From Curvibacter microcysteis (GTDB lineage: Bacteria; Pseudomonadota; Gammaproteobacteria; Burkholderiales; Burkholderiaceae_C): 64,000 bases of DNA. Under the pieces are notes generated by a model. It searched no databases. It was not told the DNA's origin and was given only the letters and a program-made list of their open reading frames with translations. How positions within the stretch are numbered: position 1 is the stretch's first letter; each line of letters begins with the position of its first letter. Made by a program: the position numbers and the translations under genes. The DNA is taken from the NCBI RefSeq assembly GCF_028649455.1, contig NZ_JAQSIO010000013.1:1-64000 (forward strand), written 5' to 3'. Shown piece by piece: positions 1-64,000 of the stretch.

Positions 1-38
1 CGTGTGAAAGTAGGTCATCGTCAGGCTATTACAGCCCT

Positions 39-77
39 CAAAACCCCCTCCCTTTACTGGGCGGGGGTTTTGTCTTT
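39..77 (+). terminator. Intrinsic terminator of a gene left of the window
   Basis: A GC-rich inverted repeat (39-52 pairs with 59-72, one mismatch, 6-nt loop) is followed by a T-rich stretch TTTTGTCTTT. On the + strand this is a standard rho-independent terminator. No complete gene precedes it, so it probably ends a transcript entering from the left. Confidence 0.75.
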
Positions 78-106
78 GGGGACTCCAAAACCACTACCCC
101 CTCTCT

Positions 107-130
107 CGCCAAACGCCAAACGCCAAACGC
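107..130. repeat. Short tandem repeat, CGCCAAA x3
   Basis: Three perfect copies of the 7-mer CGCCAAA, followed by a partial CGC, lie in the non-coding stretch between two terminators. No function is evident. It is a possible site of copy-number variation. Confidence 0.7.
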
Positions 131-160
131 AGAGCAGGCAAGCTCACCACACCCCACAAC

Positions 161-186
161 AAAAAACAGCTCCCAAAGGAGCTGTT
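161..186 (-). terminator. Intrinsic terminator of the 222-1136 dehydrogenase gene
   Basis: AACAGCTCC (165-173) and GGAGCTGTT (178-186) form a perfect 9-bp stem with a 4-nt loop. Read on the minus strand, the stem runs straight into a run of six T. It lies 36 bases beyond the dehydrogenase stop codon, so it should end that transcript. Confidence 0.85.
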
Positions 187-221
187 CTTGTTGGAAAAAT
201 GACGCCCAGAAGCGTCGCCAA

Positions 222-1136
222 TTACTTCAAACGTTTGATCAGGCTGGATGTGTCCCAGCGCTGCCCACCCATTTGCTGGACATCGGCATAAAACTGATCG
301 ACCAAGGCAGTCACGGGCAGGCGAGCACCATTGCGCTTGGCTTCGTCCAACACCAAACCCAAGTCTTTTCGCATCCAGTCCACAGCGAAACCAAAATCGA
401 ACTTGTCGGCCACCATGGTCTTGCCACGGTTGTCCATCTGCCAGCTTTGGGCAGCCCCTTTGCCGATCACATCCAGTACCTGTTCCATGTTGAGGCCCGC
501 CTTTTGGCCAAAGGAAATGGCTTCAGACAGACCTTGAACGAGGCCCGCAATGCAGATTTGGTTCACCATCTTGGCCAATTGCCCGGCACCGCTCTCACCC
601 AGCAGGGTGAATGCGCGGGAAAAAGCCAAGCCCACGGGGCGGGCTGCTTCAAAAGCGGCGCTGTCCCCCCCACACATGACGGTCAGTGCGCCGTTCTGAG
701 CACCGGCTTGGCCGCCAGACACAGGTGCATCAACAAACTTCAGACCAATTTGACGTGCGGCAGTGGCCAGCTCCCGCGCCACAGCGGCTGAAGCCGTGGT
801 GTGATCCACGAACACAGCTCCCGGCTTCATGCCCGCAAAAGCGCCATCGGCACCCAAGGTGACCGAGCGCAGGTCCTCATCATTGCCGACACAGCAAAAA
901 ACCAGGTCGGCCTCTTGCGCTGCCAAGCGGGGCGTGGCTGCCGTCCGGGGGGCTGCGGTGCCGGAGAATTCCTGGACCCAGGCTTCGGCTTTGGCCGGCG
1001 TGCGGTTGTACACAGTGACTTGGTGGCCGGCCAGCGCCAAGTGGCCAGCCATGGGGTAGCCCATGACGCCCAAGCCGATGAAAGCGACTTTTTGCGAGGA
1101 GATGGCGTCGTAAGCGCGTGCGTTGGTGCTAGACAT
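222..1136 (-). CDS. NAD(P)-dependent beta-hydroxyacid dehydrogenase (3-hydroxyisobutyrate dehydrogenase family)
   Basis: This 304-residue protein has the family's usual length and layout. An N-terminal Rossmann fold opens with the dinucleotide motif GLGVMGYPMAGHL (about residues 22-34), a second signature is VDAPVSGGQAGAQNG, and the helical C-terminal domain carries the expected lysine in the KMVNQ stretch. Enzymes of this family (MmsB, GarR, GlxR) oxidise or reduce 3-hydroxyisobutyrate, tartronate semialdehyde or related acids in the cytoplasm. The sequence does not say which substrate is used. It is transcribed alone, with terminators on both sides: its own at 161-186 and the pilU terminator at 1168-1203. 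Confidence 0.88.
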   Translation of the reverse strand: MSSTNARAYDAISSQKVAFIGLGVMGYPMAGHLALAGHQVTVYNRTPAKAEAWVQEFSGTAAPRTAATPRLAAQEADLVFCCVGNDEDLRSVTLGADGAFAGMKPGAVFVDHTTASAAVARELATAARQIGLKFVDAPVSGGQAGAQNGALTVMCGGDSAAFEAARPVGLAFSRAFTLLGESGAGQLAKMVNQICIAGLVQGLSEAISFGQKAGLNMEQVLDVIGKGAAQSWQMDNRGKTMVADKFDFGFAVDWMRKDLGLVLDEAKRNGARLPVTALVDQFYADVQQMGGQRWDTSSLIKRLK

Positions 1137-1167
1137 GTGGTTTCAATGAGCTCGTGTGGGTGACATG

Positions 1168-1203
1168 AAAACGCCCGCCACCGCCTTCAGGCGCTGGCGG
1201 GCG
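1168..1203 (-). terminator. Intrinsic terminator of the pilT-pilU operon
   Basis: A 14-bp GC-rich stem (1172-1185 with 1190-1203, one mismatch, loop TTCA) is followed on the minus strand by TTTT. It lies just past the pilU stop and before the next minus-strand gene, so it should separate the two transcripts. Confidence 0.8.
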
Positions 1204-1210
1204 CTGTAGA

Positions 1211-2347
1211 TTAAACAATGGCGAAGTGTTCGGTACCGGCTGAAAGGTCTTGATTGCGTGCTCGCTGGCTGTTGAGCTTGATCTGCAAGCGAAGGTCGTT
1301 CAGCGAATCGGCGTTTCGCAGCGCATCTTCATAGGTGATCACGTTGCCTTCGTACAGGTCGAACAGGGACTGGTCGAAGGTTTGCATCCCCAGGTTGCGG
1401 CTCTTCTTCATGACTTCCTTGATTTCAGAGACCTCGCCTTTGAAGATGAGATCAGAGATCAAGGGGGTATTGAGCATCACCTCGACCGCCGCTGCCCGGC
1501 CTTTGCCGTCTTGCTTGGGAATGAGGCGTTGCGAGATCATGCCGCGCAGGTTCAGCGACAAGTCCATCAACAACTGGGCACGCCGCTCCTCAGGGAAGAA
1601 GTTGACGATGCGATCCAGCGCCTGGTTGGCACTGTTGGCGTGCAAGGTGGCCAGGCACAGGTGACCGGTCTCGGCGAAGACCACGGCGTGCTCCATGGTT
1701 TCGCGGTCGCGGATCTCCCCCATCAGGATCACATCAGGGGCCTGGCGCAAGGTGTTTTTGAGCGCGGCCTCCCAGCTGTCGGTGTCCAGCCCCACTTCGC
1801 GGTGGGTCACCACGCAGTTCTTGTGGGCGTGCACAAACTCCACCGGATCTTCCACCGTGATGATGTGCCCATAAGAATTCTCATTGCGCCAGTCCACCAT
1901 GGAGGCCAGGGTGGTCGATTTGCCTGAGCCCGTTGCCCCCACCATGATGCACAGGCCGCGCTTGGTCATGGCCACTTCCTTGAGCACCTGGGGCAGGCCC
2001 AGTTGGTCGATGGTGGGCAGGGTCATAGGGATCACGCGCAGCACCATGCCCACCTTGCCTTGTTGCAGGAAGGCGTTGACGCGGAAGCGGCCAATGCCCG
2101 CCGGCGAAATCGCGAAGTTGCATTCCTTGGTGCGCTCAAACTCCGCCGCTTGCTTGTCGTTCATGATGGAGCGGGCCAGCGCGATGGTGTGCGTCCCCGC
2201 CAAGGGCTGGGGCGACACCTTGGTGATGCGGCCGTCTACCTTGATCGCAGGCGGAAAGTCAGCGGTGATGAAAAGGTCACTGCCGTTGCGGCTGACCATC
2301 AGCTTGAGCAGGTCGTTGATGAACTTACTGGCCTGATCACGTTCCAT
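1211..2347 (-). CDS. pilU: PilU, type IV pilus retraction ATPase (PilT-dependent)
   Basis: This 378-residue hexameric secretion ATPase has the Walker A motif GATGSGKST at residues 137-145. The Asp box and Walker B region follow (ITVEDPVEF, then DVILMGEIRD), with the conserved His box (GHLCLATLHANSA). PilU assists PilT in depolymerising the type IV pilus at the inner membrane and powers twitching motility and DNA uptake. It is the last gene of a three-gene operon: pilT (3045-4088), a cyclic-nucleotide-binding protein (2363-2992) and pilU, with 15 bases to its upstream neighbour. Length and the extended C-terminal tail ending in HFAIV separate it from PilT. A stem-loop terminator follows. Confidence 0.95.
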   Translation of the reverse strand: MERDQASKFINDLLKLMVSRNGSDLFITADFPPAIKVDGRITKVSPQPLAGTHTIALARSIMNDKQAAEFERTKECNFAISPAGIGRFRVNAFLQQGKVGMVLRVIPMTLPTIDQLGLPQVLKEVAMTKRGLCIMVGATGSGKSTTLASMVDWRNENSYGHIITVEDPVEFVHAHKNCVVTHREVGLDTDSWEAALKNTLRQAPDVILMGEIRDRETMEHAVVFAETGHLCLATLHANSANQALDRIVNFFPEERRAQLLMDLSLNLRGMISQRLIPKQDGKGRAAAVEVMLNTPLISDLIFKGEVSEIKEVMKKSRNLGMQTFDQSLFDLYEGNVITYEDALRNADSLNDLRLQIKLNSQRARNQDLSAGTEHFAIV

Positions 2348-2362
2348 GTGCAGATATCCTGT

Positions 2363-2992
2363 TTACTTGTGGTTGTCGCTGAGGCGGGCGCTCACCACCC
2401 GCAAGCGCAGCGACAACTTGCGGGCCAGCAAGGCCACCAAGCTGGCAGCCAGTTGCGGGTCTTGCGTCATCATGTCGTCCAAGGCTTCGGCGCTGAGCAC
2501 CGCAACCTCGCAGTCGGTCAAGGTGGTGCAGGCCGAGAACCGAATGCCACTGTCTAGCAGTGACATTTCGCCCAGGATGTCCCCCGGACGTGTTTCAGCC
2601 AAGCGCAGATGCTCACCCCAAGGTTGAGCCCGGTCCACGGCGATGGTGCCGGTGAGCAGCACCACCATGAAGTTGCCATATTCGTCTTGAAGGATCAGGT
2701 CGCGGTTGGCCGGTACGGTGGCAAACACGAAGAAGCGCTCCATGCGTTCCACCCCGTTGGCTTGCAGCAAGGCCATGTACTTGTCCTTGGCCCACAGGTT
2801 CTGCAGCAATTTGCTGCCCCGTGAGGCGGACAGGCGTTTGGCCCCCACTTCAACCGCTCGCGCTTCCCAGGGCACCAGCATGGACTGGTCCACGCCTTGG
2901 CCCGCGAAGGCGGTGGAGAACAGGATGGAGTCCTGCGTTTCCTCGGGGCGTGGGGCGGTCTTTTGCTTGAGCAGACCCAGAATGCCTTTCAT
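2363..2992 (-). CDS. Cyclic nucleotide-binding domain protein between pilT and pilU
   Basis: The 209-residue product starts at ATG 2992, because AAGGGAG lies 8 bases upstream. A longer in-frame reading would run into pilT and is rejected. The C-terminal 120 residues form a cNMP-binding fold with the phosphate-cassette-like segment PGDILGEMSLLDSG followed by IRFSA. The usual R-(S/T)-A is stretched by one residue, so cAMP binding is uncertain. No helix-turn-helix follows, so this is a stand-alone sensor or scaffold and not a Crp-type regulator. Its place inside the pilT-pilU operon suggests that it adjusts pilus retraction in response to a nucleotide signal. That role is inference. Confidence 0.8.
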   Translation of the reverse strand: MKGILGLLKQKTAPRPEETQDSILFSTAFAGQGVDQSMLVPWEARAVEVGAKRLSASRGSKLLQNLWAKDKYMALLQANGVERMERFFVFATVPANRDLILQDEYGNFMVVLLTGTIAVDRAQPWGEHLRLAETRPGDILGEMSLLDSGIRFSACTTLTDCEVAVLSAEALDDMMTQDPQLAASLVALLARKLSLRLRVVSARLSDNHK

Positions 2993-3044
2993 GGTGACTC
3001 CCTTTTTTAGTTTTGTCTTGTGAGCTGGGGGCGGATTGGCGGAC

Positions 3045-4088
3045 TCAGCCCGGGAAGTTGTCCGGTACCTTGGCCTTGCCGCGCGCTTCAGCTGGACTGA
3101 TGACGTTGCGCCGCACCAGGTCACTCAGGCACTGGTCCAGCGTCTGCATCCCCATGCTGTTGCCGGTCTGGATGGCGGAATACATCTGCGCCACCTTGGC
3201 CTCGCGGATCAGGTTGCGGATGGCGCTGGTGCCGACCATGATTTCATGCGCGGCCACGCGGCCTTGGCCGTCCTTGGTCTTGCACAAGGTTTGTGAGATC
3301 ACCGCCTGCAACGACTCAGACAGCATGGCGCGCACCATCTCTTTTTCTTCCGCCGGGAACACGTCAATGATCCGGTCGATGGTCTTGGCCGCGCTCGAGG
3401 TGTGCAGCGTGCCAAACACCAGGTGCCCTGTTTCCGCCGCGGTCATGGCCAGGCGGATGGTTTCCAGGTCGCGCATTTCACCCACCAGAATGGCGTCCGG
3501 GTCTTCACGCAGCGCGGACTTGAGCGCCGCGTTGAAGCTCAGGGTGTGCGGGCCAACCTCGCGTTGGTTGATCAGGCACTTCTTGGACTCGTGCACAAAC
3601 TCGATCGGGTCTTCCACCGTCAGGATGTGGCCGTACTCGTTTTCGTTGAGGTAATTGACCATGGCGGCCAAGGTGGTCGACTTGCCCGAGCCTGTGGGGC
3701 CCGTGACCAAGACCAAGCCCCGGGGCTTGAGGGCCAGGTCGGCAAAAATCTTGGGCGCGTTGAGTTGCTCCAGCGTCAGGATCTTGGACGGAATGGTTCG
3801 GAACACCGCGCCCGAGCCGCGCTGGTGGTTGAAGGCATTGACCCGGAAGCGGGCCAGACCTTCGATCTCGAACGAAAAGTCGACCTCCAGAAACTCTTCA
3901 TACGCTTTGCGCTGCGAGTCATTCATGATGTCGTACACCATGGCGTGCACGGTCTTGTGGTCCAGCGCATCCACATTGATGCGGCGCACGTCGCCGTGGA
4001 CCCGGATCATGGGCGGCAGCCCGGCCGAGAGGTGGAGGTCAGACGCCTTGTTTTTGACGCTGAAAGCCAGTAACTGGGTGATGTCCAC
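3045..4088 (-). CDS. pilT: PilT, type IV pilus retraction ATPase
   Basis: This 347-residue protein matches PilT along its length. Walker A is GPTGSGKST at residues 130-138. The Asp and Walker B boxes are ILTVEDPIEFVHES and AILVGEMRDLET, and the His box is GHLVFGTLHTSSA. PilT hydrolyses ATP to pull pili back through the inner-membrane platform. The start is a GTG at 4088, preceded on the minus strand by AGAGGGA. It heads the operon with the cyclic-nucleotide-binding gene and pilU, and is divergent from yggS with only 39 bases between starts, so their promoters must overlap. Confidence 0.96.
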   Translation of the reverse strand: MDITQLLAFSVKNKASDLHLSAGLPPMIRVHGDVRRINVDALDHKTVHAMVYDIMNDSQRKAYEEFLEVDFSFEIEGLARFRVNAFNHQRGSGAVFRTIPSKILTLEQLNAPKIFADLALKPRGLVLVTGPTGSGKSTTLAAMVNYLNENEYGHILTVEDPIEFVHESKKCLINQREVGPHTLSFNAALKSALREDPDAILVGEMRDLETIRLAMTAAETGHLVFGTLHTSSAAKTIDRIIDVFPAEEKEMVRAMLSESLQAVISQTLCKTKDGQGRVAAHEIMVGTSAIRNLIREAKVAQMYSAIQTGNSMGMQTLDQCLSDLVRRNVISPAEARGKAKVPDNFPG

Positions 4089-4127
4089 GAATTCCCTCTT
4101 GGTTGTTTGCTACGCTCTGAGGCAATT

Positions 4128-4868
4128 ATGACGATGATTGTTAACAAGCTCCACCTGGTGCGGGATCGCATTCACCAGGCTTGCCAAGACGCCGGCCGTG
4201 ACCCTGCTTCTGTGCAGCTGCTGGCCGTGTCCAAGACCTTCGGTCCCGAGGCTGTGCGCGAGGCGGCCGCGGCTGGCCAAACGGCTTTTGGCGAGAACTA
4301 CCTGCAAGAGGGCGTGGACAAGATGGCGGCTTTGGACGCCCCGCCCCATCCCCTCCTGCCCCGCCCGGCGTGGCATTGCATTGGTCCGGTGCAGTCCAAC
4401 AAGACCAAGCTGGTGGCGACCCATTTTGACTGGCTGCACACCCTGGATCGGCTCAAGATCGCCCAGCGCCTGAATGAGCAACGCGGTGACGACCAGGCCC
4501 CCTTGCAGGTTTGCCTGCAGGTCAACATCGACGGCGGCGCCAACAAATCCGGACTGGCGCCCCAAGAGGTGTTGCCCCTGGCCCGCGCGGTCCTGGGCCT
4601 GCCCCGGCTGCGCCTGCGCGGCCTGATGACCATCCCGGAACCTCAACCTGATTTCGAGTCGCAAAAGCAAGTGCACCTGCAGGCGCGAGCGTTGTTCGAC
4701 TTCGTGCGTCAGACCTTGCTGGAGGAGGGCCTGCCCGGTTCCGCCGACTTTGACACCCTGTCCATGGGCATGACGGGCGATCTGGAGGCGGCCATCCATG
4801 CGGGCAGCACGATGGTGCGGGTGGGCTCGGCTATTTTTGGTGGGCGCAGTTACCCTGCCGCGACTTGA
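4128..4868 (+). CDS. yggS: YggS-family pyridoxal phosphate homeostasis protein
   Basis: The 246-residue product is a PLP-binding TIM barrel. The PLP lysine is in LLAVSKTFG near residue 36, followed by the signature AFGENYLQE. The phosphate-binding end is marked by LSMGMTGDLEAAI and STMVRVGSAIFGGR. YggS proteins carry PLP and buffer the free cofactor pool in the cytoplasm. No catalytic activity is established. ATG 4128 is chosen because GAGG lies just upstream; a TTG at 4107 is the alternative. Placement next to pilT is common in proteobacteria. Confidence 0.93.
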   Translation: MTMIVNKLHLVRDRIHQACQDAGRDPASVQLLAVSKTFGPEAVREAAAAGQTAFGENYLQEGVDKMAALDAPPHPLLPRPAWHCIGPVQSNKTKLVATHFDWLHTLDRLKIAQRLNEQRGDDQAPLQVCLQVNIDGGANKSGLAPQEVLPLARAVLGLPRLRLRGLMTIPEPQPDFESQKQVHLQARALFDFVRQTLLEEGLPGSADFDTLSMGMTGDLEAAIHAGSTMVRVGSAIFGGRSYPAAT

Positions 4869-4953
4869 GCGAACCCGAACCAGTTGAAGCGCGCCGGGGT
4901 CAGCCCTGTGATGTGGCCGGGCCCACCGGCCGGTGACCTGGAACCGGCCCGGC

Positions 4954-5430
4954 TCAGAGCAGGCGCAAATGGGTGGAGTTTTTCACTTCTTCCATGACCG
5001 CGTAGGTGCGGGTTTCCCGAACCCCCGGCAGCTGCCACAGCACGGTGCCAGCAAAGGCGCGGTAGGAGGCCATGTCGGCCATGCGCGTCTTGAGCAGGTA
5101 GTCAAAGCCACCCGCCACCATGTGGCATTCCATGATCTCTGGGCGCACCTGGACGGCCGCTTGGAACTCATCGAACACATTGGGTGTGGTGCGGTCCAGC
5201 AGCACCTCGACAAACACCATCATCGCCGCGCCCAGCTTGAGTGGGTTGAGCCGCGCCTCGTAGCCGAGGATGTAGCCCTCGCGGGTCAGCCGCTGCACGC
5301 GCGCCAGCACCGCCGTGGGCGACAGGCTCACGCTCTCCGCCAATTTGAGGTTGGACAGGCGACCATCTTGCTGCAAGGCTTGCAGGATCTTCAGGTCGAT
5401 GCGGTCCAGTTCAGGCAGGGGGGAGTTCAT
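4954..5430 (-). CDS. Lrp/AsnC-family transcriptional regulator
   Basis: This 158-residue protein begins at ATG 5430; sequence upstream in frame does not look like protein. An N-terminal winged helix-turn-helix (LDRIDLKILQALQQDGRLS, then SPTAVLARVQRL) is followed by an AsnC/RAM ligand-binding domain with VAGGFDYLLKTRMADM. Such proteins are octameric DNA-binding sensors of amino acids. It is most like the Lrp/BkdR branch. It sits convergent to yggS and has an unusually long empty upstream region, so its target may be itself or a distant locus. Confidence 0.88.
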   Translation of the reverse strand: MNSPLPELDRIDLKILQALQQDGRLSNLKLAESVSLSPTAVLARVQRLTREGYILGYEARLNPLKLGAAMMVFVEVLLDRTTPNVFDEFQAAVQVRPEIMECHMVAGGFDYLLKTRMADMASYRAFAGTVLWQLPGVRETRTYAVMEEVKNSTHLRLL

Positions 5431-5823
5431 GGGCGTTTGGTGGTGAGGCTGCCCGATTATGGAGAAAGTCACCTGGATGAAACTGAAATGCCCGTGAGTT
5501 CGTCGGTGAACCCTGCGTGAAGCAGAGAGCGCCGGGCAGAGCTGCTCAGGTATCGCCGTCCATTCGACATGGACGCCCGACTGGCGAATGACCATGCCCA
5601 CGGCCCCGGGCCAAAGACGGGGCTGTCGCTGTGCATGCCATGTCCGGGCCCCGTGGCGCAAAGGGCTTTGGCGCGCAAAGTCCTCCGTGGAGCCCCCCAC
5701 CAAAGCGGTGCCAGGGCCAGATTGTCGCCATGAACTCTGCGGCACACTGGCGCACCAGTGACCGAGCGGCGAGAGCCTTCATGCCAGACGCACTGGGCCC
5801 GTGGACCGATCCAAGGAGACGCG
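5431..5823. other. Gene-poor interval between the Lrp gene and a TonB receptor
   Basis: About 390 bases with no convincing gene. It contains a perfect 6-bp stem, CACTGG/CCAGTG around CGCA (5745-5760), within a GC-rich stretch before the receptor start. I looked for the conserved cobalamin riboswitch core and did not find it. A minus-strand segment near 5720-5750 would read AAEFMATIW, faintly like the start of an aquaporin, but nothing in frame follows. Confidence 0.4.
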
Positions 5824-7959
5824 ATGCTCCCTCCTCCCCCCCACCGCGCGCGCGTCGTTCACGCGCGGTTCAATCCCCGCGCGGCGCTGGCTGCCTTGCT
5901 GTGTTGGGGCGGCGGCGTGGTCTGCGCACAGACCTTGTCGGACGTGGTGGTGTCGGCCAGCCGCAGTGAGCAAAAGGCCATGGATACAGCGGCCTCGATC
6001 AGCCTGATTCAGCAGGACCAGATTCAAGAGGGCCAGGCCCAGGCCCATCTCTCTGAAGCCTTGGTGCGCGTGCCCGGTGTGTCGGCGCTGAACCGGCACA
6101 ACCACGCCCAGGACCTGCAAATTTCGGTGCGCGGCTTCGGTGCCAACTCCACCTTTGGCGCGCGCGGCCTGCGCATCCTGGTCGATGGCATCCCCGGCAC
6201 TGTTGCCGATGGGCAGGGTCAGATCTCGCACATCGACCTGGCCTCTGCCGCGCGCATCGAGGTCCTGCGCGGACCGTTCTCAACCCTTTACGGCAACGCC
6301 TCTGGCGGGGTGATCCAGGTCTTCACCGAACAGGGCCAAGCAGGTCAGCAGCTCACCCCTTACCAGGAGACCGGCTCCTACGGCTTTGACAAGGGCGGCA
6401 TCAAAGCCAGCGGCGAGCAAGACGGGATCAACTACCTGTTGGACGCCGGTCGTCTGCACAGCGATGGTTTTCGCCAGCACAGTGCCGCCACGCGCAGCAA
6501 CGGCAATGCCAAGCTGAAGCTGGACCTGGGGCGTGGCACCCAGGTCCAACTGGTGGCCAACACCGTGTCTTTGAACGCACAAGACCCGCTGGGCTTGACG
6601 CGCACGCAGTGGCAGCAAAACGAGCGCCAGGCTGGCCACAACGCGCTCGCCTACGACACCCGCAAATCCGTGCACCAGACCCAGTACGGCCTGGTGCTGA
6701 CCCAGCAGGTCGACGGTCTCAACACCGTGGTGATTTCGCCTTACTACGGCGAGCGCCGCACCACCCAGTTCCTGGCCGGCAGCGCTGCCAGCGGTGCCAC
6801 CCCGGCCAGCAATGGCGTCATCAAGTTGTCCCGCACTTTTTATGGCGTAGACGCCCATTGGCGCCACCAAGATCAACTGGCGGGTGGTCCCTGGCATTGG
6901 GTGGCCGGGTTGGACACCAACCGCAACAGCGACCGCCGACTGACCGCCAACAACATGGCGGGCATCGCCTTGCCAACCGCCGCCAGCCACCAGGACCTGC
7001 GCCAGTACGCGAGCAACCTCGACGGCTACCTGCAGACCGAGTGGCGGCCCGAGCCGCGCAGCACCCTCGGTGCCGGTCTGCGCCAGTCACACACCGAGTT
7101 GGGATCGACCAGCAGCAACGCCCAGCCCGGCAGCGGGCAGAGCCGCTACAACGCGACCACGGGCCTGCTGTCGGCTCAGCACCATGTGCGCGACGACACC
7201 CATGTCTACCTCGCCTTCGGCACTGGCTGGGACACCCCCACGCTCAACCAAGTGGCCTACAACCCGGCCACCTTGCTCAACAGCGGCGTACCCAACGCCG
7301 GCAACTTCGGCTTGCAGGCTGCGCGCACGCGTCAGTGGGAGCTGGGCCTGAAAAGCGAGCTGGCCGACGGCGCCCGTGTGCAGGCCGCCTGGTTCGATGC
7401 CCGCACCCGCAACGACTTGGTGATCGGCGTCAGCAATGGTGGCCGCACCGCCTTCACCAACACGCCCCAAACCAGTCGCCAAGGCCTCGAATTCAGCGCC
7501 CATGTGGACCTGCTCCGGCAGTTGCAGCTCAACAGCGCGCTGACCCTGATGCGCGCCACGGTGGACACGCCCTACACCAGCTACGCGGGCAGCAGCCCAG
7601 TCACCATCGCAGCGGGCCGGCGTATCCCCGGTGTGGCCGGGCGCAGCCTCTACACCGAACTGCTGTGGCAGCGCGCCGACAAGGCCTGGGAGTTCGCCAT
7701 CGAGGGCCGCGCCGTGGGCAACATGGCGGGCAACGATGCCAACACCGCTTGGGCCTCGGGTTACGGATGGCTCAACGCGCGTTGGTTGACCCGCCAGCAG
7801 CTGGGGCCTTGCTTGGTGACGGGCTTTGTGCGGGTAGACAACCTTTTGAATCGGTCCTATGTGGGATCGATGATCGTCAACCAGGCCAACAGCCAGTTCT
7901 ATGAGCCGGCCCCCGGGCGCCAATGGCTGCTGGGGGTCAAGGCCTTGTGGCGGTATTGA
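5824..7959 (+). CDS. TonB-dependent outer membrane receptor
   Basis: The 711-residue product starts at ATG 5824, with AAGGAG 6 bases upstream. A signal peptide ends near VVCAQ, the TonB-box-like DVVVSASR follows, then a plug domain (QISVRGFGANSTFGARGLRILVDGIP; RIEVLRGPFSTLYGNASGGVIQV) and a 22-strand-type barrel ending in aromatic LKALWRY. Such receptors import iron chelates, cobalamin or other scarce ligands using TonB energy. The ligand cannot be read from the sequence. The plug resembles FecA/PupB-type iron receptors, but no siderophore genes or sigma/anti-sigma pair are nearby. It is flanked by an Lrp gene and by a convergent ABC-type binding protein, and appears monocistronic. Confidence 0.87.
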   Translation: MLPPPPHRARVVHARFNPRAALAALLCWGGGVVCAQTLSDVVVSASRSEQKAMDTAASISLIQQDQIQEGQAQAHLSEALVRVPGVSALNRHNHAQDLQISVRGFGANSTFGARGLRILVDGIPGTVADGQGQISHIDLASAARIEVLRGPFSTLYGNASGGVIQVFTEQGQAGQQLTPYQETGSYGFDKGGIKASGEQDGINYLLDAGRLHSDGFRQHSAATRSNGNAKLKLDLGRGTQVQLVANTVSLNAQDPLGLTRTQWQQNERQAGHNALAYDTRKSVHQTQYGLVLTQQVDGLNTVVISPYYGERRTTQFLAGSAASGATPASNGVIKLSRTFYGVDAHWRHQDQLAGGPWHWVAGLDTNRNSDRRLTANNMAGIALPTAASHQDLRQYASNLDGYLQTEWRPEPRSTLGAGLRQSHTELGSTSSNAQPGSGQSRYNATTGLLSAQHHVRDDTHVYLAFGTGWDTPTLNQVAYNPATLLNSGVPNAGNFGLQAARTRQWELGLKSELADGARVQAAWFDARTRNDLVIGVSNGGRTAFTNTPQTSRQGLEFSAHVDLLRQLQLNSALTLMRATVDTPYTSYAGSSPVTIAAGRRIPGVAGRSLYTELLWQRADKAWEFAIEGRAVGNMAGNDANTAWASGYGWLNARWLTRQQLGPCLVTGFVRVDNLLNRSYVGSMIVNQANSQFYEPAPGRQWLLGVKALWRY

Positions 7960-7996
7960 GCGTTGTGCGGCGACCGCCAACCGGCCCCATGTCACC

Positions 7997-9295
7997 TCAC
8001 TGCGGCCGCGCCATGCGGCACTCCGTGCCCTGGGCGAGTTCGTTGCCGCTGTAAAGCGCGTCGGTCCGAAAGCCGTAATTCGTGCCTTCCCAGCCCAGTT
8101 TGACGGCCTTGCCATCCACCGGCGCGATGGTGTTGACCACCTGGGGCAGCAAAGCCTGGTGGTCTTCACCACGCATGCGAACCGGGCCGACCACGGTGTC
8201 CAGGCTCAGGTCTTCCAGCGCGCGTGCGATCTGCCGTGCTTCCAGCGATTGGGCCTTCTGGATGGCGGCAGCCAAAAAGCGCGGCGTCATGTCGATGCGC
8301 GGTGCCAGAAAGTCTTTGCCGGTGCGGGCACGGTAGGCCTTGGCCAGCGCGTCCACCCGGGCTGAATCGGCTTGGCCCGGATGCCATTCGGCGACCCAGG
8401 TCAGCTCGCCCATCTTGGCCTGCGACACGGCCAGCACCGTGCCCGGCACCGAGCCGGCGCTGTGGTTGAAGTAGCGCAGCTTGTAACCCGCATCGCCCGC
8501 TGCCTTGAGCAGCAGCGTCATGTCCTGGCCCCAGTTGCCGGTGATCACCGAATCGGCCCCACTGGCCTTGATCTTGGCCACGTAGGGCGAAAAATCCTTG
8601 ACCCGGCCAATGGGGTGCAGGGTGTCGCCCACGAACTGGATGTCGGGCCGAGCCAGGCCCACCAGCTCCTGCCCGTAGCGCGCCCATTGCTTGCCGTGCG
8701 CGTAGTCCTGGTTCAGCAGGTAGACCTTCTGGATGCTGGGCTGCTTCTTGATGGTGTTGGCAATCGCCTTCATCTTCATGGCCGTGTTGGCCTCGAATTG
8801 GAAGTGCCAGAAATTGCAGCTCTTGCCTGTCAGGTCGGGGTCGATGGAGGAGTGGTTGAGCACCAGCACCGCCCGATCCGGGTTGCGCTCGTTGTGCTTG
8901 GCGGCGGCCTGCACCAGGGCCGACACCACCGAGGAGCCCGAGCCCCCGGTGATGATGGCGCGCGCCCCTTGGTCGATGGCGGCTTGCAGGGCGCTCAGGC
9001 TCTCCTGTGCCGACAGCTTGCTGTCGAACTGCAGCAGCTGCAGCTTGACGCCTTGTGGCCCCGGCTTGAGCACACCGCCCTTGGCGTTGATCTCGTCCAC
9101 CGCGTACTGGGTGTGCAGCAGCATCAGCTCGCCCACGTTGGCAAACGGGCCCGACAGCGGATCGATGTAGGCGATCTTGAACGTCGCCGGGTCAGCCGCC
9201 TGGGCCGCAGCGGCCAGGCTCAGCAGGGTGCTGGCACTGAGGTGGCGCAGGAGGTGCCGCGGTGGGCGGGCGGGTGGGCAAGAAGCAAAAGGCAT
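7997..9295 (-). CDS. Periplasmic substrate-binding protein, branched-chain amino acid (LivK/HAAT) type
   Basis: The 432-residue product has a long N-terminal signal ending AQAAD and the Peripla_BP_6 fold: KIAYIDPLSGPFANVGE near the start, AVDEINAKGGV, then AIITGGSGSSVVSALVQA. This family captures branched-chain amino acids, and also many carboxylic and aromatic acids, for ABC transport. No permease or ATPase gene is adjacent, so the transporter partner is elsewhere. GGAGA precedes ATG 9295. The gene follows the TetR regulator by 39 bases and lies opposite the acyl-CoA ligase/carboxylase genes, suggesting that the ligand is the acid those enzymes process. That link is inference. Confidence 0.88.
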   Translation of the reverse strand: MPFASCPPARPPRHLLRHLSASTLLSLAAAAQAADPATFKIAYIDPLSGPFANVGELMLLHTQYAVDEINAKGGVLKPGPQGVKLQLLQFDSKLSAQESLSALQAAIDQGARAIITGGSGSSVVSALVQAAAKHNERNPDRAVLVLNHSSIDPDLTGKSCNFWHFQFEANTAMKMKAIANTIKKQPSIQKVYLLNQDYAHGKQWARYGQELVGLARPDIQFVGDTLHPIGRVKDFSPYVAKIKASGADSVITGNWGQDMTLLLKAAGDAGYKLRYFNHSAGSVPGTVLAVSQAKMGELTWVAEWHPGQADSARVDALAKAYRARTGKDFLAPRIDMTPRFLAAAIQKAQSLEARQIARALEDLSLDTVVGPVRMRGEDHQALLPQVVNTIAPVDGKAVKLGWEGTNYGFRTDALYSGNELAQGTECRMARPQ

Positions 9296-9334
9296 GGCGA
9301 TGTCTCCGGACAGGGGTGGAACGGTCTGCGCCGT

Positions 9335-9982
9335 CTAGGGTTGAAGGCGCCGTCGGCTGCGGCGCAGGCCCAGCACACGCCAGGCCAGGGGGGTCAACTC
9401 GCGCACCACCTCGTCCGGCGAAAGCCGGCCCTCGGGGCGGTACCAGTTGTACAGAAAACCAGGCAGGCTGCAGGCAGCCAACGCGGTGATGCGGGTTTCG
9501 TTGAAGTCGAACATGCCTTCGGCCCGCCCTTGCTCCAGCAAGGCGCACAACTGGTCATAGAAGTGCGTGGCCAACTCTTTTTGCGCGGCCAAGTAGGCCG
9601 GTCGGTACACCTGCGGCTCGCGGTAGGGAAAGAAGGCCGCGGGGTGGTGTGCCAAGGTCGCGCGGATCAAGCGCTCGATGCCATCGCACACCTTGACGTG
9701 GGCGGGGCGCAGGTCGTCGGGTGGGAAGTCCATGCTGGTGAAGCAGGCCACGGCGGGGCGCCATGAGAGGGTCTCGAAGATCTCTTGCTTGTTGTGAAAG
9801 TAGTAGTAGACGAAGGGCTTGGTCACGCCCAGTTGCTCGGCAATCTGGGCCAGCGTGGTGTTGGCGTAGCCCTGGCGCGCAAACAGGCCTTCGGCGGCCT
9901 GCAGAATGCTTTCACGCTTCTCATCGGTTTGGGCGTTGTCGGCCTTTTGGCGGCCACGGGGTCGGGCCTGTGCTGGCTTCAT
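9335..9982 (-). CDS. TetR-family transcriptional regulator
   Basis: The 215-residue protein has a TetR N-terminal helix-turn-helix (RESILQAAEGLFARQGYANTT, AEQLGVTKPFVYYYF) at about residues 22-68 and a variable ligand-binding C-terminal domain. AAGGAAGG precedes ATG 9982. It is divergent from the acyl-CoA ligase operon and is followed by the substrate-binding protein. Two matching palindromes at 10025-10059 lie in the shared control region and are the likely operators. Regulators in this position often respond to an acyl-CoA, but the effector is not known here. Confidence 0.9.
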   Translation of the reverse strand: MKPAQARPRGRQKADNAQTDEKRESILQAAEGLFARQGYANTTLAQIAEQLGVTKPFVYYYFHNKQEIFETLSWRPAVACFTSMDFPPDDLRPAHVKVCDGIERLIRATLAHHPAAFFPYREPQVYRPAYLAAQKELATHFYDQLCALLEQGRAEGMFDFNETRITALAACSLPGFLYNWYRPEGRLSPDEVVRELTPLAWRVLGLRRSRRRLQP

Positions 9983-10024
9983 GCGCCTTCCTTGTTCTTT
10001 GAATGCGGGCTTGTCACTTGTGTT

Positions 10025-10059
10025 CTACCCATGGGTAGCATTGTTCTACCCGTGGGTAT
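10025..10059. promoter_or_regulatory. Tandem palindromic operators, probable TetR binding sites
   Basis: CTACCCATGGGTAG (10025-10038) is a perfect 14-bp palindrome. A near copy, CTACCCGTGGGTAT, lies at 10046-10059, exactly 21 bases (two helical turns) away. Both stand between the divergent tetR and ligase starts. TATATT at 10059-10064 could be a -10 element that the second site would block. Confidence 0.75.
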
Positions 10060-10144
10060 ATATTGGCAAGACGCTGGCGGGTGGGCGGCCCTATCGCAAA
10101 CCCTGAGAACCGGCGACCGACCTTCCGCTCAGGAGACAAACACC

Positions 10145-11800
10145 ATGGCCGAGACTGCGCAACCGGGGCAAGCCTTGCCTGCTGCCGCCCCCGATCTAGC
10201 TTCCGCTTCCTTCCAGCCCCTGCATGAGCGCTTGCGTGAACATGCGCGGCGCCAGCCCGACCGCACCGCCTACCAGTGGTATGGCCGCAGCCTCAGCTGG
10301 GCCGAGCTGGACCAGGCCAGCGACGCTTTTGCCGCCCGCCTGCAGGCCTTGGGCGTGGCCCGTGGCGAGCCGGTGGCGCTGTTCCTCAACAATTGCCCGC
10401 AGTACGTGGTGGCGCACTTCGGCATTCAAAAAATCGGGGCCATCGTCTGCCCCTGTGGCCCGCTCAACAAGGAGCACGAACTCAGCTACCAGCTGCAGGA
10501 TCTGCAGGCCCGCGTCATCGTGGCGGCCGACGTGCTGCTGCCCGTGGTCGAGCAGGTGCGCGCCCAGACCGCCCTGGCCCATGTGTTCGTTGTGCGCCAG
10601 GCCGAGCTGCTGCCGGCCCAGCCCAGCCTGCCGGTGCCCACCGACTTGGTGGCCCAGCAGGCGGCGCCACAGGCATGGCCCGCCGGCGGTGAAGATTTCT
10701 GGGCGGTGGCGCTGTCGGGCGCGCGCCCCACGCCGGTCCGCGTGAGCGCCGACGAGGTGGCGTTGATGACCTACACCTCGGGCACCACCGGCCTGCCCAA
10801 GGGCGCCATGCTCAGCTACGGCAACGCGGTCTTCAAAACCCACGCCGCGGCCAGTTGCAACGGCGTGGGCCCCGACGATGTGCTGCTGGCCGTGGCGCCT
10901 CTGTACCACATTGCCGGCATGCTGATGGGCATCAACGTGGCGGTCTACAGCGGCGCCACCACCGTGCTGCTGCACCGCTTCGACCCCCTGGCCGTGGCCC
11001 AGGCGCTGGCCTTGTACCGGGTCAGTTGGTGGTACAGCATCGCGCCCATGAATGTGGCGGTGATGCAGGTGCCCGGCGCAGCGGCCCTGGACTGGTCAGC
11101 ACTGCGCATGAACCCCGTGACCAGTTTTGGCATCACCTTCACCGAGGCCCTGGCGCGCCAGTGGCAGGCGCTGGCGCCGAACTGCCACTGCTTTGAGGCC
11201 GCCTACGGCCTCAGCGAAACCCACACCGCCGACACCTACATGCCGCACGACGCCATCCGCTGGGGCGCGCATGGCAAGCCGGTGCCCGGCACCGAGATCC
11301 GCATCATCGACCCCGACAGCGGGGCCGTGCTGCCATCCGACACGGTGGGTGAAATCATCTTGCGCAGCCCGGGCAATTTCAAGGGCTACTGGAACAAGCC
11401 CGAGGCCACGGCCAAGACCTTGCGCGAGGGCTGGGTGCACACCGGTGACATGGGCCGTCTCGACGCCGACGGCTACCTGACCTTCATCGGCCGCTTCAAG
11501 GAAATGATCAAGGTCTCGGGCTACAGCGTCTTCCCTGAAGAGGTCGAGACCCTGCTCATCAAACACCCGGCCGTGGCTCAGGCGGCCGTGTTGGGCGTGC
11601 CGGACCCCGACAAGGGCGAGGTGGTGCGGGCCTTCATTGTGCTCAAAGCCGGTCAGCAGGTCGACGCGGCCGAGCTGATCGCCTGGTCGCGTGCCAACAT
11701 GGCGCCCTACAAGGTGCCGCGCGAGCTGCGCTTCATCACCGCCCTGCCCACCACGGGTGCGGGCAAGGTGCTGCGCCGCCTGCTCAAAGATCCGTCCTGA
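10145..11800 (+). CDS. AMP-forming acyl-CoA synthetase / fatty acid-CoA ligase
   Basis: The 551-residue enzyme starts at ATG 10145, with AGGAGA 8 bases upstream. It carries the ANL superfamily signatures: P-loop-like MTYTSGTTGLPKGAM (about residues 206-220), the AYGLSETHT motif, the hinge GDMGRLDADGYLTFIGR, and the C-terminal catalytic lysine in PTTGAGKVLRR. It activates a carboxylic acid with ATP to an acyl-AMP and then a CoA thioester. Chain length and type are not evident. It leads an operon with the carboxylase 49 bases downstream, so its CoA product may be the carboxylase substrate. Confidence 0.9.
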   Translation: MAETAQPGQALPAAAPDLASASFQPLHERLREHARRQPDRTAYQWYGRSLSWAELDQASDAFAARLQALGVARGEPVALFLNNCPQYVVAHFGIQKIGAIVCPCGPLNKEHELSYQLQDLQARVIVAADVLLPVVEQVRAQTALAHVFVVRQAELLPAQPSLPVPTDLVAQQAAPQAWPAGGEDFWAVALSGARPTPVRVSADEVALMTYTSGTTGLPKGAMLSYGNAVFKTHAAASCNGVGPDDVLLAVAPLYHIAGMLMGINVAVYSGATTVLLHRFDPLAVAQALALYRVSWWYSIAPMNVAVMQVPGAAALDWSALRMNPVTSFGITFTEALARQWQALAPNCHCFEAAYGLSETHTADTYMPHDAIRWGAHGKPVPGTEIRIIDPDSGAVLPSDTVGEIILRSPGNFKGYWNKPEATAKTLREGWVHTGDMGRLDADGYLTFIGRFKEMIKVSGYSVFPEEVETLLIKHPAVAQAAVLGVPDPDKGEVVRAFIVLKAGQQVDAAELIAWSRANMAPYKVPRELRFITALPTTGAGKVLRRLLKDPS

Positions 11801-11849
11801 ACCGGCCGCCCTCGGCCCCACCTTGCGGCTGCGGCCGCCGGAAGAACCT

Positions 11850-14800
11850 GTGTCCAAGCCCCTGTTTTCCAAAGTTCTGGTTGCCAACCGCGGTGAGGTG
11901 GCCTTGCGCATCGTGCGCGCTCTGCACGACCTGGGCATTGCCAGCCTGGCCGTCTATGCCCAAGACGACGCGGGCGCCCCCCATGTCAGCGCCGCCACCG
12001 AGTCAACGGCCCTGGGCGCCACCGGCCCCTCGGCCTACCTCGATGTCCCCGCTCTGCTGGCCCTGGCCCGCGCGCACGGCTGTGATGCGGTGCACCCGGG
12101 CTATGGCTTTCTCAGCGAACGCGCGGATTTCGCCGAGGCCTGCGCCCAGTCGGGTCTGCGCTTCATCGGCCCCACGGTCGAGCAGCTCAGCCTGCTGGGC
12201 GACAAGGCGCGCGCCCGCGCGCTGGCCCAGCGTTGCGGCCTGCCCCTGATGCCCGGCAGTGCCGGCGCCGTCACCCTGGAGGCCGCGCAGGCCTTCTTCG
12301 CCGCGCAGGGGCGCGCGGGGGTGATGGTCAAGGCCATTGGTGGTGGCGGTGGGCGCGGCATGCGCGCCGTGCTGAATGCGGCCGACCTGCCCGACGCCTG
12401 GGACCGCTGCCGCTCCGAGGCGCTGGCCGCCTTTGGCGTGGAGGGCGTGTACGTCGAGCGCCTGATGCCAAGCGCCCGCCACATCGAGATCCAGGTGTTG
12501 GGCGATGGCCACGAGGTCATGGCCTTGGGCGAGCGCGAGTGCAGCCTCCAGCGTCGCTTTCAGAAGCTGGTCGAGATCGCGCCCAGCCCCAGCCTGGGCT
12601 CGCTGCTGCGCCAGTCCCTCATCGATGCCGCCCTGCGGCTGGCGCGCGAGCTGCGCTACCAGGGCCTGGGTACTTTTGAGTTTTTGGTCGACCTGGACAG
12701 CAGCGAGCTGCCCTTTGTCTTCATCGAAGCCAACCCGCGTTTGCAGGTTGAACACACGGTGACCGAAGAGGTCACCGGCCTGGACTTGGTGCAGCTGCAG
12801 ATCGCCCTGGCCGCCGGCCGCCGCCTGAGCGAGCTGGGCCTGAACCCCTTGCAAGCACCGCAGCCCCAAGGCTTTGCTATCCAGTGGCGCATCAACGCCG
12901 AAACCCTCGACGCCCAGGGCCAGTCCCGCCCAGGCCACGGCACCCTGACGCGCTTTGACCTGCCCAGCGGCCCCGGCATCCGGGTGGACAGCCATGGCGT
13001 GACCGGGGCCCGTCCCTCGCCGCATTACGACACCCTGCTGGCCAAGCTCATTGTCAGCGGCCGCAGCGCGTCGTTTGCCGACGTGCTGCGCCGCTCGCAG
13101 CGCGCGCTGGCCGAGTGCCGCATCGAAGGCGTGGCCCACAACCTGGACCTGTTGCAGGCCCTGGCCGCCCGGCCCGAAATGGCCAGTCAGGCGGTGCACA
13201 CACGCTGGCTGGAGCCCCTCTTGCCCGAGCTGCTGCAAGCCGCCGAGGCCCTGGCCGCACAGCGCCAGGCGCGCGCGCCGCAGGCCGCGGTCACGGCGGC
13301 CGTGCGCGTGGCCGCGCCCGAAGACGCGGTCTGCGCCCCCATGCCTGCCCGCCTGGTGCAAAGCCTGGTGGCCGTGGGCGACGTGGTGCCGGCGGGCGCG
13401 CCGCTGGCCGTGCTGGAAGCCATGAAGATGGAGCATGTGCTGCAGGCCCCCCAGGCCAGCCGCGTGCTGGCCTTGCTGGCCGAAGCGGGGGCTTATGTGC
13501 TTGAAGGCCAGGCCTTGCTGCGCCTGGAGGCGGTGGCCGGCGAGCTGGCGCCGACCCGCACCGAGGCCGCCTTGGACCCGGCGCACATCCGCCCCGACCT
13601 GCAGCGCGTGCTCGACCGCCATGCTTTCACCCTGGACGCACAGCGCCCCGCGGCCGTGGCCAAGCGCCACGCGCAAGGCGGGCGCACGGCGCGCGAGAAC
13701 ATCGCCCAGCTGTGTGACGAAGGCAGCTTCATCGAGTACGGCGCCTTGGCCATTGCCGCCCAGACCCGGCGCCGCAGCCTGGAGGACCTGGTCGCCAACA
13801 CCCCCGCCGATGGCCTGCTCACCGGCCTGGGCACCATCAACGCGGCGGACTTTGGGCCGCAGCGCTCGCGCGCTGCCGTGCTGGCCTATGACTACACCGT
13901 GCTGGCCGGTACCCAGGGCCTGCGCAACCACCAGAAGACCGACCGCCTGCTGGCGCTGGCCCACCAGCTGCGCCTGCCGGTGGTGCTGTTTGCGGAAGGC
14001 GGCGGGGGCCGGCCGGGCGACACCGACATGCCCATCGTGGCCGGCTTGAACAACCACACCTTCAGCCAGTTCGCCGCGCTGTCGGGCCAGGTCCCGGTGG
14101 TGGGCATCGTGCACGGGCGCTGCTTTGCCGGCAACGCGGCCTTGTTGGGCTGCGCTGACGTGATCATCGCCACCGAGGCCAGCAACATCGGCATGAGCGG
14201 GCCCGCCATGATCGAAGGCGGCGGCCTGGGCCGCTTCAGTCCCGAGCAGATCGGCCCCAGCCCCGTGCAGTCAGCCAATGGCGTGATCGACGTGCTGGTG
14301 CGCGATGAGGTCGAAGCTGTGGCCGTGGCCCAGCGCTACCTGAGTTACTTCCAAGGACCGGTCGCGCACTGGCAGGCTGCCGATCAGCGCCTGCTGCGCC
14401 ACGCCATTCCCGAGAACCGGCTGCGTGTCTACGAGGTGCGTGAGGTGATGCGCGGCCTGGTGGATGAGGGCTCGCTGCTGGAGCTGCGCGCTGGCTTCGG
14501 GGCTGGCATGGTCACCGCGCTGGCCCGCATCGAGGGCCGTCCCGTGGGCGTGATCGCCAACAACCCCCAGCACCTGGGCGGTGCCATCGACGTGGCGGCG
14601 GCCGACAAGGCGGCGCGCTTCATGCAGCTGTGCAACGCACATGGTCTGCCCATCGTCTCCCTGACGGACACCCCGGGCTTCATGGTCGGCCCTGACATCG
14701 AGGCCCAGGCCCAGGTGCGCCATGTGTGCCGCTTGTTCGTGGTGGCGGCCCACCTCAGCGTGCCATTCTTTGCCGTGGTCTTGCGCAAGGGCTATGGCTT

Positions 14801-15134
14801 GGGCGCCCAGGCCATGACGGCTGGCGGCTTCGATGCGCCCGTGTTCACCGTGGCCTGGCCGAGCGGCGAGTTCGGCGCCATGGGCCTGGAGGGGGCGGTG
14901 CGCCTGGGCTACCGCAAGGAACTGGAAGCCGTGGCCGCCGGACCCGAGCGCGACGCCTTGTTCCAGCAACTGGTGGCCCAGCAGTACGCCAATGGCGAGG
15001 CGATGAACATGGCGGCGACCTTGGAGATCGACGCCGTCATTGACCCGGCCGACACCCGCTCCTGGCTGGTGCGCGGGCTGGACTCGGCGGCGCGGCAGCC
15101 GCGCACCGTGTCGCGCTTTGTGGACACCTGGTAA
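11850..15134 (+). CDS. Single-chain biotin-dependent acyl-CoA carboxylase (BC-BCCP-CT fusion)
   Basis: One 1,094-residue chain carries all three activities. Biotin carboxylase occupies about residues 1-450 (VANRGEVALRIVRAL, ATP-grasp loop VKAIGGGGGRGMRA, EANPRLQVEHTVTEE). A biotinyl domain has the EAMKM site, with biotin on Lys526. A two-lobed carboxyltransferase fills about residues 600-1094 (VHGRCFAGNAALLGCADV; NNPQHLGGAIDVAAADKAARF). Most acyl-CoA carboxylases split these over two or more subunits; the known single-chain relative is the actinobacterial long-chain acyl-CoA carboxylase. The GTG start at 11850 is placed where homology begins; reading further upstream runs into the ligase gene. 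Substrate is unknown, but the ligase upstream suggests an acyl-CoA made from a free acid. Confidence 0.88.
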   Translation: MSKPLFSKVLVANRGEVALRIVRALHDLGIASLAVYAQDDAGAPHVSAATESTALGATGPSAYLDVPALLALARAHGCDAVHPGYGFLSERADFAEACAQSGLRFIGPTVEQLSLLGDKARARALAQRCGLPLMPGSAGAVTLEAAQAFFAAQGRAGVMVKAIGGGGGRGMRAVLNAADLPDAWDRCRSEALAAFGVEGVYVERLMPSARHIEIQVLGDGHEVMALGERECSLQRRFQKLVEIAPSPSLGSLLRQSLIDAALRLARELRYQGLGTFEFLVDLDSSELPFVFIEANPRLQVEHTVTEEVTGLDLVQLQIALAAGRRLSELGLNPLQAPQPQGFAIQWRINAETLDAQGQSRPGHGTLTRFDLPSGPGIRVDSHGVTGARPSPHYDTLLAKLIVSGRSASFADVLRRSQRALAECRIEGVAHNLDLLQALAARPEMASQAVHTRWLEPLLPELLQAAEALAAQRQARAPQAAVTAAVRVAAPEDAVCAPMPARLVQSLVAVGDVVPAGAPLAVLEAMKMEHVLQAPQASRVLALLAEAGAYVLEGQALLRLEAVAGELAPTRTEAALDPAHIRPDLQRVLDRHAFTLDAQRPAAVAKRHAQGGRTARENIAQLCDEGSFIEYGALAIAAQTRRRSLEDLVANTPADGLLTGLGTINAADFGPQRSRAAVLAYDYTVLAGTQGLRNHQKTDRLLALAHQLRLPVVLFAEGGGGRPGDTDMPIVAGLNNHTFSQFAALSGQVPVVGIVHGRCFAGNAALLGCADVIIATEASNIGMSGPAMIEGGGLGRFSPEQIGPSPVQSANGVIDVLVRDEVEAVAVAQRYLSYFQGPVAHWQAADQRLLRHAIPENRLRVYEVREVMRGLVDEGSLLELRAGFGAGMVTALARIEGRPVGVIANNPQHLGGAIDVAAADKAARFMQLCNAHGLPIVSLTDTPGFMVGPDIEAQAQVRHVCRLFVVAAHLSVPFFAVVLRKGYGLGAQAMTAGGFDAPVFTVAWPSGEFGAMGLEGAVRLGYRKELEAVAAGPERDALFQQLVAQQYANGEAMNMAATLEIDAVIDPADTRSWLVRGLDSAARQPRTVSRFVDTW

Positions 15135-15239
15135 GCCCGGTTCGAGTGGGAAGGGCTGCGTGCTAAAGTGATCAGCCCCGGGCCAGCGCGGGTGCGGACG
15201 GCGTGCCCCAGGCACCGGGATTTGACTGAGAGAGACAAC

Positions 15240-16394
15240 ATGCCCGGACTTTTGCCCCAGGTGGACCCCGACGGTCTGCTCGAATTCTCGGTGGTCTACA
15301 CCGACCGCGCCCTCAACCACATGTCCGCGCGCTTTCGCAGCGTCATGCTCGACATCGGCGACATGCTCAAGGAAGTCTACGGCGCACACAGCGCCGTGCT
15401 GGTGCCCGGCAGCGGCACCTTCGGCATGGAGTCCGTGGCGCGCCAGTTCGCCACCGGCCAAAAGGTCCTGATCCTGCGCAACGGCTGGTTCAGCTTCCGC
15501 TGGTCGCAAATCCTGGAGATGGGTGGCATCAGCCAGGACGTCACCGTGCTCAAGGCCCGCCGCACAGGTTCGGGGCCTCAAGCGCCCTGGGCCCCCGCAC
15601 CCATCGAACAGGTGCTGGCCACCATCCGCACCGAGCGACCCGCCGTGGTCTTCGCACCCCACGTTGAAACCGCCAGCGGCATGATCCTGCCCGACGATTA
15701 CCTCAAGGCCGTGGCTGACGCGGTGCACGAGGTGGGCGGCCTGTTTGTGCTGGACTGCATCGCCTCTGGCGCGGTCTGGGTCAACATGAAGGACACCGGG
15801 GTGGATCTGCTGATTTCCGCCCCGCAAAAAGGCTGGAGTGGCTCGCCGGCCTGCGCGATGGTCATGTTGTCCGAGCGCGCCCGCACGGCGATCGAGGGCA
15901 CCACCAGCACCAGCTTTGCTTGCGACTTGAAGAAGTGGTTGCAGATTGCCGAAAGCTACGAAAACGGCAGCCACGCCTACCACACGACCATGCCCACCGA
16001 CGCCCTGCTGCGTCTGCGCGACACCATGCAAGAGACCCGTGCCCTGGGCTTTGCCCGCATGCGCGAGGCCCAGTGGGCGTTGGGTCGGGCCGTGCGTGGC
16101 CTGTTCGAGTCGCGCGGCATTCCCAGTGTGGCCGCGCCAGGCTTCCAGGCCCCGGGTGTGGTAGTCAGCTATACCGAAGACCCGGACATCCAGTCGAGCC
16201 AGAAATTCCGCGCGGCGGGTCTCCAAACCGCCGCCGGCGTGCCCTTGCAGTGCGATGAAGGCGCCGACTTCCGCACTTTCCGCATCGGCCTGTTTGGTTT
16301 GGACAAGTGGCAGCACATCGACCGCACCGTGGCCCATTTGGCCGCTGCGTTGGACGAGGTGGGCTACCCCGCGCGTGAGGCCGTCAGCGCCTGA
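15240..16394 (+). CDS. Class V aminotransferase (alanine/serine-glyoxylate aminotransferase type)
   Basis: The 384-residue PLP enzyme begins at ATG 15240. It matches the AGT/SGAT family: VLVPGSGTFGMESVARQF near residues 53-70, VVFAPHVETASG, the cofactor aspartate in LFVLDCIASG, and the Schiff-base lysine K197 in ISAPQKGWSG. Family members move the amino group of serine, alanine or similar donors to glyoxylate or pyruvate. It follows the carboxylase by 105 bases on the same strand and is closed by a terminator at 16492-16516, so it probably belongs to the ligase-carboxylase transcript. The amino donor is unknown. Confidence 0.87.
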   Translation: MPGLLPQVDPDGLLEFSVVYTDRALNHMSARFRSVMLDIGDMLKEVYGAHSAVLVPGSGTFGMESVARQFATGQKVLILRNGWFSFRWSQILEMGGISQDVTVLKARRTGSGPQAPWAPAPIEQVLATIRTERPAVVFAPHVETASGMILPDDYLKAVADAVHEVGGLFVLDCIASGAVWVNMKDTGVDLLISAPQKGWSGSPACAMVMLSERARTAIEGTTSTSFACDLKKWLQIAESYENGSHAYHTTMPTDALLRLRDTMQETRALGFARMREAQWALGRAVRGLFESRGIPSVAAPGFQAPGVVVSYTEDPDIQSSQKFRAAGLQTAAGVPLQCDEGADFRTFRIGLFGLDKWQHIDRTVAHLAAALDEVGYPAREAVSA

Positions 16395-16491
16395 TCCAGG
16401 CCGCGGGTCGGCTTGGCTGGGCCTGGCCCACCAGCTCCTGGTGTCGCCGCCCCCAAGCCGATGAAAAACAGTGCTGTTTTCGCGTGTTTTC

Positions 16492-16516
16492 AGGGCCTGT
16501 TCGCAGGCCCTTTTTC
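16492..16516 (+). terminator. Intrinsic terminator after the aminotransferase
   Basis: AGGGCCTG (16492-16499) and CAGGCCCT (16504-16511) enclose the stable tetraloop TTCG and are followed by TTTT. It closes the ligase-carboxylase-aminotransferase unit. Confidence 0.9.
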
Positions 16517-16600
16517 ATGGGGTGTAAATCCTGATGAAGGCGTGTCAGCTTTCTCGCCACCCGCTCCTTAATAATCACCACTGATCCATGAATCTGGCTT

Positions 16601-16650
16601 GTTATTTCATGGTGTAACGTCCTTGCAATAATTGCAGTATTTGAAATAAC
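16601..16650. promoter_or_regulatory. AT-rich control region with inverted repeats upstream of the 16753 gene
   Basis: The non-coding interval 16395-16752 holds the aminotransferase terminator and then an AT-rich tract unlike the surroundings. GTTATTTCA (16601-16609) is matched by its exact complement TGAAATAAC (16642-16650), and between them lies a second perfect dyad, TGCAAT-A-ATTGCA (16624-16636). These are good candidates for regulator binding sites for the outer-membrane gene downstream. No clear -35/-10 pair could be fixed. Confidence 0.6.
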
Positions 16651-16752
16651 ACTTTCACATTCACCTCCCCGTACATTTTCAGCCAGGGTGTCTTTCTGGG
16701 GCTGCCCAGAGGGTCTTCAAATCAATGGCGAATTCATCCGGCTGAGGTGTTT

Positions 16753-17853
16753 ATGGGGCGCTTACGGTTTTCAAGTCTGTCTTGGGTCATGGTGTGCGGG
16801 TGCGCGCTTTCAGGCACAGCCGCCCTGGCGGCTGAGGGCTTTCAGGTGCGGTACAACATTGCGGGCTCTTTAGGGGGTGAAATGTTCGCTCCTCCTGATT
16901 TGTCGGGATGGGTCGGGGGCATGGCCCTCACCCACATCAATATCAGCCGAACGACTGGCGGGGATGGCGGTGATTTCCGGGCCACCATGCCAGGTGGTCA
17001 TCTGCCTTTGTCGAATAATGCAGCACTGAATCCCACGTTTGGCAGCAGCCAAGTCGCGGTGATTGGTACCGGGTCCATGAACATGTGGAACCTGGGGGCG
17101 GCATATGCCACCACCGGGGAATATGCCGGGGGACGTTTGGTGTTTGGCTTGAACATCCCATACGCGACCATGAAGCAAAACGTGCGCAACGTGGGGACCG
17201 CCCCTGCCTTGCATTGGCCGACCCAAGGGGCTCCCAGTGCCGCGGTGCAGAATGGTGTTGCCCAGCAATTCAATGCGGCCTACCAGCAAGAACTCAGTGC
17301 AGCAGCGGCGGGCCAAAATGGTGAGTTGGCGGGTTTGGGCGATGTGGAGGTACTGGCCAGCTGGGCGCACCGAACCGAGCAGTTCCGCACAACGGTGGGC
17401 CTGAATTTGGTATTGCCCACCGGCAATTACAACTCTGCTGCCGCGTTTTATGTGGGTGGGGGCAACTTTTACACTGTGCGGCCTGGTGTGCAATTGGTTT
17501 ACTTGCCCACCCCCAAAGTGGCCTTGGCTGGCAAGGTCTCGCTGGGCTTGAACAGCCGCAACCAAGACACCCATGTTCGCAGTGGCAATTGGGCCGGCTT
17601 AGAAGCCGCCGCGGGCTATTTCACCCCCTTGGGCCCCGTGGGCGTCCACTGGGTGCGGGTGCAGCAATACCACGATGACGTGGACAACCCTCTTGGTACC
17701 AACCGCCTGCGTTTGAATAATTTCGGAGCCTTTTTCACCACCAAGGTGCCCATGCTGGATGCAGCGCTCACTTTGCAATACATGAATACTGCCAACTCCC
17801 AATATGCCAAGTCGGGTAGTTTCACCCAGCTTCGGATGAGTAAAGAGTTTTAA
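16753..17853 (+). CDS. Outer-membrane transporter-like barrel protein (SphA / MetA-pathway phenol degradation-type family)
   Basis: The 366-residue protein has a signal peptide ending near ALAAEG and then repeated amphipathic strands ending in a terminal Phe (SKEF), as in outer-membrane barrels. Features such as GLNLVLPTGNYN and YFTPLGPVGVHWVRVQQYHDDVDN resemble the Phenol_MetA_deg/SphA-like family, thought to help take up aromatic or other small hydrophobic compounds. ATG 16753 is preferred over GTG 16747 because GAGG lies upstream. GC content is visibly lower than in neighbours, which may reflect transfer or a different expression regime. It stands alone behind a dyad-rich control region. 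Confidence 0.62.
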   Translation: MGRLRFSSLSWVMVCGCALSGTAALAAEGFQVRYNIAGSLGGEMFAPPDLSGWVGGMALTHINISRTTGGDGGDFRATMPGGHLPLSNNAALNPTFGSSQVAVIGTGSMNMWNLGAAYATTGEYAGGRLVFGLNIPYATMKQNVRNVGTAPALHWPTQGAPSAAVQNGVAQQFNAAYQQELSAAAAGQNGELAGLGDVEVLASWAHRTEQFRTTVGLNLVLPTGNYNSAAAFYVGGGNFYTVRPGVQLVYLPTPKVALAGKVSLGLNSRNQDTHVRSGNWAGLEAAAGYFTPLGPVGVHWVRVQQYHDDVDNPLGTNRLRLNNFGAFFTTKVPMLDAALTLQYMNTANSQYAKSGSFTQLRMSKEF

Positions 17854-17931
17854 GTCCAGTCATTGGGGCGGTTATTTCGATCGGATGGCGCCGCAACTCC
17901 CTGCATTCACTCCCAACACGAAAGATCAGCC

Positions 17932-18465
17932 ATGGGCCTCAACCGAGTCAAAGCGGGCAGCGACGCTCCAAACACCTTCAATGTGGTCATTGAGATCCCC
18001 ATGGATGCCGACCCCATCAAATACGAGGTGGACAAGGAATCCGGCGCCATTTTTGTCGACCGGTTCATGGGAACCGCCATGCATTACCCGGCCAACTATG
18101 GCTATGTGCCGCAGACCCTCGGTGGAGACGGTGACCCGGTGGATGTGTTGGTGATCACGCCTTTCCCCCTGATCCCCGGCGTGGTCGTGACCTGCCGCCC
18201 CATCGGCATTTTGAAGATGGAAGATGAAGGGGGCGAAGACGGTAAGGTGCTGGCTGTGCCCACCGACAAGATCCTGCCGATCTACACCCAGTGGCAAACG
18301 CCCGACGATGTGAACCCCATGCGTCTGAAGCAAATTGCCCACTTCTTTGAGCACTACAAAGACCTGGAGCCCGGCAAGTGGGTCAGGGTGCTGGGCTGGG
18401 AAGGCGTGGACGCCGCCAAGCAGGAGGTCGCGGACGGTATGAGCCGTTACCGCGAGTCGGTTTAG
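17932..18465 (+). CDS. ppa: Inorganic pyrophosphatase, family I
   Basis: The 177-residue enzyme is the usual length for bacterial family I pyrophosphatase. It has the metal- and phosphate-binding residues in [27 protein letters not shown] and the signature [10 protein letters not shown]. It hydrolyses pyrophosphate to phosphate in the cytoplasm and pulls biosynthetic reactions forward. The start is ATG 17932. It lies convergent to the GlcD-like gene, with a hairpin between the two stops. Confidence 0.97.
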
Positions 18466-18471
18466 GGCACA

Positions 18472-18491
18472 GGCTGGCGCTCCTGCCAGCC
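18472..18491. terminator. Hairpin between convergent ppa and glcD
   Basis: GGCTGGC (18472-18478) and GCCAGCC (18485-18491) form a perfect 7-bp stem with a 6-nt loop between the two stop codons. There is no T-tract on either strand, so termination is only a guess. Confidence 0.4.
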
Positions 18492-18509
18492 CAGCGCCTC
18501 GGCGGGGCT

Positions 18510-20012
18510 TCAGAAGCGGGGCAGATCCGGGTGCTTGATCTTCCCGCCTCGCACCAATTCTTTGCCGTACTCGGCACAGCGGTTTTTGCTGGGAATCACT
18601 TTGCCAGGGTTGAGCAGGCCTTGGGGGTCGAACGCGTGCTTCACGCCCAGCATCTGCTCACGCTCTTCCGGGCTGAACTGCACGCACATGCTGTTGAGCT
18701 TTTCGATGCCCACGCCATGCTCGCCCGTCACCGTGCCACCCATGGCGACACTGGTTTCCAGAATATCGGCGCCGAACAGCTCACAGCGGTGAAGCTGGTC
18801 CGCGTCGTTGGCATCGAACATGATCAGCGGGTGCAGGTTGCCGTCGCCCGCGTGGAACACGTTGGCGCAGCGCAGTTGGTACTTCTTTTCCATCTCGGCA
18901 ATGGCCAGCAGGATGTCCGCCAGGCGTTTGCGCGGGATGGTGGAGTCCATGCACATGTAGTCGGGACTGATCCGTCCGCTGGCTGGGAAGGCGTTCTTGC
19001 GGCCGCTCCAGAAACGCAGGCGCTCGCCTTCGTCGCGGCTGACCGCGATGGCGGTCGCACCGCAGCGGCGCAGCACATCGCTCATGCGGCCGATTTCTTC
19101 TTCGACCTCCTCGGGGGTGCCGTCGCTCTCGCACAGCAAAATGGCTTCGGCGTTCAGGTCATAGCCGGCGTGGACAAAGTCCTCCACCGCCGCCGTCATG
19201 GGCTTGTCCATCATTTCCAGGCCCGCCGGGATGATGCCCGCGGCGATGACCTGGGCCACGGCGTCGCCCGCTTTGCGCATGTCGTCAAAGCTGGCCATGA
19301 TGCAACGCGCCAGTTGGGGCTTGGGGACCAGCTTGACTGTGACCTCCGTGGTCACGGCCAGCATGCCCTCGCTGCCCACGACCACGGACAGCAGATCCAG
19401 TCCGGCGCAGTCCAGTGCGTCGCTGCCAAATTCGACAGGCTCGCCAGCCATGGTGAAGCCGCGAACCTTGAGCACGTTGTGCAAGGTCAGACCGTACTTG
19501 AGGCAATGCACACCGCCAGAATTCTCGGCCACGTTACCGCCAATGGTGCAGGCGATCTGACTGCTGGGGTCGGGCGCGTAATACAGGCCAAACGGAGCAG
19601 CCGCCTCGCTGATGGCCAGGTTGCGCACACCGCCTTGCACCACGGCGCTGCGGCTGGCCGGGTCAATGCGCACGATTTGGTTGAATTTGGCGAGCGACAT
19701 GGTCACGCCCATCTTGTGCGGCATGGCGCCACCCGAGAGACCGGTGCCAGCGCCGCGGGCCACCACCGGCACTTTGAGGGCGTGGCAGGTGCTCAGGACG
19801 GCCTGCACTTCGTCCTCGGTCTCCGGCAAGGCCACGACCAGGGGGCGCTCACGGTAAGCGGTGAGGCCATCGCATTCGTAAGGCACGGTGTCTTCGGTGT
19901 GCCACAGCAGGGCGTGGGCGGGCAGCACGGACTGCAAGGCTTGCACCACGGTGGCCTGACGTTCGGCGCGGTGGTGGTGATCTTGGCTGGCTGCGGACAG
20001 GGGGGCGTTCAT
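18510..20012 (-). CDS. glcD: FAD-binding oxidoreductase, glycolate oxidase GlcD / D-lactate dehydrogenase type
   Basis: The 500-residue flavoprotein has a PCMH-type FAD domain (VVARGAGTGLSGGAMP near residues 83-98; CTIGGNVAENSGGVHCLKYG) and a C-terminal oxidase domain with FHAGDGNLHP and GGTVTGEHGVG. GlcD is the catalytic FAD subunit that oxidises glycolate or D-lactate at the inner membrane. GlcE and GlcF subunit genes are not seen next to it, so either they are elsewhere or the protein acts as a stand-alone D-2-hydroxyacid dehydrogenase. ATG 20012 is chosen; an extra in-frame N-terminus to 20063 has no family match. Confidence 0.88.
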   Translation of the reverse strand: MNAPLSAASQDHHHRAERQATVVQALQSVLPAHALLWHTEDTVPYECDGLTAYRERPLVVALPETEDEVQAVLSTCHALKVPVVARGAGTGLSGGAMPHKMGVTMSLAKFNQIVRIDPASRSAVVQGGVRNLAISEAAAPFGLYYAPDPSSQIACTIGGNVAENSGGVHCLKYGLTLHNVLKVRGFTMAGEPVEFGSDALDCAGLDLLSVVVGSEGMLAVTTEVTVKLVPKPQLARCIMASFDDMRKAGDAVAQVIAAGIIPAGLEMMDKPMTAAVEDFVHAGYDLNAEAILLCESDGTPEEVEEEIGRMSDVLRRCGATAIAVSRDEGERLRFWSGRKNAFPASGRISPDYMCMDSTIPRKRLADILLAIAEMEKKYQLRCANVFHAGDGNLHPLIMFDANDADQLHRCELFGADILETSVAMGGTVTGEHGVGIEKLNSMCVQFSPEEREQMLGVKHAFDPQGLLNPGKVIPSKNRCAEYGKELVRGGKIKHPDLPRF

Positions 20013-20233
20013 GAAACAGCACTCCAGGGGGCGATGGACTGGGGCGAGCGGTGCCTTGGGCACGGTCGCGTAGCGCTGTAATTTAAGTCAAAAGCCAGGG
20101 GCCACGGCGTGAAGTTTCTTTCAGCCCTCTGTGAAAAAGGGCCGCATGCTTGAGCTGGCACCAGCGCTTTGGGGTGGGCCGCCGCGCTGGGTAGAGGGGC
20201 CCGGTGCCGCACGCTGCCGAGATCCCCCGGCTC

Positions 20234-21913
20234 TCAAGCCGCCGCTGCTGCCTCAGCCGACGGCGCTTCGGCGGCGCTGGCGCCTGCCGGCACCGCTGCG
20301 GCCTTGCCAGCCTTGGGGCGGGCCGAACGGCGTGACCGTGGGACGCTGGCCGTGCTCACTGGACTGGCGGCCCCGTTGGCCGCCTCTTTGCTCGGTGGCC
20401 GTCGCCGGGGGGCGGTGGCCGCTGCGTCGCTGCGCGCTTCGCTGGGGCGTGTTTCGGTCTGGCTTTGGCGAGTGACGGCAGGTCCCGCGCCCTCGTTGAG
20501 TGCCTGTGCCGCTGCCAGCAACTGGCGGTGTTCGTCGAGCAGGAAGTCCGCCAGTTCATGGATTTGCGGCAGGGTGCGCCGGCAGGCGATGAGCCCGTAG
20601 TCCATGCGCCCGTTGTAGCTCGTCACGGTCACATTGAGTGCCATGCCATGGAAGGCGATCGACACCGGGTAGTTGCACACCACCTCGGCCCCCGCGCAGT
20701 AGAGCTGCTGCTGCAGACCCGGCACATTGGAGATGGCGACGTTGGAGAAGGGCGGTAGCCGGTCATACAGGCCCGCGCGCGCCGTCATGGCCGCGAGACC
20801 CGAGATCACCCAGGGCGCTGCCAGCACCGGCAGGTCGGTCGGAATGACCGCCTTGATGCGACCCATGAATCCTTTGCTCAGGATCGAGGCATCGCGGATC
20901 TTGTGCAGGCGCTTCACCGGGTCGGCCTCGTCAGTGGACAAGGGGATGACCACCGCGCTCACCTGGTTGTTGGCACTGCCGTCTCCCGCTTCACGCAGGC
21001 TGACTGGGACCCCGGCGGTCAGGGACTTCTCGGGCAGGGCGTTCAGGTCTTTGAGGTAGCGACGCAAGGCGCCCGCCGTAGCGGCCATCACCACGTCATT
21101 GACAGTGACCCCAAAGGCCTTGGCCACGTACTTCATCTCGGCCAACGGCACGGTGCGGGCGGCGAAGGCCCGCTGGTTGGTGATGGTTTTGTTCAGCGGT
21201 GTGCGCGGCGACAGCAGTTGCAGGTTCTTGGGCAGGGACCAGTCGCGCTGACCATCGGCATCGCGCGGAGGCACCAGCATCGACTTCGCGACGCGGGCCA
21301 TGTCGGGCAGCATCTTGACCAGTTTGACGTACTGTTGGGCCGTGTGTTTGAGGCCGGAGGCCGCCAGCTCGGCCATCCCCACGCCGTCACCTTGTGCTGC
21401 GGGCTTGGGCAACGGCTTGGGGATTTTGCGGCCCTGCGGCGTCGTGTCGAACAAGGCGGCCCCCAGGGCCACGCCGGCTTGGCCGTCCATGCCGGAATGG
21501 TGAACCTTGATGTAGATCGCCACCTGGCCACTGCGCAGGCCATCGATCACCGCCAATTCCCACAGGGGGCGGCTGCGGTCCAGCAAGGACGAGTGCAGTC
21601 GGGCCGTCAAGGCCTGCAGTTGGGTGTTGCTGCCGGGCTTGGGCAGGGTAATGGCCCGGACGTGGTAGTCCCAGTCGATGTGCTCGTCCGGGACCCAGGC
21701 GGGGTCAGACAGGTCAAAGGGCATCTTGACCAGTTTTCGGGTCAGCAGGGGGGCCAGGTGCTGGCGCTCCTGGATGTGGCGCTTGACGACTTCAACGAAG
21801 TTGTCGTCATGGCCTTCTGGCAGGTTGAGCACCATCAAGGAGCCCACATGCATGGGGACTTCGGGTGCTTCGAGGTGGAGAAAAATGGCGTCCATGCCGC
21901 TGAGGTGGTCCAT
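20234..21913 (-). CDS. Wax ester synthase / diacylglycerol acyltransferase (WS/DGAT) with long basic tail
   Basis: The 559-residue enzyme holds the family active-site motif HHSGMDG (HHxxxDG, residues 138-144) and the conserved C-terminal NVAISNVPG. WS/DGAT uses acyl-CoA to esterify fatty alcohols or diacylglycerol, making wax esters or triacylglycerol on lipid inclusions. The acyltransferase fold ends near residue 470. About 80 further residues are rich in Ala, Pro, Arg and Ser and look disordered, a tail absent from most relatives. It is the last gene of a minus-strand operon with a hydrolase and a fatty acyl-CoA ligase, which supplies the acyl donor. Confidence 0.92.
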   Translation of the reverse strand: MDHLSGMDAIFLHLEAPEVPMHVGSLMVLNLPEGHDDNFVEVVKRHIQERQHLAPLLTRKLVKMPFDLSDPAWVPDEHIDWDYHVRAITLPKPGSNTQLQALTARLHSSLLDRSRPLWELAVIDGLRSGQVAIYIKVHHSGMDGQAGVALGAALFDTTPQGRKIPKPLPKPAAQGDGVGMAELAASGLKHTAQQYVKLVKMLPDMARVAKSMLVPPRDADGQRDWSLPKNLQLLSPRTPLNKTITNQRAFAARTVPLAEMKYVAKAFGVTVNDVVMAATAGALRRYLKDLNALPEKSLTAGVPVSLREAGDGSANNQVSAVVIPLSTDEADPVKRLHKIRDASILSKGFMGRIKAVIPTDLPVLAAPWVISGLAAMTARAGLYDRLPPFSNVAISNVPGLQQQLYCAGAEVVCNYPVSIAFHGMALNVTVTSYNGRMDYGLIACRRTLPQIHELADFLLDEHRQLLAAAQALNEGAGPAVTRQSQTETRPSEARSDAAATAPRRRPPSKEAANGAASPVSTASVPRSRRSARPKAGKAAAVPAGASAAEAPSAEAAAAA

Positions 21914-21955
21914 ACGACTTCCTTTGGAATCAGAAAAATGAGGGCTGAGCCGTGT

Positions 21956-22798
21956 TCAGGCTTCAGGGGGCGAAGGCTGGGGGCGCAGGGGTGGTTTGCC
22001 TGGGTACAGGCAACGGGTGAGCCCCTGGAGTTTGAAGTGCGTCCAGTGCTCTTCCGCCTGCGCCAAGCGGTCACCGATCACGTACCAAACCAGCGGGTTC
22101 ACGCCCAAGCCCAGGTGGCTGGCGGTGTTGACCTCGACGTTGTCCGTGCGGGGCCCGCTGTACTCCACTGAGGCCCCCCAGCCAACCACGCTGTCGGTGC
22201 GTGTGTAGATGGAGGTGGTGGGCACGGGGGGCGGGGTACTTCCCCGCACCAGCGCCGCTTGCTGGCTGGTGAAGCCAGGGTTGAGGGCTTTGAACAGCTG
22301 CCAGACCAAGGGGTTGGAGTCCTGGGCCGCGCCGTACAGTGGACTGCCCAGGCTGATCACCTGGCGGGTCAGTCCCGGGAGGTCGCGCGCCAGCTCGCGC
22401 GCAAAGACCCCGCCCAGGCTCCAACCGATGATGCTGACCTTGCGCTGCTCCATGTCGTAGAGCTGCTGCAGCTTGTCCGCCAACCGCGGGCGGACGTGGC
22501 TGCGCGGCCCCAGGTTGGAACCCAGGCCCCAACCATGGGCGTCGTAGCCGAGCAGGGCCAGGAATTGGCGCAAGGGCAGGGTCGAGGCGTCGCTGGCCAT
22601 CAGGCCAGGCAGAACCAGCACGGGATGCCCATCGCCGCGCGGCAGTTGCCGCAGCAGCCAGGGCAGTGCCAGGGGCATGCTGAGGAACTCCAGCATGGCC
22701 CGGCCTTCCAGCAGTGCCAACAGCGCGGGCGGGCGGCCACTGAGCTGACTGGCAGCCCGGGGCAAGCTCCAGAGAGGTGGATTCACAAGTGTGGACAT
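21956..22798 (-). CDS. Alpha/beta-fold hydrolase, lipase-like
   Basis: The 280-residue protein has the nucleophile elbow GWSLGG with Ser127 in a typical alpha/beta hydrolase context (VLVLPGLMASD for the oxyanion strand; a C-terminal His in VNTASHLGLG). No signal peptide is obvious. It lies between the FadD and WS/DGAT genes, with gaps of about 30 and 42 bases, so it is almost certainly co-transcribed. A role in releasing fatty acids from stored triacylglycerol or wax ester, or in remodelling inclusions, is inferred from context. Confidence 0.8.
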   Translation of the reverse strand: MSTLVNPPLWSLPRAASQLSGRPPALLALLEGRAMLEFLSMPLALPWLLRQLPRGDGHPVLVLPGLMASDASTLPLRQFLALLGYDAHGWGLGSNLGPRSHVRPRLADKLQQLYDMEQRKVSIIGWSLGGVFARELARDLPGLTRQVISLGSPLYGAAQDSNPLVWQLFKALNPGFTSQQAALVRGSTPPPVPTTSIYTRTDSVVGWGASVEYSGPRTDNVEVNTASHLGLGVNPLVWYVIGDRLAQAEEHWTHFKLQGLTRCLYPGKPPLRPQPSPPEA

Positions 22799-22828
22799 GG
22801 TGCTTGGCTTGCGCGTTGAGAGGCTGTT

Positions 22829-24520
22829 TCAGCGCTGGCTGGCCAGTTCGTCCATCAGCATTTTTTTGGACAGCTTGCCCACGGCCGTCTTGGGCAGCTC
22901 GTTGCGCAGTTCCATGGCGTGGACCATCTCGTGCTTGCCCAGGCGGTCTTTCAGGAATGCCTGCAGTTCGCTCAAGCTCAGGCCGCTGGCGCCTTCTTTG
23001 ATCTTGATGAAGGCCTTGGGTGACTGGCCTCGGTAGGGGTCGTCAATGCCGATGACGATCACCTCTTGCACCAGGGGGTGGGCGTAGATGGCTTCTTCGA
23101 TGATGCGGGGGTAGACGTTGAAGCCGCCGCACAGCAGCATGTCCTTGGTGCGGTCCACGATGTAGATGAAGCCGTCTTCGTCCATGGTGCCCACATCGCC
23201 GGTGCGCAAAAAGCCATCGTTGGTGAAGTACGCGCTGTGTTCGGCTTCTTTTCTCCAGTAGTTGGGCATGACGTTGGGGCCCGAGATCACGATCTCCCCG
23301 GGCTGCCCGGCTGGGGCTGGGCGATTGGCATCGTCAAGGTCGCGGAACTCGATCACCACGCCAGGGGCGGGAATGCCGCAAGAGCCTGGCTTGCGCACGC
23401 CGGTGGTGGGGGTGAAGGTGCCCAAGGCGCTGGTCTCCGACATGCCCCAGCCTTCGGACAAGATGCAGCCGCTGAGGGCCTCGAAGCGGTGCAGCAGTTC
23501 CACCGGCAGGGGGGCGCCGCCGGAGCCGCAGGTCTTGAGGCTGCGCAGATCGAAGTCGGCCACGTTGGGTTGGCTGGCCAGCGAGGTGAACATGGTGGGC
23601 ACACCCGGGAAGCAGGAGATGTGTTTTTCAGCGATGTCCCGCAGCGCCTGCTGCGGGTCGAACTTCATGATCAACACCAGCTCGGCGCCGATGTTGGTGC
23701 CCATCAACACCGTGACCACCATCGCATAGACGTGGAACATGGGCAGGGCGACGTAGACGCGCTCCTGGCCTTCCTGGAGCAGGGTCCCGCCCATGGCCGT
23801 GAAGTGGGTGGCCTGCGCGGTGGCGGCGGTCAGGTTGGCATGGGTCAGGATGGCACCCTTCGGGAAGCCGGTGGTGCCCCCGGTGTACTGCAGTACCGCG
23901 ATTTCGGTGGCCGCACCGCTGTCCGGGTAGGCGCTCAGTTCGCCGGTGTGTTCCAGCAGTTCATTGAATCTCACCAAGCCTTCCGCCTCGTGCACGATGC
24001 TGAGCTGACCGGCCTTCAGCAACTGGTCGTTGACCGCACCGGGGTCCGCGGACAAGTCACCCACCTGCCCCACCACCAGATGGCGCAGGCCGTGGAACCC
24101 CAACTGGGATTTGACCTTGTCATACAGGCTGCTCAAGTCCAGCGTGATCAGCACCTGGGTCTGACTGTCCTCGATCTTGTGGGCAATGGTGTTGGCCGCA
24201 TCCAGCGGGGAGTAATTGACCACCGTGCCGCCGGCTTTGAGGATGGCGTAGAAGCTGATCACGTACTGCGGCGTGTTGGGCAGGAACAAGCCCACATGCA
24301 CGCCAGGGCCGACCCCCAGGGACCGCAACCCAACGGCCATGCGGTCCACCAGCGCGCCCAGTTCGCGGTAGCTGATCAGGCGGCCCATGAAGCTCATCGC
24401 GGTCTTGTTGGGCCATTGGTCGCAGGCCCGCTCGAGCAGGCGTTCGACACGACCCAGGGCGAGCGGTGTGTCCCAGCGTGTGCCTTCGGGGTAGGACTTG
24501 ATCCAGGGATGCGTGGTCAT
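22829..24520 (-). CDS. fadD: Long-chain fatty acid-CoA ligase (FadD type)
   Basis: The 563-residue ANL enzyme has VLQYTGGTTGFPKGA as the AMP-binding loop, EGWGMSETSA, the hinge GDVGTMDEDGFIYIVDR, and the catalytic lysine in LPKTAVGKLSKK. It converts fatty acids to acyl-CoA with ATP. ATG 24520 is preferred to ATG 24532, because GGAGA is placed correctly for the second and none is seen for the first. It leads the storage-lipid operon with the hydrolase and WS/DGAT. About 265 bases separate it from the divergent porin, and I see no distinct operator there. Confidence 0.92.
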   Translation of the reverse strand: MTTHPWIKSYPEGTRWDTPLALGRVERLLERACDQWPNKTAMSFMGRLISYRELGALVDRMAVGLRSLGVGPGVHVGLFLPNTPQYVISFYAILKAGGTVVNYSPLDAANTIAHKIEDSQTQVLITLDLSSLYDKVKSQLGFHGLRHLVVGQVGDLSADPGAVNDQLLKAGQLSIVHEAEGLVRFNELLEHTGELSAYPDSGAATEIAVLQYTGGTTGFPKGAILTHANLTAATAQATHFTAMGGTLLQEGQERVYVALPMFHVYAMVVTVLMGTNIGAELVLIMKFDPQQALRDIAEKHISCFPGVPTMFTSLASQPNVADFDLRSLKTCGSGGAPLPVELLHRFEALSGCILSEGWGMSETSALGTFTPTTGVRKPGSCGIPAPGVVIEFRDLDDANRPAPAGQPGEIVISGPNVMPNYWRKEAEHSAYFTNDGFLRTGDVGTMDEDGFIYIVDRTKDMLLCGGFNVYPRIIEEAIYAHPLVQEVIVIGIDDPYRGQSPKAFIKIKEGASGLSLSELQAFLKDRLGKHEMVHAMELRNELPKTAVGKLSKKMLMDELASQR

Positions 24521-24785
24521 GGGTGTCTCCATCGTTGTGGGCTGCGGCTCGGGTTGAGGGGTAGAAAGAAAGGCCGCATTGAGGGCTTAATTTCTGCGAC
24601 TCGACAGGGCCTTCTTGTCGCCTAGGACACAGCCGGCGGTAAGAATTTGAGGGTGTTTGTAGGCAACTGTCACGGCGTTAGATAGGCGGCTTTTTTCTCC
24701 GCCCAATGGGCGTTCTCGACCTCTCGCACTGCGGGATGCTTGAGGTCCGCACGACGGCGGAAGATCCAAAAAGCGAGGGGGATGC

Positions 24786-25916
24786 ATGGGCTCAAGTGGC
24801 GGGAGGTACACCGGCCTTTTGATCGCAATGGCTGGGTGGGTGGCTGGGGCGGGGGGCGCTACCCAGGCGCAGGGGCTGCAGGTCGATGGCCAGATCGGCT
24901 ACGGCCTGAACCACCGCAATCACCAAGTGGGGGGTGGCCGCTTGACCGACTTGAACACCGCGGCGGTGGCGGTCTCCTACCTGGGCCTGTATGGGCGTGA
25001 GGACTTGGGCGTGGGGCAATCGGTGGTGTACCGCCTGGAGTCCAGTCTCAACCCCGCCACGGGCGAAGCGGGCAAGACCTTTGCAGGCAGCCACAGGTAC
25101 TTTGATCGGCAAGCCTATCTGGGCTGGGAGCACCAGGCCGGGGCCAGCCTGACGCTGGGACGCCAATTCCATGCGGCCACCGAGCGCATCGTGTACTCCT
25201 TCGACGTGTTGTTGCGCGCCGGGGCCAATGTGCACCTGTCGCCCACCGCCCTGTACGGCTTGAACTCCTACCAGGGCTATGACGGCCGGGTCGACAACGC
25301 CGTGAAGTGGAGGCTGGGTCACTTGCTCCGAGGCACGACCTTGGCCGCCAGCTATGGCATGGGTCTGCAAGACGGGGCGCGGTCGCGCGGCGCCAGCCAC
25401 TCCTGGGAGCTCAGCCATGTCCAGCCCCAGGCCTACACCGTGGGACTGGCCTATGTGCGCTACAACGCCACCGTGCCCACCCCGGGCACGGATCGCTGGC
25501 CCAACAACAGCTTCTGGACCTGGGGGCTGAATTGGAACTGGGGGGCGGTCCGGCCATATGTGGCTTATTACCATTCGCGCCTGACCCCGTCGGTCACAGG
25601 CGTTGATTGGGTCAATCGAATTTGGGGCCTGGGTCTGCGCTGGCAGAGCTCGGATCGCTTCATCTGGCGCTCGGCCTACTACCTGGACAAAGGCTCAGGC
25701 CTGAATCATGTGTCGGGGCGCGATGGGCGCAAAGTCACCCTGGTGCTGTTGGGCGAGTACCTGCTGTCGTCCCACACCAGCCTGTACGGGCTGGCCGCGC
25801 GCAACACGCTGGCGGGGGGCTACCTGACCGAACCGGTGGCCAGCAGCGCGCTCGGCCGCGACAGTTCAGCCCGTGCGCTGCTGTTCTATTCGATCGGGAT
25901 CAACCACCGCTTTTGA
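24786..25916 (+). CDS. Gram-negative general porin
   Basis: The 376-residue protein has a signal peptide ending TQAQG and a 16-strand porin pattern: LQVDGQIGYGLNHRN, GREDLGVGQSVVYRLES, YLGWEHQAGASLTLGRQF, and a C-terminal GINHRF with terminal Phe, the outer-membrane assembly signal. It belongs to the Burkholderiales trimeric porin family (Porin_4) and should let small hydrophilic solutes cross the outer membrane. GAGGGGG precedes ATG 24786. It is more divergent than the second porin at 62816-63856 and stands alone. Confidence 0.85.
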   Translation: MGSSGGRYTGLLIAMAGWVAGAGGATQAQGLQVDGQIGYGLNHRNHQVGGGRLTDLNTAAVAVSYLGLYGREDLGVGQSVVYRLESSLNPATGEAGKTFAGSHRYFDRQAYLGWEHQAGASLTLGRQFHAATERIVYSFDVLLRAGANVHLSPTALYGLNSYQGYDGRVDNAVKWRLGHLLRGTTLAASYGMGLQDGARSRGASHSWELSHVQPQAYTVGLAYVRYNATVPTPGTDRWPNNSFWTWGLNWNWGAVRPYVAYYHSRLTPSVTGVDWVNRIWGLGLRWQSSDRFIWRSAYYLDKGSGLNHVSGRDGRKVTLVLLGEYLLSSHTSLYGLAARNTLAGGYLTEPVASSALGRDSSARALLFYSIGINHRF

Positions 25917-25961
25917 GTGCTGCGGTGCGTGCGAGGGAGGGGCTACCCGTTGGGCAGCGCT

Positions 25962-26855
25962 TCAGAGCAAGGCCTTGCGCAGCCATTCGGCAAAGGCCGC
26001 GCATTCCCAGCGGTCCATGGAGCCGGTGCGCCAGCACAGGTAGTGGGCGTGGGGGCTGGGCACCTCGCGTTCGTACAGGCGCACCAGCGAGCCCGCCTCC
26101 AGCCAAGGCCGGCCCAGCTTGAGTCGGATCAGGGCCACGCCCATGCCGGCCGCTGCGGCGTCGCACATCAGGCCCACGTCGTTGAACTGCGAGCCCTCGG
26201 CAGGCTCGGGCCAGTCCAGGTGATGGGCCGCGAACCAGGTGCGCCAGGGCTCCAGGGGGCTGCGCAGCAGGGGCAGGCCTTCGATGTCTTCTGGGCGTTC
26301 AAACGGGCCATGCTCGCGCAAGAAGGTGGGCGAGGCCAGGGGCGTCACATCGTCACCGGCCAGCTTGATGTGCTCCAAGTCGGCGTAGCGGCCCGGGCCA
26401 AAGCGCACGATCAGGTCGGCGTCCTCGGCGATCACGTCCAGCAGCGGGATGGAAACATGCAGCGCCAGGTCGATCTCGGGGTAGGCGTCAGTGAACTGCC
26501 TCAGGCGCGGGATCAGGATGGAACGCGCAAAGGTCGGCGTCACCGCCAGTTTGAGTTTGCGCTTGCCCGTGTGACCCTGGGCTCCGGGGAATTTTTGCAG
26601 CGCGTCCAGCCCTTCGCGCACATGGGCCAGGTACTCGCTGCCTTCGGTGGTGAGCGAAAAATCGGCCCGCCCGAACAGCTTGGTGCCAATGATCTGTTCG
26701 AGCTGGCGCACCCGGTGGCTGACCGCGCTGGGCGTCACACACAGCTCTTCGGCTGCCTGGGTCACGCTGCGCAGCCGCGCCAGGGCCTCGAAGGTGAGCA
26801 GGCACTGAATCGGCGGAATGCGCTGTGCGCTGGCCGGGCTGCTGCGTTCGTCCAT
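25962..26855 (-). CDS. LysR-family transcriptional regulator, GcvA-like
   Basis: The 297-residue protein has an N-terminal winged HTH (LLTFEALARLRSVTQAAEEL, TPSAVSHRVRQLEQ) and a periplasmic-binding-fold effector domain beginning at KLKLAVTPTFARS. The N-terminal pattern resembles the GcvA subgroup. It follows purU by 17 bases on the same strand and is probably co-transcribed. Since PurU and GcvA-type regulators both touch one-carbon/glycine metabolism, a regulatory link is plausible but not shown. Confidence 0.87.
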   Translation of the reverse strand: MDERSSPASAQRIPPIQCLLTFEALARLRSVTQAAEELCVTPSAVSHRVRQLEQIIGTKLFGRADFSLTTEGSEYLAHVREGLDALQKFPGAQGHTGKRKLKLAVTPTFARSILIPRLRQFTDAYPEIDLALHVSIPLLDVIAEDADLIVRFGPGRYADLEHIKLAGDDVTPLASPTFLREHGPFERPEDIEGLPLLRSPLEPWRTWFAAHHLDWPEPAEGSQFNDVGLMCDAAAAGMGVALIRLKLGRPWLEAGSLVRLYEREVPSPHAHYLCWRTGSMDRWECAAFAEWLRKALL

Positions 26856-26872
26856 GGCGGGCCGCGCCGGGT

Positions 26873-27721
26873 TTACTTGAAGATCACGGTCTTGTGGCCG
26901 TTGAGCAGCACGCGGTGCTCACTGTGCCACTTGACGGCGCGAGCCAGCACCTGGCTTTCGGTGTCGCGGCCCAGGGCGGTCAGGTCCTCCACCGTGCGGC
27001 TGTGGTCCACGCGGGCCACGTCCTGCTCGATGATCGGGCCTTCGTCGAGGTCGGCGGTCACGTAGTGGGCGGTGGCGCCGATCAGCTTCACGCCGCGGTC
27101 GTGCGCCTGGTAGTAGGGCTTGGCGCCCTTGAAGCTGGGCAGGAAGCTGTGGTGGATGTTGATGGCGCGGCCGGCCAGCTTGCGGCACAGGTCGTCACTG
27201 AGGATTTGCATGTAGCGCGCCAGCACCACCAGTTCAGCGCCTTCGGCCTGGATGATTTCGTACTGCTTGGCCTCGGCCTGGGCCTTGGTCGCTGCCGTCA
27301 CCGGGATGTGGTGGAAGGGCACGTTGTAGCTGGCCGCCAGTTGGTAGAACTCGCGGTGGTTGCTGATGATGGCGCGGATGTCCAGCGGCAGCAGGCCCGA
27401 CTTCCAGCGGAACAGCAAGTCGTTGAGGCAGTGGCCTTCCTTGCTGACCAGCAGCACGGTTTTCACGGGCTCAGCGGTGGCGTGAAGGCTCCACTTCATG
27501 CCGAAGTCGGTGGCCAGCGGGCTCAATTTGGCCTTGAGTTCGTCAAAGCTCAGGCTGTCGCAGGCGAACTGCACCCGCATGAAAAACAGGCCCGTGTCAT
27601 GGTCGTTGTACTGGGCCGCTTCCTCGATGTTGCCGCCTTGCTCCAGCAGAAAACCGGAGACAGCGTGCACGATCCCCGTGCGGTCGGGGCAGGACAGGGT
27701 GAGAATGTAGGCTTTGGTCAT
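26873..27721 (-). CDS. purU: Formyltetrahydrofolate deformylase
   Basis: The 282-residue enzyme has an N-terminal ACT domain (YILTLSCPDRTGIVHAVSGF) for Met/Gly sensing, and a formyltransferase-fold catalytic domain with the active-site stretch INIHHSFLPSFKGA and HYVTADLDEGPIIEQD. PurU hydrolyses 10-formyl-THF to formate and THF, balancing the one-carbon pool and supplying formate for purine synthesis. The start is ATG 27721. It shares a 66-base divergent region with the hemerythrin gene. Confidence 0.96.
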   Translation of the reverse strand: MTKAYILTLSCPDRTGIVHAVSGFLLEQGGNIEEAAQYNDHDTGLFFMRVQFACDSLSFDELKAKLSPLATDFGMKWSLHATAEPVKTVLLVSKEGHCLNDLLFRWKSGLLPLDIRAIISNHREFYQLAASYNVPFHHIPVTAATKAQAEAKQYEIIQAEGAELVVLARYMQILSDDLCRKLAGRAINIHHSFLPSFKGAKPYYQAHDRGVKLIGATAHYVTADLDEGPIIEQDVARVDHSRTVEDLTALGRDTESQVLARAVKWHSEHRVLLNGHKTVIFK

Positions 27722-27787
27722 AACCCCTGGATTGTCGCAGCACTCGGCCCCCTGCCGTTGTTCGCGGCCTTTGCCTGAGCCCTTGCG

Positions 27788-28342
27788 ATGGTGTCTCCCC
27801 TGGTTTTGCATGCCCCGCCCGCCGTGGGCTTTGAGTCCCCGTTCGAGATGCTCGACGCCTGCCACGAGCGCGTCGAGCGCACGCTGGCGTTGCTCGAGCG
27901 CCTGAGCGCCCACCTGCAGACCCAGGGCGAGCCGGGCCCGGCCCAGTCGGCCGCACGCGATGTGCTGCGCTACTTTGATCTGGCGGCGCCGCTGCACCAC
28001 GAGGACGAGGAACAGCATGTTTTCCCGCCCCTGCTGACGGGGGCCGATCCGGTGTTGGCCGCCCTGGCGCAGGCCCTGATCGACGAACACCGCCTGCTGG
28101 CGCAGGCCTGGACGCGGGTGCGCCAGGATCTGCAGGCCTGTCTGGCGCCGCCCCCGCTGCCCGCCTTCTCCGCTGCGCAGGCCCAGGGGTGGGCGGACTT
28201 CTGTGCCCTCTACCGCCAGCACCTGCGGCGCGAAGACCAAGTGGCTTACCCCGCCGCCCAGGCCGTGCTGGACCGCCCGGCGCGCCAGCACATGGGGCGC
28301 GAGATGGCGGCGCGGCGTGGCCAGCGCCCACCGGAGGCCTGA
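27788..28342 (+). CDS. Hemerythrin HHE-domain protein
   Basis: The 184-residue protein has the di-iron ligand pattern of hemerythrin-like domains: a His in MLDACHERVERTLALLERL, the HHEDEEQHVFP helix, the DEHRLL helix, and YRQHLRREDQVAYP. Such proteins bind O2 or NO or sense iron in the cytoplasm. The precise role is unknown. It is divergent from purU and convergent with the flavin oxidoreductase gene, 15 bases away. Confidence 0.82.
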   Translation: MVSPLVLHAPPAVGFESPFEMLDACHERVERTLALLERLSAHLQTQGEPGPAQSAARDVLRYFDLAAPLHHEDEEQHVFPPLLTGADPVLAALAQALIDEHRLLAQAWTRVRQDLQACLAPPPLPAFSAAQAQGWADFCALYRQHLRREDQVAYPAAQAVLDRPARQHMGREMAARRGQRPPEA

Positions 28343-28357
28343 CCTTGCGCGCCGGCC

Positions 28358-29542
28358 TCAGCCCAGGTGCCGCGCCAGGTGCTTGGCCGTGAAGTCCGCC
28401 CCGTAGGCAAAGCGCAGCAGCGGGCCAAAACTGTTGGCCGCCATCGCGCCAATGAAGTACAGGCCTGGCACCGAGCTTTGGAAATGCCCGTCCAGCACCG
28501 GCGTCTGGTTCACGGTGCGCACTGCTTCGCGCAGTTCGGGGTCGATGTAGGCCAGGCGCTGCAGATCGGTGCGGTAGCCGGTGGCGGCGATGACATGGTC
28601 CACCACCAGGCTGCTGCGGGCACCATCGGCCTGCTGGAAGGTCAGTCGCAGTTGCGCCCCCTCGGCCTGGGCGCTTTGCAAGCTCAGACCAGGCTTCAGG
28701 GTGACCTTGCCCACCACCTTGTCGCGCACAAACCAGCCCGGCGCTGGGCCCAGGTGGCGCGCCACGGCGCGCAGGCGCAGCGATTGCGGCAGGGCATGGA
28801 AGACGCGCGGTGCGTACGCACACAGGTAGGACTTCCAGCCCGGGCCCAAGCCCGAATCCGGCTGGCGCAGTCGCTGCCACAGGCTGCGCGGGCCGTTCGG
28901 TGGGTTGTGAAAGCGCACCGGGCGGCGCGAGGCCAGCGTGACCTGGGCGCCCCCTTCTTGCAGCAAGGCGGCCGTGTCACCGGCCGAGGCACCACTGCCC
29001 AGCACGGCCACGGTCTGGCCCGCAAAGCGGCTCAGGTCGGTGTGCTGGCCGCTGTGGCTGACGTGTTGGGGCGGCAGGCCGCGCAGCGGCTCGGGCAGGT
29101 AGGCAAAGGGGGCGATGCCGGTGGCCACCACCACCTGGCGCGCCAGGGCGATGTGGCCGTTGGCCAGGCTCAGGGCGAATCCTTGCGGGTGGCGGCTCAG
29201 GTGCTGCACCTCGGTGGTTTCCAACTGGGGCACGCAGCGGCGCTGGAAGGCTTCGCCGTAGGCGCAGAACTGCTCCAGTGTGACCGGCAGCCCCATGTCG
29301 GCATAGGGCTCACCGTTCTCAGCGCACCAGGTCTTGAGCGTGTAGTGGCCAGTGGGTTCGGACAGGCTGGACGCGAAGCCGTCGGACTTGAGCTGCATGC
29401 CGCGTGGCATGTGCTCGCGCCAGAAACGCATCGGGGTGCCGAAGATGCGGACCTTCACGCCCCGACCCGTCAAATGGGCGGCCAGTGACAGGCCGTAGGG
29501 CCCGGCGCCCACAATGGCGACATCGACGACTGCTTCACTCAT
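28358..29542 (-). CDS. FAD/NAD(P)-binding oxidoreductase of the flavin monooxygenase type
   Basis: The 394-residue protein has an FAD Rossmann motif VAIVGAGPYGLSLAAHL at the N-terminus, a second NAD(P) motif VAVLGSGASAGDTAALL mid-chain, and the late motif VIAATGYRTDL. This two-nucleotide layout is that of FMO/lysine-ornithine N-monooxygenase-like enzymes, which hydroxylate amines or organic sulfur or carbonyl groups. ATG 29542 fits the family start. It is divergent from an ATP-grasp ligase gene with 177 bases between starts, suggesting a joint pathway. Confidence 0.8.
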   Translation of the reverse strand: MSEAVVDVAIVGAGPYGLSLAAHLTGRGVKVRIFGTPMRFWREHMPRGMQLKSDGFASSLSEPTGHYTLKTWCAENGEPYADMGLPVTLEQFCAYGEAFQRRCVPQLETTEVQHLSRHPQGFALSLANGHIALARQVVVATGIAPFAYLPEPLRGLPPQHVSHSGQHTDLSRFAGQTVAVLGSGASAGDTAALLQEGGAQVTLASRRPVRFHNPPNGPRSLWQRLRQPDSGLGPGWKSYLCAYAPRVFHALPQSLRLRAVARHLGPAPGWFVRDKVVGKVTLKPGLSLQSAQAEGAQLRLTFQQADGARSSLVVDHVIAATGYRTDLQRLAYIDPELREAVRTVNQTPVLDGHFQSSVPGLYFIGAMAANSFGPLLRFAYGADFTAKHLARHLG

Positions 29543-29630
29543 GCTGGCTCCAGTGCTGGACGACGACACCGTCGGTGGGGCAGGCCCGCAGCCAGTCTCC
29601 ATGGAGTCGAATCTGGCAACCGTCGGTCTC

Positions 29631-29636
29631 TATAAT
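29631..29636 (+). promoter_or_regulatory. Probable -10 element for the ATP-grasp gene
   Basis: A perfect TATAAT lies 84 bases upstream of the ATP-grasp start codon, in the interval between two divergent genes. No clear -35 box is seen at the right distance, so an activator may be needed. Confidence 0.5.
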
Positions 29637-29719
29637 TTTGGGAACGCATTTTTACATGCCTGCCCCCTGGCGCTGTGGTCTGATTCGGTCCCAGCGTTTG
29701 CACCTGCGGAGAACTTTTT

Positions 29720-30946
29720 TTGAGTTTGAGGAAACCGGCCGTCCTGCTGGTCACCAGCAAATGGTGGCCGGCTTCCGCCCGCATGGCCTTGGCCTTGCTG
29801 CAGCACGGTTGCCGCGTGGACGTGCTCTCGCCGCCCGGTCACCCGGTGCTGCGGGTGCCGGGCCTGGGGCGTTGCTGGCGCTACCGGCCGTTTGACTCCC
29901 TGGGCAGCTTGCGCGCGGCGTTGGCCCAAGGCCGGGACCACGATCTGATCGTGCCCTGCGATGACGGCGTGGTGGCGCAGCTGGTGACCCTGTGTGCCCA
30001 GGTGCCAGCCTTGCGCGGCCTGATCGAAAAATCCATTGGGCCCATGGCCAGCCATGAGTTCCTGCTGGGCCGGCATCCCTTGCTGAGTCTGGCGGGCAGC
30101 CTGGGCATCCGGGTGCCCGAGACCCGTGCGGTGCGCGGCCCCCTGGATGTCCAGGCCTGGTTTGACGAGGGCCACGAGCAGGCGGTGCTCAAGCGCGACC
30201 TCAGCTGCGGCGGCTCGGGCGTGCGGGTGCTGCATTCGCAAAGCGAGGGCCCTGCGGCCTGGCAGGCGCTCACGCGCCAGTCCCACTGGGGCCCTTTGCT
30301 GCGCCAATCTCTGATCGAACGCGACCCGCTGACGTGGTGGAGCCGCCGTCAACCCGGCGCGTCCACGATGTCCTTGCAGCGCTATGTGCCAGGTCAGCCA
30401 GCCAACACCTTGATGCTGTGCTGGCGCGGCGAACTGCTGGCCCTGGTGTCGGTGTCGGTGGTTGAGACCCGGGGGGCCACCGGACATGCCACGGTGGTGC
30501 GGCGCATGCACAACGAGGACATGGCCGAGGCGGCACGCCGGCTGTGCCAGCGCCTGCGCCTGTCGGGTTTCCATGGTCTGGATTTCATCCTGGAGGCAGG
30601 CACCGGCCTGCCCTGGTTGATCGAGTTCAACCCGCGCAGCACCCAACTGGGCCACATGGCCTGGCCCGGCCAACCCAGCCTGGCCGCCACGCTGGCAGCC
30701 CAGCTGCGCGGGGTGCCTGTGCCGGCACCACGCCACCCGCTGCCAGAGGGCCTGGTGTCCCTGTTTCCGCAGCGCCCCTTGGGGCAGGTGCTGGGTCACC
30801 ACGATGTGCCACCGGACCAACCCGCGCTGGTGCGGGCCCTGTCGGAGCCCGCCTGGCCCCAACGGCAATGGACGTACCGCTGCTACAGCGCCCTGCGCCC
30901 GGCCCGGCCCGGCGAGCGCGTGCTGCACGAGAGCCAGGACCTCTGA
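29720..30946 (+). CDS. ATP-grasp family ligase of unknown substrate
   Basis: The 408-residue protein is ATP-grasp: a preATP-grasp Rossmann-like lobe (LLVTSKWWPASARMALALLQ), the nucleotide lysine and glycine loop KRDLSCGGSGVRV, and metal-binding residues in LIEFNPRSTQLGH. Such enzymes join a carboxylate to an amine or thiol through an acyl phosphate. The start is TTG at 29720, with GGAG 8 bases upstream; no ATG fits. Its divergent neighbour is an FMO-type oxidoreductase. The closest architectures are carbamoyl-phosphate-synthase-like or peptide ligases; the product is unknown. Confidence 0.75.
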   Translation: MSLRKPAVLLVTSKWWPASARMALALLQHGCRVDVLSPPGHPVLRVPGLGRCWRYRPFDSLGSLRAALAQGRDHDLIVPCDDGVVAQLVTLCAQVPALRGLIEKSIGPMASHEFLLGRHPLLSLAGSLGIRVPETRAVRGPLDVQAWFDEGHEQAVLKRDLSCGGSGVRVLHSQSEGPAAWQALTRQSHWGPLLRQSLIERDPLTWWSRRQPGASTMSLQRYVPGQPANTLMLCWRGELLALVSVSVVETRGATGHATVVRRMHNEDMAEAARRLCQRLRLSGFHGLDFILEAGTGLPWLIEFNPRSTQLGHMAWPGQPSLAATLAAQLRGVPVPAPRHPLPEGLVSLFPQRPLGQVLGHHDVPPDQPALVRALSEPAWPQRQWTYRCYSALRPARPGERVLHESQDL

Positions 30947-30961
30947 GCCGCCCGGCGCGGA

Positions 30962-31831
30962 TCAAGGCGCAGGCAGGATGCTCTGACGCAAATCCGCGCA
31001 GTGGTCACGCGCGGGACCCGGGGGGCTGACCCACAGCAGGTCGGCCTCAGGCGCGCGATCAGGCGAATTCAACTCCTGGATCAAGGGGCTGCCCGGGGTG
31101 GCCGCGATCAGCAACTTCACGCGCAGCGTGGAGGGCGGTGACTCCGGCAGGTGCACCGGAATGCCCAGCGAGCGCTGCACATGGCCTGCGCCGGCCAGCA
31201 GCACCACCGTGCGGTCTTGCGGTCGTTCGATCTTGAGCAGGGCCTGGGCCATGGCCAGGTCGCGTGCGATCTGGATGCGCGTCATGGGCGCCACCTGGGC
31301 CTCGGCCAGCAGGTCGCAGTGGCCGCTGCGGATGGCTTGGCGCTGGCGCTCCAGGTCGGCCGGGCGCAGGCGAAGGTCCAGACTGAAGTCCTTCATGGCC
31401 GCGCGTTGGCGGTCGCGCGGCAGGTTGACCCCGATCACGGGCACGCCAAACTCCACCGCCGTCATGATGGCCGGCGCGTAGTCGGCCCAGGGCCAGCCCT
31501 GTTCGTTCCAGACCAGGGCGGCGCGCACCTGGGACTCGTTGGCACTGCGCGGCAGGCCGGCGGTGCTGCGGCCTTGTTCGACCATCTCCAGCGCCAGGGC
31601 GGCCAGGCGGCCCTGCACCCCCAGGATCTCAACCACCTGGCGCTCCAGCTGGTGGTGGGACGGGGCGTCATGCTGTTCGCCAATCAGCAACAGGTCCGCC
31701 GGCAGCACGGCGGAGAGCTGGCGGGCGGGTAGCAGGGGGGGGCCAGAGCAGGCCGGCAGGGCGGCCGTGATGAACAAGCAGGCCAGCCATGCCGCGACAC
31801 GAGGGCGGGGCAGTCGAAACAGGTGAGGCAT
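30962..31831 (-). CDS. ChaN-family haem/iron-regulated lipoprotein
   Basis: The 289-residue product carries a lipoprotein signal with lipobox LPAC (Cys28), so it is membrane-anchored in the periplasm. The ChaN/DUF399 fold is shown by LLLIGEQHDAPSHHQLE near the N-terminus and VVLLAGAGHVQRSLGIP near the end. Related proteins bind haem as dimers and are iron-regulated in some pathogens. It is convergent with the ATP-grasp gene. Confidence 0.82.
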   Translation of the reverse strand: MPHLFRLPRPRVAAWLACLFITAALPACSGPPLLPARQLSAVLPADLLLIGEQHDAPSHHQLERQVVEILGVQGRLAALALEMVEQGRSTAGLPRSANESQVRAALVWNEQGWPWADYAPAIMTAVEFGVPVIGVNLPRDRQRAAMKDFSLDLRLRPADLERQRQAIRSGHCDLLAEAQVAPMTRIQIARDLAMAQALLKIERPQDRTVVLLAGAGHVQRSLGIPVHLPESPPSTLRVKLLIAATPGSPLIQELNSPDRAPEADLLWVSPPGPARDHCADLRQSILPAP

Positions 31832-31889
31832 GGGCGGATACTAGCGCGACTGCTTGCTCCCGGCGGTGCGCCGGGACCACCCCCCTTCG

Positions 31890-32975
31890 ATGCGCCTGTC
31901 TATTCTTCCCCAACGGCCCTGGCATGTGCTGGCCACCCTTGCGCTGGCCTGGCTGACGGCCTGGGTGTTCGCGCAACTGCACATCCCCTTGCCTTGGATG
32001 CTGGGGCCTTTGCTGTCCGTGGGTTTGGCCTGCATGGCGGGCGCTCCGGCCGTCAGCCACGGCCCGCTGCGCAACCTGGGCCAGTGGACGATTGCGGCCG
32101 CCCTGGGCCTTTACTTCACACCCGAGGTCACGGCCTTGGTCCTCAGCCTGTGGTGGGCCATCGCCCTGTGCGTGGCGTGGGCCCTGTTGCTGGGTTGGGG
32201 CTTTGGCCAGTGGTTGACCTACCGGCACCGGGCACAGCTGACCGAGTTGGATGAACCCCGGCTGCGCGCCACCACGTACTTCTCGGCGGCCATTGGCGGC
32301 GCCTCTGAGATGACTTTGCTGGCCGAGCGCGCCCACGCGCGCACCGACCTGGTGGCCGTGGCGCACAGCCTGCGCCTGGTCATCGTCACGGTGCTGATTC
32401 CCTTTGCCCTGACCTTCAGCGGCTTGCATGGACAGGATGCGCTGCCTCCCGTCAGCCGCCAGGTGAACTGGGGCGGCTTGGCCTGCCTGGCCCTGGCCAC
32501 GGGGGCGGGCGCCTGGCTGATGCGCGCCCTGGGGCGGGCCAATCCCTGGTTTTTGGGCTCTTTGCTGGTGTCCAGCGGCCTCACCATGGCCGGGCTGAAC
32601 TGGTCGGCGCTGCCGCCCTGGATGTCGAATGCCGCGCAGCTGGTGATCGGCATCAGCCTGGGGGTGCGCTTCACGCCGGGTTTTTGGCGCAGTGCGCCAC
32701 GCTGGTTGGTGTCGGTGGTGGGGGGGACCTTGGTGATGATTGGTCTGTGTGCCGGCTTTGCCTGCCTGCTGGCCTGGTGCACCGGATTGCACCCGGCCAC
32801 CGTGGTGCTGGGCACCTCCCCCGGCGGGATCGCCGAGATGGCCATCACGGCCAAGGTCTTGCAGCTGGGCGTGCCCGTGGTGACGGCCTTTCAGGTGTGC
32901 CGCCTGGTGGCCGTGCTGCTGTTGGCCGAGCCACTGTTCCACCGTTTGTACGGTCGGGCCCCGGTCAGGGCTTGA
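31890..32975 (+). CDS. AbrB-family (ammonia monooxygenase-related) integral membrane protein
   Basis: The 361-residue protein is very hydrophobic, with about ten predicted membrane spans. It has the family signature repeated in each half: PWMLGPLL and TYFSAAIGGASEMT in the first, LVIGISLGVRF and LGTSPGGIAEMAITAK in the second. This is PF05145, often labelled AbrB transcriptional regulator, but the sequence is a transporter-like duplicated membrane protein and not a DNA-binding protein. Its substrate is unknown. ATG 31890 is preferred; TTG 31854 is possible. Confidence 0.8.
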   Translation: MRLSILPQRPWHVLATLALAWLTAWVFAQLHIPLPWMLGPLLSVGLACMAGAPAVSHGPLRNLGQWTIAAALGLYFTPEVTALVLSLWWAIALCVAWALLLGWGFGQWLTYRHRAQLTELDEPRLRATTYFSAAIGGASEMTLLAERAHARTDLVAVAHSLRLVIVTVLIPFALTFSGLHGQDALPPVSRQVNWGGLACLALATGAGAWLMRALGRANPWFLGSLLVSSGLTMAGLNWSALPPWMSNAAQLVIGISLGVRFTPGFWRSAPRWLVSVVGGTLVMIGLCAGFACLLAWCTGLHPATVVLGTSPGGIAEMAITAKVLQLGVPVVTAFQVCRLVAVLLLAEPLFHRLYGRAPVRA

Positions 32976-32989
32976 CGCGGTCTGGGGCC

Positions 32990-33274
32990 TCAGTGCACCA
33001 GCACGGGGTTCTGGGCCAGGCCGGCGTAGCGCTCCAGTGTGTCTTCGACTTCCTCTTCGGTCGGGGCGTTGAGTTGCCAGCGCAGCACGATTTGCTGGAA
33101 CATTTCCGCCCAGGCGCCGTCGAGGTAGACCTCTTTGCCCGAGCGCTTGTCCACGATCTCGAAGCCGTGCCGGGCCAGCTGCGGCACCTGGGCTGTGCCG
33201 CCTTCGGTGGGCAGGCCCGAGTCGGCCAACATGTGCACCACCACGAAGGCGTCGGAGTCATAAAGCATTTGCAT
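32990..33274 (-). CDS. DUF3567 family protein
   Basis: A 94-residue soluble protein starting MQMLYDSDAFVVVHM, with GFEIVDKRSGKEVYLDGAWAE in the middle. This conserved small protein is found almost only in Burkholderiales and supports the taxonomic placement. Function is unknown. AAAGGAAACC precedes the start. Confidence 0.85.
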   Translation of the reverse strand: MQMLYDSDAFVVVHMLADSGLPTEGGTAQVPQLARHGFEIVDKRSGKEVYLDGAWAEMFQQIVLRWQLNAPTEEEVEDTLERYAGLAQNPVLVH

Positions 33275-33384
33275 GGGGTGGTTTCCTTTGGAGTCCCATG
33301 TTAAGTGGCAATGGCGAGGCTGTTTTCAAGATCCATGCCTGAATTGTGGGCATGGCCGCCACGGCGATCCGTGGCCGGGGCAGG

Positions 33385-34584
33385 TCAGGGTTGGCCCACG
33401 CCACTGAGCTGTTGGTCCACAAAATCGCCGTTGGCCTGGGTGATGCGGATGCGCGCCGGCAGGTAGTGGATGTCGGGCGCCAGCCACAGCTCGACGCGGG
33501 TGTCGAACTCGGCGCGTGGCGCGCGGGTGAGCTTGAGCGTGGCCATGGGGCCCTGGCTCAAGCGCAGGTCCTCGGGGCCGTCGACGGCGAACACCCAGGT
33601 TTCGGCATCGCGCGGGCCCACCGTGGGCACGCTGATGCGGGTGCCGGCCGGGTACTGCGCCGGATCGGCCGCCACCAGCGAGGCCAGTTGCATGAACACG
33701 CTGAGCCGGTCTTGCATGCCGGGCAACAGCACGGCGTCGGGCGTGTTGGCGCTGAAGCTGACCTTGCCCTGCTCGGCGTTGAAGTGAGCGGCCTGCTCGT
33801 TGCGCACCTTGTCGCCAAAACGCCTGGGCGCCAGGCCGGCGGGGGTCAGGCTGCCCTGGCTGCTTTGGCTGCGGCTGCCGATCAGGAACAGGCGGATCGA
33901 GGCCTGGGCCTCGTACTGCTGGCCGTCGTGGCGCCAGCGCATTTCACCATTGGCCTGGTAGGGCAGGCGTTTGACTTCCGCACGCACGTCGTAGCTGAGC
34001 CGGATGGGCGGCGGCACCTTGATGGCGGTGGGGCGTTGCTCTGGCGGGGGGCTGGCCGCGCTGTCCTGCGCCGGCACGCTGCCCTGGGGGCCCGTGATGA
34101 AGGGCGCATGGGATTCGGTGCTGGGGCCCTCCGGGGCGCTGTCGCCTGCGGGCGAGACCGGCGCGTCGCTACTGCTGGTGCTGGTCAGGGCGGGCGCCTC
34201 CAGCGCCGGAGCGCTCACGCCAGGGGCGCCTGGGTTGGCGGCGGGCGGGGCGGCGACCCGGGGGCGGCGCGCTGGGGCGGGCCGGGGGGCTGCCGTCTGG
34301 GGTTTGGCTGGGGCCGCAGCGGCCACGCGCACCGGGGCCTCGATGCGCCGGGTGTTCAAGACGGCGCCGCTGGGCGGGCTCAAGGGGGTGTTGCCGGTGC
34401 CGCTCGATCCGAACACCGCATCGCCGCCCCACAGCAACAGGGCATGCACGGCCAGCACCATGGCCACCAGCGCGCCCAGCACGGTGCGGGACGGACCGAT
34501 GGTCGGGGTCGGCGCCAGAAGCGGCGGGGCGTTCAGCGCGGACACCTGAGAAGCCTGGGTGGGGGGTGAGCGGGTCAGCGACAT
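33385..34584 (-). CDS. DUF3108 domain protein with single membrane anchor
   Basis: The 399-residue product begins at ATG 34584; the open frame extends much further upstream, but that part overlaps the IclR gene out of frame. A membrane segment at about residues 34-54 (GALVAMVLAVHALLLWGG) is followed by a Pro/Ala-rich linker of about 120 residues. The C-terminal DUF3108 domain (LSYDVRAEVKRLPYQANGEM; LAPDIHYLPARIRITQANGD) is likely periplasmic and envelope-associated. It lies 16 bases after the IclR gene and is probably co-transcribed. Confidence 0.8.
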   Translation of the reverse strand: MSLTRSPPTQASQVSALNAPPLLAPTPTIGPSRTVLGALVAMVLAVHALLLWGGDAVFGSSGTGNTPLSPPSGAVLNTRRIEAPVRVAAAAPAKPQTAAPRPAPARRPRVAAPPAANPGAPGVSAPALEAPALTSTSSSDAPVSPAGDSAPEGPSTESHAPFITGPQGSVPAQDSAASPPPEQRPTAIKVPPPIRLSYDVRAEVKRLPYQANGEMRWRHDGQQYEAQASIRLFLIGSRSQSSQGSLTPAGLAPRRFGDKVRNEQAAHFNAEQGKVSFSANTPDAVLLPGMQDRLSVFMQLASLVAADPAQYPAGTRISVPTVGPRDAETWVFAVDGPEDLRLSQGPMATLKLTRAPRAEFDTRVELWLAPDIHYLPARIRITQANGDFVDQQLSGVGQP

Positions 34585-34600
34585 GGGGGCCCACCCGGCC

Positions 34601-35380
34601 TCAGCCCGGGTAGCCCAGGTCGGCGGACAACTGGCGGGCAGCCTCGCGCAGCGGGGCGTCGATGGCACCGTCCCAGGCGGCGTCCAAGGTGGCGGCCGAA
34701 CCCAGGGTGGTGATGCCCAGCACCAGGTGGCCGTCGGCGTCGAACACCGGGGCGCAAAAGGCCACGATGCCGGGCAGCAAGGTGTCGACCACGCGGGCGG
34801 CGCCGCGCTCGCGCACCTCTTGCAGCAAGGCCTGAACCTGGGGTTCGGTGCTGGGCAGGTCGGTGCGCTTGAGCATCTTGGCGCGGGCCAGTTCGTCGTG
34901 CAGCAGGGGGGCGATGGCCTCGGGCGCCAGGTGGGCGGCAAAGCAGCGGCCGGTGGCCGAGGACAGCAAGGGCATCACATCGCCCAGGCGCAGGTTGGCG
35001 GTCACCGACAGCGGCGACTCCTCCCAGTGCACCAGGGTGGGCCCCCGGTTGCCCCAGACCGCCAGGGCCAGGGTGTGGCCGATGCGGTCCATCAGGGCGG
35101 GCATGCGTTCGCGCGCCAGGCGCACCGCGTCCAGCCGCGACAGCGCGGCCAGGCCCAGCTTCAGGGCCGCCGGGCCCAGGTCGTAGCGGGTGCTGCGGCT
35201 GTCCTGCACCACCAGGCCCAGGCGCTGAAAACTCACCAGATACCGGTGCGCCTTGGCCGCGCTCATGCCCGCGTCAGCGGCCAGGTCACGCAGCATCAGC
35301 GGGCCCGCCGAACGGGTCAGGGCCTCCAGCAGGGCAAAGCCCACTTCCACCGATTGAATGCCTGCACGCGTCTTATCCAT
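34601..35380 (-). CDS. IclR-family transcriptional regulator
   Basis: The 259-residue protein has an N-terminal winged HTH (SVEVGFALLEALTRSAGPLMLRDLA split by the turn, then SAAKAHRYLVSFQRLGLV) and a GAF-like effector domain (RCFAAHLAPEAI; ILGITTLGSAATL region). ATG 35380 is used; an in-frame GTG at 35386 is possible. It is divergent from a fumarylacetoacetase-family gene across a region with two perfect palindromes, so it probably controls that gene. Confidence 0.88.
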   Translation of the reverse strand: MDKTRAGIQSVEVGFALLEALTRSAGPLMLRDLAADAGMSAAKAHRYLVSFQRLGLVVQDSRSTRYDLGPAALKLGLAALSRLDAVRLARERMPALMDRIGHTLALAVWGNRGPTLVHWEESPLSVTANLRLGDVMPLLSSATGRCFAAHLAPEAIAPLLHDELARAKMLKRTDLPSTEPQVQALLQEVRERGAARVVDTLLPGIVAFCAPVFDADGHLVLGITTLGSAATLDAAWDGAIDAPLREAARQLSADLGYPG

Positions 35381-35407
35381 CTGCACTAGAATCCGCTGGT
35401 TTTCGTT

Positions 35408-35427
35408 TAGTTAAACCAATTTAACTA
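35408..35427. promoter_or_regulatory. Palindrome, probable IclR operator
   Basis: TAGTTAAA (35408-35415), CCAA, then TTTAACTA (35420-35427) is a perfect 8-4-8 inverted repeat in the shared region of the divergent iclR and fumarylacetoacetase-family genes. It lies 28 bases upstream of the iclR start codon, placed for autoregulation. Confidence 0.65.
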
Positions 35428-35440
35428 TTCGTAATTTGTT

Positions 35441-35455
35441 GTGGATCAGATCCAC
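35441..35455. promoter_or_regulatory. Second palindrome before the FAH-family gene
   Basis: GTGGATC-A-GATCCAC (35441-35455) is a perfect 7-1-7 dyad, 44 bases before the FAH-family start. It differs in sequence from the 35408 repeat and may bind a second regulator or form an RNA stem in the leader. Confidence 0.55.
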
Positions 35456-35498
35456 GCATTGCCCGAGATTGCCACCCCTTGCTGGAGCCCCGCTTCCC

Positions 35499-36512
35499 AT
35501 GAAACTCGCCACCTACAAAGACGGTTCGCGTGACGGTCAACTGGTCGTCGTCTCGCGCGATCTGAGCACCGCGCATTATGCGACTGGCATCGCCAGCCGC
35601 CTGCAGCAGGTGTTGGACGACTGGAACTTCCTCTCGCCCCAGCTGCAGGACCTGTACGACCAGCTCAACCAGGGCAAGACCCGCCATTCTTTTGCGTTTG
35701 ATCCCCAGCAGTGCATGGCGCCGCTGCCCCGGGCCTACCAGTGGGCCGATGGCTCGGCCTACCTGAACCACGTCGAGCTGGTGCGCAAGGCGCGCAACGC
35801 CGAGGTGCCCGCCACCTTCTACAGCGACCCCTTGATGTACCAGGGCGGCAGCGACGACTTCATCGGCCCGCGCGACGACGTGGTGGTGCCCAGCGAGGCC
35901 TTTGGCATCGACTTCGAGGCCGAGATCGCCGTCATCACCGGTGACGTGCCCATGGGCACACCGGCCGACCGCGCGCTGGACGGCATCCGCCTGGTGATGC
36001 TGGTCAACGACGTGTCCTTGCGCAACCTGATCCCGGCCGAGCTGGCCAAGGGCTTTGGCTTCTTCCAGAGCAAACCCGCCACCGCTTTCAGCCCGGTGGC
36101 CGTGACCCTGGACGAATTGGGCAGCGCCTGGGACCAGGGCCGCCTGCACCTGCCGCTGCAGTCGGTGTGGAACGGCCGTCAGGTCGGTTTGTGCGACGCC
36201 GGCCCGGAGATGACCTTCCACTTCGGCCAACTGATCGCCCACATCTGCAAGACCCGCAACGTGCGCGCCGGCTCCATCGTCGGCAGCGGCACCGTCAGCA
36301 ACCAGGGCGAGACCGACGCCCAGGGCCGCAGCCACTGGCCCAAGGGCTACAGCTGCATCGCCGAGCAGCGCTGCATCGAAACCATCCAGAGCGGCCAGCC
36401 GGTGACCCCATTCATGAAGTTCGGCGACACCATTCGCATCGAGATGAAGGGCCCGGACGGCCGCAGCGTCTTCGGGGCCATCGAGCAAAAGATCGTCGAG
36501 TCGGCGGCCTGA
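35499..36512 (+). CDS. Fumarylacetoacetate hydrolase family protein
   Basis: The 337-residue protein has the FAH catalytic domain: metal ligands in GIDFEAEIAVITGD, FGFFQSKPATAF, and the late signature GSGTVSNQGETD. The family cleaves C-C bonds in fumarylacetoacetate, acylpyruvates and ring-cleavage products. Without neighbours for homogentisate breakdown, the substrate is open. ATG 35499 is taken as the start. The divergent IclR regulator and two operators suggest substrate-induced expression. Confidence 0.88.
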   Translation: MKLATYKDGSRDGQLVVVSRDLSTAHYATGIASRLQQVLDDWNFLSPQLQDLYDQLNQGKTRHSFAFDPQQCMAPLPRAYQWADGSAYLNHVELVRKARNAEVPATFYSDPLMYQGGSDDFIGPRDDVVVPSEAFGIDFEAEIAVITGDVPMGTPADRALDGIRLVMLVNDVSLRNLIPAELAKGFGFFQSKPATAFSPVAVTLDELGSAWDQGRLHLPLQSVWNGRQVGLCDAGPEMTFHFGQLIAHICKTRNVRAGSIVGSGTVSNQGETDAQGRSHWPKGYSCIAEQRCIETIQSGQPVTPFMKFGDTIRIEMKGPDGRSVFGAIEQKIVESAA

Positions 36513-36695
36513 ACGGCCCACAGCCCCGCACTGGACCGGGGACGACCTCGGTGCCATGTCACGGCCGATGAACAGCGTTTCGCGCTGGGTCTGCACGGTT
36601 TGGTCGCAAAGCCCCTGACGGCTCGGCCCCCGCCTCCTACATTCGCTTCCAAGGCCCTCGGGTGAGGGCTGGCAAACGAATTCAGGAGGTTCCCC

Positions 36696-37721
36696 ATGTC
36701 GTTCCAAGCTACCCTCATGTCCGTGGCCCGTCCGGCCGCTCGCGCCCTGGGCGCTCTGGCCTTGTTGGCCGCCGTTGGCTCCGCGCAGGCTTTTCAATCG
36801 GGTTTTCGCAGCCTGACGGTGGCCGGCCCCGAGCCCATTCCCGTCGCCTTGTTCTACCCCACCGAAGCGCCGGCCCGCGCCCTGCCCATGGGCCCGTGGT
36901 CGCCCGTGGTGGCGCCCGGTGCGCCGGCGGTGGCGCGCTTCAAGGGCTTGATCCTGCTGTCCCACGGCACCGGTGGCAGCGAGCTGGGCCACCACAACCT
37001 GGCCACGCGCCTGGCCCAGGAGGGCTATCTGGTGGCCGCGCCGCGCCACCCGCAAGACGACTGGCAGAGCCGGGCCCTGGTGCGTTCGGGTCAGTACTTT
37101 GGCGAGCGGGCACGCCAGGCCAGCCGGGTGCTGGACGCCGTGCTGGCCGACCCGGCCTGGGCCGAGCGCATTCCGGCCGGCCGCATCGGCGCCCTGGGCC
37201 ACTCGGCGGGCGGCTACACCGTGCTGGCGCTGGCCGTGGGGTCGGCCGTGCCGGCGCGCGCCGGGGCGCATTGCCGCACCGTGCGTGACGATCCGGGGTT
37301 TTGCCAACTGGGCCAACTGAGCGCCACAGGGTCTGCCGCCCCGGCCGAGGCGCCGCGTGAAAGCCCGGTGCAAGTGGGTGACGCTCGCGTGCAGGCTGTG
37401 CTGGTCATGGCGCCGGTGGGGGTGGTGTTCGCCCCTGAGGCGCTGGGCCAGGTGCGCCGCCCGGTGAAGGTCTACACCGCCGAGCACGACGAGGTGCTCA
37501 ACAGCCGCTACCACGGCCAGTACGTGGCGGGCGCCGTGCCCGGGGCCGAGGCGGAGCCTGTGAAGGGGGCCGGGCACTTTGCGTTCATGGCCGCGCCGCT
37601 GCAGTCGCTGCGCTCGGATGCCGGTGACCCGGGCGCCGACCCGGCGGGCTTTGACCGCGCTGCCTTCCAGGCCCGTCTGGCCGAGGATGTGGTCGCCTTC
37701 TTCAACCGCAGCCTGCCCTGA
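36696..37721 (+). CDS. Secreted alpha/beta hydrolase (PAF-acetylhydrolase / dienelactone hydrolase type)
   Basis: The 341-residue product has a signal peptide ending GSAQAF and the serine hydrolase elbow GHSAGG (Ser170). LILLSHGTGGSELGHHNLA is the oxyanion region and GAGHFAFMAA holds the probable catalytic His. The short-chain esterase/PAF-acetylhydrolase-like architecture suggests periplasmic esterase activity on a small ester. A strong ribosome-binding site, AGGAGGT, precedes ATG 36696. It ends convergent with marC. Confidence 0.83.
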   Translation: MSFQATLMSVARPAARALGALALLAAVGSAQAFQSGFRSLTVAGPEPIPVALFYPTEAPARALPMGPWSPVVAPGAPAVARFKGLILLSHGTGGSELGHHNLATRLAQEGYLVAAPRHPQDDWQSRALVRSGQYFGERARQASRVLDAVLADPAWAERIPAGRIGALGHSAGGYTVLALAVGSAVPARAGAHCRTVRDDPGFCQLGQLSATGSAAPAEAPRESPVQVGDARVQAVLVMAPVGVVFAPEALGQVRRPVKVYTAEHDEVLNSRYHGQYVAGAVPGAEAEPVKGAGHFAFMAAPLQSLRSDAGDPGADPAGFDRAAFQARLAEDVVAFFNRSLP

Positions 37722-37755
37722 GGTGGCGCCGCGCCCGGCCAGGGCGCGGCCTTGT

Positions 37756-38361
37756 TCAGCCGTGCAGCAACTGCGGCACCAGCACCTTGAGGCCACGCAG
37801 CGCCATCTCCACCGAGATGGCCACCAGCACCAGGCCCATCAGGCGCTCGAAAGCCAGCACCACGCGCTCCCCGATCAGGCGCTGGATGCGTTCGGCCAGC
37901 AGCAGCACCACGGCGCAGACCGCCATGGTCACGCACAGGGCACCCACCCATTCCAGGCGCCGCTCGGGCGCTTGAGAAACCAGCAGCAGCACGGTGGCCA
38001 AGGCCGAGGGGCCGGCCAGCGCCGGAATGGCCAAGGGCACGATCAGGGGTTCGCCTTCGGGCAAGGTCCCGCTTTCCTTGGCGCTGGGAAACACCATGCG
38101 CAAGGCGATCAGGAACAGCACCACCGCCCCGGCCAGTTGCAGGGCCAAGTCGCTGAGGTTCATCTGGCGCAGAAAGCCCTCGCCAAAGAACATGAAGGCC
38201 AGCAGCAGGCCGAAGGCGATCAGCACCTCGCGCAGGATCACCAGCGGACGCCGTGCCGGTGGCACGTCGCGCAAGGCGTTGGCAAACAGGGGGATGTTGC
38301 CCAGCGGATCGGTGATCAGCAGCAACAAGATGGTGGCGGAGGTGAAGGTGTAGCTGGTCAC
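37756..38361 (-). CDS. MarC-family (UPF0056) integral membrane protein
   Basis: The 201-residue protein has six hydrophobic spans typical of MarC (ILLLLITDPLGNIPLFANAL; IPALAGPSALATVLLL). Despite the name, the family is not proven to give antibiotic resistance. A GTG at 38361 gives the usual family length; a longer frame would overlap the glyoxalase gene in another frame. It begins 7 bases after the glyoxalase stop, so the two are probably translated from one message. Confidence 0.87.
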   Translation of the reverse strand: MTSYTFTSATILLLLITDPLGNIPLFANALRDVPPARRPLVILREVLIAFGLLLAFMFFGEGFLRQMNLSDLALQLAGAVVLFLIALRMVFPSAKESGTLPEGEPLIVPLAIPALAGPSALATVLLLVSQAPERRLEWVGALCVTMAVCAVVLLLAERIQRLIGERVVLAFERLMGLVLVAISVEMALRGLKVLVPQLLHG

Positions 38362-38368
38362 GGCGGGC

Positions 38369-38782
38369 TCAGGCCTGGTAGACGGTGTCCAGCGACTCGA
38401 AGCCCTTGACCTCGATCGGGTTGCCAAAGGGGTCGCAGAAGAACATGGTCCATTGCTCGCCGGGCTGGCCGGCAAAGCGCCGTTGCGGCGGCAGCACGAA
38501 CTCAGTGCCCGCAGCTTGCAGGCGATCGGCCAGGGCCTGCCAGTCGGGGCGCTCCAGGATCACGCCCAGGTGAGGCATGGGCACCAGGTGGTCGCCGACA
38601 TGGCCGGTGCGCTCGGTCTTGAAGGGCGTGCCCAGGTGCAGCGAGATCTGGTGGTTGAAGAAGTCGAAGTCGACCCAGGTGTCGGTGCTGCGGCCTTCGC
38701 GGCAACCCATCACGTCGCCATAAAAGCGGCGCGCCGTGTCCAGGTCGGTGACGTTGAAGGCAAGGTGAAACAGGCTTTTCAT
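38369..38782 (-). CDS. VOC/glyoxalase-family metal-dependent dioxygenase-like protein
   Basis: The 137-residue protein shows the paired beta-alpha-beta VOC modules: HLAFNVTDLDTARRFYGDVMGC at the start and FFCDPFGNPIEVKGFES at the end, with His and Glu as likely metal ligands. Members include glyoxalase I, extradiol dioxygenases and fosfomycin-resistance enzymes. The substrate is not evident. It leads a two-gene unit with marC. Confidence 0.85.
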   Translation of the reverse strand: MKSLFHLAFNVTDLDTARRFYGDVMGCREGRSTDTWVDFDFFNHQISLHLGTPFKTERTGHVGDHLVPMPHLGVILERPDWQALADRLQAAGTEFVLPPQRRFAGQPGEQWTMFFCDPFGNPIEVKGFESLDTVYQA

Positions 38783-38857
38783 GCGCCAAAGCATAGCAGC
38801 GCAGGCCTGGCGGCCCGGCCCCTGGCGGCACCTTCCTCCACGTCGGGGCGGGGGCTT

Positions 38858-39799
38858 TCAGGCTTTGCGGGCGCGCCCGGGCAGGCGCCGCGCCAACTCG
38901 GCCAGGCTGGCCCGACCGGCCTCGTAGCCGGCCTGGATCAGTTCCTTGCGGGCGTTGAAGTCGGTGCTGCTGAAGCGAGCGGTGTCCGGGCGGATCAACA
39001 GGTCGGCCTGCTGGGCTTCCAGCTGGGTGATGGCGCGGCCCATGATCTCAAAGGACTGCAGGATCACCTCGTACAGCCCGGCGCCCGTGTTGTTGCGCGG
39101 CTGGGCGCCCACGTCCAGCGCGATGACAAAGTGGGCGCCCAGGGCGCGCGCCTGGCGCACCGGCAGCGGGCTGACCAGGCCGCCGTCGACCAGCTCCACG
39201 CCCTGCACCACCGTCGGTACAAAGACGCCCGGGATGGCGCAAGAGGCCCGTACCGCCTGGCCGGCATCGCCGCTGCGCAAGGCCACCACCTCGCCCGTGG
39301 CCAGTTGGGTGGCGACGGCGCAAAACGGCAGGCGCAGGCGCTCGATCGGCTGCTGGCGCAGGTACTCGTTGACCAGGCGCTGCAGTGCCTCGCCGGCGAA
39401 CATGCCGCGCTTGTTGGCCGAATTGATGTCGGCCACGTCGAGGTCGCGCACCTTGAGGGCCACCTCCTCGATCTGCCAGGGGCTGAAGCCTGCGGCATAA
39501 AACGCACCCACCAAGGCGCCCGCGCTGCTGCCGGCCACCACGTCCGCGCGGTAACCGGCCTCGTCCAGGGCCTTGAGCACACCGATGTGGGAAAAGCCCC
39601 GTGCCGAGCCACCGCCCAGCGCCAGGCCCAGTTTCACGGGGGCATTGGCTGGGGGCGCGTTTTGCACACGGCCGCTGCTGGCGCTGGGTTTGGGCGCTGC
39701 GGGGCTGGGGCTTTGAGCGCTGGCGCTCAGCCATTGGCTGCCAGCGGCCAGGGCGGCCCCCAGGGCCAGTCGGCGCGCGGGACGGGGGGCGCCGTGCAT
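38858..39799 (-). CDS. Patatin-like phospholipase (RssA/NTE type)
   Basis: The 313-residue protein has the oxyanion motif LALGGGSARGFSHIGVL, the nucleophile elbow GSSAG with Ser92, and the catalytic aspartate in VDGGLVSP (Asp205), giving the Ser-Asp dyad of patatins. An N-terminal signal-like stretch (ALGAALAAGSQWLSASAQ) suggests export to the periplasm or membrane. It likely hydrolyses phospholipid acyl esters. Its ATG overlaps the stop codon of the OmpA-family gene (ATGA), so translation of the two is coupled. Confidence 0.88.
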   Translation of the reverse strand: MHGAPRPARRLALGAALAAGSQWLSASAQSPSPAAPKPSASSGRVQNAPPANAPVKLGLALGGGSARGFSHIGVLKALDEAGYRADVVAGSSAGALVGAFYAAGFSPWQIEEVALKVRDLDVADINSANKRGMFAGEALQRLVNEYLRQQPIERLRLPFCAVATQLATGEVVALRSGDAGQAVRASCAIPGVFVPTVVQGVELVDGGLVSPLPVRQARALGAHFVIALDVGAQPRNNTGAGLYEVILQSFEIMGRAITQLEAQQADLLIRPDTARFSSTDFNARKELIQAGYEAGRASLAELARRLPGRARKA

Positions 39800-40425
39800 C
39801 AGGCGCCCGTGGCTGGGCGAACCAGGCCGCGGTCCATCAAGGACTTGAGTTGCTCCCAGGCCGACTCAAAGGCATTGGGTGCTTCGCCCCGGGTGATCTG
39901 CTCGACCTTTTCGTCCAGGATCAGCACCTCGACGCGGCGGTTCAGCCGGCGCCCCTCCTCGGTCGCATTGGAGGCCACGGGGCGCTTGAAGGAGTAGCCG
40001 ACCGTGCTCAGGCGCTGGGCCGGCACGCCCAGGGCTTGCAGTGCGTTGCGCACGGTCTGGGCACGCGCCTCCGACAAGGCCTGGTTGGTGGTGGCCGAGC
40101 CGGTGTTGTCGGTGTGGCCTTCGAGCACCACGGGGCGCTCGGTCTTGGTCATCAGCAGGGTGCTGATGCGCTGCAGGTAGGGGCCGGATTCGGTCGGGTT
40201 CAGCGTGGACTGGCCCAGCTCGAACAGGGCCGCGCTGGGCAGAAAGATCTGCACGCCGCGGTCGGACTGAGCGATGGGCAAGGTCGGGCCGCTGTAGGGT
40301 GCCACGGCGGCGGGTGCCGGGGCCGGGGCGGCTGGCGGGGGGCTTTGGCAGGCCAGCAGGCTGGCGCACAGCAGGGGTGCGGCAAGCCGCGCGGCGGCCC
40401 GGCGGACGAAAGAGAGGGTCGGCAT
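39799..40425 (-). CDS. OmpA-family peptidoglycan-binding lipoprotein
   Basis: The 208-residue product carries a lipoprotein signal with lipobox LLAC (Cys26), a Pro/Ala linker, and a C-terminal OmpA domain with the peptidoglycan-binding motif LEGHTDNTGSATTNQALSEARA and the arginine-rich end RRLNRRVEVLI. It should tether the outer membrane to the cell wall. ATG 40425 is chosen. The stop overlaps the patatin start by 4 bases (ATGA), which is unusual for these families and points to a shared role at the envelope. Confidence 0.86.
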   Translation of the reverse strand: MPTLSFVRRAAARLAAPLLCASLLACQSPPPAAPAPAPAAVAPYSGPTLPIAQSDRGVQIFLPSAALFELGQSTLNPTESGPYLQRISTLLMTKTERPVVLEGHTDNTGSATTNQALSEARAQTVRNALQALGVPAQRLSTVGYSFKRPVASNATEEGRRLNRRVEVLILDEKVEQITRGEAPNAFESAWEQLKSLMDRGLVRPATGA

Positions 40426-40705
40426 GGCGATCGGTTCGGGGAGTGCGGGACGCGGCGGATTATGGAAAACAAAGCCCGCCAAAAACCAAGGGGCGGCCCT
40501 CGCCCGCGAACGGAAGCGTGATTTTTAGCGCACAAAGCGGCTGATCTTGGGGCAGATCGCGCGTGATGGCGGTGTTTTTGAGCCTGGGGCTGGCGTCGAT
40601 GGGGCTGCCCAAGCGGACAAAAGCCCTGGCCGCGCAAGGCGTTCAGGGCTGCTGGGGCGGCGCGCAGGCCGCCGTGGGGCCGGCGCTGGGCCGGGGTCTC
40701 AGGGC

Positions 40706-41086
40706 TCAGGCGGCGGCCGAGGCCGGGTCGGCTGCGAGCTGGTCGAACTTCTTGAAGTACTGGCGGGCCAGTGCCACGACCTGGGCGTCACTCGGGTGGT
40801 CGGCGCTCAGCGAGTCGACGATCAGGGCCGCCACGGCCTTCTGGTGTTGCTGGCACCAGTCGCGGAAGGTGTTGCGGGTCAGGCCCGGGCCCGTCAGCAG
40901 CACCTCGCGGGTGCCCACCAGGGCTTGGGCGATGGCGCTGAAGTAGGTCGCGTCATCGGTGGCCTTGCCTTGGTGCTTGTGGTGGCTGCGCGACTTGATG
41001 CGCTGGGCTTCGACGTGCTCGCGGTCAAACATCAGCACATGGGCTTCAGAGTGGTCGAGCCAGACAACAGCGTGGTAGGTGCTCAT
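40706..41086 (-). CDS. Small baeRF-like (eRF1-related / translational machinery) protein
   Basis: The 126-residue protein starts at ATG 41086, behind AAAGGAAACGCT. It begins MSTYHAVVWLDHSEAHVLMFD and has a middle VLLTGPGLTRNTFRDWCQQH. This matches short proteins of betaproteobacteria annotated as translational machinery or host-attachment-like, distantly related to the central domain of release factor eRF1. Function is not established. It is followed at a distance by the OmpA gene and preceded by a DksA-like gene, both minus strand. Confidence 0.6.
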   Translation of the reverse strand: MSTYHAVVWLDHSEAHVLMFDREHVEAQRIKSRSHHKHQGKATDDATYFSAIAQALVGTREVLLTGPGLTRNTFRDWCQQHQKAVAALIVDSLSADHPSDAQVVALARQYFKKFDQLAADPASAAA

Positions 41087-41151
41087 AGCGTTTCCTTTGG
41101 CAATACAGGGGTCAAAAAAACAGTGAAAGTGGTCCGCCAGGGCTGCGTGCC

Positions 41152-41517
41152 TCAGGCGTGGCGCGCGTGTTCCAGGGCTTCCTGGCAGTGGATGCAGCGC
41201 TCGGCTTCCGGGGCCGCATGCAGGCGTGCGGCTGGAATGTCGGTGCCGCACTCGGTGCAGGCCCCGTAGTGGCCGTCGGCGATGCGCTGCAGTGCGGCGT
41301 CAATGGCGGCGATTTCGGCGGTTTCGCGTTCGTCCAGGGCAAAGGCCAGCTCGCGCTCGGTGGCGGTCTGGGCGTGGGATTCCTCCGGCTGCGGTGCGCG
41401 GCCCTGGGCTTCGGCGCGGTCCACCAAGCCGCCCCGTTGTTGGGTCAGTTGGGCCAGCAGCGAGGCGCGTTGTGCCTGCAGTTGATCGCGGTAAGGGGTG
41501 GTGAGGTGGTGGTGCAT
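41152..41517 (-). CDS. DksA/TraR-family zinc-finger protein
   Basis: The 121-residue protein has a helical N-terminal half and a C4 zinc finger at the end (Cys87, Cys90, Cys108, Cys111). DksA-type proteins insert into the secondary channel of RNA polymerase and change transcription under stress. This one lacks the full-length DksA coiled coil, so it is closer to the small TraR/YbiI-type relatives. It lies 65 bases upstream of the baeRF-like gene and may share its transcript. The 231 bases before it, up to the divergent crotonase, hold no clear gene. Confidence 0.83.
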   Translation of the reverse strand: MHHHLTTPYRDQLQAQRASLLAQLTQQRGGLVDRAEAQGRAPQPEESHAQTATERELAFALDERETAEIAAIDAALQRIADGHYGACTECGTDIPAARLHAAPEAERCIHCQEALEHARHA

Positions 41518-41748
41518 GGAAAAACTGCCTTTCTGCTGCCCGCTGCGCGGGTGGGTCGCGGGGGGCGCGACGCCTGCTGGGGCATGACTTCATGATCTGC
41601 CCCTGGCCGGCTGCTGTCTTTGATCCCAATCAAGCGCGCAGGGCCTGCGCCGGGCCGGTGACTGCGGGTCCAGCCCGCTGGGGCCGTGCGCCCATCCCCT
41701 TCAGAATGGCTCGGTATGTGAACCCCAAGACAAGACAGGAGACCGACC

Positions 41749-42567
41749 ATGACCCCCTCTTCAAGACATGACGACGCCTACGCACGCTACACGACCCTGC
41801 GCATCCAGCGCCGGGGCGAGGCGGGTGCCGTGCTGGACGTGCAAATGCGCGCGCTCAACGGCAAGTTGCCCACCGCCGACAGCGATGGCCACCGCGAGTT
41901 GGCCGAGATCTGGCGCGAAGCCTCGGCCGATGAGCAGGTGCGCGTGGTCGTGTTGCGCGGGGAGGCCGGCGGCTTTTCGGGCGGCGGCGACCTGGCCATG
42001 GTGGAACAGATGAGCCAGGACGACGCCACGCGCGTCCGGGTCTGGAAAGAGGCGCGCGATCTGGTCTACAACCTGATCAACTGCGACAAGCCCATCGTCA
42101 GTGCGATGCATGGGCCCGCCGTGGGTGCAGGCCTGGTGGCGGGCTTGCTGGCCGATGTGTCCATTGCCGCGCGCAGCGCGCGCATCGTGGATGGCCACAC
42201 CAAGCTGGGTGTGGCGGCCGGCGACCACGCGGCCATGGTCTGGCCCCTGCTGTGCGGCCTGGCCAAGGCCAAGTACCACCTGCTGCTGTGTGAGCCCCTG
42301 TCGGGCGAAGAGGCGGAGCGCATCGGTCTGGTCTCGCTGGCGGTGGACGAGGCCGACTTGCTGCCACGCGCCTACGAGGTGGCGGACCGCCTGGCCGCCG
42401 GCAGCCAGAACGCCATCCGCTGGACCAAGTACGCGCTGAACAACTGGCTGCGCCAGGCCGGGCCCACCTTCGACGCCTCGCTGGCGCTGGAGTTCATGGG
42501 CTTTGCCGGCCCCGACGTGCGCGAAGGCATTTCGGCCTTGCGCGAGCGCCGGCCAGCCCGTTTTTGA
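41749..42567 (+). CDS. Enoyl-CoA hydratase/isomerase (crotonase) family protein lacking both hydratase glutamates
   Basis: The 272-residue protein has the crotonase fold with the oxyanion-hole segments [14 protein letters not shown] and [17 protein letters not shown]. At the positions of the two catalytic glutamates of rat enoyl-CoA hydratase (Glu144, Glu164) I read Val and His. A GDHAAM motif follows. It is therefore unlikely to be a normal hydratase; other crotonase reactions (isomerase, hydrolase, decarboxylase) are possible. AGGAGA precedes ATG 41749. Confidence 0.8.
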
Positions 42568-42623
42568 GGTCTGGCGGGGCGCGCGCGTCCAGCTCAAGCC
42601 CGGGGTGAATCCCTCGGGCACGG

Positions 42624-42648
42624 CATGCTGGCAGCTTTGGCCAGCATG
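42624..42648. terminator. Hairpin between convergent crotonase and GST genes
   Basis: CATGCTGGC (42624-42632) pairs perfectly with GCCAGCATG (42640-42648), with a 7-nt loop, between the two stops. No T-run follows on either strand, so a bidirectional terminator role is probable but not certain. Confidence 0.5.
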
Positions 42649-42659
42649 TGAGGGCTTGC

Positions 42660-43307
42660 TTACTTCTTGTTGCGGGCCAGCATCAGCGCCGTGTTGGTCT
42701 TGCGGTCGGCGTTGATCTTTTGCACATGGGGGCGTTCGCCCAGGCGCTTGAGGTAGTCGCGCACCGGCAGGTGCTCCAGGAAGTCACGCCCGTAAACGAT
42801 CTTGGTGGCGCCACTGATCAAGGGCAAATGCACCACGGCGGCGCAGTCGGCCAGGGTGAACTGCTCCCCGGCGATGAACGGCTTGTCGAATTGGGTCAGG
42901 CGAGCCAGGCCGGCGATGTTCTTTTCGAGTTGCGCGGCTGTTTTGGCTTGGGTGCCATCGCTGACCTGGCCACCGAAGAAGGCTTGCGGGTAAATCTGGC
43001 GGGCCACCAACTCCAGGTGCAGTTCCAAGAAGGTGGTGATCTCGTGCACTTTGGCGGCGGCAAATGGGTCGGCTGGCAGCAGCGGGTGTTCGGGGTGGGC
43101 GCGCTCCAGGTAGTTCTGGATCACTTCGGACTCACACAGCGCGCCTTGGGGGGTGCGCAGGTAGGGCACTTTGCCCAGCGGGCTGGCGCTCAAGTCCACC
43201 TCCCCAACCCAGGCCAGTTCTTCCTCAAAAGGAAGGCCTTTTTCCAGCAGGGCCAGTTTGACCTTGTTGTAGTAGTTGCTGGCAGAAAATCCGCAAAGTT
43301 GAAGCAT
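42660..43307 (-). CDS. Glutathione S-transferase
   Basis: The 215-residue protein has the thioredoxin-fold N-terminal domain (MLQLCGFSASNYYNKVKLAL, GKVPYLRT, ESEVIQNYLE for the glutathione gamma-glutamyl site) and an all-helical C-terminal domain. It conjugates or reduces substrates with glutathione in the cytoplasm; the specific substrate is unknown. It is transcribed alone, divergent from the copper-related cluster starting at 43433. Confidence 0.9.
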   Translation of the reverse strand: MLQLCGFSASNYYNKVKLALLEKGLPFEEELAWVGEVDLSASPLGKVPYLRTPQGALCESEVIQNYLERAHPEHPLLPADPFAAAKVHEITTFLELHLELVARQIYPQAFFGGQVSDGTQAKTAAQLEKNIAGLARLTQFDKPFIAGEQFTLADCAAVVHLPLISGATKIVYGRDFLEHLPVRDYLKRLGERPHVQKINADRKTNTALMLARNKK

Positions 43308-43432
43308 GGAGGTCTCCGGGGGCGTTGTGTTGTGTTGAGGGGCTGATCGAGCAGCCCGGCCTATCGTAAAGCGCGCGTTGCCGTTCGAGCGTCTCTGGCT
43401 TGACTGGCTTGACTTTCGGCATAATTCGCTCC

Positions 43433-43795
43433 GTGAAAACCCTAGGTTCCCGCCCCCACATGGCCCAGTTCGTGCTGGCCTGGTTCGTGCTTTTTGTGAG
43501 CGCGTCGGTGGCGTCGCCCCTGATCAAGCCGGTGGACCTGCAATTGGTTTGTTCGGCGCTGGGGGCCAGCCGCTGGGTGGACCGTGAGGCCTTGGGCTCG
43601 GAAGCGCGCGACACCCCTGGGTCGACCCTGGATTGCCCGGCCTGCTTGCCTGGGCTGATACCCGGTCCCGCCCCGGTGCCGGCTTGGGCCCTCCGGGGGC
43701 TGGGGTCTGCCCTGGTCCTGCCTGCCCCGCCCGGGTTGTGGGCTGGGGCCCGACCGACGCCTTTTGCGGCCCGTGCCCCGCCTGTGTTGTCCTGA
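43433..43795 (+). CDS. DUF2946 small protein, copy 1 (candidate copper-sensing leader ORF)
   Basis: The 120-residue product starts with GTG 43433, where it lines up with copy 2 (44548-44904). After a hydrophobic, signal-like N-terminus (AQFVLAWFVLFVSASVASPL), Cys40 falls in LVCSALG and Cys68/Cys71 form LDCPAC. The C-terminal half is proline-rich and ends ARAPPVLS. Copy 2 has the same three cysteines (Cys40, Cys66, Cys69). DUF2946 proteins in other proteobacteria, as I recall, act as copper-responsive leader ORFs before copper genes. This copy precedes a Crp/Fnr-family gene, 114 bases downstream. It is a paralogue, not a shadow reading: both copies share residue-level alignment. Confidence 0.75.
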   Translation: MKTLGSRPHMAQFVLAWFVLFVSASVASPLIKPVDLQLVCSALGASRWVDREALGSEARDTPGSTLDCPACLPGLIPGPAPVPAWALRGLGSALVLPAPPGLWAGARPTPFAARAPPVLS

Positions 43796-43909
43796 CTTGG
43801 TTTGTTGGGCGCCCACGCGACCGTGAGCCGCCCCCCCGTCAGCCTTTGGTTCGAGCTGCTGCATTTTTTGAGCGGGCAGCTGACCACCAGACAACACAAG
43901 GAGGTCGAG

Positions 43910-44494
43910 ATGACCCAAGAAGTTTTGCAAGACACCCAGCCTGCCACCGCCGCCGAAGCGCGTGCCCTGGCCATGGGCGAGCGTTTGCTTGATGCCGGCC
44001 AGGTGGGCCCGGTGTGGCGCGTCACGCGCGGTGTGTTCCGCCTGGAGCGCCTGAGCGACGAAGGCTGGTCTTTCGTGCAACTGGCCTTGCCCGGCGACCT
44101 GATCGGGGTGGAAGCCCTGTGCTCGGACGCCTATGCGTTTGGCGCCACCGCGGTGGTGGACAGCGAGGCCGTCGCCCTGACCCTGGAGAGCGACAGCTTG
44201 CGCCACCAGGTGCTGGCCGACGCCTTCTTGCAGCAGCAGCGCCGCAGCGCCGAGGCCGTGCGCCTGCGCAGCGGTACCGTGGCCAGCCGGGTGGACCATT
44301 TCCTGGCCACACTGGCGCACGCCACCGGCGTCATCACCCAGCGGGTGCGTGACTGCGACCTGCCTTACCTGCGCGACATCGCCCTGATCGTGGACTCGGC
44401 CCCCGAGAGCGTGTGCCGCGCCATGGGCAGCTTGGTGGCGCCGCGCACCCGCGCGCGCCCAGCCCGCCGCAAGCTGAGCCCCGCGCTGGCGTAA
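43910..44494 (+). CDS. Crp/Fnr-family transcriptional regulator
   Basis: The 194-residue protein starts at ATG 43910, with AAGGAGG 5 bases upstream. A cyclic-nucleotide-binding-like beta-roll (VTRGVFRLERLSDEGWSFVQLALPGDLIGVEAL) leads into a C-terminal winged helix (LPYLRDIALIVDSAPESVCRAMGSL). It lacks a typical Fnr N-terminal four-cysteine cluster and a full cAMP phosphate-binding cassette. Three cysteines lie scattered in the chain. Placed between two DUF2946 ORFs and ahead of a TonB receptor, it is the probable regulator of the cluster; its signal is unknown. Confidence 0.82.
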   Translation: MTQEVLQDTQPATAAEARALAMGERLLDAGQVGPVWRVTRGVFRLERLSDEGWSFVQLALPGDLIGVEALCSDAYAFGATAVVDSEAVALTLESDSLRHQVLADAFLQQQRRSAEAVRLRSGTVASRVDHFLATLAHATGVITQRVRDCDLPYLRDIALIVDSAPESVCRAMGSLVAPRTRARPARRKLSPALA

Positions 44495-44547
44495 AAGCCA
44501 CAGCCCGCCTCGGCAAGCGGATGGGCGGCATTGCATAATGCGAGGCC

Positions 44548-44904
44548 ATGCAAACCCTGCGCTCGCTTCGAACCATCGTCCAGCTGATGCTGGCGTGTTT
44601 CGTGCTGTCGCTGGGGGTGGCGGTGGCCTCGCCTTTGGTGGCGCCGCAGTCCATGGAATTGGTGTGCTCGACCGCTGGGGCGGTGAAGCTGCTGGTGAAA
44701 GCCGAAGACGGCGTGCAAGAGCAGCGCGGTCACACCCTGGATTGCCCCCTGTGCGCCGCGCTCGGGGCACCGATTGACGTGCCCAACGTGGCACTTCCCC
44801 TGGTCCAGCCCCTGGGCCATGTGCTGCAAAGCATCCCGGCGGCCCGCATCGCGGCCCTCACCGCCGCGCCCCTGCCGCCCCGCGGCCCCCCGCTGAACGC
44901 CTGA
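44548..44904 (+). CDS. DUF2946 small protein, copy 2, leader ORF of the TonB receptor
   Basis: The 118-residue product has an N-terminal hydrophobic segment (LMLACFVLSLGVAVASPL), Cys40 in LVCSTAG, the CxxC Cys66/Cys69 (LDCPLC), and the proline-rich end PLPPRGPPLNA. The PPRGPP-type end is the kind of sequence that slows ribosomes. It ends 75 bases before the receptor start, and a stem-loop lies between. Known relatives (DUF2946 of Bordetella and Rhodobacter copper operons) couple copper level to expression of the gene downstream, as I recall, so a leader function is likely here. Confidence 0.78.
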   Translation: MQTLRSLRTIVQLMLACFVLSLGVAVASPLVAPQSMELVCSTAGAVKLLVKAEDGVQEQRGHTLDCPLCAALGAPIDVPNVALPLVQPLGHVLQSIPAARIAALTAAPLPPRGPPLNA

Positions 44905-44921
44905 ACCCCCACCCCTTGGCT

Positions 44922-44950
44922 GTCCGTGCCCGGCTGTGCGCCACGCGGAC
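44922..44950 (+). promoter_or_regulatory. Stem-loop between DUF2946 copy 2 and the receptor gene
   Basis: GTCCGTG (44922-44928) can pair with CACGCGGAC (44942-44950), leaving a 2-nt bulge, in the 75-base gap before the receptor. The AGGAG ribosome-binding site (44970-44974) lies 19 bases after it. It could be part of a copper-responsive leader. Thermodynamic support was not computed. Confidence 0.35.
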
Positions 44951-44979
44951 GCTGTGTTGTGTTCTTTTCAGGAGTTCCC

Positions 44980-47355
44980 ATGCGCCCAAGTCGCATGGCC
45001 GTGGCCCTGGCCACCGCCTTTCCCCGGGCTTTGCCCGCCGTGTTCACCCCTTTTCTGATCGCGGGCCTGTCCCCGGTCATGGCCCAGGCGCAAGACGCCG
45101 CCCCCAGCAAGTCGCTGGGCGTGGTCACCGTCACGGGCGGGCAGCCGAGCTCGCTGCCCACGCAAATCCCCACCACCATGGAGAGTGCGACCCGCGAGCA
45201 GATCCAGGAAACCATCAACGCCACCGACAGCGAAGACGCGCTCAAGTATTTCCCCAGCCTGTTGGTGCGCAAGCGCTACATCGGGGACTACAACCACGCG
45301 ATCCTGTCCACCCGCGCCTCGGGCACGGGCAACAGCGCGCGCTCCATGGTCTATGCCGACGGCATCCTGCTGTCCAACCTGCTGGGCAACGGCGTCGGCG
45401 GTTTGAGCTTCCCGCCGCGCTGGGGCCTGGTCACGCCGGAGGAGATCGAGCGTGTGGACGTCATGTACGGCCCCTTCTCCGCTGCCTATGCGGGCAACTC
45501 GGTGGGCGCCGTGGTCGACTATGTGACGCGCATGCCCACCCAGTTTGAAGGCCATGTCTCGGCAGGCTTCGTGGTCCAGCCCTTCAGCCTTTACAACACC
45601 AACGACACCTACCGCGCTTGGCAGACCAGCGCTTCGATCGGTAACCGCAGCGGCGACTGGTCCTGGTGGCTGAACTTCAACCACACCGACAGCGATGGCC
45701 AGCCACTGACCTTTGCCACCCGCCTGGTCAGCGCCGGCACCGCCAGCAGCGCGGGCACCGCGGTCAGCGGCGCCGTGGCGGGACGCAACAACGCCAACGC
45801 CCGCTGGCTCATCCTGGGCACGGGCACCCAGTACCACACGCGCCAGGACCACGCCAAGGCGAAGGTGGCTTACGACTTCTCGCCCACGGTGCGGGCCAGC
45901 TACACCCTGGCGACCTGGCAGAACACGTCGCAGGGCAGCCCCTCGTCCTACCTGCGCAATGCCGCCGGCCAAAGCGTTTACAGCGGTGCCATCAACGTGG
46001 GCGGCACCGCGTTCTCGGGCAGCCAGGCCCTGACCGGTGGCGACTTCGTGCAGAGCCAGCAAGAGAGCATCCATGTGATGCACGGCCTGTCGGTCAAGAG
46101 CCACACCCAGGGGGTGTGGGACTGGGAGCTCAGTGGCAGCCTGTACAACTACCAGCGCGACCAGTTGCGCCAGAACGCCGCCAGCAACCCGCTGCCCAAT
46201 GCTTCTTTGGGCGGTGCGGGGACCGTGGCCGATGGCCGGGGCACCGGCTGGAACACCCTGGCCGCGCGCGGCACCTGGCGGCCCGAAGGCGTCAAGGGCA
46301 CGCATGTGTTTGACTTCGGCGTCCAGCAAGACAGCTACCAGCTCAGCTACGTCACCTCCAACATCAGCGGCAACTGGCTGAGCGACCCGGGCGGCAACCT
46401 GGCCGCCAATGTGCAGGGCAAGACCCAGCTGCGCAGCCTCTGGGGCCAGGACGTCTGGGCCCTGGCGCGCGATTGGAAGGCCGTGCTGGGCCTGCGCCTG
46501 GAAAACTGGAGCGCCTACGACGGTCTGACCGCTTTCTCGGCCAGCAGCTCGCAAAACTACGCCAAACGCAGCGAACAGTTCGCTTCGCCCAAGTTCGCGC
46601 TGTCCTACCAATGGCAGCCGGACACCGTGCTCAAGGCCTCGCTGGGCCGGGCCGTGCGCTTCCCCACCGTGGCTGAACTGTATGGCGCGACCTCGACCAC
46701 CAACTCGCAGTACATCAACGACCCCAACCTGAAGCCCGAGAAATCGTGGACCGGCGAGCTGAGCGCCGAGAAGGACCTGGGCAATGCCCTGGCCCGCCTC
46801 ACCTACTTTGCCGAGAACACCCGCGACGCGCTGTACTCGCAGTCGCTCTACGACACCAACGCCAACCGCACCATCAGCCGCGTGCAGAACGTGGGCCGCA
46901 TCGCCACCCAAGGCCTGGAAGCGGCCTACAACGGCCAGGGCGTGGGCTGGCGTGAGCTGGACCTGAGCGGCAGCGTCACCTACGCCCACTCGGTCATCAA
47001 AGAGAACGCGGGCTACGTCAGCACCCCGGGCGACACCCTGGGCAAGCAGCAGCCCAACATCCCGAAGTGGCGGGCCACCGCCTTGGCCACCTGGCGCTTC
47101 AACCCGCAGTGGAGCACCAGCCTGGGCGCGCGCTACAGCGGTCCGCAGTACCGCACGCTCAACAATGCCGACGTCAATGGTTATGCCTACATGGGGGTGA
47201 GCAAGTACTTCACCACCGACCTGCGGGTGCAGTGGCGCATCAACAAGACGCTCACCGCCTCGTTCGGCATCGACAACCTGAACAACTACAAGTACTGGAA
47301 CTTCCACCCCTACCCGCAGCGCAGTTACCACGCCAACCTGAGGGCGGATTTCTGA
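44980..47355 (+). CDS. TonB-dependent outer membrane receptor, probable copper receptor
   Basis: The 791-residue product starts at ATG 44980, with CAGGAG just upstream. A signal peptide ends near VMAQAQ, followed by a TonB-box-like LGVVTVTG, a plug domain (ALKYFPSLLVRKRYIGDYN; YADGILLSNLLGNGVGG; IERVDVMYGPFSAAYAGNSVGAVVDY) and a barrel ending in LRADF. It should import a metal or metal complex driven by TonB. Copper is proposed because the gene lies between DUF2946 and YcnI-PCu(A)C genes; the receptor sequence alone does not prove it. Confidence 0.85.
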   Translation: MRPSRMAVALATAFPRALPAVFTPFLIAGLSPVMAQAQDAAPSKSLGVVTVTGGQPSSLPTQIPTTMESATREQIQETINATDSEDALKYFPSLLVRKRYIGDYNHAILSTRASGTGNSARSMVYADGILLSNLLGNGVGGLSFPPRWGLVTPEEIERVDVMYGPFSAAYAGNSVGAVVDYVTRMPTQFEGHVSAGFVVQPFSLYNTNDTYRAWQTSASIGNRSGDWSWWLNFNHTDSDGQPLTFATRLVSAGTASSAGTAVSGAVAGRNNANARWLILGTGTQYHTRQDHAKAKVAYDFSPTVRASYTLATWQNTSQGSPSSYLRNAAGQSVYSGAINVGGTAFSGSQALTGGDFVQSQQESIHVMHGLSVKSHTQGVWDWELSGSLYNYQRDQLRQNAASNPLPNASLGGAGTVADGRGTGWNTLAARGTWRPEGVKGTHVFDFGVQQDSYQLSYVTSNISGNWLSDPGGNLAANVQGKTQLRSLWGQDVWALARDWKAVLGLRLENWSAYDGLTAFSASSSQNYAKRSEQFASPKFALSYQWQPDTVLKASLGRAVRFPTVAELYGATSTTNSQYINDPNLKPEKSWTGELSAEKDLGNALARLTYFAENTRDALYSQSLYDTNANRTISRVQNVGRIATQGLEAAYNGQGVGWRELDLSGSVTYAHSVIKENAGYVSTPGDTLGKQQPNIPKWRATALATWRFNPQWSTSLGARYSGPQYRTLNNADVNGYAYMGVSKYFTTDLRVQWRINKTLTASFGIDNLNNYKYWNFHPYPQRSYHANLRADF

Positions 47356-47399
47356 TGCCGGGATGCCAAACCAACCAGCGTTCTTCACGGGAGAAACCC

Positions 47400-47939
47400 A
47401 TGTTCTGGATTCGCCTTGTCGGTGCCAGCGCCGCCTTGTTGTCGGCCCTGGCCTCGGCCCACGTCACCCTGGAGCAGCCGCAGGCCGCTGCGGGCAGCGC
47501 CTACAAAGCGGTGTTCAAGGTCGGCCACGCCTGCGCCGGGGCCACCGCCACCACGGGCATCACGGTGCGCCTGCCTGCGGGCTTTCGGGGCGCCCAGCCC
47601 ATCCCCAAGGCAGGCTGGACGGCGCGCGTGCAGCGGGCCCCGCTGGCCGTGCCTTACGAGAGCCATGGCCGGCGCATCACCGAAGACGTGGTCGAGGTCA
47701 GTTGGCGTGCCAACAACGCCGACGCGGCCTTGCCCGGCGCCTTCTACGACGAGTTCACCGTGCGTGGCACACTGCCCGCGAGCGAAGGCGCGCTGTGGTT
47801 CAAGGTGCTGCAAAGCTGTGATGTGGGCGAGGCCGACTGGGCGGAAGTCCCGGCCAGTGGTACGTCCACCGAAGGGCTGAAAGCCCCGGCAGCCCGCTTG
47901 CTGCTCGGCCCCGCTCCGGCTGCGGTCCATGTGCACTGA
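47400..47939 (+). CDS. YcnI-family (DUF1775) copper-binding protein
   Basis: The 179-residue product has a signal peptide ending ASA, so cleavage would leave His21 at the mature N-terminus. This is the residue that YcnI proteins use to bind Cu(II) in a one-histidine brace. The DUF1775 sequence follows (HVTLEQPQAAAGSAYKAVFKV; TGITVRLPAGF; a late KVLQSCDVGEADW). ATG 47400 follows GGGAGA. The protein acts in the periplasm. It lies 44 bases after the receptor and so should share its transcript. Confidence 0.88.
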   Translation: MFWIRLVGASAALLSALASAHVTLEQPQAAAGSAYKAVFKVGHACAGATATTGITVRLPAGFRGAQPIPKAGWTARVQRAPLAVPYESHGRRITEDVVEVSWRANNADAALPGAFYDEFTVRGTLPASEGALWFKVLQSCDVGEADWAEVPASGTSTEGLKAPAARLLLGPAPAAVHVH

Positions 47940-48067
47940 GGCCTGAACCATCGGCCCATCGCCGCGGGGGCCCGTGCCCTTGCCGAACGGGCTGCTTCCA
48001 CCGGCACCTCGAACCTGGGGCGCCACGGTATTACTTTTTTGCTTTCTTCCTTTTCATGGAGTTTTTC

Positions 48068-48532
48068 ATGCGCAAGTTCTCCTCCTGCCTGGGCGCTGCC
48101 TTGCTGGCCCTGTCCTTCACCGCAGGCGCCCAAGTGGTCGATGTGAAGAGCGCCTGGGCCCGTGCCAGCGTGCCGGGTCAAAAGGCCACCGGCGCCTTCA
48201 TGACCCTCACCGCGCCAGCGGGCGCCACCTTGGTCGGCGTGCGCTCGCCGGCGGCGGGCGTGGCCGAAGTGCACGAAATGAAGATGGACGGCGACGTGAT
48301 GAAAATGCGCGCCATTCCCTCCCTGGCCCTGCCCGCGGGCCAGGCGGTGGAGCTCAAACCCGGTGGCTACCACCTCATGCTGCTCGACCTGAAGGCGCCA
48401 CTGGCCAAGGACAGCCAGGTGCCCATCACCTTGGTGCTGCGCGACGCCAAGGGCGTGGAAAGCCAGTTGGAGCTCAAAGTGCCGGTCCAGGCCGTGGCGC
48501 CGGCAGGCGGCATGGCCGGGCATTCGCACTGA
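48068..48532 (+). CDS. PCu(A)C periplasmic copper chaperone
   Basis: The 154-residue protein has a signal peptide ending AGAQ and the exact PCu(A)C copper motif: His69-X10-Met80-X21-His102-X-Met104. Such proteins bind Cu(I) and deliver it to the Cu(A) site of cytochrome oxidase or to other periplasmic proteins. A C-terminal GGMAGHSH adds further metal-binding residues. ATG 48068 is used. Placed after the receptor and YcnI, it completes the copper route. Confidence 0.93.
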   Translation: MRKFSSCLGAALLALSFTAGAQVVDVKSAWARASVPGQKATGAFMTLTAPAGATLVGVRSPAAGVAEVHEMKMDGDVMKMRAIPSLALPAGQAVELKPGGYHLMLLDLKAPLAKDSQVPITLVLRDAKGVESQLELKVPVQAVAPAGGMAGHSH

Positions 48533-48538
48533 GCTTCC

Positions 48539-48560
48539 GGGCGGTCGTCCTCGTCCGCCC
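48539..48560 (+). terminator. Hairpin after PCu(A)C
   Basis: GGGCGG (48539-48544) pairs with CCGCCC (48555-48560) after the PCu(A)C stop. There is no clear T-tract. It is a possible end of the copper operon. Confidence 0.35.
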
Positions 48561-48640
48561 AATCGTTGTCCCGCATGGCGGGGACGGATGGCCTTCAGTT
48601 AAGCTGAGCCCCCTCAGAACACACAATGACGGAGCAAGGC

Positions 48641-49465
48641 ATGAGCGATTCCACCCCCTTCGGTTTTGGTAAGTTGGTCCCGGGTTTCGAGTTCCTGCAA
48701 AACCTGGCCCAATCCGCGGTCAAAGGTGCGTCGCAAGGCCTGCCGCACATGCCCAGCCTGTCCCATTGGGTGGCGCCGACCATGAACGTCGAAGAGCTGG
48801 AAAAGCGCATCGAAGAGCTCAAGGCCGTGCAGTTCTGGCTGGATCAAAACTCGCGGGCCCTCAGCGCCACGGTGCAGGCGCTGGAGGTGCAAAAAATGAC
48901 CTTGGCCACGCTCAAGGGCATGAACTTCAGCATGGGCGACCTGGCCGAGTCCTTCAAGCTCAAGACAGCCGACGTGATGGCCAACGTGCAAAAAGCCAGC
49001 GACACCTTCACCGGTGCCGCGCGCGCAGCGGCCAGCGCCGCCGGCCCCACCCCGGCGCCGCCGCCAGAACCCACCCCCGCCCCTGAGGCCGCGCCCCCCG
49101 CGCCTGAAGCGGCCGCGCCGGCGGCAGACGCCGAGGCCGCCCGCCCCGGCGTGGTCGACCCGCTGCAGTGGTGGGGTGCGCTGACCCAGCAGTTCCAACA
49201 CATTGCCAGCAGCGCTTTGAAGGACGCTGCTTCCGCCAGCGCCCTGGACGGCAGCCACCAGTTGGCCCGCGAGGCCTTCAAGACCGCCGCAGAGACGGTG
49301 GCCAAGACCGTGGGCGCCGGCCTGGAGGCCGCCAAGGCCGGCACACGTGCTGCGGCGCCCAAAGCGGCCAAGGCCGCCGCCAAAAAGCCAGCCGCCCCGG
49401 CGGCCAAAAAAGCCCCGGCCAAGAAGGCCGCCACCAAGGCCCCTGCACGGCGCAGCAGTCGCTGA
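48641..49465 (+). CDS. phaM: PhaM-type PHA granule-associated protein
   Basis: The 274-residue protein has an N-terminal part typical of PhaM (TPFGFGKLVPGFEFLQNL, the helix NVEELEKRIEELKAVQFWLDQN), an Ala/Pro-rich linker, and a lysine/alanine-rich, histone-like C-terminus (AKKPAAPAAKKAPAKKAATKAP). In Ralstonia, PhaM binds PHA synthase and DNA and links granules to the nucleoid. ATG 48641 is chosen because GGAG lies 6 bases upstream. A terminator follows at 49473-49507. Confidence 0.86.
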   Translation: MSDSTPFGFGKLVPGFEFLQNLAQSAVKGASQGLPHMPSLSHWVAPTMNVEELEKRIEELKAVQFWLDQNSRALSATVQALEVQKMTLATLKGMNFSMGDLAESFKLKTADVMANVQKASDTFTGAARAAASAAGPTPAPPPEPTPAPEAAPPAPEAAAPAADAEAARPGVVDPLQWWGALTQQFQHIASSALKDAASASALDGSHQLAREAFKTAAETVAKTVGAGLEAAKAGTRAAAPKAAKAAAKKPAAPAAKKAPAKKAATKAPARRSSR

Positions 49466-49472
49466 GAGGGTC

Positions 49473-49507
49473 GGCCCGCCCAACTTGCGTGCGGCGGGCC
49501 ATTTTTG
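49473..49507 (+). terminator. Intrinsic terminator after phaM
   Basis: GGCCCGCC (49473-49480) and GGCGGGCC (49493-49500) form an 8-bp stem and are followed by ATTTTTG. Confidence 0.85.
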
Positions 49508-49542
49508 CGGTTGAATGGGGGGTCTGACCTAGCGGAGCCTCC

Positions 49543-50823
49543 ATGTCTCTTTTCCCTTCGGGCCATGCCACCCACCCCCAGTGGCGCATGGCCGCCAGCC
49601 TGGTGCTGGCGCAGTTGCGTGCCCAGATGGCCTTGCCCGAGTACGCGCACAGCCCCTCGCTGGGCCTGCTCTACATCACCGACCACTACGCGCCCGAGGC
49701 GCAAGACCTGCTCGATTTCCTGTCGGCAGAGCTGCCCGAAGTCACCGACTGGGCCGGCACCGTGGGTGTGGGCGTGTCGGCCAACAACGCCGAATACTTT
49801 GACGAGCCCGCCCTCAGCGTGCTGCTGTGCGACCTGCCAGCCCACCACTACCGGGTGTTCTCCGGTGTGGCGCCGCTGGGCCTGGGTTTTGAGCCCCACA
49901 CCGCCTTGGTCCATGCCGACGCCAGCACGCCTGATGTGGCCGAGCTGATTGCCGAAATGGCCGAGCGCACGGCCACCGGTTACCTGTTTGGCGGCCTCGC
50001 CGCCAGTCGCCAGGGCACGGTGCAGTTCGCCATGGGGGGCGACGGCAATATGCGCGGCCAGGGCGCGGCACGCGGTGTCTTCAGCGGGGGCCTGAGCGGG
50101 GTCGCTTTTGCCGAAGACGTGGCCTTGATCTCCCGCGTCACCCAGGGTTGCCTGCCGGTGTCCAAGGTGCACGAGGTCACGGCGGTGGACGGCCATGTGC
50201 TGCTCGAATTGGATGGTGAGCCCGCGCTGGGTGTGCTGCTGCGCGACCTGCAGGTCAGCCTGGATTTGCAAGGCCCGCAACGCAGCCCGGCGCTGCAAAA
50301 AGCGCTGGAAGTGGTGCGCTCCACCCTGGTGGGCCTGAGCTCGCCCGGCCAGGACAGCGTGGACCGCAGCGGCCACTTTGGCGCCGACGTGCTGGTGCGC
50401 CACATCATTGGCCTGGACCCGGCGCGCCAAGGCATTGCCGTGGCCCACCCGCTGGAAGTGGGCTTGCGGCTGGCCTTTTGCCAGCGCCATGTGCAGGCCG
50501 CGCGCGCCGACCTGATGCGCATCTGCGCTGAAATCCGCGAGGAGCTGGAGCCCGAGATGTGGCCGGCCGACCTGGCCACCCCCGGGGCGGGTGGCAGCGC
50601 TGCGGTGGCGCCGCAGCCGGCGCGGCGCATCGCGGGCGCGGTGTATGTGAGTTGCTCCGGGCGCGGAGGGCCGCATTTCGGCGGTCCCAGCGCCGAGCTG
50701 CAAATCCTGCGGCATGCCCTGGGCGACGTGCCCCTGGCCGGCTTCTTTGCGGGCGGCGAGATCGCCCGCCAGCACCTGTATGGCTACACCGGGGTGCTGA
50801 CGGTGTTCACCACGCCGGCCTGA
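49543..50823 (+). CDS. FIST-domain (FIST_N and FIST_C) sensor-type protein
   Basis: The 426-residue protein is a soluble FIST protein: an N-terminal FIST_N sheet (LGLLYITDHYAPEAQDLLDFL; TGYLFGGLAASRQG) and a FIST_C part (RRIAGAVYVSCSGRGGPHFGGPSAELQIL; FFAGGEIARQHLYGYTGVLTVF). FIST domains sense small ligands such as amino acids and are usually joined to signalling domains. Here the protein stands alone with no output domain, so the partner is unknown. Its last 40 bases overlap the end of a convergent marR gene. Confidence 0.86.
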   Translation: MSLFPSGHATHPQWRMAASLVLAQLRAQMALPEYAHSPSLGLLYITDHYAPEAQDLLDFLSAELPEVTDWAGTVGVGVSANNAEYFDEPALSVLLCDLPAHHYRVFSGVAPLGLGFEPHTALVHADASTPDVAELIAEMAERTATGYLFGGLAASRQGTVQFAMGGDGNMRGQGAARGVFSGGLSGVAFAEDVALISRVTQGCLPVSKVHEVTAVDGHVLLELDGEPALGVLLRDLQVSLDLQGPQRSPALQKALEVVRSTLVGLSSPGQDSVDRSGHFGADVLVRHIIGLDPARQGIAVAHPLEVGLRLAFCQRHVQAARADLMRICAEIREELEPEMWPADLATPGAGGSAAVAPQPARRIAGAVYVSCSGRGGPHFGGPSAELQILRHALGDVPLAGFFAGGEIARQHLYGYTGVLTVFTTPA

Positions 50824-51278
50824 GCCTGGGCGATCAGGCGGTCGAACAGGCCACTGAGCAGCGCTTGTTCGCTGGGGCTGAGGCTGCCAAAGATGGCTTG
50901 GTTGCGCTGCTCGATCAGGGCCATGACCTGTTGCCAGGCGCGGCGGCCCGCTTCGGTCAGGCTCAGCACCACGCCGCGGCCGTCGTGCTCGCTGCCGGTT
51001 TTGCTGACCAGACCTTGCTCGACCAGGGACTGCGCCGCTCGGCTGGCCTGGCCTTTGTTGAGGTTGGCGCTGCGCGCCAGCGCGTTCACCGACAGGGGCT
51101 CAAACGCGCCGATCGAGGCCAGGCAGCGCCCGTCGCTCATCGACAGACCCGTTTGCGCGAGGTACGCGCGTTGGCTCTCCTGGTCGGTCAGCTTGTGCAG
51201 CAGGTGCAGTCGGTAGCTCAGGGTGCGTTCCAGGGCCAGGGGCGAGGCCGGGTCAGCGGGGTCAAGGCGTGGGTCCAT
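50784..51278 (-). CDS. MarR-family transcriptional regulator
   Basis: The 164-residue protein has a winged HTH (PLSVNALARSANLNKGQASRAAQ and VEQGLVSKTGSEHDGRGVVLSLTEAG) with the family length. Its coding end overlaps the FIST gene by 40 bases on the opposite strand. It is divergent from the sulfite dehydrogenase genes at 51396 and may regulate them, or regulate a phenolic/antibiotic response locus; the effector is unknown. Confidence 0.86.
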   Translation of the reverse strand: MDPRLDPADPASPLALERTLSYRLHLLHKLTDQESQRAYLAQTGLSMSDGRCLASIGAFEPLSVNALARSANLNKGQASRAAQSLVEQGLVSKTGSEHDGRGVVLSLTEAGRRAWQQVMALIEQRNQAIFGSLSPSEQALLSGLFDRLIAQAQAGVVNTVSTPV

Positions 51279-51395
51279 GGCTCAAGTCTAAGACCAGGCC
51301 CTTGGGGCGGACCCGCTGGTGGACGGTCGTGGGATCGCCCACAATCCAGCGCGCAGCCCCCTGGCTTGCACCCACTTCAGCAGGAGACGCTTTCG

Positions 51396-52595
51396 ATGTC
51401 CGATTCCCCCTCAACCCTTTCCCGGCGCCAGTGGCTGGGCCGTGGTGGCGCCGCCCTCGCGGCCTGGAGCCTGGGCGCCTGGACTTCGCCCGCCTTCGCC
51501 CAGCCGCGCCCGTTGCCGGCGTACGCCGCCTGGAAGGACGCCCCGTCCCTGATCGTGCACAGCAACACCACGATGGAGACCCGGCGCGGCGCTTTTGGCA
51601 CCAGCGTCATCACACCGAGCAACCAGCTCTACATCCGCAACAACCTGCCGCCCCCGGAAGCTGCCATCTTGGCTCAGCGCGACGAGTGGGTGCTGGAGCT
51701 CGTGGGTGTGGCCCAGGCGCGCAGCCTGCGCCTGGCCGAGCTCAAGACCCTGGGCCTGGAGACCGTGGCCACCGTGTTGCAGTGCTCGGGCAATGGCCGC
51801 GCCTTCTTCCCCGGCAAACCGAGCGGCACGCCCTGGACCGTGGGCGCTGCCGGTTGCGTGGTCTGGAGCGGGGTGCCCGTGCGCAACGTGGTCAAGGCCT
51901 TGGGCGGTGTTCAGGACGGCATGAAGTTCTTGACCGGGACCGGTGGGGAGAAGCTGCCTGAGGGCATCGACCCCAAGAGCCTGGTGGTCGAACGGTCGGT
52001 GCCCCTGGCGGCGCTGGACGACGCCCTGCTGGCCTGGGAAATGAATGGTGAGCCGCTGTCGCTGGCGCATGGCGGGCCGCTGCGCCTGATCGTGCCGGGC
52101 TACCAGGGCGTGAACAACATCAAGTACATCCAGCGCCTGGCCTTCACGGCCCGCGAGACGGATGCGCGCATCATGGCCCACGGCTACCGACTCACGCCGC
52201 CGGGCCAGCAGCCTGACCCGGCCCAACCCTCGGTCTGGGAGATGGGCGTGAAGTCCTGGATCAACAGCCCCCAACCGGCCCAGGAGCCGCTGGCCGCCGG
52301 CCCGGTGCTGATCCATGGCGTGGCGTTTGGCGGTGTGCGCGGGGTGCAGCAGGTTGAGGTCTCGGTGGATGGCGGCAAGCAGTGGAAGCCGGCTGAACTG
52401 GTGGGGCCCGACCTGGGCCGCTTTGCCTGGCGCCAGTTCGCTTTCAAGACCACCCTGGCCAGTGGCACCCACCTGCTGGTCTGCCGGGCCACCGACACGG
52501 CGGGCCAGGTGCAGCCCCAGGCCCGGATGGACAACACCGGCGGCTACAACAACACCAGTTGGCTCGACCATGGCGTCAAAGTCCAGGTGGCTTGA
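51396..52595 (+). CDS. sorA: SorA-type sulfite dehydrogenase, molybdenum subunit
   Basis: The 399-residue protein has a twin-arginine signal (SRRQWLG) with cleavage near AFAQP, so it is folded in the cytoplasm and exported to the periplasm. The molybdopterin cysteine is Cys130 in VLQCSGNGRAF, and the domain closes with an Ig-like dimerisation domain. It oxidises sulfite to sulfate and passes electrons to the cytochrome encoded 5 bases downstream. CAGGAG precedes ATG 51396. Confidence 0.9.
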   Translation: MSDSPSTLSRRQWLGRGGAALAAWSLGAWTSPAFAQPRPLPAYAAWKDAPSLIVHSNTTMETRRGAFGTSVITPSNQLYIRNNLPPPEAAILAQRDEWVLELVGVAQARSLRLAELKTLGLETVATVLQCSGNGRAFFPGKPSGTPWTVGAAGCVVWSGVPVRNVVKALGGVQDGMKFLTGTGGEKLPEGIDPKSLVVERSVPLAALDDALLAWEMNGEPLSLAHGGPLRLIVPGYQGVNNIKYIQRLAFTARETDARIMAHGYRLTPPGQQPDPAQPSVWEMGVKSWINSPQPAQEPLAAGPVLIHGVAFGGVRGVQQVEVSVDGGKQWKPAELVGPDLGRFAWRQFAFKTTLASGTHLLVCRATDTAGQVQPQARMDNTGGYNNTSWLDHGVKVQVA

Positions 52596-52599
52596 GCCG

Positions 52600-52944
52600 A
52601 TGCGCGCCATGCGAGGCGCTGCGGCCTGGCTGCTGGGCGCTGCCGCGTTGACCGGCGCCGGGGCGGTGCTGGCCCAGAACGCGTCGGAGCTGGCCTCGCA
52701 GCGCGGCCGTCAACTTTTCAACCAGGGCGCACCGGCCTGTGCGCTGTGCCACACCCTGAAGGACGCGGGCGCCACGGGTGAGATCGGCCCGGTGCTCGAC
52801 GAGCTGCAACCCGAGGCCGACCGCGTGCTGCGCGCCCTGCGCCAGGGCGTGGGCGTGATGCCCTCGTTTGCCGGGCGCCTCAATGAGGCCGATCTGCAGG
52901 CCCTGGCCCAGTACGTGGCGCGGGCCAGCCGAGGCCAACCCTGA
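52600..52944 (+). CDS. sorB: SorB-type cytochrome c subunit of sulfite dehydrogenase
   Basis: The 114-residue protein has a signal peptide ending VLAQN and a single haem c site CALCH (residues 47-51), with a likely axial Met in GVGVMPSFAG. It accepts electrons from SorA in the periplasm. The start, ATG 52600, is only 5 bases after the sorA stop and has a weak ribosome-binding site, so translation is probably coupled. Confidence 0.88.
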   Translation: MRAMRGAAAWLLGAAALTGAGAVLAQNASELASQRGRQLFNQGAPACALCHTLKDAGATGEIGPVLDELQPEADRVLRALRQGVGVMPSFAGRLNEADLQALAQYVARASRGQP

Positions 52945-53079
52945 GCGGGGGCGGGGCGCCAGACCGGGTGATGAGGGCCCGGGCCTGACGCGTCACAAGC
53001 CCGGGGCACAATGCCCCTGGTCACGGTGGCCCGGGTTGGCTGGGCCCCGGCCCCGACCTGTTCCTAAGGACTTTTCGCC

Positions 53080-55047
53080 ATGGCCTCATCCGCGCCCCCG
53101 CCCGCTGCCGGCGGGCTTGCCGAGCCCGCCCACCCCAACCAGTTTGCCCTGCTGGGCCAGCGCCGCTTCGCCCCGTTTTTCTGGACCCAGTTCGCCGGTG
53201 CGGCCAACGACAACCTGTTCAAGTTCGCCTTCACGGTGATGGTGACCTACCAGCTGCAGGTGGCCTGGCTGCCGTCCAGCCTGGCGGGGCTGGTGATCGG
53301 GGCGCTGTTCATCTTGCCCTTCCTGCTGTTCTCGGCCACCTCGGGCCAGCTGGCCGACCGCTGGGACAAGACCCGGCTGATGCGCCTGGTCAAGAACCTG
53401 GAGATCGCCATCATGCTGATCGCGGCCTGGGGCTTTGTCCAAAGCCAGGTGCCGGTGCTGCTGCTGTGCACCTTTTTGATGGGCCTGCACAGCACCTTGT
53501 TTGGCCCGGTCAAGTTTGCCTACCTGCCCCAGGTGCTCAATGAGCGCGAGCTGACCGGGGGCAACGGCATGGTCGAGATGGGGACTTTCGTGGCCATTTT
53601 GCTGGGTCAAGTGGCCGGCGGCCTGCTGGTGGCCGTGCCCGGCGTGGGGCCGAGCTGGGTCGCGCTGGGCTGCGTCGGCGTGGCTTTGTTGGGCCGGGGG
53701 GTGGTGCAGTTCATTCCGGCGGCCCCGGCCACCGACCCCGGCCTGAAGATCAACTGGAACCCCTTCACCGAAACCGTGCGCAACCTGCGCCTGGCGCGGC
53801 AGAGCCCGGTGGTGTTCCGCTCCCTGCTGGGCATCAGCTGGATGTGGTTTTTTGGCGCGGTGTTCTTGAGTCAGTTCCCCAGTTTTGCCAAGGACGTGCT
53901 GCATGGTGACGAGCAGGTGGCGTCGCTGCTGCTGGTGGTGTTTTCGGTCGGCATTGGTGTGGGCTCGCTGCTGTGTGAGCTGCTCTCGCGCCGCCATGTG
54001 GAGATCGGCCTGGTGCCCTTGGGCGCCATCGGCATGAGCGTGTTCGCGGTGGACCTGTACTTCGCTTCGCGCGGGCTGCCGGCCTCGGCGCCGCAGGGTC
54101 TGGCCACCTTTGTGGCGCAGGGCGCGCACTGGCGGGTGCTGGCCGACCTGGCGCTGCTGAGCCTGTTTGCCGGCCTCTACAGCGTGCCCATGTACGCGCT
54201 GATCCAGCTGCGCAGCCAGCCCACGCACCGGGCTCGCATCATCGCGGCCAACAACATCCTGAACGCGCTGTTCATGATCGCCAGCGCGGTGCTGGCAGGG
54301 GCCTTGCTGGCGCTGGGTTGCAGCATCGCCCAGGTGTTCCTGTTCGTGGGGCTGGCCAATGCGGTGGTAGCGACTTACATCTTCCTGCTGGTGCCCGAGT
54401 ACCTGCTGCGCTTTGTGTCCTGGGGCCTGTCGCGCTTCATCTACCGCTTTCGCGTGCAGGGCGACCAGCACCTGCCGACCCAGGGGGCGGCGGTGCTGGC
54501 CTGCAACCATGTGAGCTTCATTGACGCAGTGCTGCTGATGGCCGCCAGCCCGCGCCCGATCTACTTTTTGATGGACCACCGCATCTTCCGCCTGCCGGTG
54601 CTGGGCACGCTGTTCCGGCTGGCGCGGGCGATTCCGATTGCGCCGCAAAAAGAAGACCCGGTGGCCTACGAAGCCGCTTTTGATCGGGCCGCCCAGGTGC
54701 TGCGCGAAGGCGATTTGCTGGCCATCTTTCCGGAAGGCGGCATCACACGCGATGGGCAGTTGCAACCCTTCAAGGGCGGCATCGTCAAGATCTTGCAGCG
54801 CGCCCACGAGGACGGGCTGGCGCCGCCGGTGATCCCGATGGCGCTGACCAACCTGTGGGGTTCCTTCTTCAGCCGCATCGAGCTGCGCGGCGGCGAGCCG
54901 GCGGCCATGGTGCGGCCCTTCCGCCGGGGCGTGTTCAACCGCGTGGGCCTGAACGTGGGCCCCGCCCTGTCGCCGGAGGGCCTGAGCCCCGAGCTGCTGC
55001 GAGCGCAGGTGGCGCAGCTGCTGGCGCCCGCGTCGGCGCCGACCTGA
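53080..55047 (+). CDS. LplT-PlsC fusion: MFS lysophospholipid transporter with acyltransferase
   Basis: The 655-residue protein has an N-terminal MFS region of about 12 spans (NDNLFKFAFTVMV; GPVKFAYLPQVLNE), followed by a PlsC acyltransferase domain with the H-x4-D motif NHVSFID (His477-Asp482) and FPEG (551-553). LplT flips lysophospholipids into the cell and PlsC-like domains re-acylate them. In E. coli LplT is separate and Aas also has a ligase domain. Here the acyl-ACP ligase domain is absent, so the acyl donor must come from elsewhere. It ends convergent with a reductase gene. Confidence 0.88.
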   Translation: MASSAPPPAAGGLAEPAHPNQFALLGQRRFAPFFWTQFAGAANDNLFKFAFTVMVTYQLQVAWLPSSLAGLVIGALFILPFLLFSATSGQLADRWDKTRLMRLVKNLEIAIMLIAAWGFVQSQVPVLLLCTFLMGLHSTLFGPVKFAYLPQVLNERELTGGNGMVEMGTFVAILLGQVAGGLLVAVPGVGPSWVALGCVGVALLGRGVVQFIPAAPATDPGLKINWNPFTETVRNLRLARQSPVVFRSLLGISWMWFFGAVFLSQFPSFAKDVLHGDEQVASLLLVVFSVGIGVGSLLCELLSRRHVEIGLVPLGAIGMSVFAVDLYFASRGLPASAPQGLATFVAQGAHWRVLADLALLSLFAGLYSVPMYALIQLRSQPTHRARIIAANNILNALFMIASAVLAGALLALGCSIAQVFLFVGLANAVVATYIFLLVPEYLLRFVSWGLSRFIYRFRVQGDQHLPTQGAAVLACNHVSFIDAVLLMAASPRPIYFLMDHRIFRLPVLGTLFRLARAIPIAPQKEDPVAYEAAFDRAAQVLREGDLLAIFPEGGITRDGQLQPFKGGIVKILQRAHEDGLAPPVIPMALTNLWGSFFSRIELRGGEPAAMVRPFRRGVFNRVGLNVGPALSPEGLSPELLRAQVAQLLAPASAPT

Positions 55048-55083
55048 GGCCGCAGGCCCGAGGCCCTGCGCGAGGCTCGAGGT

Positions 55084-56268
55084 TCAGTCGGCCTGGGCTT
55101 CGACTTCGAAGCTCAGGCCCGCGTGGGCGCGCAGGCGCGTGATCAGGGCCTGGCCCAGCGCCGACGCCGAGGTCCAGATGCCGCCCGCGGTGTCTTGGCG
55201 GTCTTGCAGCAGGCAGACCGCCGACTCAGTGATCATCTTCGAGGTGGAGCCATAGCCTGGATCGCGGTCGCCCTTGACGCCCACGCGCAGGCTGTGGCCG
55301 GCGCTGTCCTGGCCCAGGAACAGCAGGTCGTAGAAGCCGGCCTCGCGTTCTTCACGCGAGGGGCCTTCGCCGGGCTGGAGGCCGCCTTCGGCGCCCAGCG
55401 ACTTGTCGGCCGCCACGGCCTGGGCGATGGCCTGGCCCTTGTCGCCCGCGCCGGTGATCAGCATCTCGTCGTAGACAAAGTCGGCACCATACGCCTGACC
55501 CAGCAGGAAGTTGCTGCGGTGGATGTTGCGCGTGTTGATGGCCGCCATCACAAAGGGCGCCACCCACAGGCCCAGGGCTTCGTCGATCATGGGCTTGTGG
55601 CCCGGTGGCTGGGCTGGGCCCTCAAAACCGGGCGTCAGCGAGAAGGGGTTGCGCAGCAAGGCCATCACCGCCGGGTCTTGCGCGGCCGCGGCCAAGGTCG
55701 CTTTGAGGCTGGCGGCGGTGCCGCCCGAGAAGGTGCCCTTCATCTTGCGCACCCGACCGCGCACCCGCTGGGCGGGCTGGCCGAAGCGGGCCTTCATCTC
55801 GTCTTGCAGCAGCAGCACGCCGAGGTCAAACGGCACCGAGTCAAAGCCGCAGGAGAACACGATGCGCGCGCCGCTGGCCTGGGCCGTGGCCTGGTGCGCG
55901 TCGATCATCTGGCGCATCCAGGCGGGCTCGCCGCACAGGTCCACATAGTCCACGCCAGCCTGGGCGCAGGCGGCGACCAGCGGGCTGCCGTAGAGCTGGT
56001 ATGGGCCCACGGTGCTGAGCACCAGGCGGGTCTGGGCCATCAGGGCCTGCAGGCTGTCGGCACTGGCGCTGTCGGTCACGATCAGCGGGGTGTCCGCGGG
56101 GGCGCCGACTTCGTCGCGCACGGCGGCCAGCTTGGCGGCGCTGCGTCCGCCCATGGCCCAGCGCAGGCCGCTGCCGGCGGGGTAGCGTTGCAGCAGGTAC
56201 TCCACCACCAGGCGGCCGGTGAAGCCGGTGGCGCCGTGCACCACCAGGTCAAAAGGTTTCTTGCTCAT
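55084..56268 (-). CDS. Saccharopine dehydrogenase-like NADP-binding oxidoreductase (trans-acting enoyl reductase type)
   Basis: The 394-residue protein begins MSKKPFDLVVHGATGFTGRLVVEYLL, an NAD(P) Rossmann motif of the saccharopine dehydrogenase NADP-binding family. Internal motifs are VDYVDLCGEPAWM and FSCGFDSVPFDLGV. Proteins of this group include trans-acting enoyl reductases and many of unknown substrate in lipid metabolism. ATG 56268 is chosen. The gene is monocistronic and convergent to the LplT-PlsC gene. Confidence 0.84.
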   Translation of the reverse strand: MSKKPFDLVVHGATGFTGRLVVEYLLQRYPAGSGLRWAMGGRSAAKLAAVRDEVGAPADTPLIVTDSASADSLQALMAQTRLVLSTVGPYQLYGSPLVAACAQAGVDYVDLCGEPAWMRQMIDAHQATAQASGARIVFSCGFDSVPFDLGVLLLQDEMKARFGQPAQRVRGRVRKMKGTFSGGTAASLKATLAAAAQDPAVMALLRNPFSLTPGFEGPAQPPGHKPMIDEALGLWVAPFVMAAINTRNIHRSNFLLGQAYGADFVYDEMLITGAGDKGQAIAQAVAADKSLGAEGGLQPGEGPSREEREAGFYDLLFLGQDSAGHSLRVGVKGDRDPGYGSTSKMITESAVCLLQDRQDTAGGIWTSASALGQALITRLRAHAGLSFEVEAQAD

Positions 56269-56404
56269 GGCTTGGGTCTCCTCGGTCTGAGCCGCTGGGC
56301 GTGGACCCGGGATCGGGCCTGACCGGCAGGGCATGGGGCGGGATTGTGGCGCCCGGTAGCGCGCCGGTCTGTCGCCCAGGTGCCGCCCGGTCCGGGGCCC
56401 GCCG

Positions 56405-57535
56405 CTAGCGGGTCATGCTGGAGAAGGCGATCGCGCCCAGGGCCCGGCCCTGGCGGTCGCTCACGGTGCTGAGCGCCTTGAAGGCCTGGGCCTGCAGGCT
56501 GTCGGGCAGGCGCACCAGGCTCAGGCCTTCGACCACGGTGTCGCCCTTGAGCAGGGTCCACATCAGAAAGCGCAGCGCGCGCTCGGTGGCCTCGGGCTGG
56601 GCGCTGACGCGCGGCAGCAGCACAAAGCTGCCCATGGCGATGGGCCAGCTGGCGGCGCCGGGGCGCTGCGTCAGCGGGGCGTGGAAGTCGCCTTTGCTGA
56701 CCCAGTCGCTGGCGCGCAGGGCGGCGCGAAAGCCCGCCATGCTGGGCGCCACAAACACCCCGGCCGCGTTGCGCAACTGGGCCGGGTTGAGGCCGTACTC
56801 GCCCACGTAGTTGAAGTCCACATAGCCGATGGTGCCCACCGTGTCCTGCACGGCCTGCACCACGCCCTGGCTGCCCTTGGCGCGGCCCACGCTGTCAACC
56901 CAGGCGATCTGGGTTTGGCGCCCGTACTGGCTTTGCCAGGCCGGGCTGACGCGCGACAGGTAGTCGGTGACGTAGTAAGTGGTGCCCGAGCCGTCGCTGC
57001 GTGCGATCGGGCGGATGGGCAGGTCGGGCAGGGTGAGGTCGGGGTTCAGGGCCTGCAGTTCGGGCGCGTTCCAGCGCGTGAGCCGGCCCAGGTAGATGTC
57101 GGCCAGCAGCTCGCCGCTCAGGCGCAGGCGGCCCCGGGGCACGCGCGGCAGGTTGACCACGGGCACGGCCCCGCTGACGAAGGTGGGCACCAGCACCAGT
57201 TGGTCGCGCTGCAGTTCGGCTTCGCTGGGTGCCACGTCGGACGCCCCAAAAGCCACCTCACCGGCGCGGATTTTTTTCAGGCCCGCCGAGGAGCCGCTGG
57301 CCTCGTAATTCAAGGTGACCTGGTGTTGCTGGCCATAGGCCTGACCCCAGGCGCGGTAGAGCAGGGCGGCGGCCGAGGAGCCCGCGCCGCTCAGGGTCTC
57401 CGCCGCCAGGACGGGGCTGATGCTGAGGGCCCAGCACAGGGCCGCGAGCAGGGCCGTGGGCCCTGGCGCGCCCGAGCGTGAGCGCCAGACCAGGGCTTGG
57501 CGGGCCGCCGTCAAAAAGCCGAAAGAGGTGGACAT
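56405..57535 (-). CDS. Phosphate ABC transporter substrate-binding protein (PstS type)
   Basis: The 376-residue product has a signal peptide ending VLAAET, then the phosphate-binding fold: LSGAGSSAAALLYRAWG, EASGSSAGLKKIRAGEVAFGASD, and RPIARSDGSGTTYYVTDYL, which holds the serine/arginine/aspartate ligands. It resembles PstS, which captures phosphate in the periplasm. No pstCAB genes are adjacent, so it could be an extra PstS or a phosphate sensor. Confidence 0.87.
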   Translation of the reverse strand: MSTSFGFLTAARQALVWRSRSGAPGPTALLAALCWALSISPVLAAETLSGAGSSAAALLYRAWGQAYGQQHQVTLNYEASGSSAGLKKIRAGEVAFGASDVAPSEAELQRDQLVLVPTFVSGAVPVVNLPRVPRGRLRLSGELLADIYLGRLTRWNAPELQALNPDLTLPDLPIRPIARSDGSGTTYYVTDYLSRVSPAWQSQYGRQTQIAWVDSVGRAKGSQGVVQAVQDTVGTIGYVDFNYVGEYGLNPAQLRNAAGVFVAPSMAGFRAALRASDWVSKGDFHAPLTQRPGAASWPIAMGSFVLLPRVSAQPEATERALRFLMWTLLKGDTVVEGLSLVRLPDSLQAQAFKALSTVSDRQGRALGAIAFSSMTR

Positions 57536-57636
57536 GGTGGCAACAGCGCGCCACCGCCCAGGCGGGGGTGAACAGCGCCCAAAAAGCGCTGATCCTAAGC
57601 GAGCTTTGTGACAAACGCTCGCGGGCTGGACCGGTC

Positions 57637-58857
<1,221 letters not shown>

Positions 58858-58987
58858 GGCAGTCTTTCGGTGTGGTGCGGGACTGAGGCAAGTTGCGGGC
58901 CAAGCTGGGTACCCGAAGCGGTGCATGTGCGGGCTTCGGGGCATGGCACGGGCCTTGCAGGACGCTGACACGACACAGGAGCAAGCC

Positions 58988-59644
58988 ATGGCCAAAGCGG
59001 TTTTGACGATCAGCAGCAAAAACTACGGAGCCTGGGCCTTGCGCGGCTGGCTGATGGCCCGATTGGCCGGTTTGCCCTTCAGCGAGAAGGTGATCTCCCC
59101 GGACGACCCCGACATGAAGGCCGAGATGCTCCTGCTGTCGGCCTCGATGCGTGTGCGGGCGCTGGACCACGAAGGCATCCACGTCTGGGACACCCTGGCG
59201 ATTGGCGAGTACCTCAACGAGGTCTGCCCTGACGCGGGCCTGCTGCCCGAAGACCGCGCGGCGCGCGCCCACTGCCGTGCCATTTGCGGTGAGATGCACT
59301 CGGGCTTCAGCGCCTTGCGCTCCTCCTTGCCCATGAACATCAAGGCGCATTTCCCCAACTACAAGCTGTGGTCGCGGGCGCAAAGCGATGTCGACCGCAT
59401 CTTGGTGATCTGGAACGAGTGCCTGAGCCGCTACGGTGGCCCCTACCTGTTTGGCGTGCAGCCCTGCATCGCCGACGCCATGTTCGCGCCCGTGGTGACG
59501 CGCTTCATGACCTATGACGTGGCGCTGGACCTGCCCAGCGCCGACTACTGCCGCACCGTGATGGCCTTGCCTGCCATGCAGGAATGGGTGGCTGCCGCGC
59601 AGCAAGAGCCCGACGAAATCGACGAACTCGACGCCGAGTTCTGA
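58988..59644 (+). CDS. Glutathione S-transferase
   Basis: The 218-residue protein has an N-terminal thioredoxin-like domain (KAVLTISSKNYGAWALRGWLM; WDTLAIGEYLNE) and a helical C-terminal domain (CRAICGEMHSGFSALR; PCIADAMFAPVVTRF). CAGGAG precedes ATG 58988. Substrate is unknown. The family is distinct from the GST at 42660-43307. Confidence 0.87.
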   Translation: MAKAVLTISSKNYGAWALRGWLMARLAGLPFSEKVISPDDPDMKAEMLLLSASMRVRALDHEGIHVWDTLAIGEYLNEVCPDAGLLPEDRAARAHCRAICGEMHSGFSALRSSLPMNIKAHFPNYKLWSRAQSDVDRILVIWNECLSRYGGPYLFGVQPCIADAMFAPVVTRFMTYDVALDLPSADYCRTVMALPAMQEWVAAAQQEPDEIDELDAEF

Positions 59645-59711
59645 GCCTCCGCTCAGTGGCTGGGGTCGCCGCTGCACCAGAACCCGGCGCAGCGCCGCCT
59701 CAGCACGGTGC

Positions 59712-60134
59712 TCAGGCCCAGGGCGTGGGCGCCGGAATGGCACACACCGGGTCCACGTCGACGGTCTTGAAGTCGGCGGGTGAGACGATTTCCAGGTACT
59801 CCATGTCGGGCGAGTAGTCGAACAAGAAGTGCCGGATGCCTGGGCGCTGGTGCACGCAGTCGCCGGCCTGCACCAGGGTTTCCTGGTCTTCGTACATGAA
59901 GCGGGCCCAGCCCTTGAGCATGATCACGATCTGAAAATCCGCCTCATGGCGGTGCCATCCCGTGCCGGTTTCGGGGGCCATATTGGCCTTCACCAGGTGC
60001 GCGATCACCTTGCCGTGGGTGGCCTCGGCCACGCCCAGGTCTCGGTACAGGAAGAAATCGCGCAGACCGCCGCTGACGTACTCGTTGTCTGTGGGCTTGA
60101 CGTGCGAAAACAGGGTGGAAGTTCGGTCCAGCAT
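59712..60134 (-). CDS. Cupin-domain protein
   Basis: The 140-residue protein starts at ATG 60134, behind AAAGGAG. It has a cupin barrel with the metal-ligand pattern GWHRHEADFQIVIMLKGWARF and a second module ending RPGIRHFLFDYSPDMEYLEI. It may be a small-molecule-binding regulator or a metal-dependent enzyme. It is divergent from the molybdenum hydroxylase gene across 226 bases, with no clear operator found. Confidence 0.83.
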   Translation of the reverse strand: MLDRTSTLFSHVKPTDNEYVSGGLRDFFLYRDLGVAEATHGKVIAHLVKANMAPETGTGWHRHEADFQIVIMLKGWARFMYEDQETLVQAGDCVHQRPGIRHFLFDYSPDMEYLEIVSPADFKTVDVDPVCAIPAPTPWA

Positions 60135-60361
60135 GAAAGACTCCTTTCGGGGGATGGATGTGCCGCAATGGGTTTGCTGCGCTGCAACATCAAGCACAAA
60201 GCATTCCCGCTGCGGCGCCCTGTTTTGGCGCGCTGCCGTCACCTGCAGGACGCCTCGGTAGGCCCTTGCACGGCAGGCTTGGCGGGAATTGGCTAGAGTG
60301 CGGTTTGGCATCCGCCCTCCGAGTCCCCCTGCGACATTCCACAGAGAAACGAGACAAGACC

Positions 60362-62686
60362 GTGAGCACTTCTTCCCTCCCCACCCGTTTTGGCAGCGGC
60401 CAGGCGGTGCGCCGCCTCGAAGACGAGGCCCTGCTGCGTGGCGCTGGCCGCTACACCGACGACCTGAACCTGCCCGAGCAGCACCACTTGGTGTTTTTGC
60501 GCTCGCCCTACCCGCACGCCCGCATCGTGTCGGTGGACACCAGCACGGCCCTGGGCCTGCCCGGTGTGCTGGCGGTCTACACCGGGGCCGATCTGGTGGC
60601 TGCCGGCGTCAAGCCCTTGCCGGGCAATGCCGGCTTCAAGCGCGCCGATGGCGTGGCCGCTTCGCCGCCGCGCTGGCCGCTGGCCCATGAGCGCGTGCGC
60701 TTTGTGGGTGAGGCCGTGGCCGCTGTGGTGGCGCAGACCCCCCAGCAGGCGCGCGATGCAGCCGAGTCGGTGTGGGTGGAGTTCGAAGAACTGCCCATGG
60801 TGGTCCACCTCGACGACGCCACCCAGGCTGGCGCCCCCGCCTTGTGCGAAGCCGCCCCGGACAACATCGCCGCTGAAATGCGCCACGGCAACGCCGCCGC
60901 CACCGAGGCCGCCTTCGCCCAGGCCGCCCACGTGGTGGCGCTGGACGTGGTGCACCAGCGCTTGGCCGCGCTGACCCTGGAGCCGCGCAGCGTGCTGGCT
61001 TACCCCGACCCGGCCGATGGCCGCCTGACCCTGCGCATGAGCACCCAAATGCCCTCGGGTGTGCGCAACACCATCGTCGACACCCTGGGCCTGCCTCGGG
61101 ACCGCCTGCGCGTCCAGGTGGGCGACGTCGGCGGGGGCTTTGGCATGAAGACCGGTGCCTACCCCGAAGACATGGTGCTGGCCTGGGCCGCGCACCAACT
61201 GCAGCGCCCGGTCAAATGGGTGGCCGAGCGCAGCGAGGAATTCCTCTCGTCCAGCCACGGCCGCGATCTGCAGTCGCGCGCCGAGATGGCCCTGGCCGCC
61301 GATGGCCGCATCCTGGCCCTGCGACTGCGCTCGCTCGCCAATGTGGGCGCCTACGCCACAGGCACGGGCGTGGCGATTCAGTTGCTCATTGGCCCCTGGG
61401 TGCAGACCAGTGTTTACGACATCCAGACCATCGACTTCCAGTTCAAGGCGGTGCTGACCAACACCGCGCCCACCGGGGCCTACCGCGGCGCGGGCCGGCC
61501 CGAGGCCATCTTCACCATGGAGCGGCTGATGGACGAGGCTGCGCGCCAGATCGGCATGGACCGCCTCGCGCTGCGCCGGCGCAACTTCATCCAGCCCGCG
61601 CAAATGCCCTACAAAAACCCCATGGGCCAGACCTACGACACCGGCTGCTTCGAAAAGGTCATGGACCAAGCACTGGCCCTGGCCGACTGGGACGGCTTTG
61701 CCCAGCGCGCCGAGGCTTCGCGCCAGCGTGGCCTGCTGCGCGGCCAGGGCATTGCCACCTTCCTGGAGTGGACGGGGGGCAATGTGTTCGAGGAACGCGT
61801 CACCGTCACCGTGCTGCCTGACGAGACCATCGAAGTCTTCTCCGCCGTCAATGCCATGGGCCAGGGCATTGCCACCACGCTGGCCCAGCTGGTGGTGGAT
61901 GTGTTTGATGTGCCCATCGAGCGCGTGCGCGTGGTGCTGGGCGACACCGACCGGGGCGACGGCTTTGGCAGTGCGGGGTCGCGTTCGCTGTTCACCGGCG
62001 GCTCGGCGGTGCGCGTGGGGGCCGAGCGCACCATCGAGCACGCCAAGGCGCTGGCGGCTGCCGAGCTGGAGGTGGCGGTCGAAGACATCGCCTACGCGGC
62101 GGGCCGCTTCAGCGTGGCCGGCACCGATCTGGGCATTGACCTGTTTGCGCTGGCGCGCGCTCAAAGTGAGCAGCGCATCCACATCGACTCCACCAGCACC
62201 GTCTCGGGGCCGACCTGGCCGAACGGGTGCCACATCTGCGAGCTTGAACTCGACCCACAGACGGGCGAGCTTCAGGTGCAGGCCTATGCCTCGGTGAACG
62301 ATGTGGGCCGCGTGGTCAACCCGCTGATCGTGCGGGGCCAACTGGATGGGGGCGCCGTGCAGGGCTTGGGCCAGGCCTTGTGCGAGCACCTGATGTACGA
62401 CCGCGAAACCGGCCAGCTGGTCACGGGCAGCTTGATGGATTACGCCGCCCCCCGGGCCGACCAGTCGCCCGATTTCCGCACCGAAATGGACGAGTCCACC
62501 CCTTGCAAGAACAACCCGCTGGGCGTCAAGGGGGTGGGGGAGTTGGGCACCATTGGGGCCACCCCCACCTTGGTCAATGCGGTGGCCGATGCGCTGGCGC
62601 GTGGTGGCTACGCGGCACGCGCCCCCTTGCTGCAAATGCCCCTGAGCGCGGGCAAGCTTTGGGGGCTGCTGCACCCGGCAGACTGA
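60362..62686 (+). CDS. Xanthine dehydrogenase/CO dehydrogenase-family molybdopterin-binding subunit (CoxL-like, form II)
   Basis: The 774-residue protein has the two-domain aldehyde oxidase/xanthine dehydrogenase structure: VRRLEDEALLRGAGRYTDD at the start, GGGFGMKTGAYPEDM, AYRGAGRPEA and the catalytic GVGELG with Glu727. The AYRGAGR motif in place of AYRCSFR means it is not a form I CO dehydrogenase; an aldehyde or N-heterocycle substrate is likelier. The matching 2Fe-2S and FAD subunits are not encoded nearby, and a terminator follows at once, so its partners must be elsewhere. The start is GTG 60362. Confidence 0.87.
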   Translation: MSTSSLPTRFGSGQAVRRLEDEALLRGAGRYTDDLNLPEQHHLVFLRSPYPHARIVSVDTSTALGLPGVLAVYTGADLVAAGVKPLPGNAGFKRADGVAASPPRWPLAHERVRFVGEAVAAVVAQTPQQARDAAESVWVEFEELPMVVHLDDATQAGAPALCEAAPDNIAAEMRHGNAAATEAAFAQAAHVVALDVVHQRLAALTLEPRSVLAYPDPADGRLTLRMSTQMPSGVRNTIVDTLGLPRDRLRVQVGDVGGGFGMKTGAYPEDMVLAWAAHQLQRPVKWVAERSEEFLSSSHGRDLQSRAEMALAADGRILALRLRSLANVGAYATGTGVAIQLLIGPWVQTSVYDIQTIDFQFKAVLTNTAPTGAYRGAGRPEAIFTMERLMDEAARQIGMDRLALRRRNFIQPAQMPYKNPMGQTYDTGCFEKVMDQALALADWDGFAQRAEASRQRGLLRGQGIATFLEWTGGNVFEERVTVTVLPDETIEVFSAVNAMGQGIATTLAQLVVDVFDVPIERVRVVLGDTDRGDGFGSAGSRSLFTGGSAVRVGAERTIEHAKALAAAELEVAVEDIAYAAGRFSVAGTDLGIDLFALARAQSEQRIHIDSTSTVSGPTWPNGCHICELELDPQTGELQVQAYASVNDVGRVVNPLIVRGQLDGGAVQGLGQALCEHLMYDRETGQLVTGSLMDYAAPRADQSPDFRTEMDESTPCKNNPLGVKGVGELGTIGATPTLVNAVADALARGGYAARAPLLQMPLSAGKLWGLLHPAD

Positions 62687-62712
62687 GCGCTGACGCTGCG
62701 CCCAGGCGAAAA

Positions 62713-62743
62713 AAAAGCCCCTCGCTCGCGACAAGGGGCTTTT
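62713..62743. terminator. Bidirectional terminator between the CoxL-like gene and the porin
   Basis: AAAAGCCCCT (62713-62722) and AGGGGCTTTT (62734-62743) form a 10-bp stem with an 11-nt loop. Runs of A before and T after let it work on both strands, ending the plus-strand molybdenum enzyme transcript and the minus-strand porin transcript. Confidence 0.9.
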
Positions 62744-62815
62744 AAAAAACCTTGGAAAAACTCGAACTGGCCTGGGCCGCGCGGGCAGCGCGCAGATCAG
62801 GCCAGGGGGCCGTGC

Positions 62816-63856
62816 TTAGAAAGCGTGGCGGATACCGACCATGTAGTTGGAGCGGGTGTTCAGCGTCGAAGCGGCGCCGAAGATGTCCGAGCCAGCCGGG
62901 ATGGCGGTCGAAGCGTAGCCAGCGTTTTGCTTGGAACGGTCGTAGTAGCCGTACACCATGGTGCGCTTGCTCAGGGTGTAGGTCGCGCCCAGGGCGGCGG
63001 TGTTGCGGCTGCCGCTCACGTTGGTGGCGGACTTGGTCTTGTCGTTGTAGTACGCGCCGACCAGGTTCACCAGCGGAGCCACTTCATAGGTCACACCCAG
63101 GGTGGCCACGTCGCTCTTCGAGCCGGAGGCCAGCTTGGTGTCCATGTAGTTGAAGTACACGCGGGCCGGACCGAAACCGTAGTTGGCGGCGACCATGGCG
63201 TTCTTGGTGCTGCCCAGGTTGGTGCTGGAGGTGGTGTTGACGTCAAACTTTTGGTAGGCGGCGCCCAGGTTCAGGCTGCCCACAGCGTAGGTGGCTTGCA
63301 GACCGTTCAGTTGACCGGCCGAAGCGGAGTTGGCCACGTTGCCAAAGCCGTGCATGGCGGCGAAGTTCACGCCAGCGATGTTCTTGCTGTAACGCACAGC
63401 GTTGTTTTGGCGGAAGGTGCCGTAGGCCAGGTAGAAGCCCGACTCGTTCACGTTGGAGATGCCCCACAGCGGGTCAAAGTTGCCATAGTGTTCGAACAGG
63501 GGGGTGTATTGGCGACCCAGGGTCACTTGGCCGAAATCACCCGCCAGGCCCACGAAGGCTTGACGACCGAAAGCCAGGCCACCTTGGCCGCGGCTGCCGT
63601 CGGCCGGGTTGAAGCCGGCTTCCAGGGTGAACAAGGCCTTCATGCCGCCGCCCAGGTCTTCTTGGCCACGGAAACCGTAACGGCTGCCGCTGATGGCGCC
63701 CGAGGTCACGGCCGACAGGTTGCCACCGGTGGGGGTGGCGTTGGTTTGGCGTTGCACGGCGGTGTCGATCACGCCATACAGCGTGACGCTGGATTGGGCG
63801 AAGGCGGCCGAGCTCAGGCTCAGAGCCAGGGCGGTCATGACGAATTTCTTGTTCAT
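62816..63856 (-). CDS. Major outer membrane porin (Burkholderiales Porin_4)
   Basis: The 346-residue protein has a classic N-terminus, a signal peptide ending SSAAFAQ, followed by SSVTLYGVIDTAV. Later strands include SRYGFRGQEDLGGGMKALF and the end NYMVGIRHAF with terminal Phe. It forms trimeric 16-strand pores for small solutes. AGGA precedes ATG 63856. The restricted codon choice suggests strong expression. The 144 bases beyond to the window end hold its promoter region, in which no clear box was fixed. Confidence 0.94.
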   Translation of the reverse strand: MNKKFVMTALALSLSSAAFAQSSVTLYGVIDTAVQRQTNATPTGGNLSAVTSGAISGSRYGFRGQEDLGGGMKALFTLEAGFNPADGSRGQGGLAFGRQAFVGLAGDFGQVTLGRQYTPLFEHYGNFDPLWGISNVNESGFYLAYGTFRQNNAVRYSKNIAGVNFAAMHGFGNVANSASAGQLNGLQATYAVGSLNLGAAYQKFDVNTTSSTNLGSTKNAMVAANYGFGPARVYFNYMDTKLASGSKSDVATLGVTYEVAPLVNLVGAYYNDKTKSATNVSGSRNTAALGATYTLSKRTMVYGYYDRSKQNAGYASTAIPAGSDIFGAASTLNTRSNYMVGIRHAF

Positions 63857-64000
63857 AGCAGGTCCTGTAGTCAGTTGGTTTTCAAAGGGGGGTGATGGGC
63901 CGCATCGCGCCTGTCCTTGGTGCATCAGCCCCTGAAGGCACCAAAAAGAGGCGAAATGGATTTTTCGGCCGGACTTACTTGTCTATAACGACAGAAGGCG

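Follow-up and report, generated by a model that had tools for sequence, protein, structure and literature searches.

CruR-type leaders and the layout of the cluster

The DUF2946 leaders that head operons of the kind described here are reported to be copper-sensing arrest peptides, known as CruR (PMC9426467), and CruR leaders that precede genes for a receptor, YcnI and PCu(A)C have already been published (Roy 2022). According to the account given for Bordetella, the ribosome stalls on CruR when copper is low, so that Rho cannot terminate, copper on the CXXC motif relieves the stall, and the operon is turned off by copper (PMC9426467). RGPP as well as RAPP is reported to arrest translation, genes for TonB receptors, YcnI and PCu(A)C are enriched downstream of RAPP/RGPP ORFs, and two such ORFs in Streptomyces lividans have ECF sigma factor genes behind them, which sets a precedent for regulator genes (PMC12992588). 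CutF, which is DUF2946-like, is described as arresting when copper is present and raising CutO (PMC10502375). Copper acquisition under starvation has been called less well known (PMC6769254).

The window, a stretch of 64,000 nucleotides of Curvibacter microcysteis DNA, carries six + strand genes at 43433-48532: leader ORF 1, a Crp/Fnr-like gene, leader ORF 2, and the genes for a TonB-dependent receptor, YcnI and PCu(A)C. All six were found where the preliminary description had placed them, but its naming of both leaders as DUF2946 ORFs held in Pfam for leader 2 only (PF11162, 1e-6, 29.9 bits against a cut-off of 23.7), and no match to leader 1 was obtained in that search. Leader 1 (uORF1; 43433..43795, + strand) begins with GTG and encodes 120 residues, with CPAC at residue 68 and, 42 residues further on, RAPP at 114, followed by three final residues. 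Leader 2 (uORF2; 44548..44904, + strand; 118 residues) has the same layout, with CPLC at 66, RGPP at 112 and three residues thereafter, and both leaders thus show the hallmarks of CruR. Because leader 1 shares this motif layout with leader 2 and was grouped by BLAST with a leader family when neighbour genes were clustered, we count it as a CruR-type ORF. The 42-residue spacing in both leaders is three shorter than that in B. pertussis and therefore lies just outside the published CruR range; among the direct leaders of relatives it varied from 42 to 47. As an estimate of chance occurrence, 1.04 Mb of reversed sequence yielded no leader ORF with the strict motifs, and such an ORF was present at the leader 1 position in all six Curvibacter loci fetched. 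The end of leader 2 is C-rich and G-poor, as in the Rho-dependent CruR leader, the excess of C over G peaking at +33% per 78 nt close to its stop. The C-over-G stretch is weak in leader 1; the mean for 30 leaders that head regulator genes was +15% near the stop.

The receptor gene (44980..47355, + strand) matched the Pfam barrel (3e-45) and plug (3.3e-10) models. At 1e-5 its only matches among PDB sequences were the haem receptor PhuR (1.5e-14) and a siderophore receptor, CrtA not being among them; import of copper by this receptor is plausible. Next to it are the genes for a YcnI-like protein (DUF1775, a copper-binding family; 47400..47939, + strand; Pfam 2.8e-40) and a PCu(A)C copper chaperone (48068..48532, + strand; Pfam PCuAC 5.5e-37). 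The chaperone motif had been described as exact, and the H-X10-M-X21-H-X-M arrangement of His69, Met80, His102 and Met104 was confirmed with the start at 48068.

The closest described system is the CruR-bfrG(crtA)-bp2921 operon of Bordetella pertussis (PMC9426467, PMC12914433), in which, as in the window, a CruR-type leader with CXXC and a RAPP near its C-terminus stands first with a TonB receptor behind it. That operon has PepSY_TM, and in more than 75% of loci of the CrtA family, a family marked by an essential His, the receptor gene is followed by a PepSY_TM gene (PMC12914433), whereas the window has YcnI and PCuAC in this place, like other published CruR operons. No transcription regulator is described for the B. 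pertussis operon in the main texts of these sources, in contrast to the window, where a second leader heads the Crp/Fnr-like gene. When the main texts of PMC9426467, PMC12992588 and PMC12914433 were searched by word, neither a Crp nor an Fnr regulator turned up, and the searchable literature likewise gave none; "transcription factor" and "cytochrome" are also missing from the main text of PMC12992588. The arrangement as a whole had been presented as foreign to described copper systems. Given that CruR leaders heading such operons are published, the unit of leader 2, receptor, YcnI and PCuAC is an ordinary one; what appears to be new is the Crp/Fnr-like regulator behind a CruR-type leader of its own. 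The same order of all six genes was found in four of the six Curvibacter loci fetched (L016-L019), in keeping with the expectation that it would recur in relatives; L017 and L018 are from C. lanceolatus ATCC 14669 and C. gracilis ATCC BAA-807, respectively. Leader 2, the receptor and YcnI are missing from locus L020; in L021 the leader and the Crp gene are present but the copper genes are not. The genome of the window has two other units in which a leader is joined to a receptor gene.

The Crp/Fnr-like regulator and its relatives

The regulator gene (43910..44494, + strand) is preceded by a GGAGG ribosome-binding site and encodes 194 residues, with an ExxCR recognition helix and an Arg-rich tail in place of the wing. 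The protein scored 26.4 bits (6.8e-6) against Pfam cNMP_binding, 1.1 bits below the curated cut-off of 27.5, and searched alone it matched no Pfam HTH model. The cNMP_binding model was matched by all 12 aligned relatives (best 4.5e-12) and HTH_Crp_2 by five of these 12, the window protein not being among the five. When a profile of the 12 relatives was compared with the PDB, solved Crp/Fnr structures were matched at 1e-12 up to position 175, at the recognition helix. The cNMP-binding-like domain followed by an HTH up to the recognition helix is shared with LdrP, PRK13918 and PtrA (NCBIfam) and with PDB entries 5i2d, 3b02 and 2zcw, although the regulator's scores fell well short of the cut-offs for the three NCBIfam models that it matched (29 of 300 bits for LdrP). 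It differs from those Crp/Fnr regulators in its recognition-helix Cys, the lack of a recognisable wing, a variable and often Arg-rich tail, and its linkage to copper genes. E166, C169 and R170 were invariant in the 35 core proteins aligned, in which no wing was recognisable by eye. No count was taken from a regular expression for the wing, which proved too strict, matching 2 of 34 controls and none of 51 members, and the Lys/Arg share of the tail did not separate members from controls (0.17 and 0.15 on average). Cys residues occur in the window protein at 71, 149 and 169 only, so it has no N-terminal Cys cluster for [4Fe-4S] of the Fnr type; no conserved set of copper ligands was evident either. 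An AlphaFold2 model of the window protein with six relatives (mean pLDDT 42, pTM 0.25) was not used, and a plasmid search with the regulator gave no match.

We examined 85 Crp/Fnr loci, which by score comprised 36 with at least 150 bits, 15 with 99-150 bits and 34 below 99 bits, the line of 99 bits between members and controls being chosen after the scores were seen. A strict CruR ORF no more than 700 bp upstream was found in 27/36, 3/15 and 1/34 of these groups, respectively; the corresponding figures for a same-strand PCuAC, SCO, MbnP or MbnH gene at a distance of up to 5.5 kb were 29/36, 8/15 and 2/34. Grouping of all 51 loci over 99 bits as a single clade was rejected (AU p 3e-6), four "controls" falling among them, and we therefore used a core clade of 36 loci (SH-aLRT 91), which was picked from a quick tree without bootstrap after that tree was seen. 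A leader with the strict motifs lies directly before the regulator gene in 25 of the 36 core loci, with two more recognised by HMM; 11 loci lack a strict leader of their own. In 35 of the 36, a same-strand CruR-type ORF is found no more than 4.5 kb upstream. An HMM leader match at -863 in L078 was judged spurious and left out of the direct leaders. Copper-protein genes (PCuAC, SCO, MbnP or MbnH) are nearby in 31 of the 36, the five without being L021, L076 and L119-L121; the order CruR-SCO-PCuAC-CruR-Crp-receptor is an example from the relatives. The leader-plus-regulator pair is thus a repeated feature of copper operons across many related bacteria, and the copper link proposed for the cluster is well supported both by its gene content and by the association of the regulator clade with copper genes.

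Three relatives, one of them in the core clade, join the regulator to cytochrome bd genes, in the order CruR-Crp-cydAB in L076 and CruR-cydAB-Crp in L090 and L122. Cytochrome bd subunit I was not found in the window's own genome, and the bd link therefore holds for relatives only. Cytochrome bd genes are also convergent with and near the regulator gene in L082 and L085.

Putative leader promoters and a candidate binding box

A putative promoter of leader 1 (43400..43432, + strand) consists of TTGACT (43400-43405) and CATAAT (43420-43425), with 7 nt from there to the start codon. With its 14 nt, the spacer falls short of that in a standard sigma-70 site, and the pair was not reported by the consensus promoter scan; ATAAT is invariant in an alignment of seven Curvibacter loci. 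Leader 2 and the genes behind it have a putative promoter of their own (44534..44547, + strand), in which CATAAT is followed by 8 nt to leader 2. In this case the scan reported TCGGCA-18-CATAAT (one found, 0.3 expected), and GCATAAT is invariant in five Curvibacter loci. Among 64 leaders, 25 had [TCG]ATAAT 6-9 nt before an in-frame start, compared with 0.35 in letter shuffles; the 25 include L070, whose in-frame start runs into a stop. Judged from these distances, the leader 1 mRNA is putatively near-leaderless, and both window leaders look leaderless, unlike B. pertussis, where the transcript is reported to start 45 bp before the start codon.

Upstream of the leaders, TTGAC-N4-GTCAA ranked first of 4096 palindromes, being present in 12 of 64 regions with 2.0 expected from ten shuffles, in a ranking that covered only patterns found in at least 12 regions. 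Of 33 leader promoters from members, 7 have the Fnr-like form TTGAY-N4-RTCAA, with up to two mismatches, 20-22 bp upstream of the -10; none of 24 control promoters has it there, the controls coming from loci in genomes that gave no regulator hit (p 0.017). The comparison favours the members, since their own leaders served to derive the box, and these leaders are not independent of one another, L060 and L061 being near-copies. When no more than one mismatch was allowed and any upstream position was accepted, the box was found before 10 of 70 member leaders and 2 of 43 control leaders. No such box lies at the right place before the window leaders, the best candidate having two mismatches and overlapping the leader 1 -10, and a good box at that place is also missing in the Curvibacter relatives.

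A possible copper-starvation switch and its alternatives

On balance, we favour the reading that this is a copper-acquisition cluster with two CruR-type leaders, in which low copper would stall leader 1, the regulator would be made, and the regulator would probably activate copper-acquisition promoters. By homology to CruR, low-copper stalling is most likely what the leaders of this cluster do: with scarce copper the ribosome would stall at the RAPP/RGPP end of the nascent leader, Rho would be blocked and the downstream gene transcribed, and with ample copper the nascent-chain CXXC would bind the metal, relieving the stall and allowing an early stop of transcription. Leader 2 would gate the receptor, YcnI and PCu(A)C genes, and leader 1 the regulator. 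Given that the regulator has neither the N-terminal Cys cluster of Fnr nor evident copper ligands, the copper signal probably comes to it through its leader. The regulator would bind DNA and, once made, would probably activate copper-acquisition promoters and, in some relatives, the copper-free cytochrome bd operon as well. The outcome would be a two-step, feed-forward copper-starvation switch.

More tentatively, and as a possibility that we rate below the reading just given, the locus may represent a new copper-starvation circuit, in which a Crp/Fnr-derived activator with no metal site of its own takes its signal from a stalling leader, turns on uptake and, in some species, swaps copper oxidases for cytochrome bd. 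One and the same copper-sensing gate would then stand before the regulator and before its target operons, which would make the circuit a coherent feed-forward loop. Copper efflux regulators are well known. If the circuit is real, an arrest-peptide leader that supplies a transcription factor with its copper signal would join post-transcriptional to transcriptional control, and the circuit would predict the regulon of the regulator and link which terminal oxidase is chosen to the supply of copper.

The alternative that survives best, although we consider it unlikely, is that the protein is an ordinary Fnr-type regulator of respiration, responding to oxygen, redox state or nitrosative stress, which is merely co-expressed, copper control being exerted through the leaders alone and the regulator not acting on copper genes. 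The protein is indeed a Crp/Fnr relative, its invariant recognition-helix Cys could be a redox switch, and the Fnr-like box, including the boxes in relatives, is what a global Fnr would bind. Cytochrome bd genes are typical Fnr-type targets, and they adjoin the regulator in three loci and converge near it in two others. However, the three Cys residues of the window protein leave no place for an Fnr-type N-terminal cluster, and copper-protein genes are near in 31/36 core loci as opposed to 2/34 controls. Moreover, none of the 24 leader promoters taken from genomes that lack the regulator had the box at the promoter position, although Fnr is presumably present in many of these genomes.

Improbable in our view is a reversed sign for leader 1, in which copper would cause or prolong arrest, as reported for CutF (PMC10502375), and the regulator would be made at plentiful copper to restrain uptake or act in copper stress. 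Against the CutF precedent, the motif set and spacing of the leader are those of CruR, whose operon is reported to be turned off by copper (PMC9426467), and the neighbours are acquisition, oxidase-assembly and cytochrome bd genes, not efflux genes. We give still less credit to a repressor made at low copper as a negative-feedback brake on copper uptake. Crp/Fnr proteins can repress, and the regulator sits inside the cluster that it might control, but the box in relatives, 20-22 bp upstream of the -10, is near the position that, as a rule for Crp/Fnr-type boxes, marks class II activators. Least probable is that leader 1 is a decayed duplicate of leader 2, a relic with no function in copper sensing, as its missing Pfam match and weak C-over-G stretch might suggest: CXXC, RAPP/RGPP and their spacing are retained in all seven Curvibacter loci, the window included, and a leader stands directly before the regulator in 25 of the 36 core loci.

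Gene order and leaders of the copper cluster

The genome is 4.8 Mb in size, and its closest named relatives for the copper locus, which lies on contig C13, are Curvibacter. All genes of the cluster are on the + strand: the leader 1 ORF (43433–43795, by ORF call), the Crp/Fnr-like gene (43910–44494, with GGAGG ahead of the ATG), the leader 2 ORF (44548–44904) and the Pfam-supported TonB receptor (44980–47355), YcnI/DUF1775 (47400–47939) and PCu(A)C (48068–48532) genes, separated in this order by 114, 53, 75, 44 and 128 nt. On the 3' side, the cluster is followed by a protein that Pfam does not match and that looks phasin-like by eye, then by a FIST protein. A divergent glutathione S-transferase gene (42660–43307, − strand) lies upstream of leader 1, and in several relatives, too, such a gene precedes the first leader of the cluster.

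Leader 2 matched DUF2946 in Pfam (1e-6) and leader 1 had no Pfam match; the two share a layout of CXXC, 42 residues, RAPP or RGPP, and three final residues. In Bordetella pertussis CruR (PMC9426467), copper is sensed by CXXC, the ribosome stalls at RAPP, and Rho termination ahead of the receptor gene is triggered by copper; operons led by CruR homologues carry receptor, SCO, PCuAC and YcnI genes. RGPP is also an arrest sequence, and downstream of such arrest ORFs there is an enrichment for TonB receptor, YcnI and PCu(A)C genes (PMC12992588). Given these published leaders and their operons, leader 2 and its operon are of an already known type, and the leader-receptor unit is known biology. According to a review (PMC10502375), another DUF2946-like leader, CutF, undergoes arrest when copper is present and raises the downstream oxidase; this sign is opposite to that of CruR and calls for caution about the direction in which the leaders respond to copper.

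Leader 2 contains a C>G stretch, reaching +33% per 78 nt, like that of the Rho-dependent leader; the stretch of leader 1 in the window is weak. Across the 51 member loci (those above 99 bits in the profile search described below), mean C>G near the stop was +15% for leaders heading the regulator (n = 30) and +17% for other leaders (n = 34), compared with about +1 to +5% around regulator stops and as much as +9% beyond the stops of PCuAC genes. Since single stretches of at least +10% were common in every group (shares of 0.83, 1.0, 0.55 and 0.67, respectively), the C>G signal is weak support.

The sequence [TCG]ATAAT was found 6–9 nt 5' of an in-frame start in 25 of 64 leader ORFs, versus 0.35 in letter shuffles; at L070, one of these 25, the start then runs into a stop. 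In the window, the stretches that run from the −10-like box to the leader start lie at 43420–43433 and 44534–44548. Because so little separates box and start, the mRNAs of these leaders are probably leaderless or nearly so, unlike that of B. pertussis CruR, which starts 45 bp ahead of the start codon.

A copper-linked clade of Crp/Fnr-like regulators

A profile of 12 relatives, used as the query, matched 60 of 399 family genomes at 1e-15, ordinary Crp/Fnr proteins included, and 10 of 399 genomes of the order; as a rule, the best eight candidates per genome were scored. The resulting 85 loci (78 further listed profile matches, six Curvibacter loci and the window) were divided into 51 members and 34 controls at 99 bits, a line chosen after the scores had been viewed. 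At 150 bits or more, 27 of 36 loci had a strict CruR ORF, with the CXXC and RAPP/RGPP layout, within 700 bp upstream on the same strand; the proportion was 3 of 15 at 99–150 bits and 1 of 34 below 99 bits. For any CruR-type ORF within 4.5 kb upstream the corresponding counts were 32/36, 12/15 and 3/34, for PCuAC, SCO, MbnP or MbnH within 5.5 kb on the same strand 29/36, 8/15 and 2/34, and for either a CruR-type ORF or a copper-protein gene 35/36, 13/15 and 4/34. Member loci (626 kb) contained 64 instances of the strict motif and control loci (418 kb) contained 7; 1.04 Mb of reversed sequence contained none. A frequent gene order was CruR, SCO, PCuAC, CruR, Crp, then the receptor or PCuAC-MbnP-MbnH. 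In L119, L120 and L121, which belong to a different family of the order, no copper-protein genes accompany the leader-regulator pair; ahead of the pair are a flavodoxin-type oxidoreductase and a DsbA-like protein, identified with Pfam on L119.

A quick tree of the 85 loci, built by maximum likelihood without bootstrap, placed the window within a core clade (36 rows, SH-aLRT 91) that was delimited after the tree had been viewed. A copper-protein gene is nearby in 31 of the 36; L021, L076 and L119–L121 have none, and their assignment as copper-linked comes from the leader alone. A strict direct leader is present in 25, to which an HMM adds L061 and L086, and a CruR-type ORF lies within 4.5 kb upstream in 35, the sole exception being L074, whose contig reaches only about 0.7 kb further in that direction. 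Presence of a direct leader needs at least 11 changes on the 85-locus tree. A single clade for all 51 members was rejected (AU p 3e-6), and L097, L098, L099 and L102, scored as controls, were placed among the 51. When 35 core proteins were searched at 1e-18 against draws of 369 class and 299 phylum genomes, the window's own genome alone was matched; the clade therefore looks confined to this order, and mostly to the window's own family.

Within the literature compared, which covered main texts and few subscription papers, we found none that connects regulators of the Crp/Fnr family with CruR, DUF2946 or copper acquisition. PMC9426467, PMC12992588 and PMC6769254 mention neither Crp nor Fnr in their main texts; the main text of PMC12914433 has no Crp, and Fnr solely within a funder's name. 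The 'Fnr family' passages of PMC5387054 are references on denitrification regulators, and in a review naming both DUF2946 and Crp the two are unconnected. The leader-regulator pair, recurrent across a copper-linked Crp/Fnr clade, looks undescribed and testable.

The regulator protein and its candidate targets

A 12-row profile matched the solved Crp/Fnr proteins 5i2d (1.2e-12) and 3b02 (6e-12) over profile positions 14–175, a span that closes with the recognition helix. Beyond the helix the core proteins show no wing recognisable by eye, and their tail is short, variable and often Arg-rich. The phosphate-binding Arg of Crp and the N-terminal cysteines of Fnr are mostly absent from the core proteins, and inspection by eye revealed no conserved set of copper ligands. 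These features fit, short of proof, a reading in which the leader rather than the regulator protein senses copper.

E166, C169 and R170 are invariant in the core alignment (35 rows, the 36 without L061), and ExxCR is found in 38/51 members versus 2/34 controls. The recognition motif of Fnr is ExxSR, and from this resemblance an Fnr-like half-site would be expected. A scan of 4096 palindromic patterns in the regions upstream of leaders, with ranking limited to patterns in at least 12 of 64 regions, placed TTGAC-N4-GTCAA first (12 regions versus 2.0 expected). With up to two mismatches, the box TTGAY-N4-RTCAA was located 20–22 bp ahead of the −10 in 7 member leader promoters out of the 33 that have a −10-like box (70 leaders), and in none of 24 such control promoters (43 leaders). 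The controls came from 40 loci, drawn mostly from the highest entries of the DUF2946 list, whose genomes had no regulator match; the Fisher p of 0.017 applies to a box derived from member data and to related rows. In those seven, the box belongs to the furthest upstream of the leaders seen rather than to the regulator's own. With at most one mismatch, the box occurred anywhere upstream of 10/70 member and 2/43 control leaders (shuffles, 0.33 and 0.23). The window and the other Curvibacter loci have no such box ahead of the −10.

The same genome holds two more leader-receptor units, on contigs C3 (about 177536, +) and C9 (about 174063, −). Pfam recognised barrel and plug in both receptors. By eye, each leader has a −10-like box near its start, and the ORF list shows no regulator gene beside either unit. 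These units are candidate targets in trans. Control of copper genes by the regulator is inferred.

Cytochrome bd genes beside CruR-type leaders

The gene order is CruR, Crp, cydA, cydB at L076 (3118–5893, − strand) and CruR, cydA, cydB, Crp at L122 and L090. Pfam supported both cytochrome bd subunits at L076, subunit I at L122 and subunit II at L090; L076 is the only one of the three in the core clade. At these loci cydAB is apparently under copper-leader control. Cytochrome bd requires no copper, so inducing it at copper shortage would make sense. Subunit I of cytochrome bd is missing from the genome that carries the window, and neither PMC9426467 nor PMC12992588 mentions cytochrome bd or cydA. 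At L082 and L085, both cytochrome bd families lie downstream in convergent orientation.
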